A stretch of 64,000 bases of DNA from Flavobacterium subsaxonicum WB 4.1-42 = DSM 21790 (GTDB taxonomy: Bacteria; Bacteroidota; Bacteroidia; Flavobacteriales; Flavobacteriaceae). The stretch spans positions 413,230-477,229 of the forward strand of contig NZ_KE383909.1 in assembly GCF_000422725.1 (NCBI RefSeq), read 5' to 3'. Position numbers and translations under genes: made by a program. The notes beneath the pieces were generated by a model. The model saw only the letters and a list, made by a program, of their open reading frames with translations. It ran no database searches and had not been told where the DNA came from. Position 1 is the first letter of the stretch. Every line of letters starts with the position of its first letter. Of the stretch, positions 1-64,000 are shown in pieces.

Positions 1-720
1 GGTGGCGATGGCATCCTATACGAAACCGCAGGGGCATTGGGTAAAGGGGAGCGCATATTCATTACCGCCAAGCTGCCCGACTACATCCGTGTGGGCAACG
101 ATGATGTGATTGAGAAATACCTGTTCCTGACCACCGCACACGATGGTACAGGGAGCATAACCGCTGCATTCACACCCATCCGTATTGTCTGCACCAACAC
201 CCTTAATGCCGCCCTGAACAACAAGACCAATACCGTGCGCATACGCCATACCGCGAACGCCAAAGAACGGTTGGAACTGGCACATAAGGTAATGGGGATA
301 TCCGACACGCTGTCGGTGCAGATGGAAGCCATCTTTAACGGGTGGGCTAAAACACGGATTTCCGACAACGAGGTTAAAAGGCTCATTGAACTTGCCCTTG
401 CACCCAACGATACTGCATTAAAAAACCTGCAACAGGGTAACGAAGGGGAACTTTCCACCTGCTTTACCAATATGGTGGATAGTGCCTTTGAATATGCGAT
501 GGCTGACCCCACCCAACAGATGGAAACCACAAAAGGGACGGTGTTCGGGGCGTACAACAGCGTAACAGGCTACTTTCAAAATGTGCGCAGCTACAAAGAT
601 GATGAGGCAAAACTGGCGTCTTTGCTATTGGGTGGCACAGGGCAACAGCGTGCGCAAACCGCCTTTAACCTTTGCAACGGCTTTACAAAAAGTAGGGCGG
701 ATATACTGTGGCACAATTAA
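1..720 (+). CDS. DUF932 (phage/plasmid-like) protein, 5' end outside window
   Basis: The reading frame is open from base 1, so the gene begins upstream; 239 residues and the stop are visible. The visible part has the DUF932 pattern (segments such as RIVCTNTLNAAL and the basic RIRHTANAKERL helix), a family found on plasmids, phages and integrative elements and often beside PRTRC genes. The molecular role of DUF932 is unknown. A TTG at 37 is inside the domain and is not a credible start. The gene heads a same-strand run ending at 4824, which suggests one accessory operon. Family call from recalled motif resemblance; function unknown. Confidence 0.75.
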   Translation, partial: GGDGILYETAGALGKGERIFITAKLPDYIRVGNDDVIEKYLFLTTAHDGTGSITAAFTPIRIVCTNTLNAALNNKTNTVRIRHTANAKERLELAHKVMGISDTLSVQMEAIFNGWAKTRISDNEVKRLIELALAPNDTALKNLQQGNEGELSTCFTNMVDSAFEYAMADPTQQMETTKGTVFGAYNSVTGYFQNVRSYKDDEAKLASLLLGGTGQQRAQTAFNLCNGFTKSRADILWHN

Positions 721-766
721 ACAACAGGGACGGGTACGACCTATCCGTCCCATAATACTACACGTT

Positions 767-1144
767 ATGGCAGCTTTAGAATATACAAGCCTTATTGGCA
801 AAGCAAGGATACTGCACAGGTGGTTCCCCGAGGAGATACCCGCCCTCTTAGAGACGATGGACGGCATGCTAACCGCAATACAGCAGGAAGTCCCGCAGCG
901 ACTGAAAGGTTGGGAATTTACTATAAGGAACGATGCCTTGCAGGAAGCCTTGCTTAAGGAGGCGCAGCAGGTAATCAGGGAGCACGGCGCGGCAATGTAT
1001 AGGAATGACAAGCTCTTTGCCGAGCAGCTTTTCACAGGGCTGAAAAGGGTCTATACAGGGTACTGCCTTATAACCTATGCCCCCACAAGGAAACTTCACA
1101 ACCGAAAATTTGCACTCGCCGTAGAATTGCTCTTTGGCATCTAA
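767..1144 (+). CDS. hypothetical protein in PRTRC operon
   Basis: A 125-residue protein I do not recognise. The frame is open further upstream into the DUF932 gene, but the ATG at 767 is the first sensible start after that gene ends at 720. It looks soluble and largely helical, with a Trp/Phe-containing N-terminal part (ARILHRWFPEEIPALLE) and a basic, aromatic C-terminus. No signal peptide or membrane segment is visible. It lies between the DUF932 gene and a small membrane protein gene on the same strand, 12 nt before the latter. Its position suggests a role tied to the mobile-element cassette; nothing more can be said from sequence. Confidence 0.6.
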   Translation: MAALEYTSLIGKARILHRWFPEEIPALLETMDGMLTAIQQEVPQRLKGWEFTIRNDALQEALLKEAQQVIREHGAAMYRNDKLFAEQLFTGLKRVYTGYCLITYAPTRKLHNRKFALAVELLFGI

Positions 1145-1156
1145 AAACCTGAAACC

Positions 1157-1393
1157 ATGGAAACGTTAAGCATTAAAATACCACCCCCTTTTTGGGGTTA
1201 CCTGTTCCTCTTTTTAGGTATAGCTATTCAATATTGCATCGGCAAAAGAAAGTTTGACCGCAGGGGTATCGGTGGGCTGCCTCAATTTAGCAGCTACGGC
1301 AAGGCAGTGATTATAACTTTTTTGGAATGGCTTTTTAAAGGGATAGGGTTCGCCCTTATAGGCTTAGGGCTGTTCCTGCTCATCAATTTGTAA
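1157..1393 (+). CDS. small two-helix membrane protein in PRTRC operon
   Basis: A 78-residue protein with two hydrophobic stretches, roughly residues 10-27 (PPFWGYLFLFLGIAIQYC) and 60-78 (IGFALIGLGLFLLINL), joined by a basic loop with KRKFDRR. This predicts a double-pass membrane protein. The ATG at 1157 is 12 nt after the previous stop, and the next gene (PRTRC E) starts 17 nt after its end, so it fits an operon. No family is recognised. Small membrane proteins of this sort are common in plasmid and conjugative regions; a transfer-related role would be a guess. Confidence 0.6.
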   Translation: METLSIKIPPPFWGYLFLFLGIAIQYCIGKRKFDRRGIGGLPQFSSYGKAVIITFLEWLFKGIGFALIGLGLFLLINL

Positions 1394-1410
1394 TACTAAA
1401 ACTAACGATT

Positions 1411-1938
1411 ATGGAAACGATTTTTTTTAAACAACTGACCGCTATAAACCCCGCCCCCGATGTGGAGTGGGTACTGGTGGTAAAACAGGCAGCATCGGGA
1501 AATATTGTGGTTTCCCTGCTGTATAAAGATGGGGCATGCGGGGATAAGGCTGCCAAAGTGATACCGCCACTGGTATTTAGTGCATCCCCTGAAAAAATAG
1601 ACGACTGCTTCTTTACAGACATTACCACCGCAATGGGAACCACTGTAGCTATAATAAATAGCATGGGGCAGTACCAAAAACAGCAGGAGAAAGCCAAACA
1701 GGGGGGGCAGGGCGAGAAAAGCAAAAGCAGTAACGCCGACAAACCCAAAGCGGAGGTGGTTGATAAATATGCAGCGGCCATGCTGAAAGCTGATGAACTG
1801 GAAGCACAGGGTAAATTCAGGGACGCATGGATGAAAGTGCCCTCCGCACAGGAATTCCCTGAGCATGCAGAAACCATACGCGCCCGTAAGGCAGCACTAT
1901 CCGCGCAATTCGATAACGGCCTTTTCAGTACCATTTAA
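1411..1938 (+). CDS. PRTRC system protein E
   Basis: A 175-residue protein matching the PRTRC E layout. An N-terminal domain of about 85 residues carries the pattern FFKQLTAINPAPDVEW and a conserved IPPLVFSASPEKID segment. A low-complexity Lys/Gln/Ser/Gly linker follows (about residues 88-112, very basic), then an Ala/Glu/Lys-rich helical tail. PRTRC proteins A to F are defined by their joint occurrence with ParB- and ThiF-related proteins on plasmids and integrative elements; the biochemical role of E is not known. PRTRC C starts 11 nt downstream. Recognition rests on recalled family sequence plus the B/C/ThiF neighbours. Confidence 0.8.
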   Translation: METIFFKQLTAINPAPDVEWVLVVKQAASGNIVVSLLYKDGACGDKAAKVIPPLVFSASPEKIDDCFFTDITTAMGTTVAIINSMGQYQKQQEKAKQGGQGEKSKSSNADKPKAEVVDKYAAAMLKADELEAQGKFRDAWMKVPSAQEFPEHAETIRARKAALSAQFDNGLFSTI

Positions 1939-1949
1939 AACCGTAAGCC

Positions 1950-2168
1950 ATGTTAGTAGCCACACAACTCCAAAGGGTGTTTTCCTTTAAGGAAAAAGAG
2001 CAGCTGATACAGCTTGCCGACCCATCGCCATCGTTCAGCCCCGAAGCGGTGCTGAACTTTTACGCCCAGACCTATCCTATCCTGACCACCGCCAACATTC
2101 AGGGGCCAGTGATTAGCAACGATGAAGTGCAGTATACCTTTGTTACCCAAATCGGAACCAAAGGATAA
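1950..2168 (+). CDS. PRTRC system protein C
   Basis: A 72-residue protein with the compact PRTRC C form: an alternating hydrophobic N-terminus, a central SPEAVLNFYAQTYPILTTA segment and a C-terminal beta-like strand ending YTFVTQIGTKG. The length is typical of the family. The pattern suggests a single small alpha/beta domain, and the 'build a strand, then PEAV..FYA..YP' layout is the hallmark I used. Function is unknown; it always travels with the other PRTRC genes. It begins 11 nt after PRTRC E and ends 4 nt before the ATG at 2173. Confidence 0.8.
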   Translation: MLVATQLQRVFSFKEKEQLIQLADPSPSFSPEAVLNFYAQTYPILTTANIQGPVISNDEVQYTFVTQIGTKG

Positions 2169-2172
2169 CACT

Positions 2173-2346
2173 ATGAAAACAAAAAAGAACCGCAGTATAC
2201 TACTGCCAAATGATAAAAAGCTATGCAAACTATACCAAAAAATAGGGGAATTCGCAAGGGGGATGGAAAGGCTGCCCGATGCACAGGAAGTGAAAAAACA
2301 GCGGGTAACATCAGTGCCGGTGCAGCTCCTGCCGATGGTTTTTTAA
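2173..2346 (+). CDS. short ORF, possible 5' part of the 2223-3311 gene
   Basis: A 57-residue ORF with a good translation context: its ATG lies 4 nt after the PRTRC C stop and follows an AAGGA motif. The N-terminus is very basic (MKTKKNRSILLPNDKK). It overlaps the larger gene starting at 2223 in another frame and stops right after a run of six T (2339-2344). A -1 slip at that run would join it to the downstream frame. So it is either the true 5' end of the next gene, separated by a frameshift (natural, programmed or a sequencing error), or a separate small protein. I cannot decide between these. Confidence 0.45.
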   Translation: MKTKKNRSILLPNDKKLCKLYQKIGEFARGMERLPDAQEVKKQRVTSVPVQLLPMVF

Positions 2347-3311
2347 GGCAGCAGTTCTTCCCCTTGTATGAAAGCACGGGCAAAGTGCCCAAAAGGGGAA
2401 AGGCAGAAACAGCGTTCTTTGAGTCCCTTGAAATCCTGACAGGGGTGTACGGTTTTACGATTACAGGGATTGAAGACAAGCCCTATCCGCTTAATATCCT
2501 GTATGCACACCATCAGGTAGAAAAACAGCTTACCGCATCAGGTCAGGATATAGAAGTGTCGATAGTAAAAGACAACGGTGCGGTGAAACTTATGACCTGT
2601 TGCCAGTACGCTACAGGGACAACGTTGTACTACATTCCTGTGCTGCCGCTTTATAAACTAATAAAGGAAAGGAAACACAGGCATACCGCAGCATTATTAC
2701 TATCAGTTTGCTGCTACCTGTACCGCAACGTGTGTGTTCCTTTTTACAGGGACGACTATTGCTTTATCTATTACAATTATGAATGTATGGAGGGGTGGTT
2801 TGACGAAGATATGGAAGGATATGCCGACAGGCACACCGACATAACCTTTAAAGAATTAAGGCAGGCAAAGCATTATGGGGACATCATGCACCGCAAAATC
2901 TACAACCCCTACCATCTTGCTGATTTTCAAAGGCGCATAGCAGCCTATACTCCCAATACGGCTATGGAATACGAATGCCTGAGCGTGGCGAAAAGAACCT
3001 TTGCCCTGATGCAGGACTACCCTGAGCGCAGTATTTTCAAAAATACCCGCAATCAGGAATTTGAAGAAGGCGAGGACAGCATCGCAGCGGAGCAGTACAT
3101 CTCCTTTGTAGCGCGGACGGACGGCGCGCTTTACGACCAAATTGCCCAAATGGTTAACGATGAATTTAATGAATGCGGGGAAATGCAAATCCCGACCCTG
3201 ACCCAACTATTTGATGCCGAAAATACGCCCGACCCGCAGGGCTTGGATTTTGAGTATAGGCTGTTCCCCCTGATAAATGATTTATGTTCCATTTTAAATA
3301 ACCTGCCATGA
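2223..3311 (+). CDS. hypothetical protein of PRTRC operon (362 aa, 5' end uncertain)
   Basis: A long frame of 362 codons between PRTRC C and PRTRC B, clearly coding from about 2340 onward. No family is recognised with confidence; in similar cassettes this position is taken by an unnamed protein or by PRTRC F, and I cannot confirm F here. It has an aromatic, acidic middle (many Tyr and Asp around residues 165-215) and looks soluble. The ATG at 2223 has no obvious ribosome-binding site, and the first 35-40 residues (rich in G, A, K, R) read less naturally than the rest. The real start may be at 2173 through a frameshift near 2339-2346. Its stop overlaps the PRTRC B start by 4 nt, indicating translational coupling. 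Confidence 0.7.
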   Translation: MQTIPKNRGIRKGDGKAARCTGSEKTAGNISAGAAPADGFLRQQFFPLYESTGKVPKRGKAETAFFESLEILTGVYGFTITGIEDKPYPLNILYAHHQVEKQLTASGQDIEVSIVKDNGAVKLMTCCQYATGTTLYYIPVLPLYKLIKERKHRHTAALLLSVCCYLYRNVCVPFYRDDYCFIYYNYECMEGWFDEDMEGYADRHTDITFKELRQAKHYGDIMHRKIYNPYHLADFQRRIAAYTPNTAMEYECLSVAKRTFALMQDYPERSIFKNTRNQEFEEGEDSIAAEQYISFVARTDGALYDQIAQMVNDEFNECGEMQIPTLTQLFDAENTPDPQGLDFEYRLFPLINDLCSILNNLP

Positions 3312-4024
3312 AAAATATAACCGACAACTTTGGTACGATGTACACCCCTGTAAAGGCACTTGTTGTATTCCAAAAAAATGACCCGCAGGGAAGTACGTAT
3401 ATAGAAAGCTATGATATGAATGCTAACGGCTATCCAGTCAATGCACACCCGTTAAGCCTCACGGAAAGCGCAGCTTTAGCAAATGCACTGGATACCTCCG
3501 ATGAACTCAGGCGCAATTTCCTTAAACCATTGGGTTTGCTGCCTAAGAATGTGCTGTACATTAATCCTGACTATGACGGCTATGCCTTATGGTATACCCC
3601 TGCCATGGAAGTGGCTCTGTTTTTTTTAGATAAACTCGCTATCCCAAACGGTAAGGCAGCGATACCGCCACTAATATGGAAAGCATCGAAGAAAGAACTT
3701 TATATTTTTGCTATGGATGGTGTGGAGGCAATTGAGGAGCAAACCCCGCTGTACCGAGCGCCCTTTTTTAATATTTATGATGATGGCAGGGTATGCATGG
3801 GCACAGTTTCCGTTGACGTAAGACCCGACTGCCTCTTACAGGAATTCATGCAGCTTTGGGAAAGCTACTTCTTTAACAGCTACTTCAGCCACCTGCTCGG
3901 TGGGAAAAGCCCTGTACGGGGAAACATCATACAATTATGGCAAAGCCTTATCGGGTCAGGAAAGGCATTTCCCATACCGGAACTGGTAAAAAATGGAAGA
4001 ACCCTTAAAAAACTTTTATCATGA
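3308..4024 (+). CDS. PRTRC system protein B
   Basis: A 238-residue protein with PRTRC B hallmarks: an N-terminal strand region followed by SLTESAALANAL, a central YALWYTPA segment and IPPLIWKA, a LYIFAMDG strand, and a FFNIYDDGRVCMGT motif near residue 155. Function is unknown. The gene overlaps its upstream neighbour by 4 nt (ATGA at 3308) and the ThiF gene by 4 nt at 4021, so the three are translationally coupled. The YTPA and NIYDDG..C segments are what I would use to confirm the family. Likely a cytoplasmic protein, as no signal or membrane helix is seen. Confidence 0.85.
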   Translation: MKNITDNFGTMYTPVKALVVFQKNDPQGSTYIESYDMNANGYPVNAHPLSLTESAALANALDTSDELRRNFLKPLGLLPKNVLYINPDYDGYALWYTPAMEVALFFLDKLAIPNGKAAIPPLIWKASKKELYIFAMDGVEAIEEQTPLYRAPFFNIYDDGRVCMGTVSVDVRPDCLLQEFMQLWESYFFNSYFSHLLGGKSPVRGNIIQLWQSLIGSGKAFPIPELVKNGRTLKKLLS

Positions 4025-4824
4025 AACCTCAAACCGCTATGCATTATGCAGATAATTACCTGATAAACCCGACCAACCCCATAACGGTTAACCTTCTCGG
4101 TGCTGGCGGCACAGGCAGCCATGTGCTGACCGCACTTTCTAAAATGAACTACAGCCTCGTTGCCTTGGGGCATGCAGGATTGCACGTAACTGTGTATGAT
4201 GCCGATACCGTAACACAGGCTAATAAGGGGAGGCAGCTTTTTGCCGACAGCGAAGTAGGCATGTACAAATCAGTGGCACTGGTTAACCGCATCAACCGCT
4301 TTTTTGGGACGAACTGGAAAGCCGTTGCAAGACCGTTCACAAGGAAACTACTCAGGCAGTTGCCCAACCGTGGCAGGGCAAATATTTATATTAGCTGTGT
4401 GGATACGGTTGCCGCACGGCTCGATATTGCCGCAGCCCTACAGGACAATAGCGGTAGCTTTTTTGCAGAGCGTGACAGGGGAATCTACTGGATGGATATG
4501 GGGAATGCACAAAAAACGGGGCAGGTAATCCTGTCGACTATTGGTGCCATACAACAACCTGAATCAAAATTGTACAGGACGGTACCCTACCTTCCTACTG
4601 TTACCGATGAATTCAGGGAACAACTGGAGGCACAGGCGGATAACAGTGAGCCGAGCTGCTCGTTAGCGGAAGCATTGGAAAAGCAGGATTTATTTATTAA
4701 CCCTGCTTTAGCCGATTTAGGAGGTTCACTGTTATGGAACCTGTTCAGGAACGGCATGACCGCCTATAGGGGTTTCTTCCTAAACCTTGCGGATTTCAGG
4801 TCAATGCCTATAATGGTGGGTTAA
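4021..4824 (+). CDS. PRTRC system ThiF-family (E1-like) protein
   Basis: A 267-residue ThiF/MoeB/E1-like protein. A nucleotide-binding glycine motif NLLGAGGTGSHVL lies near residues 24-36. Downstream come the DADTV..AN.GRQ segment and the ISCVDTVAARL segment expected of the E1 fold, which adenylates the C-terminus of a ubiquitin-like or ThiS-like partner. A Cys in PSCSLAEAL near the C-terminus is a candidate acceptor Cys. No ubiquitin-like protein, E2 or JAB protease gene is visible in the window, so the substrate is unknown. It is the last gene of the PRTRC operon and overlaps PRTRC B by 4 nt. The absence of a ParB-like gene here means it lies upstream of the window or is missing. Confidence 0.85.
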   Translation: MKPQTAMHYADNYLINPTNPITVNLLGAGGTGSHVLTALSKMNYSLVALGHAGLHVTVYDADTVTQANKGRQLFADSEVGMYKSVALVNRINRFFGTNWKAVARPFTRKLLRQLPNRGRANIYISCVDTVAARLDIAAALQDNSGSFFAERDRGIYWMDMGNAQKTGQVILSTIGAIQQPESKLYRTVPYLPTVTDEFREQLEAQADNSEPSCSLAEALEKQDLFINPALADLGGSLLWNLFRNGMTAYRGFFLNLADFRSMPIMVG

Positions 4825-4832
4825 AATCCCGC

Positions 4833-4873
4833 CGCCCCCGCAATGGGCTTCCTGCGTCAGGATTTGCGGGGCG
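4833..4873 (+). terminator. G+C-rich hairpin after ThiF gene
   Basis: CGCCCCCGCAA (4833-4843) pairs with TTGCGGGGCG (4864-4873) with a single bulged C. It lies 9 nt after the stop of the ThiF gene. No clean T tract follows, so it may protect the mRNA end or act together with the next hairpin. Confidence 0.4.
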
Positions 4874-4884
4874 TTCTAAGCGGT

Positions 4885-4928
4885 GCCGCACTTTACTAAA
4901 AACTTTTCAGTTCTTAGTAAAGTGCGGC
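4885..4928 (+). terminator. perfect 15-bp hairpin, terminator of PRTRC operon
   Basis: GCCGCACTTTACTAA (4885-4899) and its exact reverse complement (4914-4928) form a 15-bp stem with a 14-nt loop, followed by the T-rich TTTATCTTGTCTT. This is a strong candidate rho-independent terminator for the operon ending at 4824. The stem is long enough that it could also be a protein-binding palindrome. Confidence 0.6.
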
Positions 4929-5284
4929 TTTATCTTGTCTTCTGCATATCCTTACTTAACGAGTCTTTATAAAGCATTCTTCAGGATGTAGAAGGATGTC
5001 AGCCCTGAAATATAGATACATAAAAAACCTTGATGATAGCAGGGGGAAATTAAGTAAAGCGACAACAGTGGAATTATTTAATGTTTTATAATTACAAATT
5101 ATTCAGGAAATAAAACAAGAGATATCTCGCAGCAACAGAAGCGTAATCATAACTGATGACATAGTAGCCCGTAAATTTAATTAGATCTTTTGATAGCAAA
5201 AAAAACAAAGCAACTAGGGGTAGTATATTTTTGAATTTTTTAGTGGTACTATCGCCCTAATGGCTTTTGTCTTTTCTAGTTGAT
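4929..5284. other. spacer without a recognised gene
   Basis: A+T-rich DNA between the PRTRC cassette and the sugar island. I see no credible ORF. CAACTAG near 5210 and CTAGTTG near 5276 form a short inverted repeat. No copy of the 31.2/46.1 kb direct repeats is visible here, so I cannot place an island boundary, although the change in gene content and apparent base composition suggests one. Confidence 0.4.
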
Positions 5285-5325
5285 ATACAAATAATGCCAC
5301 TGTCTTCCAATGGCATTATTTGTAT
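5285..5325 (-). terminator. perfect 15-bp hairpin near the 3' end of the GH95 gene
   Basis: ATACAAATAATGCCA (5285-5299) pairs perfectly with TGGCATTATTTGTAT (5311-5325), with an 11-nt loop. It sits 49 nt past the stop of the minus-strand GH95 gene and could end that transcript. A run of seven T lies 8 nt beyond the right arm on the plus strand, so it could also work in the other direction. Confidence 0.5.
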
Positions 5326-5374
5326 TTGTGGAGTTTTTTTATATAGAAAACGAACCCAAGTCTGGAGATCATGT

Positions 5375-7834
5375 TTACAATATCGATTTTACTATGTATT
5401 CATACCCCTTTCTAGTTTTAAAGCTAATGGTATAACCTATAGCTGATTTTACGCTTTTTAAATGCAGTGACTTAATTTCAAAAGGCTCGTTTGCTCTTAT
5501 GGTACAATCATTTCCATTTTTAGAAACGATTTTGGCTGATGAAAGCTTACCTTCATCCCAGTTAATATCTACAATAAAACTGCCTCTTGCTACAATACCT
5601 TTAACAAATCCATTTTCCCAAGCATCGGGTAGGGCAGGCAATAATTGTATTTCTTCATTTTGGCTTTGCATAAGCATTTCTATAACACCTGCAGTACCTG
5701 CAAAATTACCATCTATTTGAAATGGGGGGTGCGCATCAAAAAGATTAGCATATACACCACCACCGCTGTTATAATGAGGGTCGCTTTCTTTTGTAAGGCG
5801 CAACTGGTTCCTAAATAACTTATAGGCATGGTTGCCATCTAAAAGGCGTGCCCACATATTTACTTTCCAAGCCAGGCTCCAACCGGTGCCGCCATCACCT
5901 CGTAGTTCTAACGTTTTTTTAGCAGCATTGGCGAGATCGGGTGTTTTTAATGGCGATATTAAGTTTGTAGGGTGCAATGCATATAGGTGAGACATATGCC
6001 TATGGTGTGGGTCTTCTTCTTCAAAATCTTTATACCACTCTAACAACTGGCCTTTACTGCCAATTTTAAACGGGAATAATATTTGGTTAGCAGTTATAAT
6101 AGTGTCTCTAAAATCCTTATCGGTATTTAAGATGGTCGACGCTGCTGCAATGTTAGCAAATAAATCTTTAATAATACCCATATCCATAGTACTTGCCACT
6201 GTTACGGCTCCTTTCTTTTTACCATCGTAATAATACCTGTTTTCTGGCGAGGTAGATGGCATTGTAACTAAATAGCCATCTTTATCTTTTTGTAGCCAGT
6301 CTAAAGTAAACTCTGCAGCACCCTTCATAACAGGGTAGGCCTCTTTAAGGTATTTTTTATCGCCGGTAAACTGGTAATGTTCCCATAAATGCCTGCTTAG
6401 CCAGTTGGCTCCCATATACCAGTTTGCCCACATAGGGTCGCCTTTACCACGGTCGCCCACTGGATTGCTTAAAGCCCAGATATCAGAATTATGGTGCACC
6501 ACCCAACCGTGTGCATGGTAAAAGCTTTGTGCCGTTTCTGCACCAGTAACTGAGAGGTTCTTTATAAGATCGTTTAACGGAGAAAACAATTCCGAAAGGT
6601 TTGCCGTTTCTACAGGCCAATAATTCATTTGCAGGTTAATATTAGTTGTATAGTTGCTGCTCCAGGGGGCGCGCAATTCCTTGTTCCAAATTCCCTGTAA
6701 ATTAGCAGGTGCGCCTTTTGTGCGTGAGGAAGATATTAGTAAATACCTCCCATACTGAAAAAATAATGCTTCGAGATTTGCATCTTTTGCACCCGTAGCA
6801 TAGTCTTCCAATCGTTTATCTGTAGGTTGATCGCTCTTGTTAGTCTCCCAGTTATTAAGGTTTAAAGAAACGCGATTAAAAAAATGGTGAAAATCTTCAA
6901 GGTGCTCTTTAAGTAATCGGTCATACTTTTTGCCATCAGCTTTTGCCAGATACTCTTCTGCTAATTTTTTTTCATCTTTGCCTTCGCTGTCCGGGCATTT
7001 ATCAAAACCATTAAAGCTTGTAGCTGCCGATAGTACAAGTACAACTTCGGTAGCATTTTTAATATCTATACTATTATCGCTATTGGTAGTAAGTGTACCA
7101 CTTTTAATAATGGGTTTTACAATTAATTCAAAACGCATGCCGCCGCAACCACCATCTTTATAAACCACGGCTTCCTTATTATAATTAATATAACTGGGAT
7201 CTGTATTAGCGGGGGCTTTGCCATTTAAAAACAAGGCTTGTTGTTTTATAGAACTTTTATATTGTAGTTGACTATTGGCATTAACTGTAATCGAAAGTTT
7301 ATTGGGCTCGCTGGCTGTAAGCCTCACAATAATACATTGCCCCGGTGCCGATGCAAAAACTTCGCGTTTGTAAGATATTCCATCAGCGGTAAAAGTTGTT
7401 GTGGCTACACCATCTTGTATATTTAGATCTCTGTAATAAGCAGATGGTTTAGCATTACCCAAATCTTGCTTTAATAACAGGTCGCCTAATGGCAAATAAC
7501 TTTGGCTGTAAACGCCCTGCATTTTTTTCGTTAGCTCATACGCTTTTTCATAATCGCCATTAATTAAAGCTTCCCTTGTAGGCGCTAAATTTTCGAAAGC
7601 TGTAGGGTTTATGTTTTTTAATACCGGACCACCACTCCATAACGTAGCTTCGTTAAGTTGTATAAGTTCTTCATTAACCCTGCCAAAAACCATAGCTCCA
7701 AGCCGCCCATTACCAATAGGCAATGCCTCCGTCCATACGGTTGCAGGCTGGTTATAATGAAGTTTTAATTCTTGTTGTGAATAAGCACTTGTTGCAAATA
7801 ATAATAGTAAAAAAGCTTTGTGTATTTTTATCAT
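5375..7834 (-). CDS. glycoside hydrolase family 95 (alpha-L-fucosidase / alpha-L-galactosidase)
   Basis: An 819-residue secreted GH95 enzyme, an inverting family that removes terminal alpha-1,2-linked L-fucose (some members prefer L-galactose) from Gal. The N-terminal domain opens with the family signature around WTEALPIGNGRLGAMVFG and NEATLWSGGP. The catalytic (alpha/alpha)6 barrel shows INLQMNYWP (the two Asn of the family), TSPENRY (Glu about 531) and DGNFAGTAG (Asp about 708). I chose the ATG at 7834, which gives a clean signal peptide (MIKIHKAFLLLLFATSAYSQ), over an upstream start at 7888. It is divergent from the susC operon and beside an AraC regulator. Fucose release fits the FucP and fucose-oxidation genes in the island. 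Confidence 0.9.
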   Translation of the reverse strand: MIKIHKAFLLLLFATSAYSQQELKLHYNQPATVWTEALPIGNGRLGAMVFGRVNEELIQLNEATLWSGGPVLKNINPTAFENLAPTREALINGDYEKAYELTKKMQGVYSQSYLPLGDLLLKQDLGNAKPSAYYRDLNIQDGVATTTFTADGISYKREVFASAPGQCIIVRLTASEPNKLSITVNANSQLQYKSSIKQQALFLNGKAPANTDPSYINYNKEAVVYKDGGCGGMRFELIVKPIIKSGTLTTNSDNSIDIKNATEVVLVLSAATSFNGFDKCPDSEGKDEKKLAEEYLAKADGKKYDRLLKEHLEDFHHFFNRVSLNLNNWETNKSDQPTDKRLEDYATGAKDANLEALFFQYGRYLLISSSRTKGAPANLQGIWNKELRAPWSSNYTTNINLQMNYWPVETANLSELFSPLNDLIKNLSVTGAETAQSFYHAHGWVVHHNSDIWALSNPVGDRGKGDPMWANWYMGANWLSRHLWEHYQFTGDKKYLKEAYPVMKGAAEFTLDWLQKDKDGYLVTMPSTSPENRYYYDGKKKGAVTVASTMDMGIIKDLFANIAAASTILNTDKDFRDTIITANQILFPFKIGSKGQLLEWYKDFEEEDPHHRHMSHLYALHPTNLISPLKTPDLANAAKKTLELRGDGGTGWSLAWKVNMWARLLDGNHAYKLFRNQLRLTKESDPHYNSGGGVYANLFDAHPPFQIDGNFAGTAGVIEMLMQSQNEEIQLLPALPDAWENGFVKGIVARGSFIVDINWDEGKLSSAKIVSKNGNDCTIRANEPFEIKSLHLKSVKSAIGYTISFKTRKGYEYIVKSIL

Positions 7835-7928
7835 CTTGTGTGTAATAGGCAATTGAATAGTAAAGGCATGTAATTTGAATAACAACAACAGGCCTTAATA
7901 GATCCTGACTATTACAAATTACTGAATT

Positions 7929-7936
7929 CAAAAATA
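7929..7936 (-). promoter_or_regulatory. possible -7 box for the GH95 gene
   Basis: On the minus strand this reads TATTTTTG, a match to the Bacteroidota -7 consensus TAnnTTTG, 95 nt before the GH95 start codon. No -33 TTTG is seen at the expected spacing, so this is weak. Confidence 0.3.
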
Positions 7937-7991
7937 TAGTAATCAGTTAAAAAAAAATTGAGGCGTATTATCAATTGGTTGTGAAAAATTA

Positions 7992-8843
7992 TTAATTATA
8001 CGATTTTTGATATTTTAAAGGAGTTTGTCCAGTAATTTCTTTAAAACATTGATGAAAGCTCGAAAAGTTTAAAAAACCACTTTCAAAGCAAATTTCCTTA
8101 ACTGTCATTCTTTTCTCGATAAGCATTTTGCAGGCATTTCCTATTCTTATTTCATTTACAAATTCAGAATATGTTTTGCCTGTTCTCAATTTAAAAAATT
8201 TACAAAATGAGGTACGGCTCATTTTTGCCTCATTAGCAATTTTATCAAGGCTAATTTTTTGACTATAATTTTTAAGGGTGTAATTATAAATTGCCTGCAT
8301 TCGGTCTCTTTCAGATTCCTGAAAATTTGCCCTAAAACCTAATGAGACCAATATCTGCGCCTTCATGCACTTACTGATTTCTAAAAGTACCTCAATTAGG
8401 TTTATTATTTTTTTGGGACCTTGCGACTCAATTACCTGTATGATTGATTTTGTAAGGCAATTATCAAAATTATCTTCTATTTGTATACCCCTTTTAGATT
8501 TTTCTATGACCCTGCTAATTTCCAGGTTTTCCGGCAGGTATAAAAAGTCTTTTCCCCAAAAGTTCTTATTAAAATGCACTACATACACCTCAATTTCCGA
8601 TTCCTTGTCCCGTTCGCTAAACTGCCAGTAATGCGGTAAATTGCTACCCACAAGTACAACATCACCACTTTTAAAATTTCTTATATTATCGCCAACAAAT
8701 TGCGTACCAGATCCCTTTTTAAAGTATATGAGTTCAATTTCTTCATGGTAATGCCACCAACTATTTATATCGGGCAAAATTTCTCTTTTGGCTGTGAATG
8801 ACCTGGTAGAGTTTGGGGAAATAGTAAGATGATGTGGTTTCAA
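7992..8843 (-). CDS. AraC-family transcriptional regulator
   Basis: A 283-residue regulator. The N-terminal half is a cupin-type sensing domain (WWHYHEEIELIYFKKGSG and a NFKSGDVVLVGSNLPHYW strand pair). The C-terminal 100 residues form the double helix-turn-helix of AraC/XylS proteins (SLDKIANEAKMSRTSFCKFF and VKEICFESGFLNFSSF). It lies between the GH95 gene and the susC promoter region and is transcribed away from susC. It is the only dedicated regulator in the sugar island, so it most likely senses a released sugar such as L-fucose and controls both flanks. The ligand is inferred from context only. Confidence 0.9.
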   Translation of the reverse strand: MKPHHLTISPNSTRSFTAKREILPDINSWWHYHEEIELIYFKKGSGTQFVGDNIRNFKSGDVVLVGSNLPHYWQFSERDKESEIEVYVVHFNKNFWGKDFLYLPENLEISRVIEKSKRGIQIEDNFDNCLTKSIIQVIESQGPKKIINLIEVLLEISKCMKAQILVSLGFRANFQESERDRMQAIYNYTLKNYSQKISLDKIANEAKMSRTSFCKFFKLRTGKTYSEFVNEIRIGNACKMLIEKRMTVKEICFESGFLNFSSFHQCFKEITGQTPLKYQKSYN

Positions 8844-9308
8844 CGATAACGATATTTTAAGCTAATTTAAGCATAAAATATGCATTTGATATTTTTGGGA
8901 TAATAAAACTTAATAATTGGATAATTTTTCAAAATTTAGATGCTCAAAAATGCCATTAATTTGTAAAAGTAATTAACGGTTTTTTAACATTATAAATGCG
9001 AATAATGTTTTTATCGCTTTAATAATACCATAAATTTTTTTAAGCAAAACAGTTGTTAAAAGGAAATATCCTCTAGCAGCAAATGATTGAAAATAAAGTT
9101 TTCATGTTAGGGTAGTTACCACTTGTATGCACAAAAGTGAAGCCATTAATCTAACATGAAGTAATGAAAAGATTGCGTTTTGTTAGCTATGTAAAGGATT
9201 TTTTTTAGCGCCTAACGTTTGACCTATTTACTAAAACGTTGTAGTGCACATTGTTGTGAAAGGCAACACTTAATTAATGTATTATCTATTTTAATTTAAT
9301 GTACAAGT
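8844..9308. other. intergenic control region between AraC gene and susC
   Basis: 465 nt of very A+T-rich DNA between divergent genes. No coding frame is convincing. It must hold promoters for both sides. I found no full TTTG-N19-TAnnTTTG match; TTAATTTG near 8955 is a one-mismatch -7 candidate. A separated palindrome at 9101-9160 is listed on its own. Confidence 0.5.
9101..9160. promoter_or_regulatory. separated 10-bp palindrome upstream of susC, possible operator
   Basis: TTCATGTTAG (9101-9110) and CTAACATGAA (9151-9160) are exact reverse complements 40 nt apart. Between them CCACTT and AAGTG make a smaller inverted repeat. The site is about 150 nt before susC and faces the AraC gene, so it is a candidate operator or a leader hairpin. 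Confidence 0.35.
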
Positions 9309-12300
9309 ATGATGAATCAATTACTCAAAGGAAATGTAGCGAAAGCAAAAGATAGTGCTTTGCAACCCTATCCTAATTTATGGCTGGTGTGTATAATAAC
9401 GCTCCTGTCATTTCCGGTTTTTGCACAACAGCAGGTTACTGGAAAAGTGGTCGCGGCAGATAACGCTAATGAAACGCTTATCGGCGCATCTGTACTTTCT
9501 AAAGCTACAAAAAATGTTGCTAATACCGACGACAGGGGAAGTTATTCTATTGCTGCTACAGCAACGGATACTTTGGTTTTTACTTATTTAGGTTTTGCTA
9601 CTAAAGAAGTGTATGTAAATGGAAAATCTGTTATTGATGTGTCATTAACACCCGACCAGCAAGTACTTGATGAAGTAGTCGTTGTAGGATACGGCACCCA
9701 AAAGAAAATTAACCTTACGGGCTCTGTATCAGCAATAGCATCGAAAGATTTAGAGAACAGGCCAATTACGCAGGCATCACAGGCTCTGTCAGGCCTAACG
9801 TCAGGAGTTGTAGTGTCTCAAACATCAGGCAGGCCAGGTAATGATGGTGCCAGTATAACCATCAGAGGACAAGGGTCTTATGGAGCAGGGGGTAGCCCAT
9901 TAGTAATTTTAGATGGTATCGCGGTATCACTTAACGATGTAGATCCTAATAATATAAAGAGTATTTCTGTACTTAAAGACGCAGCATCAGCGGCAATTTA
10001 TGGTAGCAGGGCTGCAAATGGTGTAATTATAATTGAGACAAAAAGGGGGCAGGCAGGGACTATGCAGGTTAATTATAACAGCTATGCAGGTTTTCAGAGT
10101 GCTGTAGCGTTGCCTGACTTTTTAGATTCTGCCGGGTATGCCGCAATGAGAAATGAAGCTAACGCAAATATGGGGCAGGCCGCTTCGTATACTGATGCTG
10201 ACATCGAAAAATTCCGCAATCAATCAGACCCTGACAATTACCCAAATGTTCCCCATTTAAAAAACCTGCTTAATTCAGGATCAGGCTTCCAGACTAACCA
10301 TAATCTTACCTTTATGGGTGGAAATGAAAAAACACGGTATTTGTTTTCTACTACTTATTTAGAACAAAACGGCCTCGTGGCTAAAAACGATTACAAAAAG
10401 TATAATTTTATGCTTAATGTAGACAGTAAAATAAAGGAGAATCTTACCCTTAAAGTAAATTTAATGGGATATACATCAGAAACCAACGAGCCTATACAAT
10501 CTGAAGGTGATATGATGAGCATTATAGGCTACGCTGTACGTGAAGGCCCTATTTACGCAGGCAGAAAGTCGGATGGTACTTATGGCTACCAGGATAATTA
10601 TAGCCCTGAAGCATGGGTAGATAGTAACTCATTTAAAAAGGGAACTAATAAAAACTTTTTAGGAAGCGGTGAATTGGCATGGCAACCTATAGAGGGGCTT
10701 ACCCTAAGTGGTAAAGCCGGCTATAACCTGTTTAGCTTCTATGATAAAAATTATTTGGCTGAAGTACAGTTTGATCAATATAAAACTATAGGCCCTAATA
10801 ATTTAAATGTATATTCAGGGCAGGGTACTCAGGTTACGTTACAGGCATTAGCTACTTATACTAAAACAATTAAAGACCACAGTTTTACGCTTCTGGGGGG
10901 CGCATCTCAGGAAAAATATTCTGACTGGAGCCTTAACGGTTACCGTAGGAACTTTCCAAATAACTTACTTAGCGAGCTTAATGCGGCCTCAGCTGAAGGC
11001 ATGACAACTTCAGGATCTGCATCAGAGTGGGCTATCAGGTCCTATTTTGGAAGGTTGAATTATTCTTTTGGCAACAAGTATTTATTTGAAGCTAATATAA
11101 GGACTGATGGTACATCGAGGTTTCCAAGCGAAGGCCGTTGGGGTGTATTCCCATCTTTTTCGGGAGGCTGGATCGTATCTGAAGAATCTTTCCTTAAAGA
11201 TAAATTATCATGGCTTCAAACTTTTAAGCTTCGTGCTTCATGGGGTAAGCTGGGCAATCAAAATGTAGGGTCATATCCTTACCAAAACAGGGTTAGCCTA
11301 GGGCAAAACTATTCTTTTGGGGGAGCTTTATTACCGGGTGCTGCTGTAACAACTACAAGTAATTCTGATATAACCTGGGAGAGTACAGCTACAACTGATT
11401 TTGGCTTGGATGCTAATTTTTTTGATGGAAAATTAGGGCTTGTTGCCGATTTTTTCAATAAAAAAACATCTGGTGTACTTTATGGGGTAACCACTTCATC
11501 AGTATTAGGTATGGGTACATCTCCGGTAAATGTAGGTGGTGTAAAAAATACAGGGTTTGAGGTTGCTCTTAACTATAGCCAACAAATAGGTAATCTTAAA
11601 ATAGGAATTAGCCCTAACTTCTCCTATATAAAAAATGAAGTTACGGAGTTATCTAGCGGACTTAGCGAAGATATTAATAGTAACTTGTTTGTAGGGCAGC
11701 CTATAGGTGTTATATATGGTTATGTTGCAGATGGCTTGTTTGTAAACCAGGATGATGTGTCAACATATCCATCACAGCCTTATGCAGCAGAACCGGGACT
11801 GGTTAGATACAAAGATATTAGCGGTCCGGATGGTGTTCCGGATGGTAAAGTGGATGCTACTTACGATAGGAAAGTTATAGGTAATACAATGCCAAAATAT
11901 ACTTACGGACTTAATTTAACAGCTAATTATCGAGGCTTTGATTTTGCTACACTACTGCAAGGGCTTGGCGGTTATGATAAACAATTATCTTCCTATCAGG
12001 CCTACGCATTTTATAATGGAGGACAGATACAACAGTGGCAGGCAGATAACCGTTGGACAGAAGCGAATCCTGACAGAAATGCATCATATCCTAAATTAAC
12101 CAGTCTTAATGGTGGTAGCGGTACTACGATGACATCTACATATTGGTTACGGAACGCAAGTTTTTTGAGGGTTAAAAATATACAAATTGGATATACTTTA
12201 CCAGATAGCCTGGTAAAAGATAAATTAAAAATGTCAAGACTGAGATTTTATATTGGGGGTCAAAATGTCCTTTCATTCAATCATTTTTATAAGGGTTGGG

Positions 12301-12374
12301 ACCCAGAAATGGGTGGTGGCAATTTTTATCCTATCACTAAAACATATACACTTGGCTTAAACGCATCTTTTTAA
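9309..12374 (+). CDS. susC: SusC/RagA-family TonB-linked outer membrane transporter
   Basis: A 1021-residue outer-membrane transporter. A signal peptide ends near residue 38 (SFPVFAQQ). A carboxypeptidase-like regulatory domain follows (QQVTGKVVAADNANETLIGA, about residues 40-120), then the SusC signature DEVVVVGYGTQKKINLTGSVS leading into the plug, and a 22-strand barrel ending in aromatic SF. SusC proteins import oligosaccharides using TonB energy with a SusD lid. susD starts 12 nt downstream. In this context the cargo is probably a fucose/galactose/xylose-containing oligosaccharide. The symbol is the family name; the exact glycan is inference. Confidence 0.93.
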   Translation: MMNQLLKGNVAKAKDSALQPYPNLWLVCIITLLSFPVFAQQQVTGKVVAADNANETLIGASVLSKATKNVANTDDRGSYSIAATATDTLVFTYLGFATKEVYVNGKSVIDVSLTPDQQVLDEVVVVGYGTQKKINLTGSVSAIASKDLENRPITQASQALSGLTSGVVVSQTSGRPGNDGASITIRGQGSYGAGGSPLVILDGIAVSLNDVDPNNIKSISVLKDAASAAIYGSRAANGVIIIETKRGQAGTMQVNYNSYAGFQSAVALPDFLDSAGYAAMRNEANANMGQAASYTDADIEKFRNQSDPDNYPNVPHLKNLLNSGSGFQTNHNLTFMGGNEKTRYLFSTTYLEQNGLVAKNDYKKYNFMLNVDSKIKENLTLKVNLMGYTSETNEPIQSEGDMMSIIGYAVREGPIYAGRKSDGTYGYQDNYSPEAWVDSNSFKKGTNKNFLGSGELAWQPIEGLTLSGKAGYNLFSFYDKNYLAEVQFDQYKTIGPNNLNVYSGQGTQVTLQALATYTKTIKDHSFTLLGGASQEKYSDWSLNGYRRNFPNNLLSELNAASAEGMTTSGSASEWAIRSYFGRLNYSFGNKYLFEANIRTDGTSRFPSEGRWGVFPSFSGGWIVSEESFLKDKLSWLQTFKLRASWGKLGNQNVGSYPYQNRVSLGQNYSFGGALLPGAAVTTTSNSDITWESTATTDFGLDANFFDGKLGLVADFFNKKTSGVLYGVTTSSVLGMGTSPVNVGGVKNTGFEVALNYSQQIGNLKIGISPNFSYIKNEVTELSSGLSEDINSNLFVGQPIGVIYGYVADGLFVNQDDVSTYPSQPYAAEPGLVRYKDISGPDGVPDGKVDATYDRKVIGNTMPKYTYGLNLTANYRGFDFATLLQGLGGYDKQLSSYQAYAFYNGGQIQQWQADNRWTEANPDRNASYPKLTSLNGGSGTTMTSTYWLRNASFLRVKNIQIGYTLPDSLVKDKLKMSRLRFYIGGQNVLSFNHFYKGWDPEMGGGNFYPITKTYTLGLNASF

Positions 12375-12386
12375 CATATAAATATC

Positions 12387-14018
12387 ATGAAAACTATAAA
12401 ATATAAATTTTTATCTCCGGCTAAAGCACTTTGTGTCATTACAATGTCCGTTCTTACTATTGGTTGTACAGAAGATTTTTTAGACAAGCAGCCGTTAGAT
12501 CAGATTTCTGATGCTACTTTTTGGAAAACTGAAAATGATGCTATGCTGGCGCTTACCGGTTGCTACAATATTGGTGCTTACTGGGCAGGTCAGGATTTTT
12601 TTAACGGCATTTCTTTACTATGGCTGGATCTTGCGGCAGGCGATGGATCGGAAAAAGAATTTTACCCCGACCATATGACTGATGGAACATTAAACTCAAG
12701 TTATTGGGTTACTGCTGCATATTGGTCAAACACTTACGGTAAGATATCTAAGTGTAATAATTTTTTGGATCATATTGATGCTGTACCAATGGATGAGGTA
12801 AAGAAAGCCATGATGAAAGCAGAGATACGCACCCTAAGGGCATATTGCTACTTTAACCTGGCCTTGTATTTTGGTAATGTGCCACTGTCAACCCATTTAT
12901 TAACAGTAGAGGAAGCGAATAACATACCGCAAACGTCAAGGGCAGATGTATGGGCTTTTGCAGAGCAGGAACTTGCAGCAAGTTATCCCGATTTACCATC
13001 TACCCGCCCTTCTAATGAAGATGGTCGTATTACAGCGGGTGCTTCATTAGCTTTTTTAGGACGTGTGCAAATGGCCGAGCAAAAATGGCATGATGCAGCA
13101 TTAACTTATAAGCAAATTATCGATAGCCAAGTTTACATTATTGATCAGGCGGGCTTTGCGCAATTGTTTTGGCAAACAGGTGAAAGCAGTAAGGAAGTAA
13201 TTTTTAGTACACAATATCAGCCAGATGTTTATGCCCAGGTTTTGCCACAGTACCTTTACCCTGAAACTTATGGAGGATGGCACCAATTTTCACCTTATAA
13301 TGAGTTAGTGCAGTCATATGAATGTACTGATGGTAAAACGATTGAACTATCACCACTTTATAACTCGAGCACTCCGTACGATAACAGGGATCCGAGGCTT
13401 GATTATACTATTATGATATCTGATAGAACTCAATTTAAAGGCGTTACCTACGTATCAAGGCCAGACTCATCGTCGCCCGATAGAATAAGCAGGTACAGCT
13501 GGAGCGGCTACTGCATTAACAAGCTAATGGATCCTACTTTTGATGGTAACCTAATGAACTATGGTGGTAATTTCCCGGTAGTGCGTTATCCTGAAGTTTT
13601 ACTCGGCTATCTTGAATCTAAGCTTGAGGCAGGTGAGGGTATTACACAGTCATTGTTAGATGAAACTGTAAACCTTATACGTAACAGGCCAACCGTAAAT
13701 ATGCCTGATGTTACCACTACGGATCCTAACGCAGTAAGAGAAATACTTCGTAGGGAACGTAAAGTAGAACTGGCTTTTGAAGGTATACATTATTACGATA
13801 TTTTACGTTGGGGTACGGCTGGACAAGAATTAAACAGGCAGTTTACAGGTATGAAGTTAACAAATACTCCTGAAAGCTATAGCGACTATCCGGTAGACAG
13901 TAATGGTTTTTACATCTATCAACGAAGGAATTTTATTGTGGGCGTAAACGAGCTTTGGCCCATACCACAAACAGAATTAAATATCAATAAAAACTTAGTT
14001 CAAAATCCGGGCTATTAA
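12387..14018 (+). CDS. susD: SusD/RagB-family glycan-binding outer membrane lipoprotein
   Basis: A 543-residue surface lipoprotein. The signal peptide ends in a lipobox LTIGC with the lipidated Cys at residue 27, followed by acidic residues typical of Bacteroidota surface export. SusD features are the TEDFLDKQPL start, TPR helices around LRAYCYFNLALYFGNVP, and the C-terminal motif RRERKVELAFEGIHYYDILRWG. It caps SusC and binds the oligosaccharide. It lies 12 nt after susC and is co-transcribed. A hairpin between it and the GH2 gene may set relative expression. Confidence 0.93.
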   Translation: MKTIKYKFLSPAKALCVITMSVLTIGCTEDFLDKQPLDQISDATFWKTENDAMLALTGCYNIGAYWAGQDFFNGISLLWLDLAAGDGSEKEFYPDHMTDGTLNSSYWVTAAYWSNTYGKISKCNNFLDHIDAVPMDEVKKAMMKAEIRTLRAYCYFNLALYFGNVPLSTHLLTVEEANNIPQTSRADVWAFAEQELAASYPDLPSTRPSNEDGRITAGASLAFLGRVQMAEQKWHDAALTYKQIIDSQVYIIDQAGFAQLFWQTGESSKEVIFSTQYQPDVYAQVLPQYLYPETYGGWHQFSPYNELVQSYECTDGKTIELSPLYNSSTPYDNRDPRLDYTIMISDRTQFKGVTYVSRPDSSSPDRISRYSWSGYCINKLMDPTFDGNLMNYGGNFPVVRYPEVLLGYLESKLEAGEGITQSLLDETVNLIRNRPTVNMPDVTTTDPNAVREILRRERKVELAFEGIHYYDILRWGTAGQELNRQFTGMKLTNTPESYSDYPVDSNGFYIYQRRNFIVGVNELWPIPQTELNINKNLVQNPGY

Positions 14019-14064
14019 TATAATAAATTGTTGGGTTAGTAAATAGAGTGATTGTAATGCAGTA

Positions 14065-14098
14065 TGCCCAGGGTGATGAGCCATTTCACCATTGGGCA
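14065..14098 (+). terminator. intercistronic hairpin between susD and GH2
   Basis: TGCCCA (14065-14070) pairs with TGGGCA (14093-14098) and GGTGA (14072-14076) with TCACC (14086-14090), giving an 11-bp interrupted stem with a 9-nt loop. No T tract follows, so an attenuator or an mRNA-stability element seems more likely than a full terminator. Confidence 0.45.
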
Positions 14099-14149
14099 GC
14101 TGCATTTATTAAATTATATATATTATAATCCTCGCATTAAACATAAAGA

Positions 14150-16591
14150 ATGAAAAAACTTACCGCGAAAAATACATTGCTTTTTTTATTTATACTTGGC
14201 ATTACCTGGATACCGGGCTTTAGCCAGATATCTTTTGGCGATGCAAAAAAGATAAATGATGGCTGGAAGTTTAACCTTGAAGATACCAGGAACGCCCAGG
14301 AAATTAAATTTGACGATAAAGAATGGCAGGCTATAGACCTTCCGCACGACTGGAGTATAAAAGGACAGCTTAGCCCTACACTTGCAAGTGCTACAGGCTA
14401 CCTTCCCGGAGGTATAGGCTGGTACCGTAAAAACCTTAACGTACCTGCTGCACAAAAAGGCCAGAAAGTATATTTATATTTTGAAGGCGTTTACAACAGG
14501 AGCGAAGTATTTGTAAACGGCCACTCTTTAGGAAAACGCCCTAACGGATATATTTCTTTTTCTTATGATGCTACACCATATATCAACTTTGGAGGAGACA
14601 ATACCATTGCTGTAAGGGTAGACCACAGCAAAAGTGCCGATTCCCGTTGGTATACAGGCTCTGGTATATACCGCAACGTGTGGGTAGTATATGCTAACCC
14701 TGTGCATATTGCACAATGGGGTGTGTATGCTTATCCTGAAGTTACTAAAGGTAATGGTGTACTTAATGTAGAGGTTGAAGTAGAAAACGGCTCATCGTCT
14801 AAAGAAAGTGTTACCGTTGTAAATGAACTTATTGGCCCTGACGGAAAATCAGTTGCTAAAAGCTCGCAGAAACTTACTGCTGCGGCTGGTAAAAACCAAA
14901 AGGTTACAACGCAGTTAAAAGTCAGCAACCCTAAGTTATGGGATTTAAATAATGCTAACCTGTACAAGTTAAAAACTACAGTACTTAAAGGCAGTAAACA
15001 AACAGATGCTACTACAACAACTACAGGTTTCCGCACATATACATTTGATGCCAATAAAGGTTTTGCCCTTAACGGTACATGGATGAAAGTTAAAGGGGTG
15101 TGTTTGCACCACGATGCCGGTGTGTTAGGGTCGGCAGTACCAAGGGATGTTTGGAAAACAAGGCTTAAAACCCTTAAAGAAATAGGTGTTAATGCTATAC
15201 GTACAAGCCACAACCCGGAGTCTCCTGATTTTTATGAGCTTTGCGACGAACTTGGCTTATTAGTGTTAAACGAAGCGTATGACGAGTGGGAATACCCTAA
15301 ACGTAAATGGCTTGAAGGCTGGAACTATGGTACGCCGGGCTACGAAGGAAATTCGGATATTTTTGCTGATTGGAGCGAAAAAGATTTAGAAGATATGGTA
15401 CGCCGTGACCGTAATCACCTTTCTGTATTTGCGTGGAGCATTGGTAATGAGGTTGATTACCCTAACGACCCGTACTCGCACCCAATACTTGATGGTACAA
15501 AAGCAATGGGCTTTACACAGGCTGCTTATGGCGGCTACAAAAAAGATGCCCCCGATGCTATGAGGCTTGGTGCTATTGCTAAACGCCTTGTTGCTGCGGT
15601 TAAAAAATATGACAAATCGCGACCTACTACAGCTGGCCTTGCAGGTGTAGCAATGAGTAATGAAACAGAATACCCGGGACTGCTTGATATTGCCGGTTAT
15701 AATTATACTGAAAGCCGTTACAAATCTGACCATGAAAAATATCCTAACAGGGTTATTTATGGTAGTGAGAACGTACATGATATTGAGCCATGGCTTGCTG
15801 TTGTAAACAACGACCATATTTTTGGACAGTTTCTTTGGACGGGTATTGATTACCTTGGCGAATCTGGCAGATGGCCATCAAGAGGTTTCTATTCAGGCCT
15901 TGTAGATTTTGCAGGCCGTATAAAACCAAGGGGTTATTTCCGTCAGTCATTATGGTCAGATACACCAATGGCATTTATCGGGACCTACATTCCGCGTCAA
16001 AAAGAAAAATCGCCAAGCAAAGATGCATGGCCTTTATGGAACTATGAGGCAGGACAAACAGTGCGCGTAGTTGCTTATACAAATGCTGCAAAAGCCCGTT
16101 TAGAACTTAACGGTAAAATAGTAGGCGAAGTTAAAAACTACGATAAAAATGTAGGCATCATCTCCTGGGATGTTCCTTATGCAGCGGGTAAGCTTGAAGT
16201 TATTGGCCTAAGTACCGACAACAAAGAAGTAAGCCGTTACGCAATAGCTTCATCAGCACAGCCTTATGCATTGGTAGTAAAAAATAAATCGGTTACTATA
16301 GATAAGCAAAAAGGTGTTGCCCAGATAATGGTTGATGTTGTAGATAAAGATGGCCTGCCTGTAATGCTAAGCGATAACGACATTACATGTACAATTAATG
16401 GCCCTGCAAGATTACTTGGCCTTGAAGCCGGTAACAATAGCGACATGACCGATTATACCGATAATGTACAACGTGCCTTTAACGGACACCTGTTAGCCTA
16501 CCTGCAAAGTACAGGCCAGGGTAATAAGGTTACTGTTACTTTTACGAGCCCGTGGCTACAGCCTGTTACAGTTACAGTTGATGTTAAGTAA
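14150..16591 (+). CDS. glycoside hydrolase family 2 (beta-galactosidase-like)
   Basis: An 813-residue secreted GH2 enzyme. A signal peptide runs to about residue 25 (GITWIPGFSQ). The sugar-binding jelly-roll domain contains LPHDWSIKG and RKNLNVP. An immunoglobulin-like domain leads into the TIM barrel with VNAIRTSHNPESPDFYELCD. The acid/base Glu is in WSIGNEVD (about 434) and the nucleophile Glu in YGSENVHD (about 540). C-terminal Ig-like domains resembling DUF4982 follow. The family includes beta-galactosidases, beta-glucuronidases and beta-mannosidases; galactosidase activity is inferred from the GH95/GH31 neighbours. It follows susD in the operon and ends 10 nt before the dehydrogenase gene. 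Confidence 0.88.
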   Translation: MKKLTAKNTLLFLFILGITWIPGFSQISFGDAKKINDGWKFNLEDTRNAQEIKFDDKEWQAIDLPHDWSIKGQLSPTLASATGYLPGGIGWYRKNLNVPAAQKGQKVYLYFEGVYNRSEVFVNGHSLGKRPNGYISFSYDATPYINFGGDNTIAVRVDHSKSADSRWYTGSGIYRNVWVVYANPVHIAQWGVYAYPEVTKGNGVLNVEVEVENGSSSKESVTVVNELIGPDGKSVAKSSQKLTAAAGKNQKVTTQLKVSNPKLWDLNNANLYKLKTTVLKGSKQTDATTTTTGFRTYTFDANKGFALNGTWMKVKGVCLHHDAGVLGSAVPRDVWKTRLKTLKEIGVNAIRTSHNPESPDFYELCDELGLLVLNEAYDEWEYPKRKWLEGWNYGTPGYEGNSDIFADWSEKDLEDMVRRDRNHLSVFAWSIGNEVDYPNDPYSHPILDGTKAMGFTQAAYGGYKKDAPDAMRLGAIAKRLVAAVKKYDKSRPTTAGLAGVAMSNETEYPGLLDIAGYNYTESRYKSDHEKYPNRVIYGSENVHDIEPWLAVVNNDHIFGQFLWTGIDYLGESGRWPSRGFYSGLVDFAGRIKPRGYFRQSLWSDTPMAFIGTYIPRQKEKSPSKDAWPLWNYEAGQTVRVVAYTNAAKARLELNGKIVGEVKNYDKNVGIISWDVPYAAGKLEVIGLSTDNKEVSRYAIASSAQPYALVVKNKSVTIDKQKGVAQIMVDVVDKDGLPVMLSDNDITCTINGPARLLGLEAGNNSDMTDYTDNVQRAFNGHLLAYLQSTGQGNKVTVTFTSPWLQPVTVTVDVK

Positions 16592-16601
16592 TTTGCCAAA
16601 T

Positions 16602-17615
16602 ATGAAATATATAATTTGTGAAAAACCCGGCGAATTTCTGCTTAAAGAAAAACCGGTTCCGAATAGAAGAAGTGGAGAATCGTTACTAAAAATCAAAAAA
16701 ATAGGGATATGTGGTACAGATATCCATGCCTTTGGTGGTACCCAGCCCTATTTTAATTATCCTAGGATATTAGGCCATGAACTGGCCGCAGAATATATAG
16801 AAGGTGGAGCGGAAGGTTTTAAACCTGGTGATAAATTAACTTTTATTCCGTACTTTCATTGTGGTAAATGTGTGGCATGCCGTAATGGCCTAACAAACTG
16901 TTGTGTTACTATGCAGGTTTTTGGTGTGCATATAGATGGCGGTATGGCAGAATATATCACTGTTGCTGATGATTACTTAATAAACGGCGAAGGTCTTGAT
17001 CATGAAGAGTTAGCCTTGGTTGAGCCACTTGCTATAGCATTACATGGTGTGCGTAGGGCAGGAGTTACAAATAAAGACACTGTGCTTGTTATGGGAGCCG
17101 GGCCTATAGGGTTGGGCTTAATTCACTTTGCTAAATTAAAGGGTGCAAAAGTGATCGTGTTTGATATTAATGAGCATCGCCTTAAGTTTTGTAAAGAAGT
17201 ACTTAAGATTAGCAATCTTATAAATCCGGTTAATGATGATGTAATAAAAAGGCTTAGTGAAATTACAAATGGCGATATGCCTAATGTAGTTTTTGATGCT
17301 ACGGGTAATGCAACTGTTATGAATTCAGGATTTAATTATCTTGCACATGGTGGGCGTTATGTATTGGTTGGGCTTCAAAACGGTGAGCTAAAATTTAACC
17401 ATCCTGACTTTCACAAACGGGAAGCAACGTTAATGAGTAGCCGTAATGCAACTAAAGAAGATTTTACTTATGTATTACAGTGTATCAAATCTGGTAGTAT
17501 AAACCCAAAACAATACATTACCCACAAGGGGAATTTTGATGATGTTGTACACTTATTTAATGATTGGATAAATCCTGAAAATAATGCTATTAAAGTAGTT
17601 ATCGATCTGGATTAA
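16602..17615 (+). CDS. zinc-binding alcohol dehydrogenase (LgoD/sorbitol-dehydrogenase type)
   Basis: A 337-residue medium-chain dehydrogenase. Catalytic-zinc residues are in GICGTDIHAFGG and GHELAAEY. The four structural-zinc cysteines are in HCGKCVACRNGLTNCC, and the NAD(P) Rossmann motif is GAGPIGLG near residue 163. I prefer the ATG at 16602 (MKYIICEKPGEF) over an in-frame start at 16578 inside the GH2 gene. Relatives include L-galactonate 5-dehydrogenase (LgoD/YjjN) and L-idonate, sorbitol and galactitol dehydrogenases. It is clustered with UxaB and UxaA homologues, so an LgoD-like step on L-galactonate or L-fuconate is a reasonable guess. Oxidation of free L-fucose is the alternative. 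Confidence 0.85.
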   Translation: MKYIICEKPGEFLLKEKPVPNRRSGESLLKIKKIGICGTDIHAFGGTQPYFNYPRILGHELAAEYIEGGAEGFKPGDKLTFIPYFHCGKCVACRNGLTNCCVTMQVFGVHIDGGMAEYITVADDYLINGEGLDHEELALVEPLAIALHGVRRAGVTNKDTVLVMGAGPIGLGLIHFAKLKGAKVIVFDINEHRLKFCKEVLKISNLINPVNDDVIKRLSEITNGDMPNVVFDATGNATVMNSGFNYLAHGGRYVLVGLQNGELKFNHPDFHKREATLMSSRNATKEDFTYVLQCIKSGSINPKQYITHKGNFDDVVHLFNDWINPENNAIKVVIDLD

Positions 17616-17626
17616 AAACATATATT

Positions 17627-18421
17627 ATGGATTTAGGATTAAAAGGAAAAGTGGTTGTAGTATCGGGATCGGCTGGGAAAGAGGGCAGCATTGGCGTGAC
17701 AATAATAAACAGGCTTGCCGCCGAAGGGGCTATACCGGTGCTGCTTGACCATAACGAAAGAGGTGCTGCTTATGCCGATATACTTAAAGCTAACGGAACG
17801 AATGCACTATTTTGTAAAACAGATGTAACCGATGCAAAGCAAGTAGAAGCGGCTGTTGATAAAATAATACAAAAGTACGGCTGTATAGATATAGTGATTA
17901 ATAACGTAGGCCTTAATGATGGTGTAGGCCTCGATGCATCTTACGAGGAATTTATTAATTCGCTTAAACTCAATTTGGGGAGTTATTTTTTACTTGTAAA
18001 ATATGTTTTGCCACACCTAAAAAACTCAAAGGGTAACATTCTTAATATAGGATCTAAAGTAGCGTTAACCGGCCAGGGAGGCACATCTGGGTATGCTGCG
18101 GCAAAAGGCGGAGTATTAGCACTTACCCGCGAATGGGCCGTTGATTTAATACAATATGGCATTCGCTCTAATGCAATAATTGTTGCCGAAAGTTACACAC
18201 CTGCTTATGATGATTGGCTTAAAACCCTCCCGGACGGCGATGCTGCACTAGCAAAAATTAAAAAGAATATTCCTTTTGAAGTCCGCATGACACGCCCTGA
18301 AGAAATTGCAGATACTGCCTTGTTTATAATATCAAACAAATCATCGCATACTACCGGGCAATTTGTATTTGTAGATGGTGGCTATGTGCATTTAGACAGG
18401 GCATTAATTAATGATTTATAG
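17627..18421 (+). CDS. SDR-family oxidoreductase (probable sugar dehydrogenase)
   Basis: A 264-residue short-chain dehydrogenase. The cofactor loop is SGSAGKEGSIG near residue 14, a longer variant of the usual TGxxxGxG. NNVG, the catalytic Ser-containing IGSKVALTG and the YAAAKGG (YxxxK) motif are present. It follows the zinc dehydrogenase by 11 nt and precedes the lactonase by 9 nt. An NAD(P)-dependent aldose 1-dehydrogenase that makes L-fucono- or L-galactonolactone would fit its position directly before a lactonase. The substrate is inferred; family membership is firm. Confidence 0.85.
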   Translation: MDLGLKGKVVVVSGSAGKEGSIGVTIINRLAAEGAIPVLLDHNERGAAYADILKANGTNALFCKTDVTDAKQVEAAVDKIIQKYGCIDIVINNVGLNDGVGLDASYEEFINSLKLNLGSYFLLVKYVLPHLKNSKGNILNIGSKVALTGQGGTSGYAAAKGGVLALTREWAVDLIQYGIRSNAIIVAESYTPAYDDWLKTLPDGDAALAKIKKNIPFEVRMTRPEEIADTALFIISNKSSHTTGQFVFVDGGYVHLDRALINDL

Positions 18422-18430
18422 TTAGTAGCA

Positions 18431-19267
18431 ATGCACCAACGAATAGACTCCCACCAGCATTTTTGGAAATTCGATCCCATTAAGGATGCGTGGATTGATG
18501 AATCGATGCATAAAATAAGGAAAGATTTTTTACCGGCTGATTTACTTCCTCTATTAAATGACAATCAATTTTCAGGTTGTATGGCGGTACAATCAGCACA
18601 AACTGAAAGTGAGACAGAATTTCTGCTCAATCTGGCCACAAAACACTCTTTTATTAAAGGTGTAGTAGGCTATGTAAATTTATTAGATAAAAATATACGC
18701 GAAAGACTGGAGCATTTTTCCAATAAAAAAAAGCTAAAAGGCTTTAGGCATATCATTCAGGGGGAGCCTGATGGTTTTATGTTGCGCGAAGATTTCAGGA
18801 ACGGGATAAGTGCATTAAAAGAATATAATTATACCTATGATATTTTAATATACCATCATCAACTTCGTGATGCCATTAAGCTTGTGAAGCATTTTCCTAA
18901 CCAGCCGTTTGTGTTTGATCATATTGCTAAGCCCGATTTAAAAACGGGTAATATAGCCACATGGAAAGAGAATATTAAAGAACTTGCCCAGACACAAAAT
19001 GTATTTTGTAAAGTATCGGGTATGGTTACAGAGGCGCATTGGGATACCTGGATCGCTGATGATTTAAAACCCTGCCTTGATGTGGTTTTTGAAAATTTTA
19101 CTGCAGATAGAATAATGTTTGGGTCTGATTGGCCGGTATGCAATCTTGCGGCCAATTATGCCAAGGTGGTACAAATCATACATGATTATATGGCTCAATT
19201 ATCACAAAAAGAAAAGGAACAGGTTTGGTTTAAAAATGCACAGGTATTTTATAATCTTGATTTATAA
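18431..19267 (+). CDS. amidohydrolase-family sugar lactonase (L-fuconolactonase type)
   Basis: A 278-residue TIM-barrel hydrolase of the COG3618 amidohydrolase group. The metal-binding start RIDSHQHFWKFD, the middle FRHIIQGEPDGF, the FVFDHIAKP segment and the end signature RIMFGSDWPVCNL are those of L-fuconolactonase and L-rhamnonolactonase proteins. The reaction is opening of an aldonolactone to the aldonic acid in the cytoplasm. It sits between an SDR dehydrogenase and a UxaB homologue, giving the order oxidise, open the ring, process the acid. Whether fuconolactone or L-galactonolactone is preferred cannot be read from sequence. Confidence 0.88.
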   Translation: MHQRIDSHQHFWKFDPIKDAWIDESMHKIRKDFLPADLLPLLNDNQFSGCMAVQSAQTESETEFLLNLATKHSFIKGVVGYVNLLDKNIRERLEHFSNKKKLKGFRHIIQGEPDGFMLREDFRNGISALKEYNYTYDILIYHHQLRDAIKLVKHFPNQPFVFDHIAKPDLKTGNIATWKENIKELAQTQNVFCKVSGMVTEAHWDTWIADDLKPCLDVVFENFTADRIMFGSDWPVCNLAANYAKVVQIIHDYMAQLSQKEKEQVWFKNAQVFYNLDL

Positions 19268-19302
19268 ATATTGTCTGTCTATGGCTAATCACAATCGAAA
19301 CC

Positions 19303-20760
19303 ATGAAAAGATTAAAAAGGTCAGAAAATTATACTCAAAAACTACCTATAAAAATAGTGCAGTTTGGGGATGGTAATTTCATTAGGGGATTCGCCGATTA
19401 CATTGTAGATAAACTAAATGCAGAGGCAGATTTTAATGCTGGTGTTGCCGTAGTTAAAGCCAGGGCGGGCGGGTCTATACAATTATTGCAAGATCAGGAT
19501 GGTTTGTTTACACTTTTAACTAAAGGCATAAGCCAGGGTATACCTGTAGAGCACACAAGGATTATATCGTGTATTCAAAAAGCTATTAATCCATATGAAG
19601 ATTATAATGCTTATCGGGATTTAGCAAAAGAGGAAGAGTTAATTATTTTATTATCTAATACTACCGAAGCCGGTATTGTTTTTAACGAAAATGATACTTT
19701 ACTTACAGGGCATCCGCATCAAAGCTTTCCCGCAAAAGTAACAGCACTGCTTTATGAACGATTTTTATATTTCGAAGGAGATAATACCAAAGGATTAACC
19801 CTGTTACCGTTAGAACTTATAGCTAATAATGGCGATGTATTGAAAAAAATCATACTACAATATGTAAATTTATGGCAGTTGGGCAATGCATTTACAACAT
19901 GGATAAACGAGTATAATTATTTTCATAATACATTAGTAGACCGTATTGTGCCCGGTTATCCTAAGGATGATGTAACTACGTACATAGAAAAATTAGGATA
20001 TGAAGATACCTTAATGACAGTATCTGAGACATTCCTGTTTTGGGCTATACAAGCCGATGAAGTGTTATTACAAAAAATTCTGTTTAATGCTATTAACGAA
20101 AACATTCTGGTAGTTAAAGATATCGAGCCATACAGGGTGCGCAAAGTGCGAATACTTAACGGTGCACATACGCTTATGGTACCCCTATCATTATTAGATG
20201 GAAATGAAACGGTTAAACAATCTATAGACAATAATTTTATAGGTCTCTTTATAAAAGAGGCTGTTTACCAGGAAATAAATCCAACGATAAACCTGCCGGA
20301 AACAGAATTAACTATTTTTTCTGACGAGGTATTCGACCGATTTCGCAATCCATTTATACATCACAAACTTTCGAGCATTGCTTTAAATTCTATTTCAAAA
20401 TTTAAGGTAAGAGTATTGCCGGTCATACTGGATTATTTGGCAAAATATAATACGCTGCCATTGCGGTTAACCTTTGCATTCGCTTGTCTGCTTCGTTTTT
20501 ATAAAGGAGATTGGAATGGTAACACCCTACCAATACAGGACGATTTTAAAATTATAAACATTTTTAAACATGCCTGGGATGCAGACAGTATTGATGAAAC
20601 GGTGAGTTATATTTTAAGCCAGACATTGCTTTGGGATACTGATCTTTTAATAGTTGATTCTTTAAAAAAGCAGCTGATTACAGCTTTGCAATGTTTAGAA
20701 AATAATGGATCTATTGAAGAAGCCTTCATCGCCTATAAATTAATAACGCTCCCTAAATAA
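19303..20760 (+). CDS. uxaB: tagaturonate reductase / altronate oxidoreductase family (UxaB)
   Basis: A 485-residue member of the polyol (mannitol-type) dehydrogenase family. The N-terminal NAD motif reads KIVQFGDGNFIRGFADYIVD; the VKARAGGSIQLLQDQDG region and the RVRKVRILNGAHT segment are typical of tagaturonate reductase. UxaB interconverts D-tagaturonate and D-altronate. The usual partners UxaC, KdgK and KdgA are not in the window, so standard galacturonate catabolism is not encoded here. Paired with an LgoD-like dehydrogenase and a UxaA homologue, it could epimerise L-galactonate (or 6-deoxy-L-galactonate, i.e. L-fuconate) at C5. It is the last gene of the susC operon. Confidence 0.85.
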   Translation: MKRLKRSENYTQKLPIKIVQFGDGNFIRGFADYIVDKLNAEADFNAGVAVVKARAGGSIQLLQDQDGLFTLLTKGISQGIPVEHTRIISCIQKAINPYEDYNAYRDLAKEEELIILLSNTTEAGIVFNENDTLLTGHPHQSFPAKVTALLYERFLYFEGDNTKGLTLLPLELIANNGDVLKKIILQYVNLWQLGNAFTTWINEYNYFHNTLVDRIVPGYPKDDVTTYIEKLGYEDTLMTVSETFLFWAIQADEVLLQKILFNAINENILVVKDIEPYRVRKVRILNGAHTLMVPLSLLDGNETVKQSIDNNFIGLFIKEAVYQEINPTINLPETELTIFSDEVFDRFRNPFIHHKLSSIALNSISKFKVRVLPVILDYLAKYNTLPLRLTFAFACLLRFYKGDWNGNTLPIQDDFKIINIFKHAWDADSIDETVSYILSQTLLWDTDLLIVDSLKKQLITALQCLENNGSIEEAFIAYKLITLPK

Positions 20761-20780
20761 ATATTTAAAGAGCGTTATTA
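20741..20780. terminator. bidirectional terminator between convergent operons
   Basis: TAATAACGCTC (20741-20751) pairs exactly with GAGCGTTATTA (20770-20780) across an 18-nt loop. The left arm overlaps the end of the uxaB gene, and the right arm lies 21 nt from the stop of the opposing FAH gene. It can serve both convergent operons. Confidence 0.6.
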
Positions 20781-20800
20781 CTGCAATAGATAGTAAAAAT

Positions 20801-21655
20801 CTATTGTTTTGTATAGGCTTTTACATGTTGTTTGCTCGATCCTAATCCGTCTATACCCAACTCTACCACATCGCCTTCATTCAAATACCAGGGTTCTGGT
20901 TTCATACCTAAACCTACACCTGCAGGAGTTCCTGTTGTAATAACATCGCCGGGTAAAAGTGTCATGAACTGGCTAATATAACTTACTAAAAACGGAATAT
21001 TAAAAATTAAGTTAGCTGTATTACCGTCCTGTACTTTATTTCCGTTTACGGTAAGCCAAAGCCTTAGGTTATGTACATCTTCAATTTCATCTGGTGTGGC
21101 AATAAATGGGCCCAGCGGAGCAAAAGTGTCGCAGCTTTTGCCCTTAACCCATTGCCCGTTGCGCTCTATTTGAAATTCACGCTCGCTGTAATCATTATGC
21201 AATACGTATCCGGCAACGTGATTTAAAGCATCTTCCTCACTCACGTAACTTGCTTTTTTGCCAATAACCAGTGCGAGTTCCACTTCCCAATCAGTTTTTT
21301 TACTGTTTTTAGGTATGATAACATTATCATTAGGTCCTACAATGGCAGATGTTGCCTTGAAAAACAAAATAGGCTCAGTAGGTATTTCGGCATCCGTTTC
21401 TTTAGCATGGTCAATATAATTAAGGCCAACACATACCAGTTTAGATGGCCTTGCCATAGCGGCACCTAGGCGCGTTGTTTTAGCAACTTCACTAAGCCCG
21501 CCTTTTTCAATATCTTTTTGTAATTGATTAATAGCATCGTCTGCAAAAAAAGCTTCATTATAATCATTAACCAGGTGCGATACATCATACCAAGTGTCAT
21601 TAATGATAACGCCCGGTTTTTCCTGTCCTTCGGCTCCAAATCGTATTAGTTTCAT
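20801..21655 (-). CDS. fumarylacetoacetate hydrolase-family protein (2,4-diketo-3-deoxy-L-fuconate hydrolase type)
   Basis: A 284-residue FAH-family hydrolase. The C-terminal catalytic domain (from about residue 70) has LVCVGLNYIDHAKE, the metal-binding acidic set around DWEVELALVIGK, NDYSERE and the TTGTPAGVG turn. In oxidative L-fucose and L-rhamnose pathways members hydrolyse 2,4-diketo-3-deoxy acids to pyruvate and lactate. It lies 14 nt downstream of an SDR gene that would make the diketo acid, in the operon lutA-lutB-lutC-fucP-uxaA-SDR-FAH. The coupling to LutABC supports lactate as a product. Acylpyruvase activity is the generic alternative. Confidence 0.85.
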   Translation of the reverse strand: MKLIRFGAEGQEKPGVIINDTWYDVSHLVNDYNEAFFADDAINQLQKDIEKGGLSEVAKTTRLGAAMARPSKLVCVGLNYIDHAKETDAEIPTEPILFFKATSAIVGPNDNVIIPKNSKKTDWEVELALVIGKKASYVSEEDALNHVAGYVLHNDYSEREFQIERNGQWVKGKSCDTFAPLGPFIATPDEIEDVHNLRLWLTVNGNKVQDGNTANLIFNIPFLVSYISQFMTLLPGDVITTGTPAGVGLGMKPEPWYLNEGDVVELGIDGLGSSKQHVKAYTKQ

Positions 21656-21669
21656 ATAAATGTATATGT

Positions 21670-22434
21670 TTAGTTGTTAAGGGTAGTAAAACCACCATCA
21701 ATAGGGTAATCTACGCCGGTAATAAAACCGGCCTCGTTGCTGCAAAGATACAAAGCAAGTGCTGCAATTTCTTCGGGTTCTGCCATACGGCCAATAGGCT
21801 GCGTTTTAGATAATTTTTCGAACATTTCTTCAACGTTATCAGGATAATTTTTTTGCAAAAAGCCATCAACAAAAGGTGTGTGTACCCTTGCTGGGGAAAT
21901 TGAGTTACAACGAATGTTCTCGCTAATGTAATCTTTTGCGACGCTCATGGTCATGGCTTTAACAGCCCCTTTTGCAGTACTATAGGCAAACCTGTCTGGT
22001 ATACCTACTAATGCTGCGATAGATGCCATATTAATAATAACGCCGCCGCCGGCTGCACGCAATTGCGGTATAGCTGCATGCAGGCAGTTGTAAACTCCTT
22101 TTACATTGATGCGGATTACCCTGTCAAAATCATCTTCAGGAGTGGTATCTGCCTTGCCTATATGGGCAACACCAGCGTTATTTACAAGTATATTAATAGC
22201 ACCAATTTTAATAAAAGTTTCTAAAACAGCCTGCTGGTTAGACACGTCACATACATGAGCAAACGCTTTGTTATTGTTATTAGTAATTTCTGATACTGTA
22301 CCTGCGGCTTGTTCTTCGCTAATTTCTATAACATGAACTTCGGCGCCCTGTTTAGCGAGCAATACCGCTATAGCTTTACCAATACCACTACCGGCACCGG
22401 TTACTACCGCTTTTTTATTTTTTAATGAAAACAT
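21670..22434 (-). CDS. SDR-family dehydrogenase (2-keto-3-deoxy-L-fuconate dehydrogenase type)
   Basis: A 254-residue classical SDR with TGAGSGIGKAIA, NNAGVAH, the NMASIAALVG Ser region and YSTAKGAVK (YxxxK), ending with the usual IDGG. It lies 14 nt upstream of the FAH hydrolase and 90 nt downstream of the UxaA homologue, so the order fits dehydration, C4 oxidation, C-C cleavage. Known 2-keto-3-deoxy-L-fuconate 4-dehydrogenases are SDRs of this size. The assignment is inferred from family and position. Confidence 0.85.
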   Translation of the reverse strand: MFSLKNKKAVVTGAGSGIGKAIAVLLAKQGAEVHVIEISEEQAAGTVSEITNNNNKAFAHVCDVSNQQAVLETFIKIGAINILVNNAGVAHIGKADTTPEDDFDRVIRINVKGVYNCLHAAIPQLRAAGGGVIINMASIAALVGIPDRFAYSTAKGAVKAMTMSVAKDYISENIRCNSISPARVHTPFVDGFLQKNYPDNVEEMFEKLSKTQPIGRMAEPEEIAALALYLCSNEAGFITGVDYPIDGGFTTLNN

Positions 22435-22524
22435 TTTATTATGTTTAAAGTTTAAAAGTCATAAAGTCAAAAGTCTTATACACGGATTAATTTAAAATTT
22501 ATAATTCAGCATTTAAAATAATAT

Positions 22525-24165
22525 CTACAAGGAAACGCCCCGTTTCCACGGAATAAAATCGTCTTGGTTAAGTTGTACCGCTTTAGGTATTTCTTCGCCA
22601 CTGGCTACCTTAATGCAATACTCTAAAATATCTTCACCCATTTGGGTTATGGTTTTATCGCCACTAATAATCGGCCCGGTATCAATATCAATAATATCGC
22701 TCATCCTGTTAGCTAAAATAGAATTTGTAGCGACTTTTATAGTAGGGCAGACAGGGTTACCAGTAGGCGTACCTAAGCCTGTTGTAAACAGTATTAATGT
22801 AGCGCCCGATGCTGCTTTACCTGTAGTAGCCTCAACATCATTACCGGGTGTACATACCAGGCTCAGTCCTGGTTTTGTAGCAGGCTCTGTATAATCAAGT
22901 ACATCTACCACTGGCGATGACCCTGCCTTACGGGCAGCCCCAGCCGACTTTATAGCATCGGTAATTAAGCCGTCTTTAATATTACCCGGCGAAGGGTTCA
23001 TGTAAAAACCGGACCCTACTTTATGCGCAAGTTCATCATAGTCAGTCATTAACCTGATAAACTTTTCAGCAGTGGCACGATCTACAGACCGGTCTATCAT
23101 TTCCTGCTCTACACCACACAGTTCAGGGAACTCAGCCGAGAGCACTTTGGCACCAAGCCCTACCAGTAAATCGGCACAATGGCCTACTGCAGGATTAGCA
23201 GATATGCCGCTAAAACCGTCACTGCCGCCGCATTTAACCCCTACAGTTAGTTTATTTAAAGTAGCAGGGGCACGTTCAATCTTATTAATTTCGATTAGGC
23301 CTTTAAAAGTATCGCGAATGGCCTGTTGTATCATTTGTTCTTCGCTTTGCGCTTTTTGCTGTTCGAAAACAAAATATGGTTTGTCAAAGTTGGGGTTGCG
23401 CCTTAGTAATTCGTCCTTGAAATCGTTAAGCTGTAAGTGCTGGCACCCCAGGCTTAACACAGTAACACCTGCAACATTAGGATGATCGGCATAGGAGGCC
23501 AACAACCTGCTTAACGTTTCAGAATCCTGCCTTGTACCGCCGCAGCCACCGGTATGGTTTAAAAATTTAATGCCATCGACATTTTTAAACGTGCGTTTGG
23601 CTTTCAATTCGTTATTGGGTACTAAGGATATATTATCGATACTTTCGCCACTTTCCAATGCTTTTACAAGGCTGTGCGTATATGATTTATATTTATCATC
23701 TACAGCATATCCAAGTTCGCTGTAAAGCGATTCTTTAATAATGCTCAGGTTACGGTTCTCGCAAAAAACGGTAGGTATAAATAACCAGTAATTGGCGGTG
23801 CCGACTACACCGTTTTTACGATGGTAGCCATTAAAAGTACGGTGGCTAAAATGGCTTACATCCGGCGCTTCCCATTTAAAGTTAACATCGCGATAAGCGT
23901 AAGGTTCGGCAGCATGTTTGGTATTATCTACGTTCATCCGTGCACCTTGTAGTACATCATACTGCACTTTGCCTACTAAAACACCGTACATGAAAACTTC
24001 GTTGCCCGCATGCATATCCTGCATAAACAGCTTATGCTTTGCAGGTATGGTTTCGGTAGTAGTATAGGTCTCGCCTTCAAAAAATAGTTGAGTGCCTTTA
24101 GGTAAATCCTGTAGAGCCACCAATACATTATCGGCTCTATTTATTTTAATTACTAAATGTTTCAT
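22525..24165 (-). CDS. uxaA: altronate dehydratase family (UxaA-like; candidate sugar-acid dehydratase)
   Basis: A 546-residue UxaA-family dehydratase. It has the small N-terminal SAF domain (about residues 1-95, MKHLVIKINRADNVLVAL onward) and the large catalytic domain with TANYWLFIP, NHTGGCGGTRQDSE, LGCQH, VGVKCGGSDGFSGI and FTTGLGTPTGNP (Fe-S/metal-binding cysteines). I chose the ATG at 24165, 2 nt after the fucP stop, over an upstream start at 24252 inside fucP. UxaA dehydrates D-altronate to 2-keto-3-deoxygluconate. L-Fuconate has the same configuration at C2-C4, so direct dehydration of L-fuconate is chemically plausible. This is the only dehydratase in the cluster. Confidence 0.88.
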   Translation of the reverse strand: MKHLVIKINRADNVLVALQDLPKGTQLFFEGETYTTTETIPAKHKLFMQDMHAGNEVFMYGVLVGKVQYDVLQGARMNVDNTKHAAEPYAYRDVNFKWEAPDVSHFSHRTFNGYHRKNGVVGTANYWLFIPTVFCENRNLSIIKESLYSELGYAVDDKYKSYTHSLVKALESGESIDNISLVPNNELKAKRTFKNVDGIKFLNHTGGCGGTRQDSETLSRLLASYADHPNVAGVTVLSLGCQHLQLNDFKDELLRRNPNFDKPYFVFEQQKAQSEEQMIQQAIRDTFKGLIEINKIERAPATLNKLTVGVKCGGSDGFSGISANPAVGHCADLLVGLGAKVLSAEFPELCGVEQEMIDRSVDRATAEKFIRLMTDYDELAHKVGSGFYMNPSPGNIKDGLITDAIKSAGAARKAGSSPVVDVLDYTEPATKPGLSLVCTPGNDVEATTGKAASGATLILFTTGLGTPTGNPVCPTIKVATNSILANRMSDIIDIDTGPIISGDKTITQMGEDILEYCIKVASGEEIPKAVQLNQDDFIPWKRGVSL

Positions 24166-24167
24166 TA

Positions 24168-25478
24168 TTAAGTTGTTTCTAAAGCAATGTTGATTTCTAC
24201 CGCAGTAGGGTTCCATTTTTTCCACCCGAATATAAATACCACTAAAAAGCAAATTAATGGTACTATATAACCGTATTGAATGTTTCCGGTAACATCTGAA
24301 ATATAACCCAGTCCCAATGGCAGGATAGCACCGCCTACAATCGACATTACTATAAGCGATGAACCTAATTTGGTATCTTTACCCAATCCTGAAATTCCCA
24401 TTGAAAATATAGTGGGAAACATAATAGACATAAAAAAGGCAATGCCTATTAGTGCATAAACCGTTATAATGCCGCTACCAAAAATAGCTACAACGGTTAA
24501 CGCTATACTAGCAAATGCATAAAGCATGAGCAGGCGGTTGGGAGCAATAAATTTCAGGATAAACGTACCCGCAAAACGGCCTAACATAAAGGCTAAGCCC
24601 GCCGCACCCGCATACCAGCTGGCCTGTTGCTCACTAATACTAGCCGATGTTGTTACAAAACGTATAAAAAAGCTAAGTACGGAAACCTGTGCACCTACAT
24701 AAAAAAACTGTGCTATAATAGCCCATGATAAATGGCTGTGGCGCATGGCATGTTTTATATTAGACCCTTCAATTTCTTCTTTATTTTCTTTAATATCGGG
24801 AAGTTTGGTACATATAAAAAATACGATTATAAGTATAATAGCAACACCAAGAGTCAAATATGGGCCTTTAACGCTGCTGGCTTCTTCAATAAGATAGGCT
24901 TCTTTATCCGATGGCAGCATTGCAGCCAGCTGAACCTCGCTGTAGTTGGTGCCCGACAGTATAAAGTTACCGCCAATTACAGGTGCTAAAAACGCAGCTA
25001 ACCCGTTAAATGACTGTGAAAAATTTAAACGTTGTGTTGCGGTTTCCGGCTTGCCTAAAATGGTAATATAAGGGTTTGCGGCCGTTTCAAGAAATGTTAG
25101 TCCGCAGGCTATAATAAACAAAGCTCCTAAAAAGAAGATGTACTGCCGGGTATCTGCTGCTGGTAAAAACAAAAATGACCCAATAGCAAACAGGATTAAG
25201 CCAAATATAATACCGCTTTTGTAACCGTATTTTCGCATAAAGTAACCCGCAGGCAGTGCCATGACAAAGTAGGCTATAAAAACCGAAAAATCTACAAAGG
25301 CTGTCTCCAGGTCAGTTAATCTAAATGCTTTTTTAAGGTGTGGAATAAGCACCGGGTCAAGGTTGTGGATAAACCCCCAGAAAAAGAATAGGCTGGTAAC
25401 CAATATTAAAGGGAAATGATAGCCCTTTTTTTTGGCTGTGGCTTTTATGGTAAATTTTGTATGTGAAGTATGGCTCAT
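24168..25478 (-). CDS. fucP: L-fucose permease, MFS family
   Basis: A 436-residue inner-membrane major facilitator with about 12 helices. FucP hallmarks are FFFWGFIHNLDPVLIPHLKKAF (proton-coupling Asp in helix 1) and LTFLETAANPYITILG (the helix-4 Glu). These two acidic residues are the ones used in the H+/L-fucose symporter of E. coli, which also accepts L-galactose and D-arabinose. The gene is in the lut-fuc operon, 26 nt after lutC and 2 nt before uxaA. It would bring in fucose released in the periplasm by the GH95 enzyme. Confidence 0.92.
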   Translation of the reverse strand: MSHTSHTKFTIKATAKKKGYHFPLILVTSLFFFWGFIHNLDPVLIPHLKKAFRLTDLETAFVDFSVFIAYFVMALPAGYFMRKYGYKSGIIFGLILFAIGSFLFLPAADTRQYIFFLGALFIIACGLTFLETAANPYITILGKPETATQRLNFSQSFNGLAAFLAPVIGGNFILSGTNYSEVQLAAMLPSDKEAYLIEEASSVKGPYLTLGVAIILIIVFFICTKLPDIKENKEEIEGSNIKHAMRHSHLSWAIIAQFFYVGAQVSVLSFFIRFVTTSASISEQQASWYAGAAGLAFMLGRFAGTFILKFIAPNRLLMLYAFASIALTVVAIFGSGIITVYALIGIAFFMSIMFPTIFSMGISGLGKDTKLGSSLIVMSIVGGAILPLGLGYISDVTGNIQYGYIVPLICFLVVFIFGWKKWNPTAVEINIALETT

Positions 25479-25504
25479 GTGTGTTTTACTTGTTTATGGC
25501 TTTT

Positions 25505-26113
25505 TTAGTAGGACGCCTGCCCTGTAATAAATACATCAAGGCTGCGAGAACCATGCGCCCCTATAACTAATGACTGCTCGATATCTGCAGTTTTAGACGG
25601 GCCTGAGATAAACACACCGTACCCATAATCCTGATTGTTTATCATAGAGTATGCCTGCTGTAAAGAAGCTACAATAGACGATTCTTTAATGATGAGTATA
25701 AGGTGCTGGGTTATAAAAGGCAACACACGATGGTGCAATAACTCATCAGTAATCCAGATGGCACCGTTTTCAGCTACTCCAAAGGGCGCGTCTAAAATGG
25801 TAAGATCCACATTTTCCAACTCATGCGGAATTTGCTTGTCTAAATCGTTATTTAATAAAAGCGTTCCTACATTTTTTAAAGACTTATTATTTGTAATGAT
25901 TCGTATAGCCGATGGAAAGTGAGTGCTTATAAACTGCTCTATTTCACTAATGATACTAATTTGGTGTACAGCACCGCCAATAAGTGTTACGTTTTCTATA
26001 AAACGGTTGGTTAAGTTATAACCACTTTCTGGTGTATATAGGCCAATAGGTAAAGGTTGGGGATCTGGCTTATTTGCCGCAATAGCAGCTAAAATATCAT
26101 TTTTGCTACTCAT
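25505..26113 (-). CDS. lutC: lactate utilization protein C (LutC/YkgG family)
   Basis: A 202-residue LUD-domain protein (DUF162) with the pattern from NVTLIGGAVHQI to a C-terminal VFISGPSKTADIEQSLVIGAHGS motif. LutC, with LutA and LutB, oxidises L-lactate to pyruvate at the membrane or in the cytoplasm. Its start overlaps the end of lutB by 8 nt, showing coupling. It is the third gene of the lutABC set and is followed by fucP. Its presence in a fucose cluster points to lactate as an end product of the pathway. Confidence 0.92.
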   Translation of the reverse strand: MSSKNDILAAIAANKPDPQPLPIGLYTPESGYNLTNRFIENVTLIGGAVHQISIISEIEQFISTHFPSAIRIITNNKSLKNVGTLLLNNDLDKQIPHELENVDLTILDAPFGVAENGAIWITDELLHHRVLPFITQHLILIIKESSIVASLQQAYSMINNQDYGYGVFISGPSKTADIEQSLVIGAHGSRSLDVFITGQASY

Positions 26114-27485
26114 TATTATTTTTTTTACTTCGGTTTTTTTCGTACCATTTTTTAAATGAACTTTCGGGTGCAGCAGGCATCTCTCGTTGCTTGTACCACG
26201 GGTTTAGTTTATTGTTAATTACAAATGGAGCATATCTTAAAGTAAAGCGTAATGCTTTGCCAGATATATCATAAACCATGGGTTTAGAAAGGCTTACGCT
26301 CATGGCTTTCATAGCAATTGTTTTACTTTTAGGGCTGTATCCACTTTTCACGATTTCCTGTCGCCATTTATACAACTGGTCGTGAATATCTATTTTTACG
26401 GGGCACACATTGGTACACGATCCGCATAGGGTAGAGGCAAAAGGCAAATCTTTATTCTTTTCCATATCTAAATTAGGGGCGAGGATAGAACCAATAGGCC
26501 CCGCAACGGCCGTGTGGTAGCTATGACCGCCACTGCGCCTGTAAACAGGGCAGGTATTCATACACGCTCCACAGCGAATGCATTTAAGCGAATTTCGAAA
26601 ATCTTTACGGCCTAATTGTATACTCCTGCCATTATCTACTAAAATAATATGCATTTCCTGCCCATTACGAGGGCGTTTAAAATGACTGGAATAAGTTGTT
26701 ATGGGCTGACCTGTAGCACTGCGTGCCAATAGGTTGAGAAAAATACCCAAATCTTCCCGTCGCGGAATTATTTTTTCCAGCCCCATGCTGGCAATGTGCA
26801 GGTTAGCCAGGTGGGCACCCATATCGGCATTGCCTTCGTTAGTACACACTACAAATTCTCCGGTTTCGGCAACAGCAAAGTTAACTCCGGTGAGGGCAAG
26901 TTTTCGTGTTAAAAAAGTTTCCCGTAAATGCTGGCGTGCCGCTTCGGTAAGGTATTGTGGGTCGGAATTTCCTTTTTTGGTACCTAAATGCTCATGAAAA
27001 GTATCTGATACATCTTCCTTCTTTAAGTGAATGGCAGGCAGCACAATATGGCTAGGCGGCTCGTTACGAAACTGAACTATACGTTCGCCCAAATCAGTAT
27101 CTATAACTTCAACACCATTGTGCTGTAAAAACTCGTTAAGGTGGCATTCTTCGGTAAGCATGCTCTTGCTTTTAACCATGCTGTTTATTTCGTGCTTTTG
27201 TAAAAGTGATAATACAATTTGGTTATGTTGGGCAGCATCTTTAGCCCAGTGTACCGTTATGCCGTTTTTAATGGCATTGGCCTCAAATTGTAAAAGATAA
27301 CTATCTAAATTACTTAGCACATTGTTTTTTATTTGCGACGCTGTTTCGCGCAGTTGTTCCCAACCGGCAAATTTATGGGCAGCTTTATCGCGCTTTGTGC
27401 GCACAAACCACAACGTTTCGTCATGCCAGGTAACGCGTTCTTTATCTTTATTAAAAGCTTCTGCCAGTTGTGCGTGGTCTTTCAT
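26106..27485 (-). CDS. lutB: lactate utilization iron-sulfur protein B
   Basis: A 459-residue LutB protein: an N-terminal LUD domain of about 290 residues (including TGVNFAVAETGEFVVCTNEGN), then two 4Fe-4S motifs, CIRCGACMNTCPVYRRSGG (near residue 307) and CGSCTNVCPVKI, and a C-terminal helical part. It overlaps lutA by 1 nt (TAATG) and lutC by 8 nt. Together these are the subunits of the non-flavin L-lactate oxidation system described in Bacillus. Length and motif order are normal, and I see no damage. Confidence 0.93.
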   Translation of the reverse strand: MKDHAQLAEAFNKDKERVTWHDETLWFVRTKRDKAAHKFAGWEQLRETASQIKNNVLSNLDSYLLQFEANAIKNGITVHWAKDAAQHNQIVLSLLQKHEINSMVKSKSMLTEECHLNEFLQHNGVEVIDTDLGERIVQFRNEPPSHIVLPAIHLKKEDVSDTFHEHLGTKKGNSDPQYLTEAARQHLRETFLTRKLALTGVNFAVAETGEFVVCTNEGNADMGAHLANLHIASMGLEKIIPRREDLGIFLNLLARSATGQPITTYSSHFKRPRNGQEMHIILVDNGRSIQLGRKDFRNSLKCIRCGACMNTCPVYRRSGGHSYHTAVAGPIGSILAPNLDMEKNKDLPFASTLCGSCTNVCPVKIDIHDQLYKWRQEIVKSGYSPKSKTIAMKAMSVSLSKPMVYDISGKALRFTLRYAPFVINNKLNPWYKQREMPAAPESSFKKWYEKNRSKKNNNE

Positions 27486-28222
27486 TATAAAGTGGCGTTA
27501 AGTATTTCGGCAATATGTATTACCTGTACGTTACTATTTTGTCTTTTTAAAATGCCCTGCATGTGCATAAGGCACGACATATCTGCAGCTGTAATGTATT
27601 GTGCTTTATGGTTTAGATGATCGGCAACACGATCTTGCCCCATGCGTACAGACACTGCTTCTTCGGTAACGCAAAATGTACCGCCAAAACCACAGCATTC
27701 ATCTTCGCGGGTAAGGTCTATAAGCTTCAGGCCGTTAACCATGCTGAGTAAATGTTTAGGTTTAGAAAAAGATACTTCAACACGTTCGGTCATACTAGCA
27801 AGGCGTAGTCCGCGCTGACCGTGGCAACTTTGATGTAATCCTACACGGTACGGGAAAGTGGCTTTTAAATTTTCAACCTTTATAACATCGGTTAAAAACT
27901 CTACCAATTCATAAATGTGTTTTTTAATATGCTGCGCGCTACCTATATTTTTATAGTTATGTAAATGCTCTTTAATGTGTAATGTACAACTGCCCGATGG
28001 CGATACTACATAATCACAACTTTCAAAATTATGAGTAAAAAGTTCATCTATATCATACGTTAAATGACTGTAGCCAGAATTTGCCAATGGCTGCCCACAG
28101 CAGGTTTGGCGGGTAGGGTAATATACATCAAGGCCCAATCTTTCCAGTAACTCTAATGTAGCGACAGCTACTTTAGGGTATAATTGGTCTATGTAGCATG
28201 GTATAAATAATCCTACCTTCAT
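27485..28222 (-). CDS. lutA: lactate utilization protein A, Fe-S oxidoreductase
   Basis: A 245-residue protein with two cysteine-rich CCG domains: RQTCCGQPLANSGY (near residue 42) and DECCGFGGTFCV (near residue 176), as in LutA and the glycolate oxidase/heterodisulfide reductase families. It is the first gene of the minus-strand operon lutA-lutB-lutC-fucP-uxaA-SDR-FAH, so its upstream spacer should hold the promoter for the whole fucose-oxidation operon. It is divergent from the GH31 gene, with 277 nt between the two starts. Confidence 0.92.
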   Translation of the reverse strand: MKVGLFIPCYIDQLYPKVAVATLELLERLGLDVYYPTRQTCCGQPLANSGYSHLTYDIDELFTHNFESCDYVVSPSGSCTLHIKEHLHNYKNIGSAQHIKKHIYELVEFLTDVIKVENLKATFPYRVGLHQSCHGQRGLRLASMTERVEVSFSKPKHLLSMVNGLKLIDLTREDECCGFGGTFCVTEEAVSVRMGQDRVADHLNHKAQYITAADMSCLMHMQGILKRQNSNVQVIHIAEILNATL

Positions 28223-28499
28223 AAAGTTGCGAAATGGTTATAGTACATAATTGATAATTACAAAATAAGTTAAATTTTTAAGTTCAAAGTTTAACCTTAT
28301 TGTCTAATTCGTAAGGTATATTGCTGGTAATTTAGTTTTTAATTAAAACTGTACATTATTTTGCTTACTTATTTTATCTGCAATGCTAAATGATAATCAG
28401 GTTTAATGGTTGGCTAATTTTTCAGACTTTTAGCATTGTTAAATGCTTTTTATTTGTTTACACCTAATTCTGTTTACAAAACAGTATAGTTACTTATTT

Positions 28500-31106
28500 A
28501 TGAAAAGATTTTTTATTTTATTTTTTAGTTTGATACCAGCACTACTTTTTGCTCAATCTTACCAAAGCCATACTTTAAGAAAAGATGGATTGCAAATAGA
28601 ACTTGCTGAAGGTATATTAACCATAAAACCACTTTCTGCTAAGGCAATAAGCATACAATGGGAGAAGGAATTAAAAGAAGAACAGGAATTTATTTTTGTA
28701 AGTAATCCTGCAACGATAAAATTTAAATTTAAAGATACAGCAGATAAATTAAAATTGTTTACCGAAATGGTAATGGTAACTTTTGATAAGAAAAGTGGTG
28801 CTATTGACTATAGCGATATCAACGGCAAAATATTTTTAAGCGAAAAAGCGGGTAGCCGAAAACTAATACGCGATTCTATTATGGGTGAGCCTTGTTTTAT
28901 TGCAGAACAAAGTTTTAATTCGCCCAAAGATGAATACTTATTTGGCCTTGGCCAGTTTCAGGATGGTAATTATAACCTTCGTAACATAAGCCGTAAACTT
29001 ACTCAGGTAAATACACAAATAGCTATTCCGTTTTTATATTCCAGTAAGGGGTACGGCATCCTCTGGCATCAATACGGACTAACTAATTTTAATCCGGCCG
29101 ATACCTTTATTCCACTTTTAAAAAGTACTACTATTTTAGGAGAAAAGGCAGATGCTAATGTAACTACTACTGCAGGCACCCAAAAAATATCGCAGGAACA
29201 ATCGCTGCATACTGCAAAATTCACGGCTATTAAAGATGGTAATTATACCTTTATGCTTGACATGGGTGCAATGGATAACCGTCATTTTTTATCGATAGAT
29301 AATGTACCGTACATCGACTTTTCTAATATGTGGTTACCACCAGCAGTAAGTAAAATGATTTATCTTAAAGCTGGTGAACATACTATTAATGTTGTTTGTA
29401 AAACGGCGAATACCCCAAAACTTACCTGGAAACAGGAAAGTGATGAAACTACATTTAGGTCGCCCAATGCTAAATCACTTTACTACGTGGTGTTTTACGG
29501 CAACGATGCCGATGATATTATTGCAGATTATCGTAACCTATCTGGCAATGTGCCCATGCTTCCACAGTGGGCATATGGCTTTTGGCAATGCAGGGAACGT
29601 TACACATCTGGCAAACATTTGGTGGAAACAATACAAGAATTTAGAAACAAGAAATTACCGGTAGATGTTATTGTGCAGGATTGGCAATATTGGGGCAAGT
29701 ATGGCTGGGGTGTGCCTAAGTTTGATGAAACGAATTATCCAAACCCAGAAAAATTTATAAAGCAATTGCATGATTTAAATGCGCACCTATCTATATCGGT
29801 ATGGGAAAATTTGGATAAAAAATCAGACGTAGCTAAAGAATATCTTGCGAAAGACTTATATATACCCAATAGCGACTGGATAGATATTTATAAGCCTGAA
29901 ACACAAAAAACGCACTGGAACGTACTTAATACTAATTTGTTTAGTAAAGGTGTCGATTCGTGGTGGATGGATGCTACTGAGCCCGAAAATGATGCATTGG
30001 TTGGTAAACAAACATATTATGGGTTGGGCGATTTTTACCGTCTTACATATCCGCTTTTTGTTAGTAAAACGGTTTATGAGGGACAACGAAATACTAATCC
30101 AGATAAAAGGGTTGTCACGCTTACACGATCGGCATTTGCAGGGCAGCAGCGGTACGGAACCATAAACTGGTCTGGAGATATTGGCTGGGATTGGGATACT
30201 TACAAACGGCAAATTGTTGCAGGGCTTAATTATAATTTAACGGGTATGCCGTACTGGACCACAGATATAGGTGGATTTTTTCGTCCCGGGCCCGGCCAGT
30301 ATACTGATAAAAAATACCATGAAATTTTAACGCGCTGGTTTCAGTGGGGGGTGTTCAATTCAATATTCCGTATACATGGTTACGGTACCGAAACAGAACC
30401 TTGGAAATACGGACCTGAAGTAGAAGCAAATATGAGGGAGATGCTCAATTTACGATCTGCCCTCATGCCTTATATTTATTCTGAAGCATGGCAGGTTTCT
30501 AAAAATGGATCGACCATAATGCGCCCATTAGTTATGGATTTTGCTTCAGATACAATAGCGATCCAACAGCCTTATGAATACATGTTTGGTAAAAGTATAC
30601 TTGTAGCACCGATTACTGAGCCAAATATTAAAGTATGGAATGTATATCTGCCTAAAGGTTCAGATTGGTATAATTACTGGTCAGGTAAACATTTTACTGG
30701 CGGTAAAACCATTACAACTGATGCTCCCCTTAATAAAATTCCGCTTTTTGTAAAGGCGGGTTCTATTTTGCCTATTGGTGAGGTTATGCAATACGCTTCA
30801 GAAAAACCTCGGGATACTATTGATATACATATATATCCTGGAGCAGATGCCAAATTTGATTTGTATGAAGATGAAGGCGATAATTATAATTATGAAAAAG
30901 GGAGCTACACTATTATTCCGTTTGTATGGAGTGAAAAAGATCAAACCCTAACCATTGGAAAGTTACAAGGTAATTATGCCGGCCATTTAAAGAAAAGGGT
31001 TTTCAATATTACTATTGCTGAAAAGGTTGATGCGAAAAATGAGCCTTTAAAAATGAAAATTTTTTATACGGGAAGCAGGATATTAATTAATGAAATCAAA
31101 TACTAA
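28500..31106 (+). CDS. glycoside hydrolase family 31 with PA14-like insert (alpha-xylosidase type)
   Basis: An 868-residue secreted GH31 enzyme. The ATG at 28500 gives a clear signal peptide (MKRFFILFFSLIPALLFAQ), so I prefer it to an in-frame start at 28443. An N-terminal beta-sandwich is interrupted around residues 220-330 by a segment resembling a PA14 domain (HTAKFTAIKDGNYTFMLDM to YLKAGEHTINVVC). The TIM barrel then shows VIVQDWQYWG, the nucleophile Asp in WWMDATEPE (about 491) and the acid/base Asp in WSGDIGWDW (about 560). PA14-bearing GH31 enzymes include xyloglucan alpha-xylosidases, which fits the GH95 and GH2 neighbours. It is transcribed alone and is divergent from lutA. Confidence 0.88.
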   Translation: MKRFFILFFSLIPALLFAQSYQSHTLRKDGLQIELAEGILTIKPLSAKAISIQWEKELKEEQEFIFVSNPATIKFKFKDTADKLKLFTEMVMVTFDKKSGAIDYSDINGKIFLSEKAGSRKLIRDSIMGEPCFIAEQSFNSPKDEYLFGLGQFQDGNYNLRNISRKLTQVNTQIAIPFLYSSKGYGILWHQYGLTNFNPADTFIPLLKSTTILGEKADANVTTTAGTQKISQEQSLHTAKFTAIKDGNYTFMLDMGAMDNRHFLSIDNVPYIDFSNMWLPPAVSKMIYLKAGEHTINVVCKTANTPKLTWKQESDETTFRSPNAKSLYYVVFYGNDADDIIADYRNLSGNVPMLPQWAYGFWQCRERYTSGKHLVETIQEFRNKKLPVDVIVQDWQYWGKYGWGVPKFDETNYPNPEKFIKQLHDLNAHLSISVWENLDKKSDVAKEYLAKDLYIPNSDWIDIYKPETQKTHWNVLNTNLFSKGVDSWWMDATEPENDALVGKQTYYGLGDFYRLTYPLFVSKTVYEGQRNTNPDKRVVTLTRSAFAGQQRYGTINWSGDIGWDWDTYKRQIVAGLNYNLTGMPYWTTDIGGFFRPGPGQYTDKKYHEILTRWFQWGVFNSIFRIHGYGTETEPWKYGPEVEANMREMLNLRSALMPYIYSEAWQVSKNGSTIMRPLVMDFASDTIAIQQPYEYMFGKSILVAPITEPNIKVWNVYLPKGSDWYNYWSGKHFTGGKTITTDAPLNKIPLFVKAGSILPIGEVMQYASEKPRDTIDIHIYPGADAKFDLYEDEGDNYNYEKGSYTIIPFVWSEKDQTLTIGKLQGNYAGHLKKRVFNITIAEKVDAKNEPLKMKIFYTGSRILINEIKY

Positions 31107-31231
31107 ATTTATCAATTGAAAGAAATTAAATATACAATAAATTTCTAATCAATCAATGAGTTTTAATTAAAGAAATATTTTAAAATTCAATGTCTCTGTT
31201 TCCACTGGCGTTGTTAGTTTTCCGTGCACTG

Positions 31232-31251
31232 TCAGGGATCACAGTCGAACA
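31232..31251. repeat. 20-bp direct repeat, left copy (repeat A)
   Basis: TCAGGGATCACAGTCGAACA occurs here and again, identical and in the same orientation, at 46098-46117. Three further bases upstream match two of three. The minus-strand reading GTTCGA...TCCCTGA resembles the T-loop and acceptor end of a tRNA, a common target of tyrosine recombinases. The copies bound about 14.9 kb. Confidence 0.8.
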
Positions 31252-31322
31252 CCTCGTACCTTTTTTAACCTTATTCACGACATTTTAAAAAATTAATTAA
31301 TTATCAATATTTTCCAAAAATG

Positions 31323-31356
31323 AGCTCTATTTAATTTATGAGGGAATGTCGAACAC
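31323..31356. repeat. nested imperfect direct repeat, left copy (repeat B)
   Basis: A segment built of AGCT, ATTTAATTT, GAGGGA and TCGAACAC in order, matching the same blocks at 45957-45991 in the same orientation with small spacing differences. It shares GTCGAACACCT with the sequence at repeat A (left), so A and B look like variants of one recombination core. Confidence 0.6.
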
Positions 31357-31521
31357 CTACTATAAAATTATCACTGTAAGTGAAATGTATATGGATATAA
31401 CAGCTAATTCAACTTTTAAAATAGGTTACATAATAATTTGCAATTTTATTAATTGGCTGCCGGTAGTTATATTAAAATTGGTGCCTGATTACATATATAA
31501 ATAAATCCCCTATCTAATCAA

Positions 31522-32478
31522 TTATAATTTTAGATCAAGTTCCATTTGTATGTTGCAACGCTTATATGGTGTAGGCTGTCCAGCAATTTTTTTGAATCCC
31601 ATTTTATGATATAGATTAATGGCGGGTTTTAGGATTGTGTTACTTTCTAAATATAATGCAGCGGCGCCCTCATTTTTTGCTGCGTTAATAATAGCCTGCC
31701 CTAATAGCCAGCCAACATTTTTTCCTTGTACTTTTGGGGAGACTGCCATTTTTGCCATTTCAAAATCGTATTTCTTATCTTCCATCTTTATTAATGCACA
31801 AACACCTACAGGCTCATTATTATATAGTGCCACAAATATTTTTCCACCTTTAGCGAGTATATACTCTACAGGATTGTTTAATGCTATAAAATCGGCTTCC
31901 TCCATTTCAAAATATGTGGAAATCCACTCTTCATTTAACGACCGGAAAGCTGATTTATATTGAGGTTCATAATTGATAATTTGAACATTTTTGCTTTCAC
32001 GAAGTTTTTTTTGTTCATATACCCTTTGGTAAAGTGATTTTTGTTCGAATAAATATTCCCATTCTGCAATGGCTTCCCAAAGGTTATTTGTTGCTTCGGC
32101 AATAACACCATCAATAGCAATATCAATGTCTGCACATTGTATCTTTATCTTTTCTGCCAATTCACTTCCTTTATCTGTTAGCCCGGCTACATTTCTCCGT
32201 TTATCTGTAGATTTTAAATTTTCCTGAACCAATCCGGACAGAACCATCTCCTTAATTATTTTTGTAACTGATGGTTGAGAATGTCCCACTTCTGTAGCTA
32301 TTTCTGTAATGGTTTTAGGATTACCTTCGGACAGGACAAAAAATATAGGAAACCATTTTGGATTAAATTCGACATCATATAATTCATAAATTTTGGAGGC
32401 TTCTTCGGTTACTTTAGCTGTAAGTAAACGTAGCCTGCTGCCTAATGCCATTTTGCCGGTTTTATCAAATAAATTCAT
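31522..32478 (-). CDS. MarR-type regulator fused to GNAT acetyltransferase
   Basis: A 318-residue fusion. The N-terminal half is a MarR winged helix (ITEIATEVGHSQPSVTKIIKEM, then the wing LKSTDKRRNVAGLTDKG). The C-terminal half, from about residue 165, is a GNAT N-acetyltransferase with the acetyl-CoA loop VSPKVQGKNVGWLLGQ and ALYLESNTILKPAINLYHKMGF. The ATG at 32478 (MNLFDKTG) is preferred to a start at 32508 that would overlap panB. It lies 20 nt downstream of panB in the same operon. MarR-GNAT fusions are a known architecture; ligand and acetylated substrate are unknown here. Confidence 0.88.
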   Translation of the reverse strand: MNLFDKTGKMALGSRLRLLTAKVTEEASKIYELYDVEFNPKWFPIFFVLSEGNPKTITEIATEVGHSQPSVTKIIKEMVLSGLVQENLKSTDKRRNVAGLTDKGSELAEKIKIQCADIDIAIDGVIAEATNNLWEAIAEWEYLFEQKSLYQRVYEQKKLRESKNVQIINYEPQYKSAFRSLNEEWISTYFEMEEADFIALNNPVEYILAKGGKIFVALYNNEPVGVCALIKMEDKKYDFEMAKMAVSPKVQGKNVGWLLGQAIINAAKNEGAAALYLESNTILKPAINLYHKMGFKKIAGQPTPYKRCNIQMELDLKL

Positions 32479-32498
32479 ATTCTTATTTTTTAGTGGTT

Positions 32499-33317
32499 TT
32501 AATAACATTCATCCTCGTTAGGAAAATTTGCTGCTTTAACATCAGCAATATAATTTTGTGTTGCCATCGTCATTATGCTATGTAGATCAGCATAACGCCT
32601 TAGAAACCTGGGTGAAAAATCGTTGTTCATTCCCATTACATCCTGTATAACTAATACTTGTCCATCGGTTCCTGAGCCAGCACCAATACCTATTGTCGGA
32701 ATTTTTACTTTTGAGGAAATTTCAGACGCAAGTGTTGCAGGGATTTTTTCCAAGAGCAATCCAAAAACCCCTAAATCTTCCATACGAAGGCAATCCTCAA
32801 TAAGTTTTTTTGCTTCAGCATCTTCTTTACCTCTTACGTTATATGTGCCATATTTATTAATTGATTGTGGCATTAAACCCAAATGTGCCATTACGGGTAT
32901 GCCTGCATTCAATATCTTTTTCACATCATCGGCAACTTCTATACCGCCCTCCACCTTAATTGCATCTGCACCTGTCTCCTGCATCATCCTGATCGCTGCT
33001 TCCATAGATTTATATGGATTGCCCGACACAGTACCAAATGGCATATCCACTATCACAAGTGCCCTCGAAGTTCCGTTAACCACCGCCTTGGCATAATTAA
33101 CCATTTGATCAAGCGTTATAGATAGTGTTGTAAGATTCCCAATCATTGTATTAGATGCAGAGTCGCCAACGATAATTACATCAATACCTGCACTATCGAT
33201 TATCTTAGCCATTGTATAGTCATAAGCAGTTAATGCGCTTATCTTTATTCCGGCTTCCTTCATTTTTAATAACTCGGGGGCGGTAACTTTTTTACTCATT
33301 TCTTTATGAACTGACAT
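32499..33317 (-). CDS. panB: 3-methyl-2-oxobutanoate hydroxymethyltransferase
   Basis: A 272-residue PanB, the first committed enzyme of pantothenate synthesis (ketoisovalerate plus methylene-tetrahydrofolate gives ketopantoate). Family motifs seen are KISALTAYDYTMAKIIDSAG, VGDSASNT, VDMPFGTVSG, GADAIKVEGG, MAHLGLMPQS and IGIGAGSGTDGQVLV. Length and motifs are complete, so it looks functional. It is odd to find a core biosynthetic gene inside a repeat-bounded accessory block next to a MarR-GNAT gene. It may be a second copy; panC and panD are not here. Confidence 0.92.
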   Translation of the reverse strand: MSVHKEMSKKVTAPELLKMKEAGIKISALTAYDYTMAKIIDSAGIDVIIVGDSASNTMIGNLTTLSITLDQMVNYAKAVVNGTSRALVIVDMPFGTVSGNPYKSMEAAIRMMQETGADAIKVEGGIEVADDVKKILNAGIPVMAHLGLMPQSINKYGTYNVRGKEDAEAKKLIEDCLRMEDLGVFGLLLEKIPATLASEISSKVKIPTIGIGAGSGTDGQVLVIQDVMGMNNDFSPRFLRRYADLHSIMTMATQNYIADVKAANFPNEDECY

Positions 33318-33357
33318 CGTTTTCTGCTATATTTTATTACGCATACATTACAAAACA

Positions 33358-33384
33358 AGTTATATAACTGGTTATGCAAATGTA
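33358..33384 (-). promoter_or_regulatory. 12-bp palindrome and -7 box upstream of panB
   Basis: AGTTATATAACT (33358-33369) is a perfect 12-bp palindrome of the kind bound by MarR dimers. CAAATGTA (33377-33384) reads TACATTTG on the minus strand, a full match to the Bacteroidota -7 consensus. The palindrome lies just downstream of this box, where binding would block transcription of panB and the MarR-GNAT gene. Autoregulation is inferred. Confidence 0.45.
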
Positions 33385-33647
33385 CAAATTATTTATATTG
33401 GGTTCTAAATTATGTATAAATTGTTATTATTTTTTTCAGATAGCAAAAAGTACAGTTTATATAAGCGACTGCATCATTTGAAAGAAACCGCAAATTGTCC
33501 ACATTCATTATATTATGAAAAACTTACTGCCTATATATACATCTTGTGGTATACCTTATTTTCGATTACCATATTTTGGCTCGAAGTATTTTTAATAAGT
33601 GGAAAACAAAGCTGTACGCAATACTGCCATTAAGAATACCCACTACG
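33385..33647. other. rest of the 330-nt spacer between panB and Crp/Fnr gene
   Basis: The gene-free stretch runs from 33318 to 33647. Apart from the promoter-like elements above I see only A+T-rich DNA. A 73-codon frame at 33412-33633 has no family features or start context, and I do not call it a gene. Confidence 0.4.
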
Positions 33648-34220
33648 CTATTTCCTGCCTAACCGGCTTAAGGTTTCCCGTGTAATCCCTAAATACTGTG
33701 CAATAACCTTTTGCGGTAAGCGTTGAAACAGCTCGGGATATTGGGCTAATAAAAGGTCGTATTTTTCTTTTGCTGAGTTTCTTAGTAAAGATAAAACGCG
33801 CTTTTGGCTACCTACGTAACCACCAAAGGTTTTGCGCTCAAAAAACGTGTGTACCTGAGGTATCGCATCACAAAGTTTTTTCCTGTTTTCAATGGTCAGT
33901 TCCAGCACAAAACTATCCTCAACAGCCTGTATATCCAGCTCGGAAGACGATTGTAAAGCATATGCCGGGTAATCAGATACCCACCAGTTTTCCTGGGCGA
34001 ACTGTATTATATATTCTTTTCCCTTTTCATCATAGGCAGAAGATTTAAGGCATCCCTGTACCACCAGGTATTCTGAAGTTACTTTTTGCCCAATCTTAAT
34101 AATACTTTCTTTTTTAGGCAGTTTTAAAGCTCTAAAAAAGCTTTGTGCAATTTCAAATTCCTTATCAGATATCGTAATAAGTTCTTCAAAATGGCTCCTT
34201 AAAAATGCAGCATACTCCAT
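33648..34220 (-). CDS. Crp/Fnr-family regulator (first copy)
   Basis: A 190-residue cNMP-binding-fold regulator. The N-terminal beta-barrel effector domain (SEYLVVQGCLKSSAYDEKGKEYIIQFAQENWWVSDYPAY) is followed by a long helix and a short C-terminal helix-turn-helix (LPQKVIAQYLGITRETLSRLGRK). This is the compact form common in Bacteroidota. The effector site does not show the cAMP-contact residues of E. coli Crp, so the ligand is unknown. It is a single minus-strand gene downstream of the ankyrin gene and is related in layout to the second Crp/Fnr gene at 45015-45596. Confidence 0.88.
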   Translation of the reverse strand: MEYAAFLRSHFEELITISDKEFEIAQSFFRALKLPKKESIIKIGQKVTSEYLVVQGCLKSSAYDEKGKEYIIQFAQENWWVSDYPAYALQSSSELDIQAVEDSFVLELTIENRKKLCDAIPQVHTFFERKTFGGYVGSQKRVLSLLRNSAKEKYDLLLAQYPELFQRLPQKVIAQYLGITRETLSRLGRK

Positions 34221-34277
34221 GTGCCAAAAATAGCCAATTGGTATGACTTTTCAAAAAGCTAAGCTTTATACGGCGAG

Positions 34278-35330
34278 CTATTGTTTTGTATAACCTTCCA
34301 GCAGTTTCTGTATATCGGTATACCCGTATTTTTTTGCCAGGTCAAGCGGCGTGTTGCCGTCAAGCCCTTTCAGGTCAAACCGCGCCCCATTTTCTAACAG
34401 CGCTTTCGCCGCCTCATAATGCCCGTGCCAAACAGCGTCGTGCAGGGCGGTATAACCATTGTACGGCCCCTGTGCATCAAGCTCCGCTTTAGCATCTACC
34501 AGTAGTTTTATATTTTGTGGATGCCCATTATAACCGGATTTATGCAGTACAGTAGATTTCATTGTCCAGTCTACAATTCTTGAATTGGCCCGGGCATCGA
34601 GCAAAATTTTTATAATTTCTGCATTACCTACCTGCGCTGCATACAATAAAGGTGTCATACCCTTTGGTGCATCGCCAATTGTAAATAAGGCTTGTTGGTT
34701 GATATCCAAACCACTGCTTATAAGCTTATGTATTGCCGCAATATTACCTTTTTCTATGGCTTTAAAAAATTTATCATTTTTGCGATAGTCATCTGCCTGC
34801 TTCATCTGGTTTTCAATGAGGGCAACAATGTCCTTATCTCCTGTTTTTTGAGCTAAAGCTAAAGGTGTAATTACACCACGTGATTTGGTTTCCCAATTGG
34901 CGCCTGCATCTAATAAGTACTTAACCATGTATGCATTGCGGTGCCACACAGCATCATACAGTGGAGTGTTGCCATTAGTGGGCGAAGTAAGGTCTAAAAA
35001 AGCACCATGCTTAACTAACAGGTCGGCCACCGGTACTACGCCACTTTGTGCCGCCTTATGCAATGCAGTAGATCCCATCCGGGTATCAAGCATTTGCACA
35101 TCGGCACCTGCGGCAAGCAGTAAATCAACCATTTGATAATTACCTAAACCGGCGGCTAACATAAGCGGTGTAAAACCAAGGGCATTACGTTCGTTTACAT
35201 TTGCTCCCTTTTGCAGTAAGTGCGACGCCTCAGTTAAATTATTTTCGTTAACCGCGTTGCATAAGGGTGTGGCATAGCTGTTAGATAGGAACATAGTTAA
35301 TGCAAATAAGATGATACATTTTTTAAACAT
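34278..35330 (-). CDS. secreted ankyrin-repeat protein
   Basis: A 350-residue protein with a signal peptide (FALTMFLSNSYA) followed by about nine ankyrin repeats of roughly 33 residues. Clear repeats include NALGFTPLMLAAGLGNYQM, NGNTPLYDAVWHRNAYM, NGYTALHDAVWHGHYEA and DGNTPLDLAKKYGY. Two half-arrays resemble each other (residues about 30-165 and 200-345), suggesting an internal duplication. Ankyrin proteins bind partner proteins; in bacteria, periplasmic ones are often found with catalase and oxidative-stress genes. Here it ends the stress-gene run, 39 nt after the VOC gene. The partner is unknown. Confidence 0.88.
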   Translation of the reverse strand: MFKKCIILFALTMFLSNSYATPLCNAVNENNLTEASHLLQKGANVNERNALGFTPLMLAAGLGNYQMVDLLLAAGADVQMLDTRMGSTALHKAAQSGVVPVADLLVKHGAFLDLTSPTNGNTPLYDAVWHRNAYMVKYLLDAGANWETKSRGVITPLALAQKTGDKDIVALIENQMKQADDYRKNDKFFKAIEKGNIAAIHKLISSGLDINQQALFTIGDAPKGMTPLLYAAQVGNAEIIKILLDARANSRIVDWTMKSTVLHKSGYNGHPQNIKLLVDAKAELDAQGPYNGYTALHDAVWHGHYEAAKALLENGARFDLKGLDGNTPLDLAKKYGYTDIQKLLEGYTKQ

Positions 35331-35369
35331 ACTTTATTTTATTACAGGTGTTTTTTAATTTGATCCAGC

Positions 35370-35882
35370 TTATTTGGTGTAAGCACCCGAAGAATAGGTG
35401 AGCTCGTAGCTATGGCTGTACACCTCGAATACAATACCAAAAGGGTCTTCTACATAACACATACGGTACGGCTTTTCGTTAGGGTAGTACTCCCTTACCG
35501 GCATGCGCTGTTTACCTCCATTAGCTACAATCTTATTTACCAGGCCTTCCACGTCAGGATCCTGAACACAAAAATGGAAAAGCCCGGTATTAAATGGCTG
35601 GAATGGTGGTGCCTGTTTTACTCCGTTAGGAAACGAAAACAACTCAATACCAATCCCATCCGATGTTGAAAGGTGGGCTATATCAAATGTACCCCAACCC
35701 GTACCAAATACGTCGATGCACATTTGCCCAATAGCAGTCTCTGTTTCTTCGGCCACGGTGCTTGGCTCCATAATAATGTACCAGCCCATAACATCAGTAT
35801 AAAATTTTACTGCGGCATGAATGTCGGGTACGGAAAGGCCTATGTGCGAAAAAGATTTTGGGTATGTTTTTTCTGTAGTCAT
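35370..35882 (-). CDS. VOC-family (glyoxalase/bleomycin-resistance fold) protein
   Basis: A 170-residue protein of the vicinal-oxygen-chelate superfamily with paired beta-alpha-beta-beta-beta units: SHIGLSVPDIHAAVKFYTDVMGW at the start, and GLFHFCVQDPDVEGLVNKI with YVEDPFGIVFEVYSHSYE at the end. The His and Glu positions expected for metal binding (H at SHIG, H at LFHF, E at FEVY) are present. I chose the ATG at 35882; a longer frame upstream overlaps the next gene. A glyoxalase- or dioxygenase-type activity on an electrophile is likely but unspecified. Confidence 0.85.
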   Translation of the reverse strand: MTTEKTYPKSFSHIGLSVPDIHAAVKFYTDVMGWYIIMEPSTVAEETETAIGQMCIDVFGTGWGTFDIAHLSTSDGIGIELFSFPNGVKQAPPFQPFNTGLFHFCVQDPDVEGLVNKIVANGGKQRMPVREYYPNEKPYRMCYVEDPFGIVFEVYSHSYELTYSSGAYTK

Positions 35883-35898
35883 AATGTTCTCTTTATAT

Positions 35899-37002
35899 TT
35901 AGTCAATCTTTGTTTTGTAGATGGTATAAGCGCCAGTGCGGGCACTATTACCGTTATGGAAGCGGCTTTCCTCATCAATCCTCGAACAGCTAATGTACAG
36001 CCATCCATCTTTAGTAACCTGGTAGCTATCCGGCCATGCTAATCTTTCATCATCAGCAATAACTTCTTCTAACTTTAAGTCTGGGGTTAACCTGATAATC
36101 CTTCTTCGTTCAAGGTCGCCCATGTACAGGTTACCTTTAGCATCAAATGCCATACCATCAGTCGTTGTAAACGTTCCAAGATATTCAACTTTTAAGGCAA
36201 GTTCAGTATCGTTAAAATTGGCATCGTTAAGATATCTTGTAGCAATGCGGTATAATTTATCGTCTGTTAACGCTTTAAAATACAGCAGGGAATTGTCGGG
36301 ATTTAATGCGATACCATCGGAATCTACCCTAAAAGGTTTACCGTTGCTTAACAGGGGCTTGCCGTCTCTTTGCATAGTATAATCTGCATCGGCCTTTACA
36401 ATGTTGTTGCCTAATAACACCTGCCGTGCGCTGCCCGTCTTCAGGTTTACAATTATAATACCACCTTCGCCCGAATTTGTAATGTACCCAATTTGCTTTT
36501 TGGTGTCTATGCGCATATCGTTCAGGTAGCTTTTACTTCCTGCAACACTGTGCATGGGGAACACCTTTTCAACAGTATTGTTGCGAAGGTTTATCTTTAC
36601 GAGCTTTTGCCCCTTATTGTTGTCCTCAGCGTTTTGTGCATAACCCGCATCAATTACCCACAAGGCATCACCATCTGTAACAACTGCCTGTACACATAAA
36701 AAATGTTGCTCTTTATTTCCCCCTTTAGCCACGTCCCCCTGGTTCCATTCTATGTTTGGATATGGTTTAGCGGTGTTATTTTTACCAACTTCCGCTAGTG
36801 CATAACGGTAAGGCCCAGCCCAGCGGGGATAGTTTGTAAATATACGCCCCGATTGAGAAACGGCTACACCGGTGAGCTGGTATATGCTATCGGTAAATAC
36901 CGTTTGTAATTTAGCCTTTGTGGTTTGCGCCTGGATATTTATAGGACCTGTTATTGCCAGGCCCAGCAAAAAATATTTTTTTATTCTAATAAACTTACTC
37001 AT
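35899..37002 (-). CDS. major royal jelly/yellow-like beta-propeller protein (SMP-30 group)
   Basis: A 367-residue secreted six-bladed beta-propeller. The signal peptide ends near residue 26 (GPINIQAQ). Family segments are IFTNYPRWAGPYRYALAEV, ALWVIDAGY, YLNDMRIDTKKQIGYITNSGEGGIIIVNLKTG and DGMAFDAKGNLYMGDLERR, as in bacterial homologues of major royal jelly and yellow proteins. The ATG at 37002 is preferred to a TTG two codons earlier. Activity in bacteria is uncertain (lactonase-like or ligand binding). It lies 16 nt upstream of the VOC gene and 15 nt after the SRPBCC gene, so it is part of the same operon. Confidence 0.82.
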   Translation of the reverse strand: MSKFIRIKKYFLLGLAITGPINIQAQTTKAKLQTVFTDSIYQLTGVAVSQSGRIFTNYPRWAGPYRYALAEVGKNNTAKPYPNIEWNQGDVAKGGNKEQHFLCVQAVVTDGDALWVIDAGYAQNAEDNNKGQKLVKINLRNNTVEKVFPMHSVAGSKSYLNDMRIDTKKQIGYITNSGEGGIIIVNLKTGSARQVLLGNNIVKADADYTMQRDGKPLLSNGKPFRVDSDGIALNPDNSLLYFKALTDDKLYRIATRYLNDANFNDTELALKVEYLGTFTTTDGMAFDAKGNLYMGDLERRRIIRLTPDLKLEEVIADDERLAWPDSYQVTKDGWLYISCSRIDEESRFHNGNSARTGAYTIYKTKID

Positions 37003-37017
37003 AAACAATCAAATGTG

Positions 37018-37536
37018 TTACCCTATTGCAAGTTTGTTCTTTGCAGCATCGGCAAGGCCTTCAAGCCAGTCCTGGTGTCCGTTTATCATCGGGTTAGGCT
37101 TGGCTTTTGCCAGTTCCTGCGCCGGTTTTCCTATCTGCGATTCCTGTGTCAGTATCCTTACGCGCCCTCCTGGAAGGTCTTCTATAAGCCATGCGTGAAT
37201 TACATCCAGCCTTGTTTCTTCATCGCCCTCTGCCCAGCCGTGCCATGCCAATCGTGCAGGTCCACCTTCCGATGGTGGTACAAATTCGGTGATTTCTGCT
37301 TCTATAGGAAAACCGAATGTCCTAAAACGAAAACGGGAATCGGCAGTAAATTCCGGGCCGCCGTTATTATCAAATTCAATGTCCGAAGAATTGCTGTAAT
37401 ATTTTGGCCACGCAAAAGGATTGCTTAAATAAGGCCATACTTCGTCTGAGGACAAACCTGCTATAATTACTTCATTAGAGCAGTAGTTGTCGGTAGTTCC
37501 CGGAAGGTATTGTTCCGGCCAGAATATGTAATGCAT
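37018..37536 (-). CDS. SRPBCC (AHSA1/START-like) domain protein
   Basis: A 172-residue protein with the SRPBCC ligand-cavity fold: SSDEVWPYLSNPFAWPKYYSNSSD near the start, a PEFTADSRFRFRTFGFPIEAEI strand pair, and a C-terminal helix with NPMINGHQDWLEGLADAAK. Such proteins bind hydrophobic ligands or act as cyclases or chaperone cofactors. No signal peptide is seen, so it is cytoplasmic. It lies between the DJ-1 and beta-propeller genes in a minus-strand run. Confidence 0.82.
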   Translation of the reverse strand: MHYIFWPEQYLPGTTDNYCSNEVIIAGLSSDEVWPYLSNPFAWPKYYSNSSDIEFDNNGGPEFTADSRFRFRTFGFPIEAEITEFVPPSEGGPARLAWHGWAEGDEETRLDVIHAWLIEDLPGGRVRILTQESQIGKPAQELAKAKPNPMINGHQDWLEGLADAAKNKLAIG

Positions 37537-37560
37537 AGTATATGATTTATAGTTAAATAA

Positions 37561-38322
37561 TTATTTAAGGGCTTTTAAAATGGCTTCGCCAACAGCTTTA
37601 GCTGATTGTGGGTTTTGGCCGGTAATAAGGCGCTTATCGATTATAACATGTTCCTGCCAGGGAGCTGATTTTTCGTAAATACCGCCTTTTTCTTTTAATT
37701 TATCCTCTAATAAAAAAGGTACAACACCGGTTAATTTTACAAGCTTCTCTTCTTCGTTAGAAAATCCAGCTACCTTTTTGCCAGCAACTAAAAAAGAGCC
37801 ATCAGCAAGCCTGATGTTTACCAAGCCTGCAGGCCCATGGCATACGGCAGCAACAACGCCTTTATTTTGATAAATAGCTGCAGCAATAGAAGTAAGGGTT
37901 GTGTTATCCGGCAAATCCCACATGGCACCATGGCCACCGGCATAGTATATAGCAGCATAATCAGCAGGCTTTACATTTGCCGGTGTAAGGCTGTGCGATA
38001 ACTTGTTCTGGTAATAGCTATTCTCCCAAAATTCTTTATTTTCAGGGTCTTTAAGGTCAAAACCATCTACAGGCGGGTTGCCGCCTTTTGGGCTTACAAA
38101 GTCAATTTCATACCCTGCCTGCGTTAATACCTTCCACGGATGCGAAACTTCGCTTAAATAATAGCCTGTTTTTTCCCCGGTTGTCCCTTTCTGGTCATGG
38201 CTGGTTACAACAAAGAGGATTTTCTTTTTAGGCGTAGCTTCTTTTACCTGGGCATGGACAAAAGCCACGCTGATAAGCGCAATAAATGCTATATAAAAAT
38301 AATTGTTTTTTAGTAATGTCAT
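37561..38322 (-). CDS. DJ-1/PfpI-family protein, secreted (Hsp31-like)
   Basis: A 253-residue class I glutamine-amidotransferase-like protein with an N-terminal signal anchor (YFYIAFIALISVAFVHAQ). The DJ-1/PfpI domain contains DFVSPKGGNPPVDG, YYAGGHGAMWDL and the nucleophile elbow AAVCHGPAGLV with its reactive Cys. Length and the Cys-His arrangement fit the Hsp31/YhbO branch, which counters methylglyoxal-type damage. The ATG at 38322 is chosen because an earlier start at 38346 would overlap the neighbouring gene. It sits 4 nt downstream of the old yellow enzyme gene. Confidence 0.85.
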   Translation of the reverse strand: MTLLKNNYFYIAFIALISVAFVHAQVKEATPKKKILFVVTSHDQKGTTGEKTGYYLSEVSHPWKVLTQAGYEIDFVSPKGGNPPVDGFDLKDPENKEFWENSYYQNKLSHSLTPANVKPADYAAIYYAGGHGAMWDLPDNTTLTSIAAAIYQNKGVVAAVCHGPAGLVNIRLADGSFLVAGKKVAGFSNEEEKLVKLTGVVPFLLEDKLKEKGGIYEKSAPWQEHVIIDKRLITGQNPQSAKAVGEAILKALK

Positions 38323-38326
38323 TAGA

Positions 38327-39424
38327 TTATAATGTTTGATTTTCATAAAACTTGTAATCGGTGTAACCCTTCAGGCCCAGCCCGTAATGTGTAGCGCGGT
38401 CTGTAGGTGCGAGCGGATAATTATTGTGCATGCTCGTTACCAGGTCAGGATTAGCGATGAAAGGCTCTCCAAAGGCAGCAAGATCTATGTCTCCGCTTTG
38501 TAAACGTGCTTCTGCTTTTTCTTTATCCAGCCCACCTGCCAGGATAACCGTACCCCGGAACCATTGGTGAAAGCGCTTAAGGAAACCCTCAGGTAAAGCA
38601 TAACTGCCACGGGAGCCCTGATCCATAAAATGGATATAAGCAATATTGCGTGCGTTCAGTTCTTTAGCAAGATATTCATAGGTAGCCTCAATACTATCGT
38701 AATGCGGCAACTCATGCATATCGCCATAAGGCGTAAGCCTGATGGCTGTCCTGTCTGCGCCAATCGCATCAATACACGCATCAGTGGCCTCTAACAAAAA
38801 CCGGCACCGGTTTTCTAAAGTTCCTCCATATTGGTCATTACGGGTGTTTACAAACGGGTTTAAGAATTGTTCTATAAGGTAGCCATTAGCCCCATGCAGC
38901 TCTACACCATCGAGGCCGGCGGCTATAGCATTTTTAGCAGCATGCGCAAAATCTTGTATTACCTGTTTTGCGTCTTCGGTAGTCAGGGCTTTTGGCTTAG
39001 AGCAGGGTACAAAACCTTCTTTTCCTTCTTTGGTAATCCCATATGCGGATGATGTTACTGCCTGAATGTCTGAAACACCCACGGGTGGTTGGCCATCGGG
39101 TTGTATGGAAGTGTGTGATATCCGGCCTACATGCCAAAGTTGGGTAAATATAGCGCTGCCTTGTTTGTGTACTGCATCGGCAACAAGCTTCCAGCCCTCA
39201 ACCTGCCCGGCGGTATATAACCCGGGGATGTTAAGGAAACCTTTAGAGGTAGATGATATGGCTGTCCCTTCGGTTATTATAAGGCCAGCTTCAGAGCGTT
39301 GGGCATAATAAACAGCATTATCATGATTGGGGATACCTTCAGGATTTCTCGCCCGTGTCATAGGAGCCATTACAACCCTGTTCTTTAACTCAATTTTGCC
39401 TAAGCGGAATGTATCAAAAAGCAT
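38327..39424 (-). CDS. old yellow enzyme family alkene reductase (NemA type)
   Basis: A 365-residue FMN-dependent ene-reductase, a TIM barrel that reduces activated C=C bonds and nitro groups with NAD(P)H. Hallmarks are RVVMAPMTRARNPEGIPN, the FTQLWHVGR motif with its His, and DGVELHGANGYLIEQFLNPFVNTRNDQYGG with the substrate-binding His-Gly-Ala-Asn. Length is normal. It lies upstream of the DJ-1 gene in a cluster of electrophile-handling genes, which supports a detoxification role. Confidence 0.93.
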   Translation of the reverse strand: MLFDTFRLGKIELKNRVVMAPMTRARNPEGIPNHDNAVYYAQRSEAGLIITEGTAISSTSKGFLNIPGLYTAGQVEGWKLVADAVHKQGSAIFTQLWHVGRISHTSIQPDGQPPVGVSDIQAVTSSAYGITKEGKEGFVPCSKPKALTTEDAKQVIQDFAHAAKNAIAAGLDGVELHGANGYLIEQFLNPFVNTRNDQYGGTLENRCRFLLEATDACIDAIGADRTAIRLTPYGDMHELPHYDSIEATYEYLAKELNARNIAYIHFMDQGSRGSYALPEGFLKRFHQWFRGTVILAGGLDKEKAEARLQSGDIDLAAFGEPFIANPDLVTSMHNNYPLAPTDRATHYGLGLKGYTDYKFYENQTL

Positions 39425-39525
39425 AACGGATGATTTATATTGATAACAAAGTTCTTAAAAGCATCACTAAGGAAATGTGATGTAAGTCACCAATATTAGC
39501 ATGTCCGCTTTTAGTTTATAACTAG

Positions 39526-40548
39526 CTACTGTACCCGGACGGAAGTTACCCCGTCGGGCCTGCTGACATGAAGTTTCTTAATTACTTTACGCGTATTCAG
39601 GTCGATCACCACAATGTAATTATCAGGGGTGCAGGACACAAACATGCGGTTGCTGGCTTTATCCATGTAAATACCTGCCCCTTTGCCTATATTCATTTGC
39701 TGTTCCAGTTTATGGGTTTGCCTGTTATAATATAACAGGTCGCCGGTTTTTACACTCACGATGCAAACGGTTTGCCCGTCGGGCATTATTTTTAAGCGGT
39801 GCAGGCCTAGCACATGAGTATCAATTGTAGCTTTTACTTTTTGTTTTTCCAGGTCTACAACAACAATAAATCCGTCGGGGCGGGCTGTCCACAATTCTTT
39901 TCCATCCGGTGATACATCAAACCCTTCAGCTCCCGGTCCAACATCTACAAGTACCTGTCGCCATTCTAGCCTTGATTTTGCATTAGCCGGCAATACTCCC
40001 GTGGGGGGCATGTACGGCGGCAATTGTTTTTTTTCGAAAATGCTTACTGTGCCCGATTCTACATTGGTAGTGTAAAAGCGATTTCCATCGGGAGTAACAT
40101 ACAGTAAATGGGTAAAATCCTGGCCGGTGCCAAACACCTGCTCTATACTGTCTTTTTGTGTATTATACACGGCGACGCTTTTAGATCCCTGTGCGGTAAA
40201 CCACAATTTATTGTTCAGGTATACCAGCCCATGGGGAGTGTAAAAAGGCTTTGTATCAATTGTCTTTTCCTTTCTTAGCGTCTGTAAATTTACAACACTG
40301 ATCTTATGCCCGGCACCGTTCAGTATAGGGTGCGACACGTAAGCAAGAGAGCCATCATTGTTTGTAACTATTTCGTGAGGGTCTTCCTCAACAGGTATTG
40401 CCGTGACAGAATCGAGTGTGTTGTAATTGTATACCACCACTTTTTTTGATCCTTTAGATAATGCGAGTATATAGTTTTTATCCTGGCCCACCATACACTG
40501 GCAAAAAAGGATAAATAGCAATAGGGATAGTTGTTTAAAGTATTTCAT
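39526..40548 (-). CDS. secreted YVTN-type beta-propeller protein
   Basis: A 340-residue secreted protein with a signal peptide (LLLFILFCQCMVGQ). YVTN/NHL-type repeats follow, each about 42 residues: DEDPHE-like turns, LTAQGSKSVAVYNTQKD, FYTTNVESGTVSIFEK, GFDVSPDGKELWTARPDG and VSCTPDNYIVVIDLNTRKV. It forms a seven-bladed propeller of surface/periplasmic type. Its role is unknown; such proteins often bind partners or cofactors. It sits 12 nt downstream of the dienelactone hydrolase gene. Confidence 0.85.
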   Translation of the reverse strand: MKYFKQLSLLLFILFCQCMVGQDKNYILALSKGSKKVVVYNYNTLDSVTAIPVEEDPHEIVTNNDGSLAYVSHPILNGAGHKISVVNLQTLRKEKTIDTKPFYTPHGLVYLNNKLWFTAQGSKSVAVYNTQKDSIEQVFGTGQDFTHLLYVTPDGNRFYTTNVESGTVSIFEKKQLPPYMPPTGVLPANAKSRLEWRQVLVDVGPGAEGFDVSPDGKELWTARPDGFIVVVDLEKQKVKATIDTHVLGLHRLKIMPDGQTVCIVSVKTGDLLYYNRQTHKLEQQMNIGKGAGIYMDKASNRMFVSCTPDNYIVVIDLNTRKVIKKLHVSRPDGVTSVRVQ

Positions 40549-40560
40549 ATTTCATTGCGG

Positions 40561-41448
40561 TTAAGATAAAGTTGTATTAAAAAATGCTATAGTGCGCTGC
40601 CATGCCAGCTGCGCCGCTTCTTTATCATACCTTGGGGTGGTATCGTTATGAAAACCATGGTTTACATTAGCGTAAATATAAGCAGTATACTTTTTATTAT
40701 TTGCTTTTAACGCCTGCTCATAAGCAGGCCAGCCTTCTGTTACTTTAGTATCGAGCCCGGCATAATGCAATTGGAGGGGCGCTTTAATAGCAGCGACATT
40801 TGCCGCAGATGGCTGCCCTCCGTAAAAAGGCACTGCCGCTGCTAAATTTGGTATGCGTACCGCCATCATGTTAGCGATCCATCCGCCGAAGCAAAAACCT
40901 GCAACCCCAACTTTGCCATTGCAAAATTCGGAGTCTTTTAAGTAGGCTGCCGCGGCTATAAAATCCTCAAGCATTTCATTGCCGTCACGTTTGCTTTGCA
41001 ACTCGCGCCCGGCATCATCATTGCCAGGGTAGCCGCCCAACGGGCTTAGCGCATCGGGTGCCAGGCTAACAAATCCTGCAAGCGCAGCCCTTCGGGCAAC
41101 ATCTTCAATATGTGGGTTAAGCCCCCTGTTTTCGTGTACCACTACAATGCCTCCCAGTTTCTTTTTGTTGTCTTTAGGTACGCAAAGCAATCCCTTAATG
41201 GTACCGCCACCCTTTGGCGATGCATAAGTTATATAGGTTTCTGTAATGCCGGGGTCGTTTGGTTTTATTTGAATAGCCCCTTTATAGTCAGGCATCAGGA
41301 AACTCATAAGCGCGGGCACTGTAAGGCTGCCTACCGCATAAAGCGAAAGCTTTTGCACAAAATCACGCCGCGATAAGCGGTTGTGGGCATAGTCATCATA
41401 AAGGTCGAAGACCTCCTGTTTTATATCTTCTTTTTTTGGAGTGTGCAT
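40561..41448 (-). CDS. dienelactone hydrolase-family protein with Tat-like signal
   Basis: A 295-residue alpha/beta hydrolase. The N-terminus carries [22 protein letters not shown], a twin-arginine-type export signal, so it likely acts outside the cytoplasm. The catalytic set is visible: nucleophile Cys in [14 protein letters not shown], Asp in [10 protein letters not shown] and His in NVNHGFHND. Dienelactone hydrolases open dienelactones in aromatic degradation, but many members are general esterases, and no aromatic pathway is present here. It precedes the beta-propeller gene in the same run. Confidence 0.87.
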
Positions 41449-41601
41449 AGCATTTGGTATATAAAATATTTAATAACAGACAAAAGTGCTTAAATGTTCA
41501 TTATTTTATAAAAACCAAATATAATCTAATCATTACTTTTTATTGATATAACTAGGTGCAACCATTATAGTTTTTATAAAAGTGTAGCAAAAGCGCATTG
41601 G

Positions 41602-43005
41602 TTACACAAAGCCGCTGCCATCGGTTTTACTCAGTCGCCTAAAGGTAAGGCTCGAAAGAATAGTGAAAATTGCCAGTATTATAAAAGTATAATGAAACGG
41701 CTGTGTTTTATTCATTTCAAATGCATCGGACTGGAAGAAGGATAGCACCAAGCTCGCAACCGATACCCCAAAACTTACCGATAGCTGCTGCATGATCACC
41801 AGCATGGTATTCCCGCCACTTTTAGTGTTATCATCAAGATCCACCAAGGTTATGGTGTTCATTGCAGACATCTGTATGGAAGTAAAGAAGCCGTAAAAAA
41901 TCATTAGCACGATATAGTATCCTATTGGTGTTTCCCTTTCAACAAAACCTAAAATAATAAGTACAATACCCAGTAATATGGTATTACTAATAAGTACGGT
42001 TCTATATCCCAATGCTTTTATGATGCGCACCATGAAAGGCTTTATTGCCACATTAGCCAGTGCCGAGGGTAGGAGTAGTAATCCTGAGACCGATGCCGAA
42101 TAGCCAAAGCCGGTTTGTAGCATAAGTGGTAAGAGCAGCGGCAGCCCGCCTATGCCAAGCCTTGTTATAAGGCTTCCTGTAAGCCCTATCTTAAGTGTTT
42201 TTATATTAAGGAGCCTCAGGTCTATTATAGGCTTTTCTGTTCGCTTATAGTGAATGAAGTAAAATACAGACAATAATCCTGAGAGGAACAATAACCCCAA
42301 AATCATAAGTAGGTGGGTTAGCCCTGCACTTACAAGTTCTAATACCATAGTAAAAACTATCAGTGCGAGGCTAAAATACACCAAACCCCTAAAATCGAAC
42401 CTGCCTACAGCATGCTTGAAGTTAGGCATAACACGATAAGCCAATGAAATCCCTATGAACCCAATAGGAACATTGACAAGGAAAATCCAGTGCCACGATA
42501 ATTGATCTGAAAGGAAACCGCCAAGACTAGGCCCCACGACCATGCCCAGCAAACCAAACACTGTAATAAAGTTCATGGTTTTTAAAAGCTCTTTTTTAGG
42601 ATACTGGTATAAGATGGCTAAACGTGCAACCGGAACCATCATAGAGGCGCCAATTGCCTGTACAACACGCGAAAAGTTAAACGTCTTTAAATCAACTGAG
42701 GCGGCGCAACTTACCGATCCTGCTACAAACAAGAAAACAGCGATCATAAACATGTTGCGCGTGCCAAACTTATCGGCCAGCCACCCTGATAGTGGGATAA
42801 ATAAGGCTAGGGTAAGTGTATAGGTTACAATAACAGAATGCATTTGTGTAGGTGAGTATCCCATATCCCTTGCTATTGACGGCAATGAGGTGTTTAATAT
42901 AGTTCCGTCAAGCGACTGGATAAACATAGCTGTTGCCGTTACCCATGGCAAAAGGTGGGTTGCCTTTACTTCTTTAAGCTCATTTTTATCAGATATTGCA
43001 GGCAT
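41602..43005 (-). CDS. DHA2-family MFS multidrug efflux transporter
   Basis: A 467-residue inner-membrane transporter with about 14 predicted helices. DHA2/EmrB features: FIQSLDGTILNTSLPSIARDMG in helix 1 (motif D1 with the Asp), the loop-2 motif GWLADKFGTRNMF, and GPSLGGFLSDQLSWHWIFLVNVPIG in helix 5 (antiporter motif C). It would export drugs or toxic compounds by proton antiport. It heads the minus-strand run but is separated from the dienelactone hydrolase by 153 nt, so it may be transcribed separately. Confidence 0.9.
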   Translation of the reverse strand: MPAISDKNELKEVKATHLLPWVTATAMFIQSLDGTILNTSLPSIARDMGYSPTQMHSVIVTYTLTLALFIPLSGWLADKFGTRNMFMIAVFLFVAGSVSCAASVDLKTFNFSRVVQAIGASMMVPVARLAILYQYPKKELLKTMNFITVFGLLGMVVGPSLGGFLSDQLSWHWIFLVNVPIGFIGISLAYRVMPNFKHAVGRFDFRGLVYFSLALIVFTMVLELVSAGLTHLLMILGLLFLSGLLSVFYFIHYKRTEKPIIDLRLLNIKTLKIGLTGSLITRLGIGGLPLLLPLMLQTGFGYSASVSGLLLLPSALANVAIKPFMVRIIKALGYRTVLISNTILLGIVLIILGFVERETPIGYYIVLMIFYGFFTSIQMSAMNTITLVDLDDNTKSGGNTMLVIMQQLSVSFGVSVASLVLSFFQSDAFEMNKTQPFHYTFIILAIFTILSSLTFRRLSKTDGSGFV

Positions 43006-43365
43006 GCTTTGAATGAATACATTCTATATTCTTATAAATTAGACCGTACCAAAGGTGGTTTATAATTATAAGTTCATTATAGTTGTTTAACAAAACTAAA
43101 TTAAACATATTACCAGAGTGCGCAGCCACTTTTAACGTTACATTATAGAACAGTCATAAATAGCTAAATAGACCGTATCTTAATCATATTATTTGTTTAA
43201 TCTTACCAGACAAATTATTTATTGAAACCTCAATAAAATATAAATAAGGCTGTGAAGATGACGTAACAAGTCCGTATAAAAAAAAGCGTGTTTTTTTAAA
43301 TTTTCACATTTAATTTCCTGATGCAGCAGTTTAAAGAATTCACCATTTAAACTGAAAAAGATAAA

Positions 43366-43383
43366 TTGTGACAATTGTCACAA
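43366..43383. promoter_or_regulatory. perfect CRP-type palindrome upstream of amidase
   Basis: TTGTGACAATTGTCACAA is an 18-bp perfect palindrome that contains the full TGTGA-N6-TCACA half-site arrangement recognised by Crp/Fnr-type regulators. It centres about 103 nt before the amidase start. The Crp/Fnr gene at 45015-45596 lies just past the amidase, so it is the obvious candidate binder. Confidence 0.65.
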
Positions 43384-43391
43384 AAAATTAG

Positions 43392-43435
43392 CGTCATATG
43401 ACGTTGTAATCAAAGTCCATGTTTTTCCACCTTTG
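43392..43435 (+). promoter_or_regulatory. second palindrome and promoter-like elements of amidase
   Basis: CGTCATATGACG (43392-43403) is a perfect 12-bp palindrome 8 nt after the CRP-type site. It runs straight into TTG (43404-43406), and CACCTTTG (43428-43435) is a one-mismatch -7 box. The 21-nt spacing is slightly long. Together they look like an activator site plus promoter. Confidence 0.4.
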
Positions 43436-43477
43436 TTAAAGCAATAAGTAATAATTGCCAATTAATAAAAAAAAAAT

Positions 43478-44908
43478 ATGGACACAAAAATGAATGACAA
43501 CCTGCCAATCTACTATCAGGATGCAACTGCCTTGGCAAAAATGATCCGCGATAAAGAAATTTCCCCTGTTGAAGTTATTCAGGCGCATTTAGACCGAATC
43601 GAAAAATATGATTCATCAATTAATGCCATAGTAACGATTGCTGACACCGCAATGAAAGCAGCTAAAGCAGCCGAAACCGCTGTTATGAAAGGTGAGAAAT
43701 TGGGACCTCTCCATGGTGTACCTTTCACCGTAAAGGATTCGATTGATACGGCAAAATTATTAACCCAAAGAGGCTCGCCAATATTTAAAGGACGTGTGCC
43801 CGTTACCGATGCAACCAGCGTTGCAAGGTTGAAGACAGCAGGTGGAATTTTACTTGCAAAGACTAATCTTCCTGAGTTTTCATACTGGATTGAAAGTGAT
43901 AACTTACTAAGTGGACGATCAAATAATCCATGGGATTTAACACGCACACCTGGAGGTTCAAGTGGAGGAGAATCAGCTGCTATTGCGGCGGGTATGTCAC
44001 CCCTTGGATTGGGTACTGATCTTGCCATATCTGTCCGCGGACCGGCTGCTCAAACCGGAATTGTTTCAATTAAAGCTACTCATGGCAGTATTCCTATGAC
44101 GGGTATATGGCCTCGTGTTCCTCGTCGATTCTGGCATGTAGGGCCCATGGCAAGAAGCATCCGTGATTTATCCCTTGCTTATTCAGTATTATCGGGACCA
44201 GACGGGCATGATGCTTTTTCAACCAGCAGAGTTCAATTTGATGCCGGATTAGGAAATGTTCCAGGCAGGCCGTTAAGAATTGGTTGGATGGTTGGCCCAG
44301 GTTTTGGCCCGGTGGATCCGGAAGTTACTTCAGTTGTTGAATCGGCTGCCAATGCTTTAAAAAATCTGGGGCATAAAGTACAAGCAGTTCAAATACCAGC
44401 ACTTGAGAAGGATTTTGCGTTAGATGTTTTTAATCGTCTTCATGTAATGGAAATGAAAGAAGCATTCCGAGATGCAATAGCCGGAAGAAATGATGATGAA
44501 ATTTATAAAATGGCAAAGACAATGCTTTCACTTCCCGATACCTCTATGAAAGATTTTATAGAAGCAGAACAGGCGGCAGAACGGATTAGGGATGGTTTTG
44601 CGGAATATTTTCATCATTATGATTTACTTCTTACCCATGTGCTCCCCATTGCTGCGCATAAACATGGAGTTGAACAATTTATAATTAATGGACAAAAAGT
44701 GGATGCCACTTATTTGCAAGGAGCTACAGTTCCTTTAAATGTTACCGGTTTACCTGGAATTTCGATGAGATTTGGGACAAGCAAAGAAGGTTTGCCAATT
44801 AATGTACAGCTCGTAGGAAGCTGGCAGTCAGAATCAACAATTTTGCATGCTGCCACGCTACTTGAAAATGTTAGTTCTGTGAGCAATTTGCATCCCAATA
44901 TAAAATAA
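43478..44908 (+). CDS. amidase signature family enzyme
   Basis: A 476-residue amidase. The Ser-cisSer-Lys triad can be placed: Lys about 86 in FTVKDS, cis-Ser about 161 in PGGSSGGES, and nucleophile Ser about 185 in GTDLAISVRGPA. Where most members have Gly-Gly before the nucleophile (GTDxGGSxR), this one has Ala-Ile, which would alter the oxyanion hole. Otherwise the fold looks intact, and no signal peptide is seen. The substrate is unknown; the family hydrolyses amides, nitrile-derived amides and misacylated tRNA. Transcription probably starts at the palindrome-bearing promoter at 43366-43435. Confidence 0.88.
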   Translation: MDTKMNDNLPIYYQDATALAKMIRDKEISPVEVIQAHLDRIEKYDSSINAIVTIADTAMKAAKAAETAVMKGEKLGPLHGVPFTVKDSIDTAKLLTQRGSPIFKGRVPVTDATSVARLKTAGGILLAKTNLPEFSYWIESDNLLSGRSNNPWDLTRTPGGSSGGESAAIAAGMSPLGLGTDLAISVRGPAAQTGIVSIKATHGSIPMTGIWPRVPRRFWHVGPMARSIRDLSLAYSVLSGPDGHDAFSTSRVQFDAGLGNVPGRPLRIGWMVGPGFGPVDPEVTSVVESAANALKNLGHKVQAVQIPALEKDFALDVFNRLHVMEMKEAFRDAIAGRNDDEIYKMAKTMLSLPDTSMKDFIEAEQAAERIRDGFAEYFHHYDLLLTHVLPIAAHKHGVEQFIINGQKVDATYLQGATVPLNVTGLPGISMRFGTSKEGLPINVQLVGSWQSESTILHAATLLENVSSVSNLHPNIK

Positions 44909-45014
44909 AAATTATCTTTTTTTTCCTGTATAGCTTATCTATCAATTAGTAAAAGTGGAGTCTAGCTCATGCAATAAAAATTACTAAGACCTTGTAGCTC
45001 ATTACTGCGAGGTC

Positions 45015-45596
45015 TTATTGTTTCCTTGAATAGTCTTTCCTCACTCTGCTCAACGTTTCACGCGACATTCCAAGGTATGAAGCAACCATATAAAGTGGAA
45101 CTTTATTTAAAACATTAGGGTAGGTTTTTTGGAATTCGACATATTTTTCCTCTGCTGAATTACTAATCAGTGAATAAATACGCTGCTGACTGATTTCATA
45201 AGCCCTGGCTGAAAGTTTTTCCTGAAAGTTCCTTAGATTGGGTAATTGCGACAGAAGTTTTTCCCATTCTTCTTTCTTCCACATAATAATATGGCTGGTT
45301 GCCAGTGCTTCAATATTATAAATGGATGGAGTATTGTTGTTATAACTTTCCTGATCGGTCATCCACCAATTCTCTACACCAAAACGCATGGTATGGTCTA
45401 CACCATCTTTTCCAAACCGATATAATCTAAAACATCCTTTGGCAATGAAGCAATTCATTTTCCAGACTTCGCCATCATGAAGAATAGACTGTGATTTTCG
45501 TATCGATTTTTCTATAGAGACTTCGAGAATAGCATTCAAGTCTTCATCAGATAAGTCATTCCAGGTTCTTAAATATTTTTCAAAAACTTCAAACAT
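45015..45596 (-). CDS. Crp/Fnr-family regulator (second copy)
   Basis: A 193-residue compact Crp/Fnr regulator. The effector barrel includes NCFIAKGCFRLYRFGKDGVDHTMRFGVENWWMTDQESY. A dimer helix with SARAYEISQQRIYSLI and a C-terminal recognition segment VASYLGMSRETLSRVRK follow. It converges on the amidase gene, and a CRP-type palindrome is found upstream of that gene, so it probably controls it. Layout and length match the 33648-34220 protein, although the sequences differ widely, so the two are related paralogues and not recent copies. Confidence 0.88.
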   Translation of the reverse strand: MFEVFEKYLRTWNDLSDEDLNAILEVSIEKSIRKSQSILHDGEVWKMNCFIAKGCFRLYRFGKDGVDHTMRFGVENWWMTDQESYNNNTPSIYNIEALATSHIIMWKKEEWEKLLSQLPNLRNFQEKLSARAYEISQQRIYSLISNSAEEKYVEFQKTYPNVLNKVPLYMVASYLGMSRETLSRVRKDYSRKQ

Positions 45597-46052
45597 AATA
45601 ATGCAAATTAATTTTTTGGAATGTAGTTATTACTATCTAGTGATTTCCCTTTTTGTGATAAAACAAATTTAGTGAATTTAAAAAGTTTATTTAATTGGCA
45701 TTAACCAAAATCAATCAACTGGCGTTCATTTGGTTCTTTTCTTTTGTAAAAAATATTGCTCATTAATACGCATTTAACGTACCCATATTTAGTGAACGAA
45801 AATTGATAAAAGCTCCTCAAAGCGAGCTACATTAGCCTTATGGCGCAAATTTACGCGAACTGCAGAAGACATATTAATTAATTTTTTAGCTCGGATACAA
45901 CTCTATAGCATGTTCGCTTAAATAACACCTATATAATCTTCGAAATTACCATATTAAGCTATTTAATTTTTTTGAGGGATTTATCGAACACTAAATACAA
46001 TCACAATCTTAAATAAATCAACATTTATCTAAAAACAAATCATTTTAAGTCA
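45597..46052. other. gene-poor spacer left of the integrase
   Basis: A+T-rich DNA between the Crp/Fnr gene and the integrase terminator (the gene-free stretch is 45597-46149). It contains repeat B (right copy). No coding frame is convincing. The segment around 45815-45880 looks like unrelated non-coding filler. Confidence 0.4.
45957..45991. repeat. nested imperfect direct repeat, right copy (repeat B)
   Basis: AGCT-ATTTAATTT-GAGGGA-TCGAACAC blocks in the same order and orientation as at 31323-31356, with a few spacing and base changes. It lies inside the repeat A copies, as the left B copy does. Confidence 0.6.
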
Positions 46053-46086
46053 AAAAAAAATCATTGATTTCGCAATGATTTTTTTT
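46053..46086 (-). terminator. 14-bp hairpin downstream of integrase
   Basis: AAAAAAAATCATTG (46053-46066) pairs perfectly with CAATGATTTTTTTT (46073-46086) across a 6-nt loop. Reading leftwards from the integrase stop, the stem is followed by the T run, so it fits a rho-independent terminator for that gene. Confidence 0.65.
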
Positions 46087-46097
46087 GTGGTGGGCTA

Positions 46098-46117
46098 TCA
46101 GGGATCACAGTCGAACA
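46098..46117. repeat. 20-bp direct repeat, right copy (repeat A)
   Basis: Identical to 31232-31251 and in the same orientation. It lies 32 nt beyond the integrase stop codon and 11 nt before the terminator hairpin, the kind of place where an attachment-site junction is expected. Confidence 0.8.
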
Positions 46118-46149
46118 GCGTAAGATGGTATCTTTAAGATTAATCGTTA

Positions 46150-47460
46150 TCATAATGCCTCAATATTATATTTTTCCTTTATCGCATTTATTTCCTTTTC
46201 CAGTCTGCCAAGTACTGCAATATCCGACGGTGACATTTTTGGTTTATTCTGGTTAAGCTTCTTGTTCAACAATGACATCTCATGACCGATGGTCATCTGC
46301 TCGGTGATGGCATAGGCTTCGGTTTGCTTAACCGATTGGTGACCCAGCATTTCCTTTACGATATGTATAGGCACATTATTTTTTAGGGTTACCGTGCTTC
46401 CGAAAGTCCGGCGCGCCATATGTGTATTGAGCGTAAAGGGAAACCCGCATAGGTTAGCTATTTCTTTAAGGTACTCGTTCATTTTTTGGTTCGACGTGAC
46501 AGGCAGCACTGTACCGCGCTCTACGCACAGCGGATGTTCCTTATACTTTTCGATAATGGCGAGCGCCTGTGGGAGTAGGGGTATATTAGTCGTGGAGCCC
46601 GTTTTCTGCCTTGCGGACATGATCCAGAATTCGTCATCAATACCTTTTTTGATATCGGTCTTTTTAAGCTGGTAGGCGTCAATATAAGCGAGGCCGGTAT
46701 AACATTGGAATACGAACACATCCCGTACTACATTAAGCCTGTCTGTGGTAAAATAATGCCTTTCCAGCTCGTAGAGTTCCTGAGTGGTAAGTGGCTTTTT
46801 AGTAATCTTTGTTTTCCTTCCCTTAAAATTTTTAAACGGATCCTTTTGGATGATTTCCTTATCCATGGCCCGTAGGACAATTTTCTTGAAATTAGCTATA
46901 TATTTAAGGGATGTGTTATTACTGCAATTCCTGACCGTCCTTAAGAAAAACTCGAAATCTTTAATGAATTCAAAATTCAGGTCTGAAAATTCCAGGTCCT
47001 CACAATTGTATTTCATCCGGATAAAAGCGCCTACATGGTTAATGGTGATAGAGAACCGGTCTAAGGTACCCTTAGCGTAGCCTTTTCCGATCAGCGCATG
47101 CATCTCCTGGTTATGGCGCCTGAACTCTTCCAGGACCTTTACCCTTGGAGCGATTCTTCCCAGCACATAGTCCATTATTTTCTGGGATGTTATAAATTTA
47201 CCGTTGTACAGGAGTTCGGTCTTGCATTCGTTAATTTTCATCAGGAGCGAATCCAAAAAGAAATTCAGGGCCTTAGCATCTTCTTTACTGCCAATTGCCC
47301 GTTCGGTCTTCTGGTCCCAACGTGATGGATCCCATTTACGTTTTGTAGAGGTTTCTTTAGCTAACCCGTCTACAATTACCCTGAGATAAATGAATCTCAA
47401 TTTTGTTGATTTCTGCGGAGCCTTCAAAAAGAAGGAGAGTCCAAAACTGCTTTCTAACAT
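46150..47460 (-). CDS. tyrosine recombinase / integrase (Bacteroidota phage-integrase SAM-like type)
   Basis: A 436-residue tyrosine recombinase. The N-terminal arm-binding domain has RFIYLRVIVDGLAKETSTKRKWDPSRW, typical of Bacteroidota mobile-element integrases. A SAM-like core-binding domain (about residues 110-215) follows. The catalytic domain shows FVFQCYTGLAYIDAYQLK (first Arg-region box), HMARRTFGST (the H-x-x-R box) and the GHQSVKQTEAYA end box with the nucleophile Tyr. It performs site-specific strand exchange. It lies next to repeat A (right) and 293 nt from the 3' end of tRNA-Tyr, so it probably mediated insertion of one or more elements here. Confidence 0.92.
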   Translation of the reverse strand: MLESSFGLSFFLKAPQKSTKLRFIYLRVIVDGLAKETSTKRKWDPSRWDQKTERAIGSKEDAKALNFFLDSLLMKINECKTELLYNGKFITSQKIMDYVLGRIAPRVKVLEEFRRHNQEMHALIGKGYAKGTLDRFSITINHVGAFIRMKYNCEDLEFSDLNFEFIKDFEFFLRTVRNCSNNTSLKYIANFKKIVLRAMDKEIIQKDPFKNFKGRKTKITKKPLTTQELYELERHYFTTDRLNVVRDVFVFQCYTGLAYIDAYQLKKTDIKKGIDDEFWIMSARQKTGSTTNIPLLPQALAIIEKYKEHPLCVERGTVLPVTSNQKMNEYLKEIANLCGFPFTLNTHMARRTFGSTVTLKNNVPIHIVKEMLGHQSVKQTEAYAITEQMTIGHEMSLLNKKLNQNKPKMSPSDIAVLGRLEKEINAIKEKYNIEAL

Positions 47461-47557
47461 AACTCGATATTTTAAAATTAATAAATATAGAATTATACCG
47501 TTCTTAAATCAAGATGTAAAGCTGATTTACATGTTGATCGTCAGCTAATTAAACTGA
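47461..47557. other. integrase upstream region
   Basis: Short A+T-rich spacer before the inverted-repeat cluster; presumably carries the integrase promoter. No consensus -7 box found. Confidence 0.3.
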
Positions 47558-47610
47558 GTTTTGTGGCAGTTTTTTTCGGGCTTAAAACTGCCACGATTCT
47601 GCCACAAAAC
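47558..47610. repeat. clustered TGGCAG inverted repeats between integrase and tRNA-Tyr
   Basis: GTTTTGTGGCAG (47558-47569) is the exact reverse complement of CTGCCACAAAAC (47599-47610). An overlapping pair GTGGCAGTTTT (47563-47573) and AAAACTGCCAC (47584-47594) is nested within. Three copies of the GTGGCAG/CTGCCAC unit in about 50 nt, directly upstream of an integrase gene, suggest recombinase or excisionase arm sites or an operator. Confidence 0.5.
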
Positions 47611-47654
47611 TTCTGGGCTTCTTTATAAAATTTGGTTGCAGGGGTAAAAACAAA

Positions 47655-47686
47655 AATGCCTGCAAATCCTTGAATTTGCAGGCATT
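47655..47686 (-). terminator. terminator of tRNA-Tyr transcript
   Basis: AATGCCTGCAAAT (47655-47667) pairs exactly with ATTTGCAGGCATT (47674-47686) with a 6-nt loop. On the minus strand the stem is followed by a T-rich tract, as expected of a strong intrinsic terminator 68 nt past the tRNA 3' end. Confidence 0.75.
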
Positions 47687-47753
47687 ATACGAAATTTTGA
47701 GGGTTTTTAAAAAATTTGGAAAAGTATTAATTTCCCTTATTTTACCCATTTCG

Positions 47754-47834
47754 TGGGGAGAGTAGGATTCGAACCTACGAAGGTTTCCCAGCAGATTTAC
47801 AGTCTGCCCTCGTTGGCCGCTTGAGTATCTCCCC
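47754..47834 (-). tRNA. tRNA-Tyr (anticodon GTA)
   Basis: The minus strand folds as a tRNA: acceptor GGGGAGA pairs with TCTCCCC and the discriminator is A. The anticodon stem GCAGA/TCTGC encloses CTGTAAA, giving anticodon GTA. There is a long variable arm as expected for a class II tRNA, then the T arm GTAGG-TTCGAAT-CCTAC. Length is 81 nt, with CCA not encoded. It is intact, with its own promoter and terminator. The integrase gene lies just downstream, as is common when elements insert beside tRNA genes. Confidence 0.95.
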
Positions 47835-47879
47835 AATTTTTGCTTTCCGAGTGTTAAGGTTTTTCCCTTATTGCGGTTG

Positions 47880-47910
47880 CAAATATAGTATTGTTTTTTA
47901 AGTTTACAAA
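47880..47910 (-). promoter_or_regulatory. Bacteroidota-type promoter of tRNA-Tyr
   Basis: On the minus strand TTTG (47907-47910) is followed after exactly 19 nt by TATATTTG (47880-47887), a full match to the TTTG-N19-TAnnTTTG consensus of Bacteroidota sigma-A promoters, about 46 nt before the tRNA 5' end. This supports the taxonomic call. Confidence 0.8.
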
Positions 47911-47960
47911 CATATTATGCGGTATTTTTGCAACTATTTTTTAAAGGTCTGGAAGCTAAT

Positions 47961-47998
47961 AAAATAAAAAAATCTCCCTGAGGAGATTTTTTTATTTT
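47961..47998. terminator. perfect 17-bp bidirectional terminator
   Basis: AAAATAAAAAAATCTCC (47961-47977) pairs exactly with GGAGATTTTTTTATTTT (47982-47998) over a 4-nt loop. It sits 18 nt beyond the stop of the TlpA-like gene on the minus strand and shields the tRNA unit from read-through. Confidence 0.85.
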
Positions 47999-48015
47999 GA
48001 GTTGTAATGAACAAA

Positions 48016-49188
48016 TTATTTACCTAAAAGCTCGGTTACTTTAGCTTTAAGTTCGGCACCCCTAAGGTCTTTTGCAACTACTTTTCCGCTTGCATCTAAT
48101 ATAAATGTGGCAGGAATGCTGCTTACACCGTATTGTTTTGCAATAGGCTCATCCCAAAACTTAAGGTTAGAAACGTGTGCCCATGTAAGTTTATCGGCAG
48201 CAATGGCTTCTTTCCACTTATCTGCAGTTTTATCTAAAGACACGCCTATAATGTTTAGTCCTTTTGCATGAAGCTCGTTGTAAAGTGCCACTACGTTAGG
48301 ATTTTCGGCCCTGCATGGCTTGCACCACGATGCCCAGAAATCTATAATAGTAACCTTACCTAACGATTGCTTTAAAGAAACTGCTTTACCTTCGGGGCTT
48401 GGGGCAGTAAACTCAGGAGCAGCATCGCCTACTTTTACACCGCCTTCGGCAGATGTTGCTGCTTCAGGTGTGCCTTTTTTCTCGGCATCCATCTTGGCAA
48501 AATAATCGGCAATTTGCTTACCTTCTTTAGTCTTTTTTATAGACGGGTCAAGGCCTTCAAACAGGGCACGTACATCGTCCATTGTGCTAACCCTCATTTG
48601 CGCCACCTGGCCTAAAACCATAATGTTTACAAACGCTTTAGGATTTTTTTTAATAAAGTCTACAAGTTGGCCATTCCATGTTTTAAAACTTGCCTCTTTG
48701 TCTTTTCTAAGCTTGTTTAAAGTAACAGTATCGTTAATTTTAAGCGCCTCGTTGCGTTGTGGCAGGGCTGCCTTTTCTATCTTTTCGTTTTCTTTAAACA
48801 TTTTGTAGCTAAGGCCTTTAAACTCCTCAAGCTTATCATTATTAAACGTACCGCCCGTAACCGATTTAAATAGCGTATCCTTATCTACCTTAAGGTTTAT
48901 TTCTCCCGGCTCCAGTATAAAGTTTACTTTACTATCGGTTTTACCCTCAACGTTTAAAAATACCATTTCCGGGTCGGTAGTAGTACCTTTTATTACAAAT
49001 TTGTCGCCGTCTACTTTTACAGTATCTACAGGCGTGTAGCCCATCTGGCTTTGTTTTTCAAGAATTATGGTTTTACCGTCTAAAGAGTTGTCGGCAAAAG
49101 TACCTGTAACTTCATATTCATTTTCTGCCAGTTGTTTGCACGACACTATCATAGCCGCTGCTGCCAGAAATAAAACTACTTTTTTCAT
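48016..49188 (-). CDS. TlpA-like thioredoxin-fold lipoprotein with DUF4369 domain
   Basis: A 390-residue lipoprotein: the lipobox AMIVSC places the lipidated Cys at residue 17. An N-terminal DUF4369-type domain follows (about 20-120, VTGTFADNSLDGKTIILE), then a helical linker (120-245) and a C-terminal AhpC/TSA thioredoxin domain. The redox motif is DFWASWCKPCRAENP and the cis-Pro is in SIPATFILD. It probably acts as a thiol-disulfide reductase in the periplasm, facing from the outer or inner membrane. This architecture is very common in Bacteroidota. A -7 box lies upstream at 49219-49226. Confidence 0.9.
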   Translation of the reverse strand: MKKVVLFLAAAAMIVSCKQLAENEYEVTGTFADNSLDGKTIILEKQSQMGYTPVDTVKVDGDKFVIKGTTTDPEMVFLNVEGKTDSKVNFILEPGEINLKVDKDTLFKSVTGGTFNNDKLEEFKGLSYKMFKENEKIEKAALPQRNEALKINDTVTLNKLRKDKEASFKTWNGQLVDFIKKNPKAFVNIMVLGQVAQMRVSTMDDVRALFEGLDPSIKKTKEGKQIADYFAKMDAEKKGTPEAATSAEGGVKVGDAAPEFTAPSPEGKAVSLKQSLGKVTIIDFWASWCKPCRAENPNVVALYNELHAKGLNIIGVSLDKTADKWKEAIAADKLTWAHVSNLKFWDEPIAKQYGVSSIPATFILDASGKVVAKDLRGAELKAKVTELLGK

Positions 49189-49218
49189 TGTTAATTTTTT
49201 ATTTGTTTAAATGATGTG

Positions 49219-49226
49219 CAAAAGTA
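49219..49226 (-). promoter_or_regulatory. -7 box of the TlpA-like gene
   Basis: Minus strand TACTTTTG, matching TAnnTTTG, about 31 nt before the start codon. No good -33 TTTG at 19 nt. Confidence 0.45.
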
Positions 49227-49285
49227 TTTAAAACCAATTGCACTGGTTATGGTTGATTATTATTTTTTGTTGAAATTTTATTTGC

Positions 49286-50686
49286 TTAAACCGGTTGGTT
49301 AAGCGTGGTTTTTACACCTGTGTTTTTAATGCCGCCAAAACCTTTTTCTACATTAATCATATTATGGTAGCCACGTGCTTTAAGTATAGATGCCATAATG
49401 ATAGAGCGGTAACCACCGGCACAATGAATGTAAAATTGTTGGTTTTTAGGTACTTCAGCCAGCTGCTCATTAACAAAATCAAGCGGAATGTTAAGCGCGT
49501 TAACCACATGGCCACCATCAAATTCGCTTGGCTTGCGCGAATCTACCACTACAGTAGCATCATTAAAAGCATCTGAAAATTCATCCGGCGAAACAGATTT
49601 TATGCTGTCTGTCTCAAAACCTGCGGCTTTCCAGGCAGCAATGCCACCGCTTAAAATGCCAAGAGTATTATCAAACCCAACACGGGCAAGGCGGGTAACG
49701 GCTTCGGTTTCCAGGCCTTCGGGCGTAACCAGTAAAAGAGGCTGGTTAACATCCATAATAAGGGCGCCTACCCAGGGGGCAAAATTGCCGTTAAGGCCAA
49801 TAAATACCGATCCGGGAATATGCTCTGCCGTGTAATCATTCTCGTGCCTTACATCCAATACAAGGGCATCGGTAGTGTTGGCGGTAGCTTCAAATTCGGC
49901 AGGGGTAAGGGGCTTGGCGCCATTTTTTATAACGGTATCAAGGCTTTGGTAGCCCTGAATGTTCATCATTACATTTTGAGGGAAGTAAGCCGGCGGTTTG
50001 CCAAGGCCATCCAGTAACTCGGCAATAAACTCGGCGCGGGTCATGTTGGCGCGAAGGGCGTAGTTAACCTGCTTTTGGTTGCCAAGGGTATCGGTAGTTT
50101 CTTTGCTCATGTTCTTGCCGCAAGAGCTGCCTGCACCGTGGCTTGGGTACACAATGGTGCTGTCCGGCAACGGCATAATTTTATTACGAAGCGAATCGTA
50201 CAGGTGCGATGCCAAAACCTCTTGTGTAAGCTCGCTGCTTAATGCCTGGGCAAGATCGGGGCGGCCAACATCGCCAATAAACAGGGTATCACCGGTAATA
50301 ATGCCGTGTATTTTGTTTTCTTCGTTTAAAAGTAAGTAGCAGGTGCTTTCAAGCGTATGGCCGGGCGTGTGCATGGCTAAAATAGTGTAAGCGCCTACTT
50401 TAAATTCCTGTCCGTCAAAAGCTATAGTAGCTTTAAATTCGGGCTGGGCGGTAGGGCCGTAAACAATCTCGGCACCGGTTTTTTGGGCAAGGTCAATGTG
50501 TCCGGACACAAAATCAGCATGAAAATGCGTCTCGAAAATGTACTTTATTTTGGCGTTGTCTTTGGTGGCTTTATCTATGTAAGGCTGCACCTCCCTTAGG
50601 GGGTCAAAAATGGCAGCCTCGCCATTGCTTTCCAGGTAATAGGCGGCCTGCGCAATGCAGCCGGTATATATTTGTTCTATTTTCAT
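49286..50686 (-). CDS. metallo-beta-lactamase fold hydrolase with two rhodanese domains
   Basis: A 466-residue cytoplasmic protein. Residues 1-235 form a metallo-beta-lactamase domain with THFHADFVSGH (the HxHxDH-type motif), MHTPGHTLEST and GDTLFIGDVGRPDL, as in persulfide dioxygenases and glyoxalase-II relatives. Two rhodanese domains follow. The first (about 265-350, VLDVRHENDYTAEHIPGS) has no Cys at its active loop (LLVTPEGLE) and is probably structural. The second (about 365-460) keeps the catalytic Cys in YIHCAGGYRS. A role in sulfide or persulfide handling is likely. Normal length for this fusion. Confidence 0.9.
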   Translation of the reverse strand: MKIEQIYTGCIAQAAYYLESNGEAAIFDPLREVQPYIDKATKDNAKIKYIFETHFHADFVSGHIDLAQKTGAEIVYGPTAQPEFKATIAFDGQEFKVGAYTILAMHTPGHTLESTCYLLLNEENKIHGIITGDTLFIGDVGRPDLAQALSSELTQEVLASHLYDSLRNKIMPLPDSTIVYPSHGAGSSCGKNMSKETTDTLGNQKQVNYALRANMTRAEFIAELLDGLGKPPAYFPQNVMMNIQGYQSLDTVIKNGAKPLTPAEFEATANTTDALVLDVRHENDYTAEHIPGSVFIGLNGNFAPWVGALIMDVNQPLLLVTPEGLETEAVTRLARVGFDNTLGILSGGIAAWKAAGFETDSIKSVSPDEFSDAFNDATVVVDSRKPSEFDGGHVVNALNIPLDFVNEQLAEVPKNQQFYIHCAGGYRSIIMASILKARGYHNMINVEKGFGGIKNTGVKTTLNQPV

Positions 50687-50759
50687 GATGGTAAATTAAA
50701 ATGTACTGCCTGATATGCAGGCACTAAGCGCCGCGCGGCATGTGCCGTTTGGCGTATTG

Positions 50760-50767
50760 CAAATATA
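50760..50767 (-). promoter_or_regulatory. -7 box of the metallo-hydrolase gene
   Basis: Minus strand TATATTTG, a full TAnnTTTG match, 74 nt before the start codon. No -33 TTTG at consensus spacing. Confidence 0.5.
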
Positions 50768-50997
50768 CCAAAATAGGTTAAATAAATTATACATTTTATA
50801 ACACCATACAACCGTACTTTTACTGAAATTTGTAAGTAATTATATTGCATTGTGTATTAACGATTTGTAAGCGTAATAATGAGATTCGTAATTATGGTAT
50901 GTGTATTTTTAAAGCACTTATTTTTTATAAAATTACAGCAATCATAATTTTAATGTTTATTTTCTGTAAAATTAATAACGCAATCGATTTAAGTTAT

Positions 50998-51005
50998 TAT
51001 ATTTG
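50998..51005 (+). promoter_or_regulatory. -7 box of the glutamate dehydrogenase gene
   Basis: TATATTTG is a full TAnnTTTG match, 54 nt before the gdh start. The -33 element is not clear. Confidence 0.55.
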
Positions 51006-51058
51006 TATTGCTTTTAAAGCATTTAACTTTTTAAGAAACCAGTCGTATCAAATAAATT

Positions 51059-52333
51059 ATGGCAACAACTTCAAAAACCCGCAGGACGGGCATGTACGAA
51101 AACGTAAAGAACCAGTTTGAAAGAGCCGCAGAGGTTATGGGACTTGACGAAAGCGTAAAGAAAATTTTATCGATAACCAATAACGAAATAGTAGTACATT
51201 TTCCAGTTAAGATGGATAGTGGCGACGTAGAGGTATTTACCGGCTACCGTGTACAGCACAACAACGCCTTAGGCCCTTACAAAGGCGGACTGCGTTACCA
51301 CGAAACAGTAGACCTGGATGCCGCAAGGGCTCTGGCTACCTGGATGACCTGGAAAACATCGCTTGCCGGGCTGCCTTATGGTGGTGGTAAAGGTGGTATA
51401 CAGTTAGATCCTAAAAAATACTCGCAGGGCGAACTTGAAAGGATTACCCGCAGGTTTACCTACGCTCTTGGCGATAATATTGGCCCTGAACACGATATAC
51501 CGGCTCCGGATGTTAATACCAACGCCCAGATGATGGCCTGGATTGCAGACACATATATGTCTACAAAATCGCCGGCAGAACGCTCTAAAAACCAGCACGT
51601 TGTTACCGGTAAACCGGTAGGATCTGGCGGGTTAGAAGGCCGCGACAGGGCTACAGGCTTTGGTGTTGTGGTTACTTTAGAATATTGGGCCAAACAAAAA
51701 GGCATTAGCCTTGAAGGTAAAAAGTACATTGTGCAGGGCTTTGGTAACGTAGGTTACTGGAGTGCGCATTTTATGAATAAAAACGGCGCTATTTTAGTGG
51801 GTGTGCAAGATGCTACAGGTACTATTTACAATCCTGATGGTATGGACCCTGAAGATTTATTGCGTTACCAGACCGAGAATGCTACCATTCATGGGTATAC
51901 AAACCATGATTTTGACTCGACTAAGTTTTTTGCAATTGATTGCGATATTATAATACCTGCAGCTCTTGGTAACCAGATTACCGAAGACAATGCGGCTGAT
52001 ATTAAAGCTATTGTTGTTGCCGAAGGTGCTAACGGCCCTACAGATACCGAAGGCGAAGCTATTTTGCTTGCTAATGGTGTAGAGATAATTCCGGATATTT
52101 TATGTAATTCGGGTGGTGTTATTGGCAGCTACTATGAGTGGTTACAAAACCGTAACGGCGAAATTTGGTACATGGACGATGTGATTATGAAACTTAGAAA
52201 AAAGCTTGAAGAGGCTTTTGGTAAAGTGCTTGCTACATCTGAACAATATAAAACCGACTGGAGAACAGCGGCCTACATTGTTGCCCTTACCAGGATTGAA
52301 ATGGCGTACAAGCAAAGAGGAATTTTCCCTTAA
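51059..52333 (+). CDS. gdhA: NAD(P)-dependent glutamate dehydrogenase
   Basis: A 424-residue Glu/Leu/Phe/Val dehydrogenase that interconverts glutamate and 2-oxoglutarate plus ammonia. Motifs: PYKGGLRYHETVDLDAARAL, the catalytic Lys region GLPYGGGKGGIQLDP, APDVNTNAQMMAWI, the cofactor motif VQGFGNVGYWSAHFM and the CNSGGVIGSYYEW end. The length and GGGKGG arrangement point to the hexameric type. It is a housekeeping gene and lies alone on the plus strand. The start at 51059 follows the promoter at 50998 and leaves a 50-nt leader. Confidence 0.93.
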   Translation: MATTSKTRRTGMYENVKNQFERAAEVMGLDESVKKILSITNNEIVVHFPVKMDSGDVEVFTGYRVQHNNALGPYKGGLRYHETVDLDAARALATWMTWKTSLAGLPYGGGKGGIQLDPKKYSQGELERITRRFTYALGDNIGPEHDIPAPDVNTNAQMMAWIADTYMSTKSPAERSKNQHVVTGKPVGSGGLEGRDRATGFGVVVTLEYWAKQKGISLEGKKYIVQGFGNVGYWSAHFMNKNGAILVGVQDATGTIYNPDGMDPEDLLRYQTENATIHGYTNHDFDSTKFFAIDCDIIIPAALGNQITEDNAADIKAIVVAEGANGPTDTEGEAILLANGVEIIPDILCNSGGVIGSYYEWLQNRNGEIWYMDDVIMKLRKKLEEAFGKVLATSEQYKTDWRTAAYIVALTRIEMAYKQRGIFP

Positions 52334-52458
52334 TAAATGGGATTTTTATAGGAGAGAGGCACCATTTATGGTGCCTTTTCTATTTTTGGGAGGTTCTAAG
52401 AGACTTAGGTGCTGCTATGCTGTAAATTAATTTTATATATTTGGTTTTTATCGCGCAA

Positions 52459-52899
52459 ATGAACATCAAAGATTTTATTACAGAGTTACAATATTTAGAA
52501 GGGTGTTCTATAAAGAATTGTTATAGAAAATTTACCGGCGACTCTGATCACATTCCAATTGATATCAGGAATGAAGAAGCAGATGGAGATATCTTTCTTA
52601 GTTTCTCTAACAAAATTGCATATCGGTTTAAAGCAAATACAGAGCATTCTAGTATTGAAATAGATAGGATTGATTTAAATGAAATTCCTTTAGATTCACA
52701 ATGTATTTCTAAAGATGATAGTAAATTTTGGAATAGTATAATTGGAAAGAAGATATCGAACACTATTATAATTTGCAACAAATTAGAACACGCATATGGT
52801 GTAAGATTTATTACTTTGGATAAATTTCAATTTGATTTCTTATACCTTTTTAAAAGTGAATATGATTTTGATAGTCTGTTAATTAGAAAATCGGAGTAA
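52459..52899 (+). CDS. hypothetical protein (146 aa)
   Basis: A 146-residue protein I do not recognise. The ATG at 52459 (MNIKDFITELQYLEG) is preferred to a TTG six codons earlier. It is acidic, with many Ile, Asp, Ser and Lys, has no signal peptide or membrane segment, and is more A+T-rich than the gdh gene beside it. The alternating strand pattern (DIFLSFSNKIAYRF, NTIIICNKLEHAYGVRF) suggests a small alpha/beta or beta-rich fold. Stand-alone genes of this kind can be immunity or accessory proteins; there is no direct support for that here. Confidence 0.6.
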   Translation: MNIKDFITELQYLEGCSIKNCYRKFTGDSDHIPIDIRNEEADGDIFLSFSNKIAYRFKANTEHSSIEIDRIDLNEIPLDSQCISKDDSKFWNSIIGKKISNTIIICNKLEHAYGVRFITLDKFQFDFLYLFKSEYDFDSLLIRKSE

Positions 52900-53023
52900 T
52901 AGTAGATGCTACACTGCATAGGTAAGCATGGTATAATTCTAAGCTCCTAAGTAACTAAATACCTCATAACCTTATTATCTCAGTAACTTTTACTAACTTG
53001 GTAATCTCCTAAATACCATCGCT

Positions 53024-53425
53024 ATGAAAAAGTTACTTACCATTGCCGCTTTAGCTTTTGGATGCCTGTGCCATGCGCAACAGGTGCCGCAAATTTTGCA
53101 GGCTGCTGTTAACGAAAGCAGGGTAGACGATGGCCTTCTTAAACCCACTTTAAGCCCTAAGCTAACCTACTATTCTAAAAATTATACCGAGGTTTTTGGA
53201 AGGTTAATTTATAGTATCGATGCGCAAAACTCCGGCGGGCGTACTGTTTATGTGGGTGCCAATGATAAATTTTACTACAACAACATCAATTTTATTAGTG
53301 ATATGCCTATTGCTGGGCAGTTTCCTACCTACAGTTTTAACGATGCCAATTTTGTTGGTGCGGTGCTTTCGGTACTTGGAGGTAAGGACATGACAAAAGC
53401 ATTGACATGGAGTTTTAAGAAGTAG
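53024..53425 (+). CDS. secreted hypothetical protein (133 aa)
   Basis: A 133-residue protein with a clear Sec signal peptide (MKKLLTIAALAFGCLCHAQ) and a mature part of about 115 residues rich in Asn, Tyr and Phe (YVGANDKFYYNNINFISDM). No domain is recognised. It is preceded by a 124-nt spacer with a promoter-like A+T stretch. It probably resides in the periplasm or outer membrane. It is followed by an intergenic repeat region. Confidence 0.65.
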   Translation: MKKLLTIAALAFGCLCHAQQVPQILQAAVNESRVDDGLLKPTLSPKLTYYSKNYTEVFGRLIYSIDAQNSGGRTVYVGANDKFYYNNINFISDMPIAGQFPTYSFNDANFVGAVLSVLGGKDMTKALTWSFKK

Positions 53426-53774
53426 TTCTCTGTTGAGATTCCTCAATTTCGCTGCGCCTGCCTGCCGGCAGGCTACGTTCGGAATGACATGCTCCTGATA
53501 ATATACCATACCCGTGTACGTCTTTGCGAGAAGCCACGACGAAGTAATCTTTGCGATTTAGTTGTAAAGATTGCCGCGCTTCGTTGCACTTCGCTTGCAA
53601 TAATGGTGCAGGAACAGTCATAGTGAATTATAGCCCTTAAAAATCCGTGACAATCCGTGTTTGCGTTGCATCCGCGTCATCCGTGTTCCAGTCATTCGGG
53701 ATGGAAAAATGCTTCATAAAAAAACCGCGTGAAATTTCTCTCACGCGGCACATTGTATAAATAGAACAAGTAAA
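53426..53774. repeat. intergenic repeat mosaic with 14-bp palindrome
   Basis: A 349-nt gene-free stretch. It contains the perfect palindrome GCCTGCCGGCAGGC (53460-53473) and a segment around 53520-53605 with AATCTTT/AAAGATT arms and CGAAGTAATC- and CTTCGCTTGCAAT-type phrases that resemble the dispersed intergenic repeats of flavobacterial genomes. ATCCGTG-type phrases near 53646-53690 occur twice. It is more G+C-rich than the neighbouring spacers. The dispersed nature is recalled, not tested. Confidence 0.5.
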
Positions 53775-56279
53775 TTATCCTCCCATATATTCGCCTTCGC
53801 CACCTTCCTGGTTGCGCTGCTGTTCTTTTTGCCTGTCGTTTTTATTCATGTTAAAACGGTAGGTAAACGATAAGGTAACCTGCCTAACCCTCCATTGCAT
53901 TTCGCTGTACGAACGCACCTGGTTAGGTATGTAGGTTTCTACCTTCATCTTTCTTGAGTTAAAAATATCCTGAACGTTAAGCGCTATAGTAGCTTTATCT
54001 TTAAATATGTCTTTGCTTAAGGCAGTATTTAAACCGGCTTGCGCCCTGCGCTTGCCCTGCGCATTATTTTGTGGTGCCTCGTACTGGCCGTTAAGTTGCC
54101 AGTCTATTTTATAAGGCAGGGTAATTTTAGAGTTTACACGGGTTGTCCAGCTGTAAGCTGTATTATTAAAATCCTGGAAATCGTTGGTAACAACACCGGT
54201 ATCTATATCGGTATAAGTAAAGGTATAATCGCCCTGTGTCTCGTTGCGGTAAAAGTTAAAGTTGCTGTTTATCCTCCACCATTTAAACGGATTGTAGTTT
54301 ACATTAAACTCAAAACCAAAACGGTACTCTTTAGCAAGGTTAATTGGGGTAGTAAGCGTTACCGGTACACCGTTAAAAGTGTCGCCGTTTTGCTGCCTTA
54401 CAAACTGGAAAGTATCATCGGTAATATTAACGTAGGCCGATGTGTTAAGCGTTACCTTATCCCATTTTTTAAGGTAACCTAAGTCGATAGCGTGGGTTTT
54501 AGACGGGTTAATGTCCGGGTTACCCCTAAAAAGGTTAATACCACTTTGCAGGCCTGAGAACGGGTTTAAGAACCTGCCACGCGGACGGTTTATCCTACGG
54601 CTGTAGCTAAGGCTAAGGTTACTGCTTTGCGAAAACTCATAACCAAAAAAGGCACTTGGAAAAAAGTTGTTGTACCTTTTATTGTTGTAATCCTGGGTAG
54701 TAAGCAGGTTGACATCTATATTAGAGTCTTCCCAGCGTAAACCTCCCATGTAAGAGAATTTACCAATTTTAGACCCAAACTGAGTGTACAATGCGTTTAC
54801 ATTTTCTTTATACTCTAAGTAGTTGGAGTATTGTGTATTGTTTACAAAAGATCCATCGATAAGGTCTTCTGCGCGCGAATCTGTTTCCAGCTTGGCAAAA
54901 CTACCACGGTAACCGGCTTCAAAACGGCTTTTTTCGCCAATAGGCAAAACATAGTCGGCTTGCAATAGCGAACGGGTTTCATCCTGATCGTTCGATGTAC
55001 GCTGGTAGGTATTGTTGGCAAAATCGGTAGTATTTAATATCTCATCGCTAATATTTGCGTTCTCATCATCTAAATTTTTAGATACCGATGCATCTATCTT
55101 TAGCTCGTGGCCATCTTCGTTAAACTTTTTGGTAAGGCTGGTAGAATAGTTAAGGTTGCTCTCTTTAGAATCTTCGGCACTGTACCTAAAACGGGTGTTT
55201 ACAAAATTCCTGTCGGCATCATAGTTATCATAAAAAGTTTTAGATGGGTTATCTCCCACATTTCTCCTTATGCTAAGCGAGTTGGTCCACGTAAGCGTTT
55301 TATCTAAAAACCATTCAAGGCCAAGGCTGGCGTTAAACCCTTTACGAAGCCTGTCGTTAGTACGGCGTTCGTTAGTATAGCTTGTAGTCTCGTTAGTTTC
55401 TTTATCAAGGTATTCGCTGTTAGTAAACGAGTTACCCGGATTGTTACGGTAGCTGTAGCCAATGTTGCTAAAAATATTAAAATTTTCGCTGCGGTAGTTA
55501 AGGTTGGTACTAATACCGTGGTTTTCAGGATCGCCCGTATTGGCAATAACCGACCCGTTAAAGCCACCGGCTTTACCTTTTTTAAGGATGATGTTTACAA
55601 TACCGCCACCACCTTCGGCATCATAGCGTGCAGATGGGTTGGTTATAACCTCTACCTTATCTACCGAGTCGGCCGGTAAAAGCCTAAGCACCTCGGCAAC
55701 GTTGCTGCCGGCAAGGTTAGACGGGCGGCCATCTATTAAGATGGTAACGCTCTGGTTGCCCCTAAGCGCCACGTTACCTTCGGCATCTACCGATAGCGAC
55801 GGAACGTTATCCAGTACATCGCTAACCGTACCACCTTTAACCATCATATCATTACCCACGGTATAAACACGCTTATCCAGCTTAATCTCAACGGTAGAGC
55901 GCTCTGCAGTAATTTCTACAGCATCAAGCACGGTAGCGTCTCCCGCCATGGCAAAGGTGCCCAGGTTGGTATCGCCTGTTATTACTTTTGCAGGAATAAG
56001 ATTTGATTTAAACGATATAAAGTCGTATTTAATATTGTACGTGCCCGGTGCAACCTGAAGTACGTATTCGCCTTTGGCATCGGTAAGGCCTCCGGTAACG
56101 GTTACGTTATCCATTGTTTGTACGGTAACGGTTGCAAATTCAAGGGGCTGCTTACTTTCCTGCTCTATAAGCTTACCGGTAATTTTAACGGCATTGGCAG
56201 GAGCGGGCGGGTTCTGGGCAAAAGCCATAAACGCCGAAAGCAGGAACGTTAATAAAATAGATGTTTGGAAATGTTTCAT
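53775..56279 (-). CDS. TonB-dependent receptor with outer-membrane beta-barrel
   Basis: An 834-residue outer-membrane protein. A signal peptide (LLTFLLSAFMAFAQ) is followed by a carboxypeptidase-like regulatory domain (NAVKITGKLIEQESKQPLEF, about 28-115), a plug (about 125-235) with VSDVLDNVPSLSVDAEGNVALRG and the NPSARYDAEGGGGIVNIILKK segment, and a large barrel to the end. The C-terminus is charged and Gln/Gly-rich (NKNDRQKEQQRNQEGG), which is unusual for a barrel that normally ends in an aromatic residue. It is not paired with a SusD gene. The substrate is unknown; this receptor class is often involved in siderophore, peptide or metal uptake. Confidence 0.88.
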   Translation of the reverse strand: MKHFQTSILLTFLLSAFMAFAQNPPAPANAVKITGKLIEQESKQPLEFATVTVQTMDNVTVTGGLTDAKGEYVLQVAPGTYNIKYDFISFKSNLIPAKVITGDTNLGTFAMAGDATVLDAVEITAERSTVEIKLDKRVYTVGNDMMVKGGTVSDVLDNVPSLSVDAEGNVALRGNQSVTILIDGRPSNLAGSNVAEVLRLLPADSVDKVEVITNPSARYDAEGGGGIVNIILKKGKAGGFNGSVIANTGDPENHGISTNLNYRSENFNIFSNIGYSYRNNPGNSFTNSEYLDKETNETTSYTNERRTNDRLRKGFNASLGLEWFLDKTLTWTNSLSIRRNVGDNPSKTFYDNYDADRNFVNTRFRYSAEDSKESNLNYSTSLTKKFNEDGHELKIDASVSKNLDDENANISDEILNTTDFANNTYQRTSNDQDETRSLLQADYVLPIGEKSRFEAGYRGSFAKLETDSRAEDLIDGSFVNNTQYSNYLEYKENVNALYTQFGSKIGKFSYMGGLRWEDSNIDVNLLTTQDYNNKRYNNFFPSAFFGYEFSQSSNLSLSYSRRINRPRGRFLNPFSGLQSGINLFRGNPDINPSKTHAIDLGYLKKWDKVTLNTSAYVNITDDTFQFVRQQNGDTFNGVPVTLTTPINLAKEYRFGFEFNVNYNPFKWWRINSNFNFYRNETQGDYTFTYTDIDTGVVTNDFQDFNNTAYSWTTRVNSKITLPYKIDWQLNGQYEAPQNNAQGKRRAQAGLNTALSKDIFKDKATIALNVQDIFNSRKMKVETYIPNQVRSYSEMQWRVRQVTLSFTYRFNMNKNDRQKEQQRNQEGGEGEYMGG

Positions 56280-56373
56280 TTAAAAATGTATAGTAGGTTT
56301 TGTGAATTGACGGGTTAGACGCAATAAACACGCCATGGTTTAATGGCGAAATCTTAAAGCTTTGTTAAAATTT

Positions 56374-56715
56374 TTATAGGATTTCTTTTATCTTTTCGGC
56401 AGGGCGGGCTATAACGGCTTTGTCTCCGTTAATAACAATAGGCCTTTCTATAAGGTTGGGGTGGGCAAGCAGGGCGTCAATAACTTGGTCGTCAGTTAAT
56501 TGTTTGCCTTTATAGTCTTTTATCCAGATGGTTTCTTTCTGGCGTACCAAATCAATTGGGGCAATGCCCAGTTTTGCTATAATAGATGTAAGCTCTTGTT
56601 TGGTAAGCGGCTCGTTAAGGTATTTAACGGTAGTAAAAGGTTGCCCTTGCAGTTCCAGCAGTTGTAAACCCTCTCGCGATTTACTGCAGCGTGGGTTGTG
56701 GTAAATGGTAATCAT
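56374..56715 (-). CDS. arsC: ArsC-family reductase (arsenate reductase, glutaredoxin type)
   Basis: A 113-residue ArsC/Spx-family protein with a thioredoxin-like fold. The N-terminus ITIYHNPRCSKSREGL contains the catalytic Cys. The ERPIVINGDKAVIARPAEKI end carries the arginine of RPIV used in arsenate binding by E. coli ArsC. The ATG at 56715 matches the family N-terminus; an upstream start would add an unrelated hydrophobic extension. No arsR or arsenite pump is nearby, so a general thiol-reductase role is possible. Confidence 0.88.
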   Translation of the reverse strand: MITIYHNPRCSKSREGLQLLELQGQPFTTVKYLNEPLTKQELTSIIAKLGIAPIDLVRQKETIWIKDYKGKQLTDDQVIDALLAHPNLIERPIVINGDKAVIARPAEKIKEIL

Positions 56716-56728
56716 TAAATTGTTTTTG

Positions 56729-56736
56729 CAAAAGTA
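56729..56736 (-). promoter_or_regulatory. -7 box of the arsC-like gene
   Basis: Minus strand TACTTTTG, a full TAnnTTTG match, 14 nt before the arsC start codon; no clear -33 box. Confidence 0.4.
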
Positions 56737-56794
56737 CGCCATTATAATTATAAAATTAAAGTACTTTAGTGCTAACAAATAGTAAAAATTAAAT

Positions 56795-57727
56795 ATGTAC
56801 ATTGAACAGGCTTACAGCAAAAAATACGACTTTATAAAGTACTTGCCTATACCCATTTTATTCTTTTTATTAATACTGCTAAACTTTGTTGCTATACTGC
56901 TTCTGGATATTGATACCGAGGCTCTTATGAAACAGCAAATTGAGCAAAGCAGCGAGAACGCTGTGTTTTTACAAAGCGTGGCCCCCCTGGCTTTTTTTTT
57001 GGTAATGCTATTGGTGTGGGTAAAATTTGTGAACAAACAATCTATAAAAAGCCTTACTACTGCCCGAAAAAAAGTAGACTGGGGACGTATATTTTTCTCA
57101 TTCGGGTTGTGGTCGTTAATAACCGTAGCCACCACATTACTGGCTTATTTTAGTGAGCCTCAAAATTTTGAATTTAATTTTCAGCCTGTACCTTTTGCCA
57201 TACTTTTTGTAATGGCTATTGTGCTTATACCTATGCAAACCAGTTTTGAAGAATATTTGTTTCGTGGCTATCTTATGCAGGGGCTTGGCATTGCTACACG
57301 CAGCAGGCTTTTTCCGTTAGTGTTTACCTCTTTAATGTTTGGGCTAATGCACATTGCTAACCCCGAAGTTGGAAAAATGGGTTACCTGCTTTTACTGTAT
57401 TATGTAGGTACGGGTTTCTTTTTAGGCATTACAACATTAATGGACGATGGTATGGAACTTTCGCTTGGGTTTCATGCGGCCAATAATCTTATAGGATGCC
57501 TTTTGGTAACCCAGGACTATTCTGCATTGCAAACGCCATCCATATTAAAAGATATATCAGAACCATCTGCGGGATACGATATACTCCTGCCCGTGGTAAT
57601 TATTTACCCAATACTGCTTTTTATCTTCGCTAAAAAATACAAATGGACCAACTGGAAAGAAAAACTAACCGGTAAAATTGTCCTTCCTAAGCAAGATGTT
57701 ACTATAGATGCTATTGGCCATGAATAA
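56795..57727 (+). CDS. CPBP-family intramembrane metalloprotease
   Basis: A 310-residue membrane protein with about eight hydrophobic helices. The CPBP/Abi motif 1 reads FEEYLFRGYLMQGL (the catalytic Glu-Glu and Arg), motif 2 is FGLMHIANPE (metal-binding His) and motif 3 is LGFHAANNLIG (His and Asn). CPBP proteins cleave membrane substrates or prenylated peptides. The function here is unknown. Its stop overlaps the next gene's start by 8 nt, so it is co-transcribed with the MenE-like gene. Confidence 0.87.
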   Translation: MYIEQAYSKKYDFIKYLPIPILFFLLILLNFVAILLLDIDTEALMKQQIEQSSENAVFLQSVAPLAFFLVMLLVWVKFVNKQSIKSLTTARKKVDWGRIFFSFGLWSLITVATTLLAYFSEPQNFEFNFQPVPFAILFVMAIVLIPMQTSFEEYLFRGYLMQGLGIATRSRLFPLVFTSLMFGLMHIANPEVGKMGYLLLLYYVGTGFFLGITTLMDDGMELSLGFHAANNLIGCLLVTQDYSALQTPSILKDISEPSAGYDILLPVVIIYPILLFIFAKKYKWTNWKEKLTGKIVLPKQDVTIDAIGHE

Positions 57728-58775
57728 TACCATTACCCCTAATTTTGTGCACCCTAAATGTAAACTGAACGGTTTCCACTTTACTGCCGAAGATCTTGGC
57801 CGCGTGGCCTACAGTTTTATTAAAGAAGGTGCGCCGTACGAAAAAGCCATTGGCGATTTTATATTGGACTGGTTTGATGCCAACCATTTTATCGAGATGC
57901 GAACATCGGGCACTACCGGTACCCCAAAAGTTATTCGCGTTGCCAAACAGGCGATGGTTAACAGCGCCCTTGCTACCGGCGAATTTTTTGAGGCCGGACC
58001 TTCCACCAAAGCCCTGCATTGCCTGCCGAGCCAGTTTGTGGCGGGTAAGATGATGTTGGTGCGTACGTTTATTTTAGGCTGGCATACTGATTTGGTGGAG
58101 CCATCATCTAATCCGCTGGAGCGGAATAATACCGTGTACGACTTTTGTGCTATGGTACCGCTGCAGGCACAGCATTCGCTGGAAAAACTGAACAATATTA
58201 AAAAGCTGATACTGGGCGGAGCAAAGGTTAGCAGTGCCTTGTCTAAACAACTGAAGACCCTGGATACCAAGGTGTACGAAACCTACGGCATGACCGAAAC
58301 CGTGAGCCATATTGCGGCAAAACGTATTGCCGAACCTGCTTTTACGGTGCTGCCCAACGTTGATATTAGTACTGACGACCGCAATTGCTTAGTCATTAAT
58401 CCGTATAAGCTTACTGATGAAACCTTAATCACGAACGATGTGGTTGATATTATAGATGATACCCATTTTGTATGGCTTGGCCGTTATGATAATGTAATAA
58501 ACAGCGGGGGTGTTAAGCTTTTCCCCGAACAGATTGAAGAGAAGCTATCTCACCATATACAACAACGCTTTTTTGTAGCGGGTGTACCTGATGCTACCCT
58601 GGGCGAAAAACTGGTACTGGTTATAGAAGGTAAGCCGTATACGTTGAATGACACCGTATTTTCTAACTTAGGAAAATTTGAAAAACCGAAAGACGTGTTA
58701 TTTACCGATACCTTTTTAGAAACCGGATCGGGTAAAATACAACGCGCAGCAATTTTAAAGGGACTTGGTTTTTAG
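57720..58775 (+). CDS. menE: AMP-binding protein, o-succinylbenzoate-CoA ligase (MenE) type
   Basis: A 351-residue short acyl-adenylating enzyme. It has RTSGTTGTPKVIRVAKQAMVN (phosphate-binding loop), the AMP motif ETYGMTETVSHIA, and a C-terminal WLGRYDNVINSGGVKLFPEQIE hinge with GSGKIQRAAIL carrying the catalytic Lys. Shortened MenE homologues lacking part of the N-terminal domain are common in Bacteroidota, where they serve menaquinone synthesis. The ATG at 57720 gives an 8-nt overlap with the CPBP gene; four residues earlier is possible. Other men genes are not in view, so the symbol is tentative. Confidence 0.8.
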   Translation: MNNTITPNFVHPKCKLNGFHFTAEDLGRVAYSFIKEGAPYEKAIGDFILDWFDANHFIEMRTSGTTGTPKVIRVAKQAMVNSALATGEFFEAGPSTKALHCLPSQFVAGKMMLVRTFILGWHTDLVEPSSNPLERNNTVYDFCAMVPLQAQHSLEKLNNIKKLILGGAKVSSALSKQLKTLDTKVYETYGMTETVSHIAAKRIAEPAFTVLPNVDISTDDRNCLVINPYKLTDETLITNDVVDIIDDTHFVWLGRYDNVINSGGVKLFPEQIEEKLSHHIQQRFFVAGVPDATLGEKLVLVIEGKPYTLNDTVFSNLGKFEKPKDVLFTDTFLETGSGKIQRAAILKGLGF

Positions 58776-58792
58776 TTTTCATTATAGGGATA

Positions 58793-60409
58793 TTACATCG
58801 TCTCCACATTAACGTAAAATTTATTAACCATAACAAAAACATCGCCGTAGCTCTTGGCTTTTACAGGTGTTTTTTGCCAGTTTTTGGTGGCTTTTAGCCT
58901 TATAATTTTATCGTCTACTTTTATTTCTACCGGCATTACAAAATTAGGCTCGTCCGTTTGCCAGCGGTATTCAAGGTTTTTACCCTCTAATTTTATCTGA
59001 AGTTTAGGTATAGCCGCGTGGCGCAGGTACTGGTTAAAAACAGGGGTAAGGTCGGCACCCATTTGTTTGTTGAAGAATGCAATAACCGTCTCTGTATCAA
59101 TAATCTGTTTTTTGTAGGTGTTCGAGTAGTCCAGTATCAGTTTCCACCATTTATCATCGTCGTTTAGCACGTGGCGCAAGGTGTTTAGCATTAGTGCACC
59201 CTTGTAATACATGTCGCCGCTGCCCTCTTTATTAACGCCAAAAATGCCAATGGCAGGCTTGCGGTTTTGTACATTATTGGCCTGCCCGTTAATGTATTGC
59301 ATGGCTTTATCGTAGCCAAAACGGCACTCCACATACACGGTTTCGCTGTAGGTGGTAAACCCCTCATGAATCCACATATCGGCAATATCTTTACTGGTAA
59401 TGCTGTTGCCAAACCACTCGTGGCCGCTTTCGTGCACAATAATATAGTCAAACTCCTGGCCAATGCCCGTGCCGGTCATATCTGTGCCCAGGTAGCCCTT
59501 GCGGTACTTATTGCCGTATGCCACAGCACTTTGGTGTTCCATACCAAGGTATGATGTTTCCACAAGCTTGTAGCCATCATCAAAAAAGGGGTATTGGCCA
59601 AACTTCTTCTCAAAGCAATCCAGCATGGGCTTTACCTCGGCAAACTGTTTCAGGGCTTTTTTCTCGTTGTAACTCAGTACATAATAATCAAGGTCGAGCC
59701 CGTTGTTGGTATCGTGAATATGCACATAATCGGCAATATTAAGGGTAATATCGTAGTTGTTAATGGGGTTTTTAACCTCCCAGTCCCAACGGGTATAGCC
59801 GTTTTTAAGGTCTTCGTTACCGATGAAGCGGCCATTGCTGACATTCATCAGTCCGTTTGGCACTGCAACTTTTATAGAAGCCCCACGATCGGGCTCATCG
59901 GTCTGGTGGTCTTTAACCGGATACCATAGGCTGGCACCCGTGCCCTGTACGGCAACGCCTATCCACGGTTTGCCATTACCATCTTTAGCAAATACAAAGC
60001 CGCCATCCCAAGGGGCATTTTTAGCCACTTTAGGATTGCCGGAGTAGTAAAACCTGACTTTCTCCTCATTCCCCTTTTTTAGCTGTGAGGGGAAGGTGAT
60101 AAAAACCGCATCGTTATCGCGCTTGTAGGGCAGTTTAGCTTTGTTGTATACAATGCTGTCTACCTGCATGTTATCAAACAGGTCAACCTGAATTTTGCCT
60201 GTATTTTCCACCACCTTAAACGTTATGTCGTTATAACCAAAAATAAAGCGTTTGTCAGGGTCTACAGTAATATTAAGGTCGTAACGCTGCACATCATAGT
60301 TGGTACGCTCGGGGCGAAGGCCACCCTGCAGGCTGTCGCGGCGGGTAAAATTTTGTGCCGATGCGCAAAAGCTGACTAACGATAAAGCTATAATTAAGAT
60401 GTTTTTCAT
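58793..60409 (-). CDS. M1-family metallopeptidase (aminopeptidase)
   Basis: A 538-residue zinc peptidase. It has a signal peptide (ILIIALSLVSFCASAQ), an N-terminal beta-sandwich of M1 type (YDVQRYDLNITVDPDKRFI), LGMEHQSAVAYG in the GAMEN-motif position (this reads LGMEHQ rather than GAMEN, a known variant in short bacterial M1 proteins), and the zinc site HESGHEWFGN (about 326-330) with the third ligand Glu in WIHEGFTTYSE. It lacks the large C-terminal helical domain of full aminopeptidase N, so it is the short form. It acts outside the cytoplasm on peptides. Confidence 0.9.
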   Translation of the reverse strand: MKNILIIALSLVSFCASAQNFTRRDSLQGGLRPERTNYDVQRYDLNITVDPDKRFIFGYNDITFKVVENTGKIQVDLFDNMQVDSIVYNKAKLPYKRDNDAVFITFPSQLKKGNEEKVRFYYSGNPKVAKNAPWDGGFVFAKDGNGKPWIGVAVQGTGASLWYPVKDHQTDEPDRGASIKVAVPNGLMNVSNGRFIGNEDLKNGYTRWDWEVKNPINNYDITLNIADYVHIHDTNNGLDLDYYVLSYNEKKALKQFAEVKPMLDCFEKKFGQYPFFDDGYKLVETSYLGMEHQSAVAYGNKYRKGYLGTDMTGTGIGQEFDYIIVHESGHEWFGNSITSKDIADMWIHEGFTTYSETVYVECRFGYDKAMQYINGQANNVQNRKPAIGIFGVNKEGSGDMYYKGALMLNTLRHVLNDDDKWWKLILDYSNTYKKQIIDTETVIAFFNKQMGADLTPVFNQYLRHAAIPKLQIKLEGKNLEYRWQTDEPNFVMPVEIKVDDKIIRLKATKNWQKTPVKAKSYGDVFVMVNKFYVNVETM

Positions 60410-60506
60410 AACGAACAAGAGATTTGTTGTATTGGTATCGAAAGTAATGAATTGTTACGCTATAACGAAATTTTGTGTTGACAGGTATTTTCGATTTGAA
60501 AGTAAA

Positions 60507-61157
60507 TTATTTTTGAGCCGTAATAATTGCAAACTCCCTTTTAATTTGCTCGCCGCTGTTGCTAATGACAAACTCAGAGTCCGAAAGTGAAATATTAACC
60601 CTTAATTTGGCATTTTGGAGGAGTTTTTCAACCGTTTCTATATCATAAAGTGTGAACCCAAATTTGGCAAATGGAATGTGCTGCATAGTGCTTTTTGGGA
60701 TAAAGGCAATAGATGCCAAACCGCCCGGCTGCAATACCCTCGCAATCTCGTTGGCGTACTCCTGCGGGTGCTCCCAAAAGTATATGGTATTGGCTGTTAA
60801 TATCTTAGAGAACTGGCTTTCGCCGAAGGGGATGCTGTTACCATCAGTAAGTGTAAAGCTTGCATTAGTAAACTGCTTGTTAATGTTCTGAGCTTCAGTA
60901 ATCATAGCTTCGGAAATGTCGATACCTGTGTATGTTAAACTATCGGCAAGAGCCAATATATCTTTCAGGTGACTGGCATTACCGGGGCCTATCTCCAAGA
61001 TAGTATCTCCGGTTGTAAGTTGCAGGCTATCAATGGTTTTGTTTATGATATTAGCATTGGTAGCTGTCATCATTTCGGCAACTTTAAGGCCGCCGTCGCC
61101 ATCTGGGCAACGTAGCTGAGCTGCAAGCTGTTGCAGTTGGGTATCGGTTAGTTTCAT
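60507..61157 (-). CDS. class I SAM-dependent methyltransferase
   Basis: A 216-residue methyltransferase with the motif I loop ILEIGPGNASHL and motif II YTGIDISEAMI, then NGNSIPFGESQFSKILTANTIYF and the motif III region VLQPGGLASIAFI. Its length matches UbiE/Coq5-like or general Methyltransf_11 enzymes. The substrate is not identifiable. The ATG at 61157 is preferred to an upstream start at 61238 because the extra residues do not match the family start. It is a single gene between the M1 peptidase and the carboxylase gene. Confidence 0.85.
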   Translation of the reverse strand: MKLTDTQLQQLAAQLRCPDGDGGLKVAEMMTATNANIINKTIDSLQLTTGDTILEIGPGNASHLKDILALADSLTYTGIDISEAMITEAQNINKQFTNASFTLTDGNSIPFGESQFSKILTANTIYFWEHPQEYANEIARVLQPGGLASIAFIPKSTMQHIPFAKFGFTLYDIETVEKLLQNAKLRVNISLSDSEFVISNSGEQIKREFAIITAQK

Positions 61158-61295
61158 CGATTCAAATTGAAGCCTAAAAATACAAAAAGTACCGTAGTTT
61201 CCTACGATACTTTCAGCTATTCTTATACTTTCATACATCTTATATCACTTAAAATCGACTTTAAAACTTTCGACCTTAATACTTTAGACTTTAGA

Positions 61296-62924
61296 TCATA
61301 CCTGTATAACCCCTAAGTTAAATTTCTTTTCGATAGGAGCATGGTTAGCAGCCTCAATACCAAGCGATATCCACTTGCGGGTATCCAGTGGGTCGATAAC
61401 CCCATCTGTCCAGATACGCGATGCCGCGTAGTAGGGCGACACCTGTGCATCGTACTTAGCTTTGATCTTATCGAACATTTCGGATTCTTTTTCGGGTGTA
61501 ATTACCTCACCACGAGCTTTTAACGATGATGCTTCTATCTGCATAAGCACCTTAGCAGCCTGTGTGCCACCCATAACGGCAAGCTCGGCACTTGGCCAGG
61601 CAACAATAAGGCGGGGGTCGTAGGCCTTGCCGCACATGGCGTAATTACCTGCACCATAGGAGTTTCCAATAACTACAGTAAATTTTGGTACAACCGAATT
61701 ACTAACTGCATTTACCATCTTGGCGCCATCTTTAATAATGCCGCCATGCTCTGATTTAGAGCCTACCATAAAGCCGGTAACATCCTGCAAAAACACAAGC
61801 GGAATTTTCTTTTGGTTACAGTTGGCAATAAAGCGTGTAGCCTTATCGGCACTGTCTGAGTATATTACGCCGCCAAACTGCATTTCGCCTTTTTTAGATT
61901 TTACCACCTTGCGCTGGTTGGCTACAATGCCCACAGCCCATCCATCTACACGGGCATAACCTGTAATAATGGTTTGGCCATAACCGGCTTTATATTCCTC
62001 AAAATCAGAGTTATCTACCAAACGTTTGATGACTTCCATCATGTCATACTGCTCGTTGCGCAATTTAGGTATAATGCCGTAAATATCTTCGGGTGGCAGG
62101 GCAGGCTTCTCTGACTTAATACGACTAAACCCGGCCTTATCAAAATCGCCCATCTTATCTATAATATTCTTAATTCGGTCAAGGGCGTCCTTATCATCTT
62201 TAGCTTTATAGTCGGTAACACCCGAAATTTCACAATGCGTAGTAGCACCGCCAAGGGTTTCGTTATCAATGTTTTCGCCAATAGCGGCCTTTACTAAATA
62301 GCTTCCGGCAAGAAAGATACTGCCCGTTTTATCAACAATAAGGGCTTCATCGCTCATAATAGGCAGGTACGCGCCGCCGGCTACACAGCTACCCATAACG
62401 GCCGCAATCTGAGTAATGCCCATGCTACTCATTATGGCATTGTTGCGGAAAATCCGCCCAAAATGCTCTTTATCAGGAAAAATCTCATCCTGTAAAGGCA
62501 GGTAAACCCCCGCGCTATCTACTAAGTAGATGATAGGAAGGCGGTTTTCCATAGCAATTTCCTGGGCCCTAAGGTTCTTCTTCCCGGTTATAGGAAACCA
62601 CGCCCCGGCCTTAACCGTGGCATCGTTAGCCACCACGATACACTGCTTGCCGCGCACGTAACCCATTTTTACCACAACGCCGCCACTTGGGCATCCACCG
62701 TGTTCGGCATACATGCCATCGCCTGCAAAGGCCGCAATTTCAATGCTTTTGGCGCCATCATCTAATAGGTAATCTATACGTTCGCGGGCCGTCATTTTGC
62801 CTTCGGCGTGCAGTTTTTCTATGCGTTTTTCGCCGCCGCCAAGCTTTACTTTATTAAAACGCTGCTTCATGTCAGACACTAACAGCTTATTATGGTCTTC
62901 GTTTTTATTGAAGTTTAAATCCAT
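61296..62924 (-). CDS. acyl-CoA carboxylase beta (carboxyltransferase) subunit
   Basis: A 542-residue biotin-dependent carboxyltransferase (propionyl-CoA/methylcrotonyl-CoA carboxylase family). It has the two crotonase-like halves: HGGCPSGGVVVKMGYVRGK and AVMGSCVAGGAYLPIMSDEALIV in the first, and FLQDVTGFMVGSKSEHGGIIKDGAKMV and GNSYGAGNYAMCGKAYDPRLI in the second. Substrate preference cannot be told from sequence, although propionyl- and methylcrotonyl-CoA types are the usual ones. The alpha/biotin subunit is not adjacent. Full length. Confidence 0.9.
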   Translation of the reverse strand: MDLNFNKNEDHNKLLVSDMKQRFNKVKLGGGEKRIEKLHAEGKMTARERIDYLLDDGAKSIEIAAFAGDGMYAEHGGCPSGGVVVKMGYVRGKQCIVVANDATVKAGAWFPITGKKNLRAQEIAMENRLPIIYLVDSAGVYLPLQDEIFPDKEHFGRIFRNNAIMSSMGITQIAAVMGSCVAGGAYLPIMSDEALIVDKTGSIFLAGSYLVKAAIGENIDNETLGGATTHCEISGVTDYKAKDDKDALDRIKNIIDKMGDFDKAGFSRIKSEKPALPPEDIYGIIPKLRNEQYDMMEVIKRLVDNSDFEEYKAGYGQTIITGYARVDGWAVGIVANQRKVVKSKKGEMQFGGVIYSDSADKATRFIANCNQKKIPLVFLQDVTGFMVGSKSEHGGIIKDGAKMVNAVSNSVVPKFTVVIGNSYGAGNYAMCGKAYDPRLIVAWPSAELAVMGGTQAAKVLMQIEASSLKARGEVITPEKESEMFDKIKAKYDAQVSPYYAASRIWTDGVIDPLDTRKWISLGIEAANHAPIEKKFNLGVIQV

Positions 62925-63093
62925 TATATATTGTATATATTTAAATATTTGTAGTTTTGTTGCTGCTAAAATACGAAAACGTTTGTAATTATAATATTTT
63001 TTTGCAGTACCCTTAAATTTATGGGTTTACAAACGCTTAATATTAATAACTTCAAGTTTATAATTACTTAACCATTTCTTAACATTGCAAACT

Positions 63094-63101
63094 TACATTT
63101 G
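63094..63101 (+). promoter_or_regulatory. -7 box of the DUF47-pit operon
   Basis: TACATTTG is a full TAnnTTTG match 21 nt before the DUF47 start codon; the -33 box is not evident. Confidence 0.5.
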
Positions 63102-63121
63102 CGGCAACAAATTAAACGTAA

Positions 63122-63766
63122 ATGTCTATAAACAGCATCTTCCAGTTTCTTGTACCAAAAGATAAGAAATTTTTCCCTCTATTTGAGCAGGCAACCACAA
63201 ACCTTGTAATATTGGCAGAAACTTTGCACGAGGTGGTAAATCTACCAAAAGCAGAAAGAGAGCCATTATACAGAAGGATAGAAGAATTAGAAGCGATAAT
63301 TGAAGAGATTGCCCACAAGACCAACCTTGAATTAAGCCGTAACTTTATTACCCCGTTTGACCGCGAAGACATTCACGCACTTATATCGGCAATAGATAAC
63401 GTAGCCGATTACCTTTATGGCGCTGCTAACCGCATGAGGCTGTACCAGGTAGAAAAAATTACCAAGTCGATTAGAAAGATGACCGAGATTACCCTTGAGA
63501 GCTGCCAGTTGATTCATGCAGCAGTGGGCGATCTTAAAGATATGAAAAACCTTCAGGGCATTGCAGATGCCTGCAAGCGTATTAATAAATTAGAAAACAA
63601 ATCAGATAACGTTTTTGATAAGGCTGTTGCCGATATCTTTGAAAACGAGACTGATGCCAAAAACATCATTAAATATAAAGAAGTGCTGTCATCATTAGAA
63701 ACAGCATCAGATAAATGTAAAGGAGTAGCGAATGTGCTGGAGTCTATCTCGGTTAAACATTCATAA
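63122..63766 (+). CDS. DUF47-family (PhoU-like) protein, Pit accessory protein
   Basis: A 214-residue, mostly alpha-helical PhoU-like protein. Family segments are KDKKFFPLFEQATTNLVILAE near the start, a central helix pair with ISAIDNVADYLYGAANRM, and ESCQLIHAAVGDL. DUF47 proteins accompany PiT phosphate transporters and are thought to adjust their activity. It starts after the -7 box at 63094 and is followed by the PiT gene 21 nt downstream. Confidence 0.9.
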   Translation: MSINSIFQFLVPKDKKFFPLFEQATTNLVILAETLHEVVNLPKAEREPLYRRIEELEAIIEEIAHKTNLELSRNFITPFDREDIHALISAIDNVADYLYGAANRMRLYQVEKITKSIRKMTEITLESCQLIHAAVGDLKDMKNLQGIADACKRINKLENKSDNVFDKAVADIFENETDAKNIIKYKEVLSSLETASDKCKGVANVLESISVKHS

Positions 63767-63787
63767 CACAACCCCTAAACACAACTT

Positions 63788-64000
63788 ATGTTTACGCTCC
63801 TTATCATTATAATTGTATTAGCACTGGTTTTCGACTTCATCAACGGTTTTCACGATGCGGCCAACTCCATTGCTACCATAGTAGCTACCAAGGTTTTAAC
63901 GCCTTTTCAGGCAGTACTTTGGGCTGCGTTCTTTAACTTTTTGGCCTATTTTATTTCTAAATACTGGGTAGGCGAATTTAAAATTGGTAACACCATTGCC
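63788..64000 (+). CDS. inorganic phosphate transporter, PiT family (3' end outside window)
   Basis: 71 codons are visible and the frame runs past the window end. The N-terminus has the PiT signature FDFINGFHDAANSIAT(I), with the GANDVAN-like FHDAAN motif, in a hydrophobic helix. PiT proteins import phosphate with H+ or Na+. The gene follows DUF47 by 21 nt. The call rests only on the first helices. Confidence 0.9.
   Translation, partial: MFTLLIIIIVLALVFDFINGFHDAANSIATIVATKVLTPFQAVLWAAFFNFLAYFISKYWVGEFKIGNTIA

Follow-up and report, generated by a model that had tools for sequence, protein, structure and literature searches.

The operon at the start of the window (the whole 64,000-nucleotide stretch of DNA analysed here) is of the PRTRC kind, a known, little-studied ubiquitin-like gene cassette found on mobile DNA. 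Between its genes C and F lies an extra conserved cassette gene, provisionally named prtG, which is predicted from the sequence; because it shares bases with the adjacent gene, in a different reading frame, it readily escapes notice. The cassette resembles a pared-down conjugation system of the ubiquitin type, and we hold with good confidence that it is a mobile-element-borne, PRTRC-type cassette of this sort, in which a ubiquitin-like protein (Ubl) would be conjugated and PrtG would act as a partner. No experimental work on the PRTRC cassette was found in the parts of the literature searched. A reconstitution with the named genes only would omit PrtG, a component under selection comparable to that on C. 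The overlap of prtG with F moreover offers a natural and well-controlled example of coding in two frames, present in two phyla.

Organization of the cassette

The initial annotation described a single PRTRC operon of overlapping plus-strand genes, of unknown function, set in a mobile element and closed by a terminator. ORF calls and Pfam and NCBIfam matches confirm this layout: DUF932, two small accessory ORFs, PRTRC E, C, the F slot, B, ThiF and a hairpin follow one another on the + strand (Table 1), with overlaps of 4 bases between F and B and between B and ThiF. The terminator corresponds to an inverted repeat, which was not listed by a simple consensus scan, whose terminator-like sites stood at chance level (8 versus 7.0 expected). 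The mobile setting is equally apparent, with an SSB gene directly upstream and MobC, a relaxase and a TraG-type coupling protein approximately 20-26 kb upstream of the window. Relatives of the window ThiF occur in 375 plasmid records, not all of which have a complete cassette.

Table 1. Features of the cassette, with positions in the window
Feature	Position	Strand	Remarks
DUF932 / TIGR03299 protein	1..720	+	5' end beyond window start; Pfam E 2e-58, NCBIfam E 4e-40
Small accessory ORF, 125 aa	767..1144	+	matches no family
Small hydrophobic accessory ORF, 78 aa	1157..1393	+	matches no family
PRTRC protein E	1411..1938	+	Pfam PF19556 E 3e-45
PRTRC protein C, ubiquitin-like (Prok_Ub), 72 aa	1950..2168	+	C-terminus ...GTKG-stop; Pfam E 9e-27, NCBIfam PRTRC_C E 2e-19
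prtG (provisional name), predicted, 57 codons	2173..2346	+	C-terminus ...LLPMVF-stop; frame +1 relative to F; between C and F
PRTRC F-slot gene, 362 aa	2223..3311	+	conserved core starts 2337 (GFLRQQFFPLY); preceding 38 codons overlap prtG
PRTRC protein B, E2-like (Prok-E2_D)	3308..4024	+	Cys163, His195; Pfam E 3e-32
PRTRC ThiF-family protein, E1-like, 267 aa	4021..4824	+	Cys213; NCBIfam PRTRC_ThiF E 9e-72
Terminator-like hairpin	4885..4928	+	20-nt arms (inverted repeat); RNA fold z -5.9

Three proteins had been left unassigned and proposed as candidate substrates or partners. Two of them, the small ORFs upstream of E, indeed match no family; they look accessory, since relatives are found at few loci (16/103 for the 125-aa ORF and 7/103 for the 78-aa ORF), and with so patchy a distribution they were dropped as substrate candidates. 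The third, 2173-3311, is not one protein: read in a single frame it contains 20 stops, and it consists of the F-slot gene together with a hidden overlapping gene (2223-3311 and 2173-2346, respectively). DUF932 is present at 77/103 loci, a set in which some loci are truncated.

E scores 154.4 bits against PF19556 (cut-off 26) and 20.6 bits against TIGR03741, below the cut-off of 37.95; C scores 69.7 bits against TIGR03738 (cut-off 45.95) and also matches PF14454; B reaches 112.1 bits with PF14460 (cut-off 25) and 109.1 bits with TIGR03737, below the cut-off of 131.45; and ThiF reaches 241 bits with TIGR03736 (cut-off 144.75). The ubiquitin-like substrate that the initial annotation did not see in the operon is thus C itself, which ends in G[TV]KG-stop at all 96 loci having C. 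In B the E2 Cys is kept in 102/102 sequences and the His in 101/102, with one exception. The active site of ThiF, whose breakage had been named as a reason to abandon the earlier reading, is intact: the 12 tested columns are invariant at 103/103 loci, a set that includes one decayed copy with stops (L046). Judged by these matches and residues, C is a predicted ubiquitin-like protein, B its E2-like partner and ThiF an E1-like protein.

Searches of PDB sequences with the C and B profiles returned no credible relative. For ThiF, the nearest solved structures by sequence include UBA5 (E 9e-7), ThiF (3e-6) and Cap2 (8e-6). Membership of the ThiF superfamily and the presence of ThiF among these structures would fit a sulfur-carrier system, with a thiocarboxylate of the ThiS/ThiF kind instead of protein conjugation. 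However, the three structures score alike, the operon encodes a dedicated E2-like protein (Cys invariant, His near-invariant) beside the invariant E1 Cys213, and no sulfurtransferase is found among its family matches; we therefore consider a sulfur carrier unlikely.

Proteobacterial PRTRC plasmids (TIGR03734-TIGR03742) share the order E, C, F slot, B, ThiF. The Bacteroidota form differs from them in lacking PRTRC ParB and PRTRC A (a JAB protein) in the genomes tested, and in an F that misses the PRTRC_F model. Both genes had been suggested as targets for an extended search. With TIGR03735, which may miss divergent JAB, PRTRC A was detected in 0/16 Bacteroidota genomes and in 4/4 positive-control plasmids; the closest Prok-JAB match in these 16 genomes lies approximately 22.6 kb from ThiF. 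With TIGR03734, PRTRC ParB was found above cut-off in 0/16 genomes, each of which has one weaker match, a ParB frame of approximately 300 aa that lies either on a different contig or at a distance of over 50 kb.

The window F sits where the proteobacterial plasmids have their annotated PRTRC F and is of similar length. NCBIfam PRTRC_F (TIGR03742) does not match it, family searches with the F core gave nothing above cut-offs, and the weak match in a profile comparison does not establish homology of F across the phyla. The F core is modelled at pLDDT 88.3; its fold has no match in the PDB (best Foldseek E 0.53; best VIA Z 3.9, rmsd 4.0 over 113 residues), and a PDB sequence search with the F profile found no credible relative. 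The Foldseek rows include several of UFC1, an E2, at a non-significant E of 1.4-3.7.

A gene hidden between C and F

The register of prtG and F could be mapped at 94 of the 103 Bacteroidota loci, and these 94 include repeats of the same genomes (e.g. L031 and L062). The nine others have no mapped C (L046, L050, L061, L065, L068, L077 and L091) or no F-core match (L029 and L051, read by eye). At 94/94 mapped loci prtG, which overlaps the 5' end of F (F in the -1 frame), stops at the identical base relative to F, and at 94/94 the F frame has an ATG of its own. As a gene of the cassette, prtG ranges from 54 to 78 codons. As 2173-3311 is unreadable as one ORF, a sequencing error or a decayed pseudogene of this genome might be suspected, but a split common to all 94 mapped loci refutes that reading, and we allow it virtually no chance.

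Differences between the Bacteroidota sequences fall on prtG codon positions 1, 2 and 3 in proportions of 30/20/50%, and omega is 0.195 for prtG and 0.155 for C, against 1.42 in the overlap when read in the F frame (L135 and L120 excluded; 79 of the 92 sequences are distinct at 4 bases or more). The prtG frame is, on this pattern of substitution, under purifying selection, and the F frame across prtG appears to be without protein constraint. That frame is nevertheless kept open over 36 codons in 93/93 loci versus 7.9 expected (L135 excluded; 31 clusters at 75% identity), and nine control frames lie near expectation. At most loci seen, F starts upstream of its core, at a codon that lies in the other frame and falls within prtG or directly ahead of it, so that the 3' part of prtG is read in two frames. 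Searches of Pfam, NCBIfam and PHROGs with the prtG family gave nothing above cut-offs, and the structure model of PrtG is mediocre (pLDDT 72.7).

The same hidden prtG lies between C and F at the Burkholderiaceae loci examined. Its stop is in the same register in 12/12 (L028 and L053, missed by the register search, had prtG placed by its own end), and the F frame is open over at least 33 codons in 14/14 proteobacterial loci versus 3.7 expected. The bias of differences by codon position is milder in the Burkholderiaceae overlap (36/25/39%). The alignment of CH34 PrtG with window PrtG beats 1000/1000 shuffles; when the PrtG profiles of Bacteroidota and Burkholderiaceae are compared, E is 0.002 but the probability only 14%. 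Three Burkholderiaceae records list prtG as hypothetical. In both Azospira and Sulfuricystis the prtG slot is occupied by a gene of its own, annotated as 'hypothetical', and F begins with GTG exactly at its core, 7 bases before the stop of the slot gene; these slot genes resemble other PrtG weakly and were assigned by slot, register and length.

These counterparts bear on two other explanations. The prtG ORF might be no gene at all and only mirror the constraint on F: when the codon after the conserved (G)FL of F begins with A, the prtG frame acquires a TAA or TGA, so that the stop would be forced by the FL[TKR] motif of F. This is hardly credible, since substitutions in the overlap track the codon positions of prtG and not those of F (strongly in Bacteroidota, mildly in Burkholderiaceae), and the slot is annotated as a gene in the records just described. 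Alternatively, a programmed -1 shift of the ribosome at the T-rich junction, GGTTTTTTAA, might join prtG and F into one protein. The end of prtG coincides with the start of the conserved core of F, a T-rich stretch marks the junction in most loci, and at L135 the two share a reading frame, all of which would suit a frameshift. However, the T stretch is broken in 5/94 loci (GGTATTCTAA in three, GGTATCTTAA and GGTTTTATAA), so the slippery site is not conserved; upstream, the F frame stays open and has its own ATG, which a frameshift would not need; and in Azospira and Sulfuricystis F is encoded separately from the slot gene and starts at its core. A frameshift is thus very unlikely. The shared layout in Burkholderiaceae and the start of F at its core in two betaproteobacteria argue instead for prtG as an extra gene.

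Elsewhere the slot is more variable. Several distant plasmids are without clear prtG, among them that of Halopseudomonas (L156); Polaromonas (L153) has no C beside F, and Aeromonas (L155) has no C nearby. In Sphingobium (L154) the slot holds an ORF of 74 codons that lacks the LPMVF end, and in Tunicatimonas (L052) a possible prtG was seen by eye. For Deinococcus (L054) and Vibrio (L055), PRTRC C or F is not listed in the stretch examined, in gene tables of the plasmid collection that are incomplete, so that 'not listed' does not prove 'not annotated'.

Three Comamonadaceae loci (L151, L152 and L159) have a C with a tail of 69-71 aa behind its Gly, in the slot of prtG. Compared with eight PrtG each, the best shuffle results were 10/1000 for L151 (against L157) and 2/1000 for L152 (against L053), with none better than 99/1000 for L159. 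These tails are perhaps PrtG fusions, their similarity to PrtG being weak. The C tail of Azonexus (L158) is not PrtG-like.

Proposed mechanism

ThiF would adenylate the terminal Gly of C, take C as a thioester on Cys213 and hand it to Cys163 of B, which would then attach C to targets. PrtG may be a dedicated partner of the conjugation step, either an adaptor or the first target, as suggested by its fixed place behind C and by the PrtG-sized tails behind the Gly of C in some plasmids. In Bacteroidota, C would be made already mature with a free ...GTKG end, and a JAB protease would therefore not be needed; operons with a tailed C carry a JAB (PRTRC A) that could cut the tail. The pre-matured C of JAB-less Bacteroidota versus the tailed C of JAB-bearing plasmids yields a clear prediction on the purpose of JAB. 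A bolder version, possible but rather doubtful, would make PrtG an ancient cross-phylum Ubl partner (conjugation target or E3-like adaptor) hidden inside the F frame in many lineages, and the Comamonadaceae form a Ubl::PrtG polyprotein that JAB must cut.

Comparison with known systems

The section on operon type 6d in Iyer, Burroughs and Aravind (2006; PMC1779556) describes a Ubl with a conserved C-terminal Gly, an E2-like protein with a downstream His, an E1, a mostly helical protein and a JAB, of sporadic occurrence, with Bacteroides thetaiotaomicron among the organisms listed. The window cassette shares the Ubl with C-terminal Gly, the E1, and the E2 with its Cys and downstream His, and the mostly helical protein is probably F. 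Beside the JAB, that section lists no other small gene and makes no mention of prtG; in the window cassette, by contrast, prtG is present and an adjacent JAB absent.

The Bil (BilABCD) antiphage operon, as portrayed in part of PMC11354881 and in general background, is similar in combining a Ubl, an E2, an E1 and, where present, a Gly-exposing JAB; it differs in the two Ubl domains of BilA and the longer, pseudodimeric E1 of BilD. The window cassette, with a single Ubl in C (72 aa, one Prok_Ub match) and an E1 of 267 aa, falls outside Bil, and the BilD model matches the window E1 at E 0.002. In type II CBASS (Cap2/Cap3) the E1-like domain is related to the window ThiF. Cap2 is an E1-E2 fusion that acts on a CD-NTase; no such protein turns up among the family matches of the operon. 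Eukaryotic ubiquitin-ribosomal protein fusions (UBA52 and RPS27A) carry a protein-sized tail behind the terminal Gly of the Ubl. The tailed C of the three Comamonadaceae loci resembles them in this arrangement, the identity of the tail as PrtG and its cleavage being putative here.

Operon organization and conjugation chemistry

The PRTRC genes form a compact operon on the plus strand, and the order and orientation proposed in the initial annotation are borne out by ORF calls and family matches (see the table). The inverted repeat behind ThiF was absent from the output of a simple terminator scan. That annotation saw no ubiquitin-like substrate in the operon; PRTRC C is one, as it matches both the Prok_Ub and PRTRC_C families. 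Operons of this kind (type 6d) were described in 2006 by Iyer and colleagues, who list a ubiquitin-like protein with a C-terminal Gly, an E1, a JAB protein, an E2 with a downstream His and a mostly helical protein (PMC1779556).

Features of the PRTRC cassette and its downstream flank (window coordinates)
Feature	Position	Strand	Remarks
DUF932	1-720	+	cut by window start
Small ORF	767-1144	+	
Small ORF	1157-1393	+	
PRTRC E	1411-1938	+	
PRTRC C	1950-2168	+	Pfam Prok_Ub, E 9e-27; NCBIfam PRTRC_C, E 2e-19
F-slot region	2173-3311	+	small ORF (prtG) 2173-2346 plus F 2223-3311
PRTRC B	3308-4024	+	Pfam Prok-E2_D, E 3e-32
ThiF	4021-4824	+	
20-nt inverted repeat	4885-4928		3' of ThiF; RNA fold -28.8 kcal/mol, z -5.9
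Large ORF	5375-7888	opposite	downstream of cassette

Conservation was followed across 103 Bacteroidota loci, namely the window, 20 loci from a phylum sample (ThiF in 16 of its 395 genomes), two Bacteroidales plasmid loci, and 80 from GTDB contigs (the best 80 of at least 440 confirmed). The ThiF active site, named earlier as a possible point of failure, is unbroken: the 12 E1 columns tested, Cys213 among them, are invariant in 103/103 loci, even counting the decayed copy L046. The E2 Cys is kept in 102/102 Bacteroidota loci and the E2 His in 101/102, and C terminates in G[TV]KG-stop in 96/96. Since these E1, E2 and C-terminal Gly positions are kept across loci, the conjugation chemistry is intact on paper, and conjugation itself probably takes place.

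Decayed ThiF copies were also encountered (L023 and L046, G277:C1:1280491-1281276; and G375:C8:1059-1846). One has three internal stops and the other is broken into two matches; both genomes also have an intact copy.

A probable hidden gene overlapping the F-slot gene

The single protein initially placed at 2173-3311 does not correspond to one ORF. The interval holds a 57-codon ORF, here called prtG, and F, which lies in the -1 frame; prtG terminates with ATG GTT TTT TAA and the conserved core of F begins at GGT TTT TTA. Among the 94 loci with C and the F core mapped, the prtG stop falls at the identical base relative to the core in all 94, and an ATG lies 54-60 codons ahead of it in 93. In 94/94 an ATG in the F frame precedes the core, usually by 38 or 57-58 codons, with no stop codon in between. 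This ATG most commonly stands 7 bases before that of prtG (49/93) or, next, 53 bases after it (28/93). The exception among the 94 is L135 (Mucilaginibacter psychrotolerans, ~5100-5340), where prtG and F share one frame, either because the genes fused naturally or because one base was gained or lost.

Selection on the overlap was estimated from 265 pairs, 75-97% identical in this segment and drawn from 79 distinct loci. Differences are distributed over prtG codon positions 1/2/3 as 30/20/50%. For prtG omega is 0.195, beside 0.155 in C and 0.17 in ten F-core codons. Read in the F frame, the same overlap bases yield 1.42, without indication of constraint on the protein. Other bins of identity give a similar picture, with 0.205 and 0.098 in prtG and 1.82 and 1.42 in the F frame. 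Even so, no stop interrupts the F frame across 36 codons in 93/93 loci, against 7.9 expected (7.6 in an earlier run) when the synonymous codons of prtG are reshuffled with each locus's own usage. Nine control frames, put through the same procedure, gave observed/expected counts of 22/25.9, 4/2.6, 1/4.1, 33/27.3, 0/0.2, 0/2.6, 10/5.4, 13/10.4 and 17/15.0. The loci form 31 clusters at 75% identity, and the effect is therefore not one lineage counted repeatedly. Two genes very probably overlap here, a constrained prtG and an F whose free N-terminal extension is read through it.

It looks as if prtG is new; the operon and its biochemical reading, twenty years old, were already known. The passages searched in openly available journal papers yielded no experiment on cassette function and no report of a gene in the place of prtG. 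Within them, PRTRC serves as a plasmid annotation in PMC7466150, and Bacteroides thetaiotaomicron cassette genes appear in an expression table of PMC10434189.

prtG outside Bacteroidota

In 12/12 Burkholderiaceae plasmid cassettes the prtG stop keeps the same register ahead of an xFLTLP-like F core. Their PrtG has 70-73 aa (pattern MRK.DL.KAL...PPERAVF...EE..CCSIL...PLPDVDLPMIF), and overlap differences by prtG codon position (36/25/39%) point in the same direction as in Bacteroidota, more mildly. The F frame is open for at least 33 codons upstream in 14/14 loci (12 Burkholderiaceae, Aromatoleum and Pelobacter), against 3.7 expected. Common descent of PrtG in both phyla is likely, because alignments of the C. 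metallidurans protein to PrtG of the window and to that of Aromatoleum each score above 1000/1000 shuffles, despite a weak profile comparison across phyla (E 0.002, probability 14%). A clear prtG is not present in every distant cassette looked at. Plasmid gene tables, which are incomplete, enter it as 'hypothetical protein' in 3 of 11 cases (loci L144, L145 and L146) and miss it in eight.

Azospira (L157) and Sulfuricystis (L160) carry a distinct hypothetical gene of 74-78 codons in the prtG slot, and their F starts with GTG exactly at the core, 7 bases before the stop of the slot gene. This layout is probably the older state; elsewhere, we infer, the F start was shifted upstream into or past prtG. 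These observations outside Bacteroidota, together with a T stretch that is broken in 5/94 Bacteroidota loci, make a general frameshift that would join prtG and F into one protein improbable.

In L030 (C. metallidurans CH34 pMOL28, 7335-7350) and L136 (Cupriavidus necator H16 pHG1), an extra C-terminal tail of PRTRC C overlaps the prtG start, so that the three genes C, prtG and F overlap one after another.

Tails on PRTRC C and the JAB protein

C continues in frame for 69-71 aa past ...GAKG or ...GTKG in two Hydrogenophaga loci (L151, L159) and one from Rhodoferax (L152), and the length and place of these tails suggest a C::PrtG fusion. Sequence comparison supports this weakly: against eight PrtG, their best shuffle counts are 10/1000 for L151 (against L157), 2/1000 for L152 (against L053, another PRTRC locus with a prtG of its own) and 99/1000 for L159; the L151 and L159 tails are clearly alike. 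A fusion is considered likely in L152 and possible in L151 and L159. An Azonexus hydrophilus plasmid (L158:2501-2875) encodes a C with 57 further aa after GTKG. This tail does not resemble PrtG; a PrtG-like ORF occurs 3' of C, in a different frame.

PRTRC A, the JAB protein, was found in 0/16 Bacteroidota cassette genomes by a search that was positive in 4/4 control plasmids; the closest Prok-JAB match in the 16 genomes is ~22.6 kb from ThiF. Bacteroidota C stops at Gly. It extends beyond Gly in 3/3 aligned Burkholderiaceae C as well as in L151, L152, L159 and Azonexus, and PRTRC A is annotated in each of these seven operons. This pattern fits trimming of C by JAB, which would resemble Bil, whose JAB is described as trimming BilA (PMC11354881). 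The converse fails: L053 and L157 have PRTRC A and a tailless C. Pelobacter has PRTRC A on a plasmid and a C ending GTKA.

Possible roles of PrtG and F

Searches of NCBIfam, Pfam and PHROGs gave no hit to PrtG that passed the cut-offs; the PrtG model (pLDDT 72.7) has two helices, the second of them short, and a loose tail. The F core is well modelled (pLDDT 88.3) and found no PDB match in structure searches, and profile comparison did not link the Bacteroidota and proteobacterial F groups. Because prtG is fixed behind C and tails occur on C, our best guess, an evenly balanced one, is that PrtG acts as a partner of C. It might serve as an adaptor, a first target or a chaperone of C.

Genomic setting

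The window spans 413,230-477,229 of a 1.38-Mb contig. Genes for SSB and for ImuB-like and DnaE2-like polymerases lie 5' of the cassette, and MobC, a MobA/VirD2-type relaxase and a YWFCY/TraG-type coupling protein are encoded ~20-26 kb upstream of the window, so the cassette probably sits at one end of a mobilizable or conjugative element. In this presumed element upstream (locus L002:2200-7270), an S24-type repressor gene accompanies the ImuB-like and DnaE2-like polymerase genes, possibly as a mobile mutagenesis set. On a Tunicatimonas pelagia plasmid (L052:15059-17259), a second ubiquitin-type set, composed of a multiubiquitin protein, a ThiF-family adenylyltransferase and a DUF6527 protein, lies ~7 kb from the PRTRC cassette.
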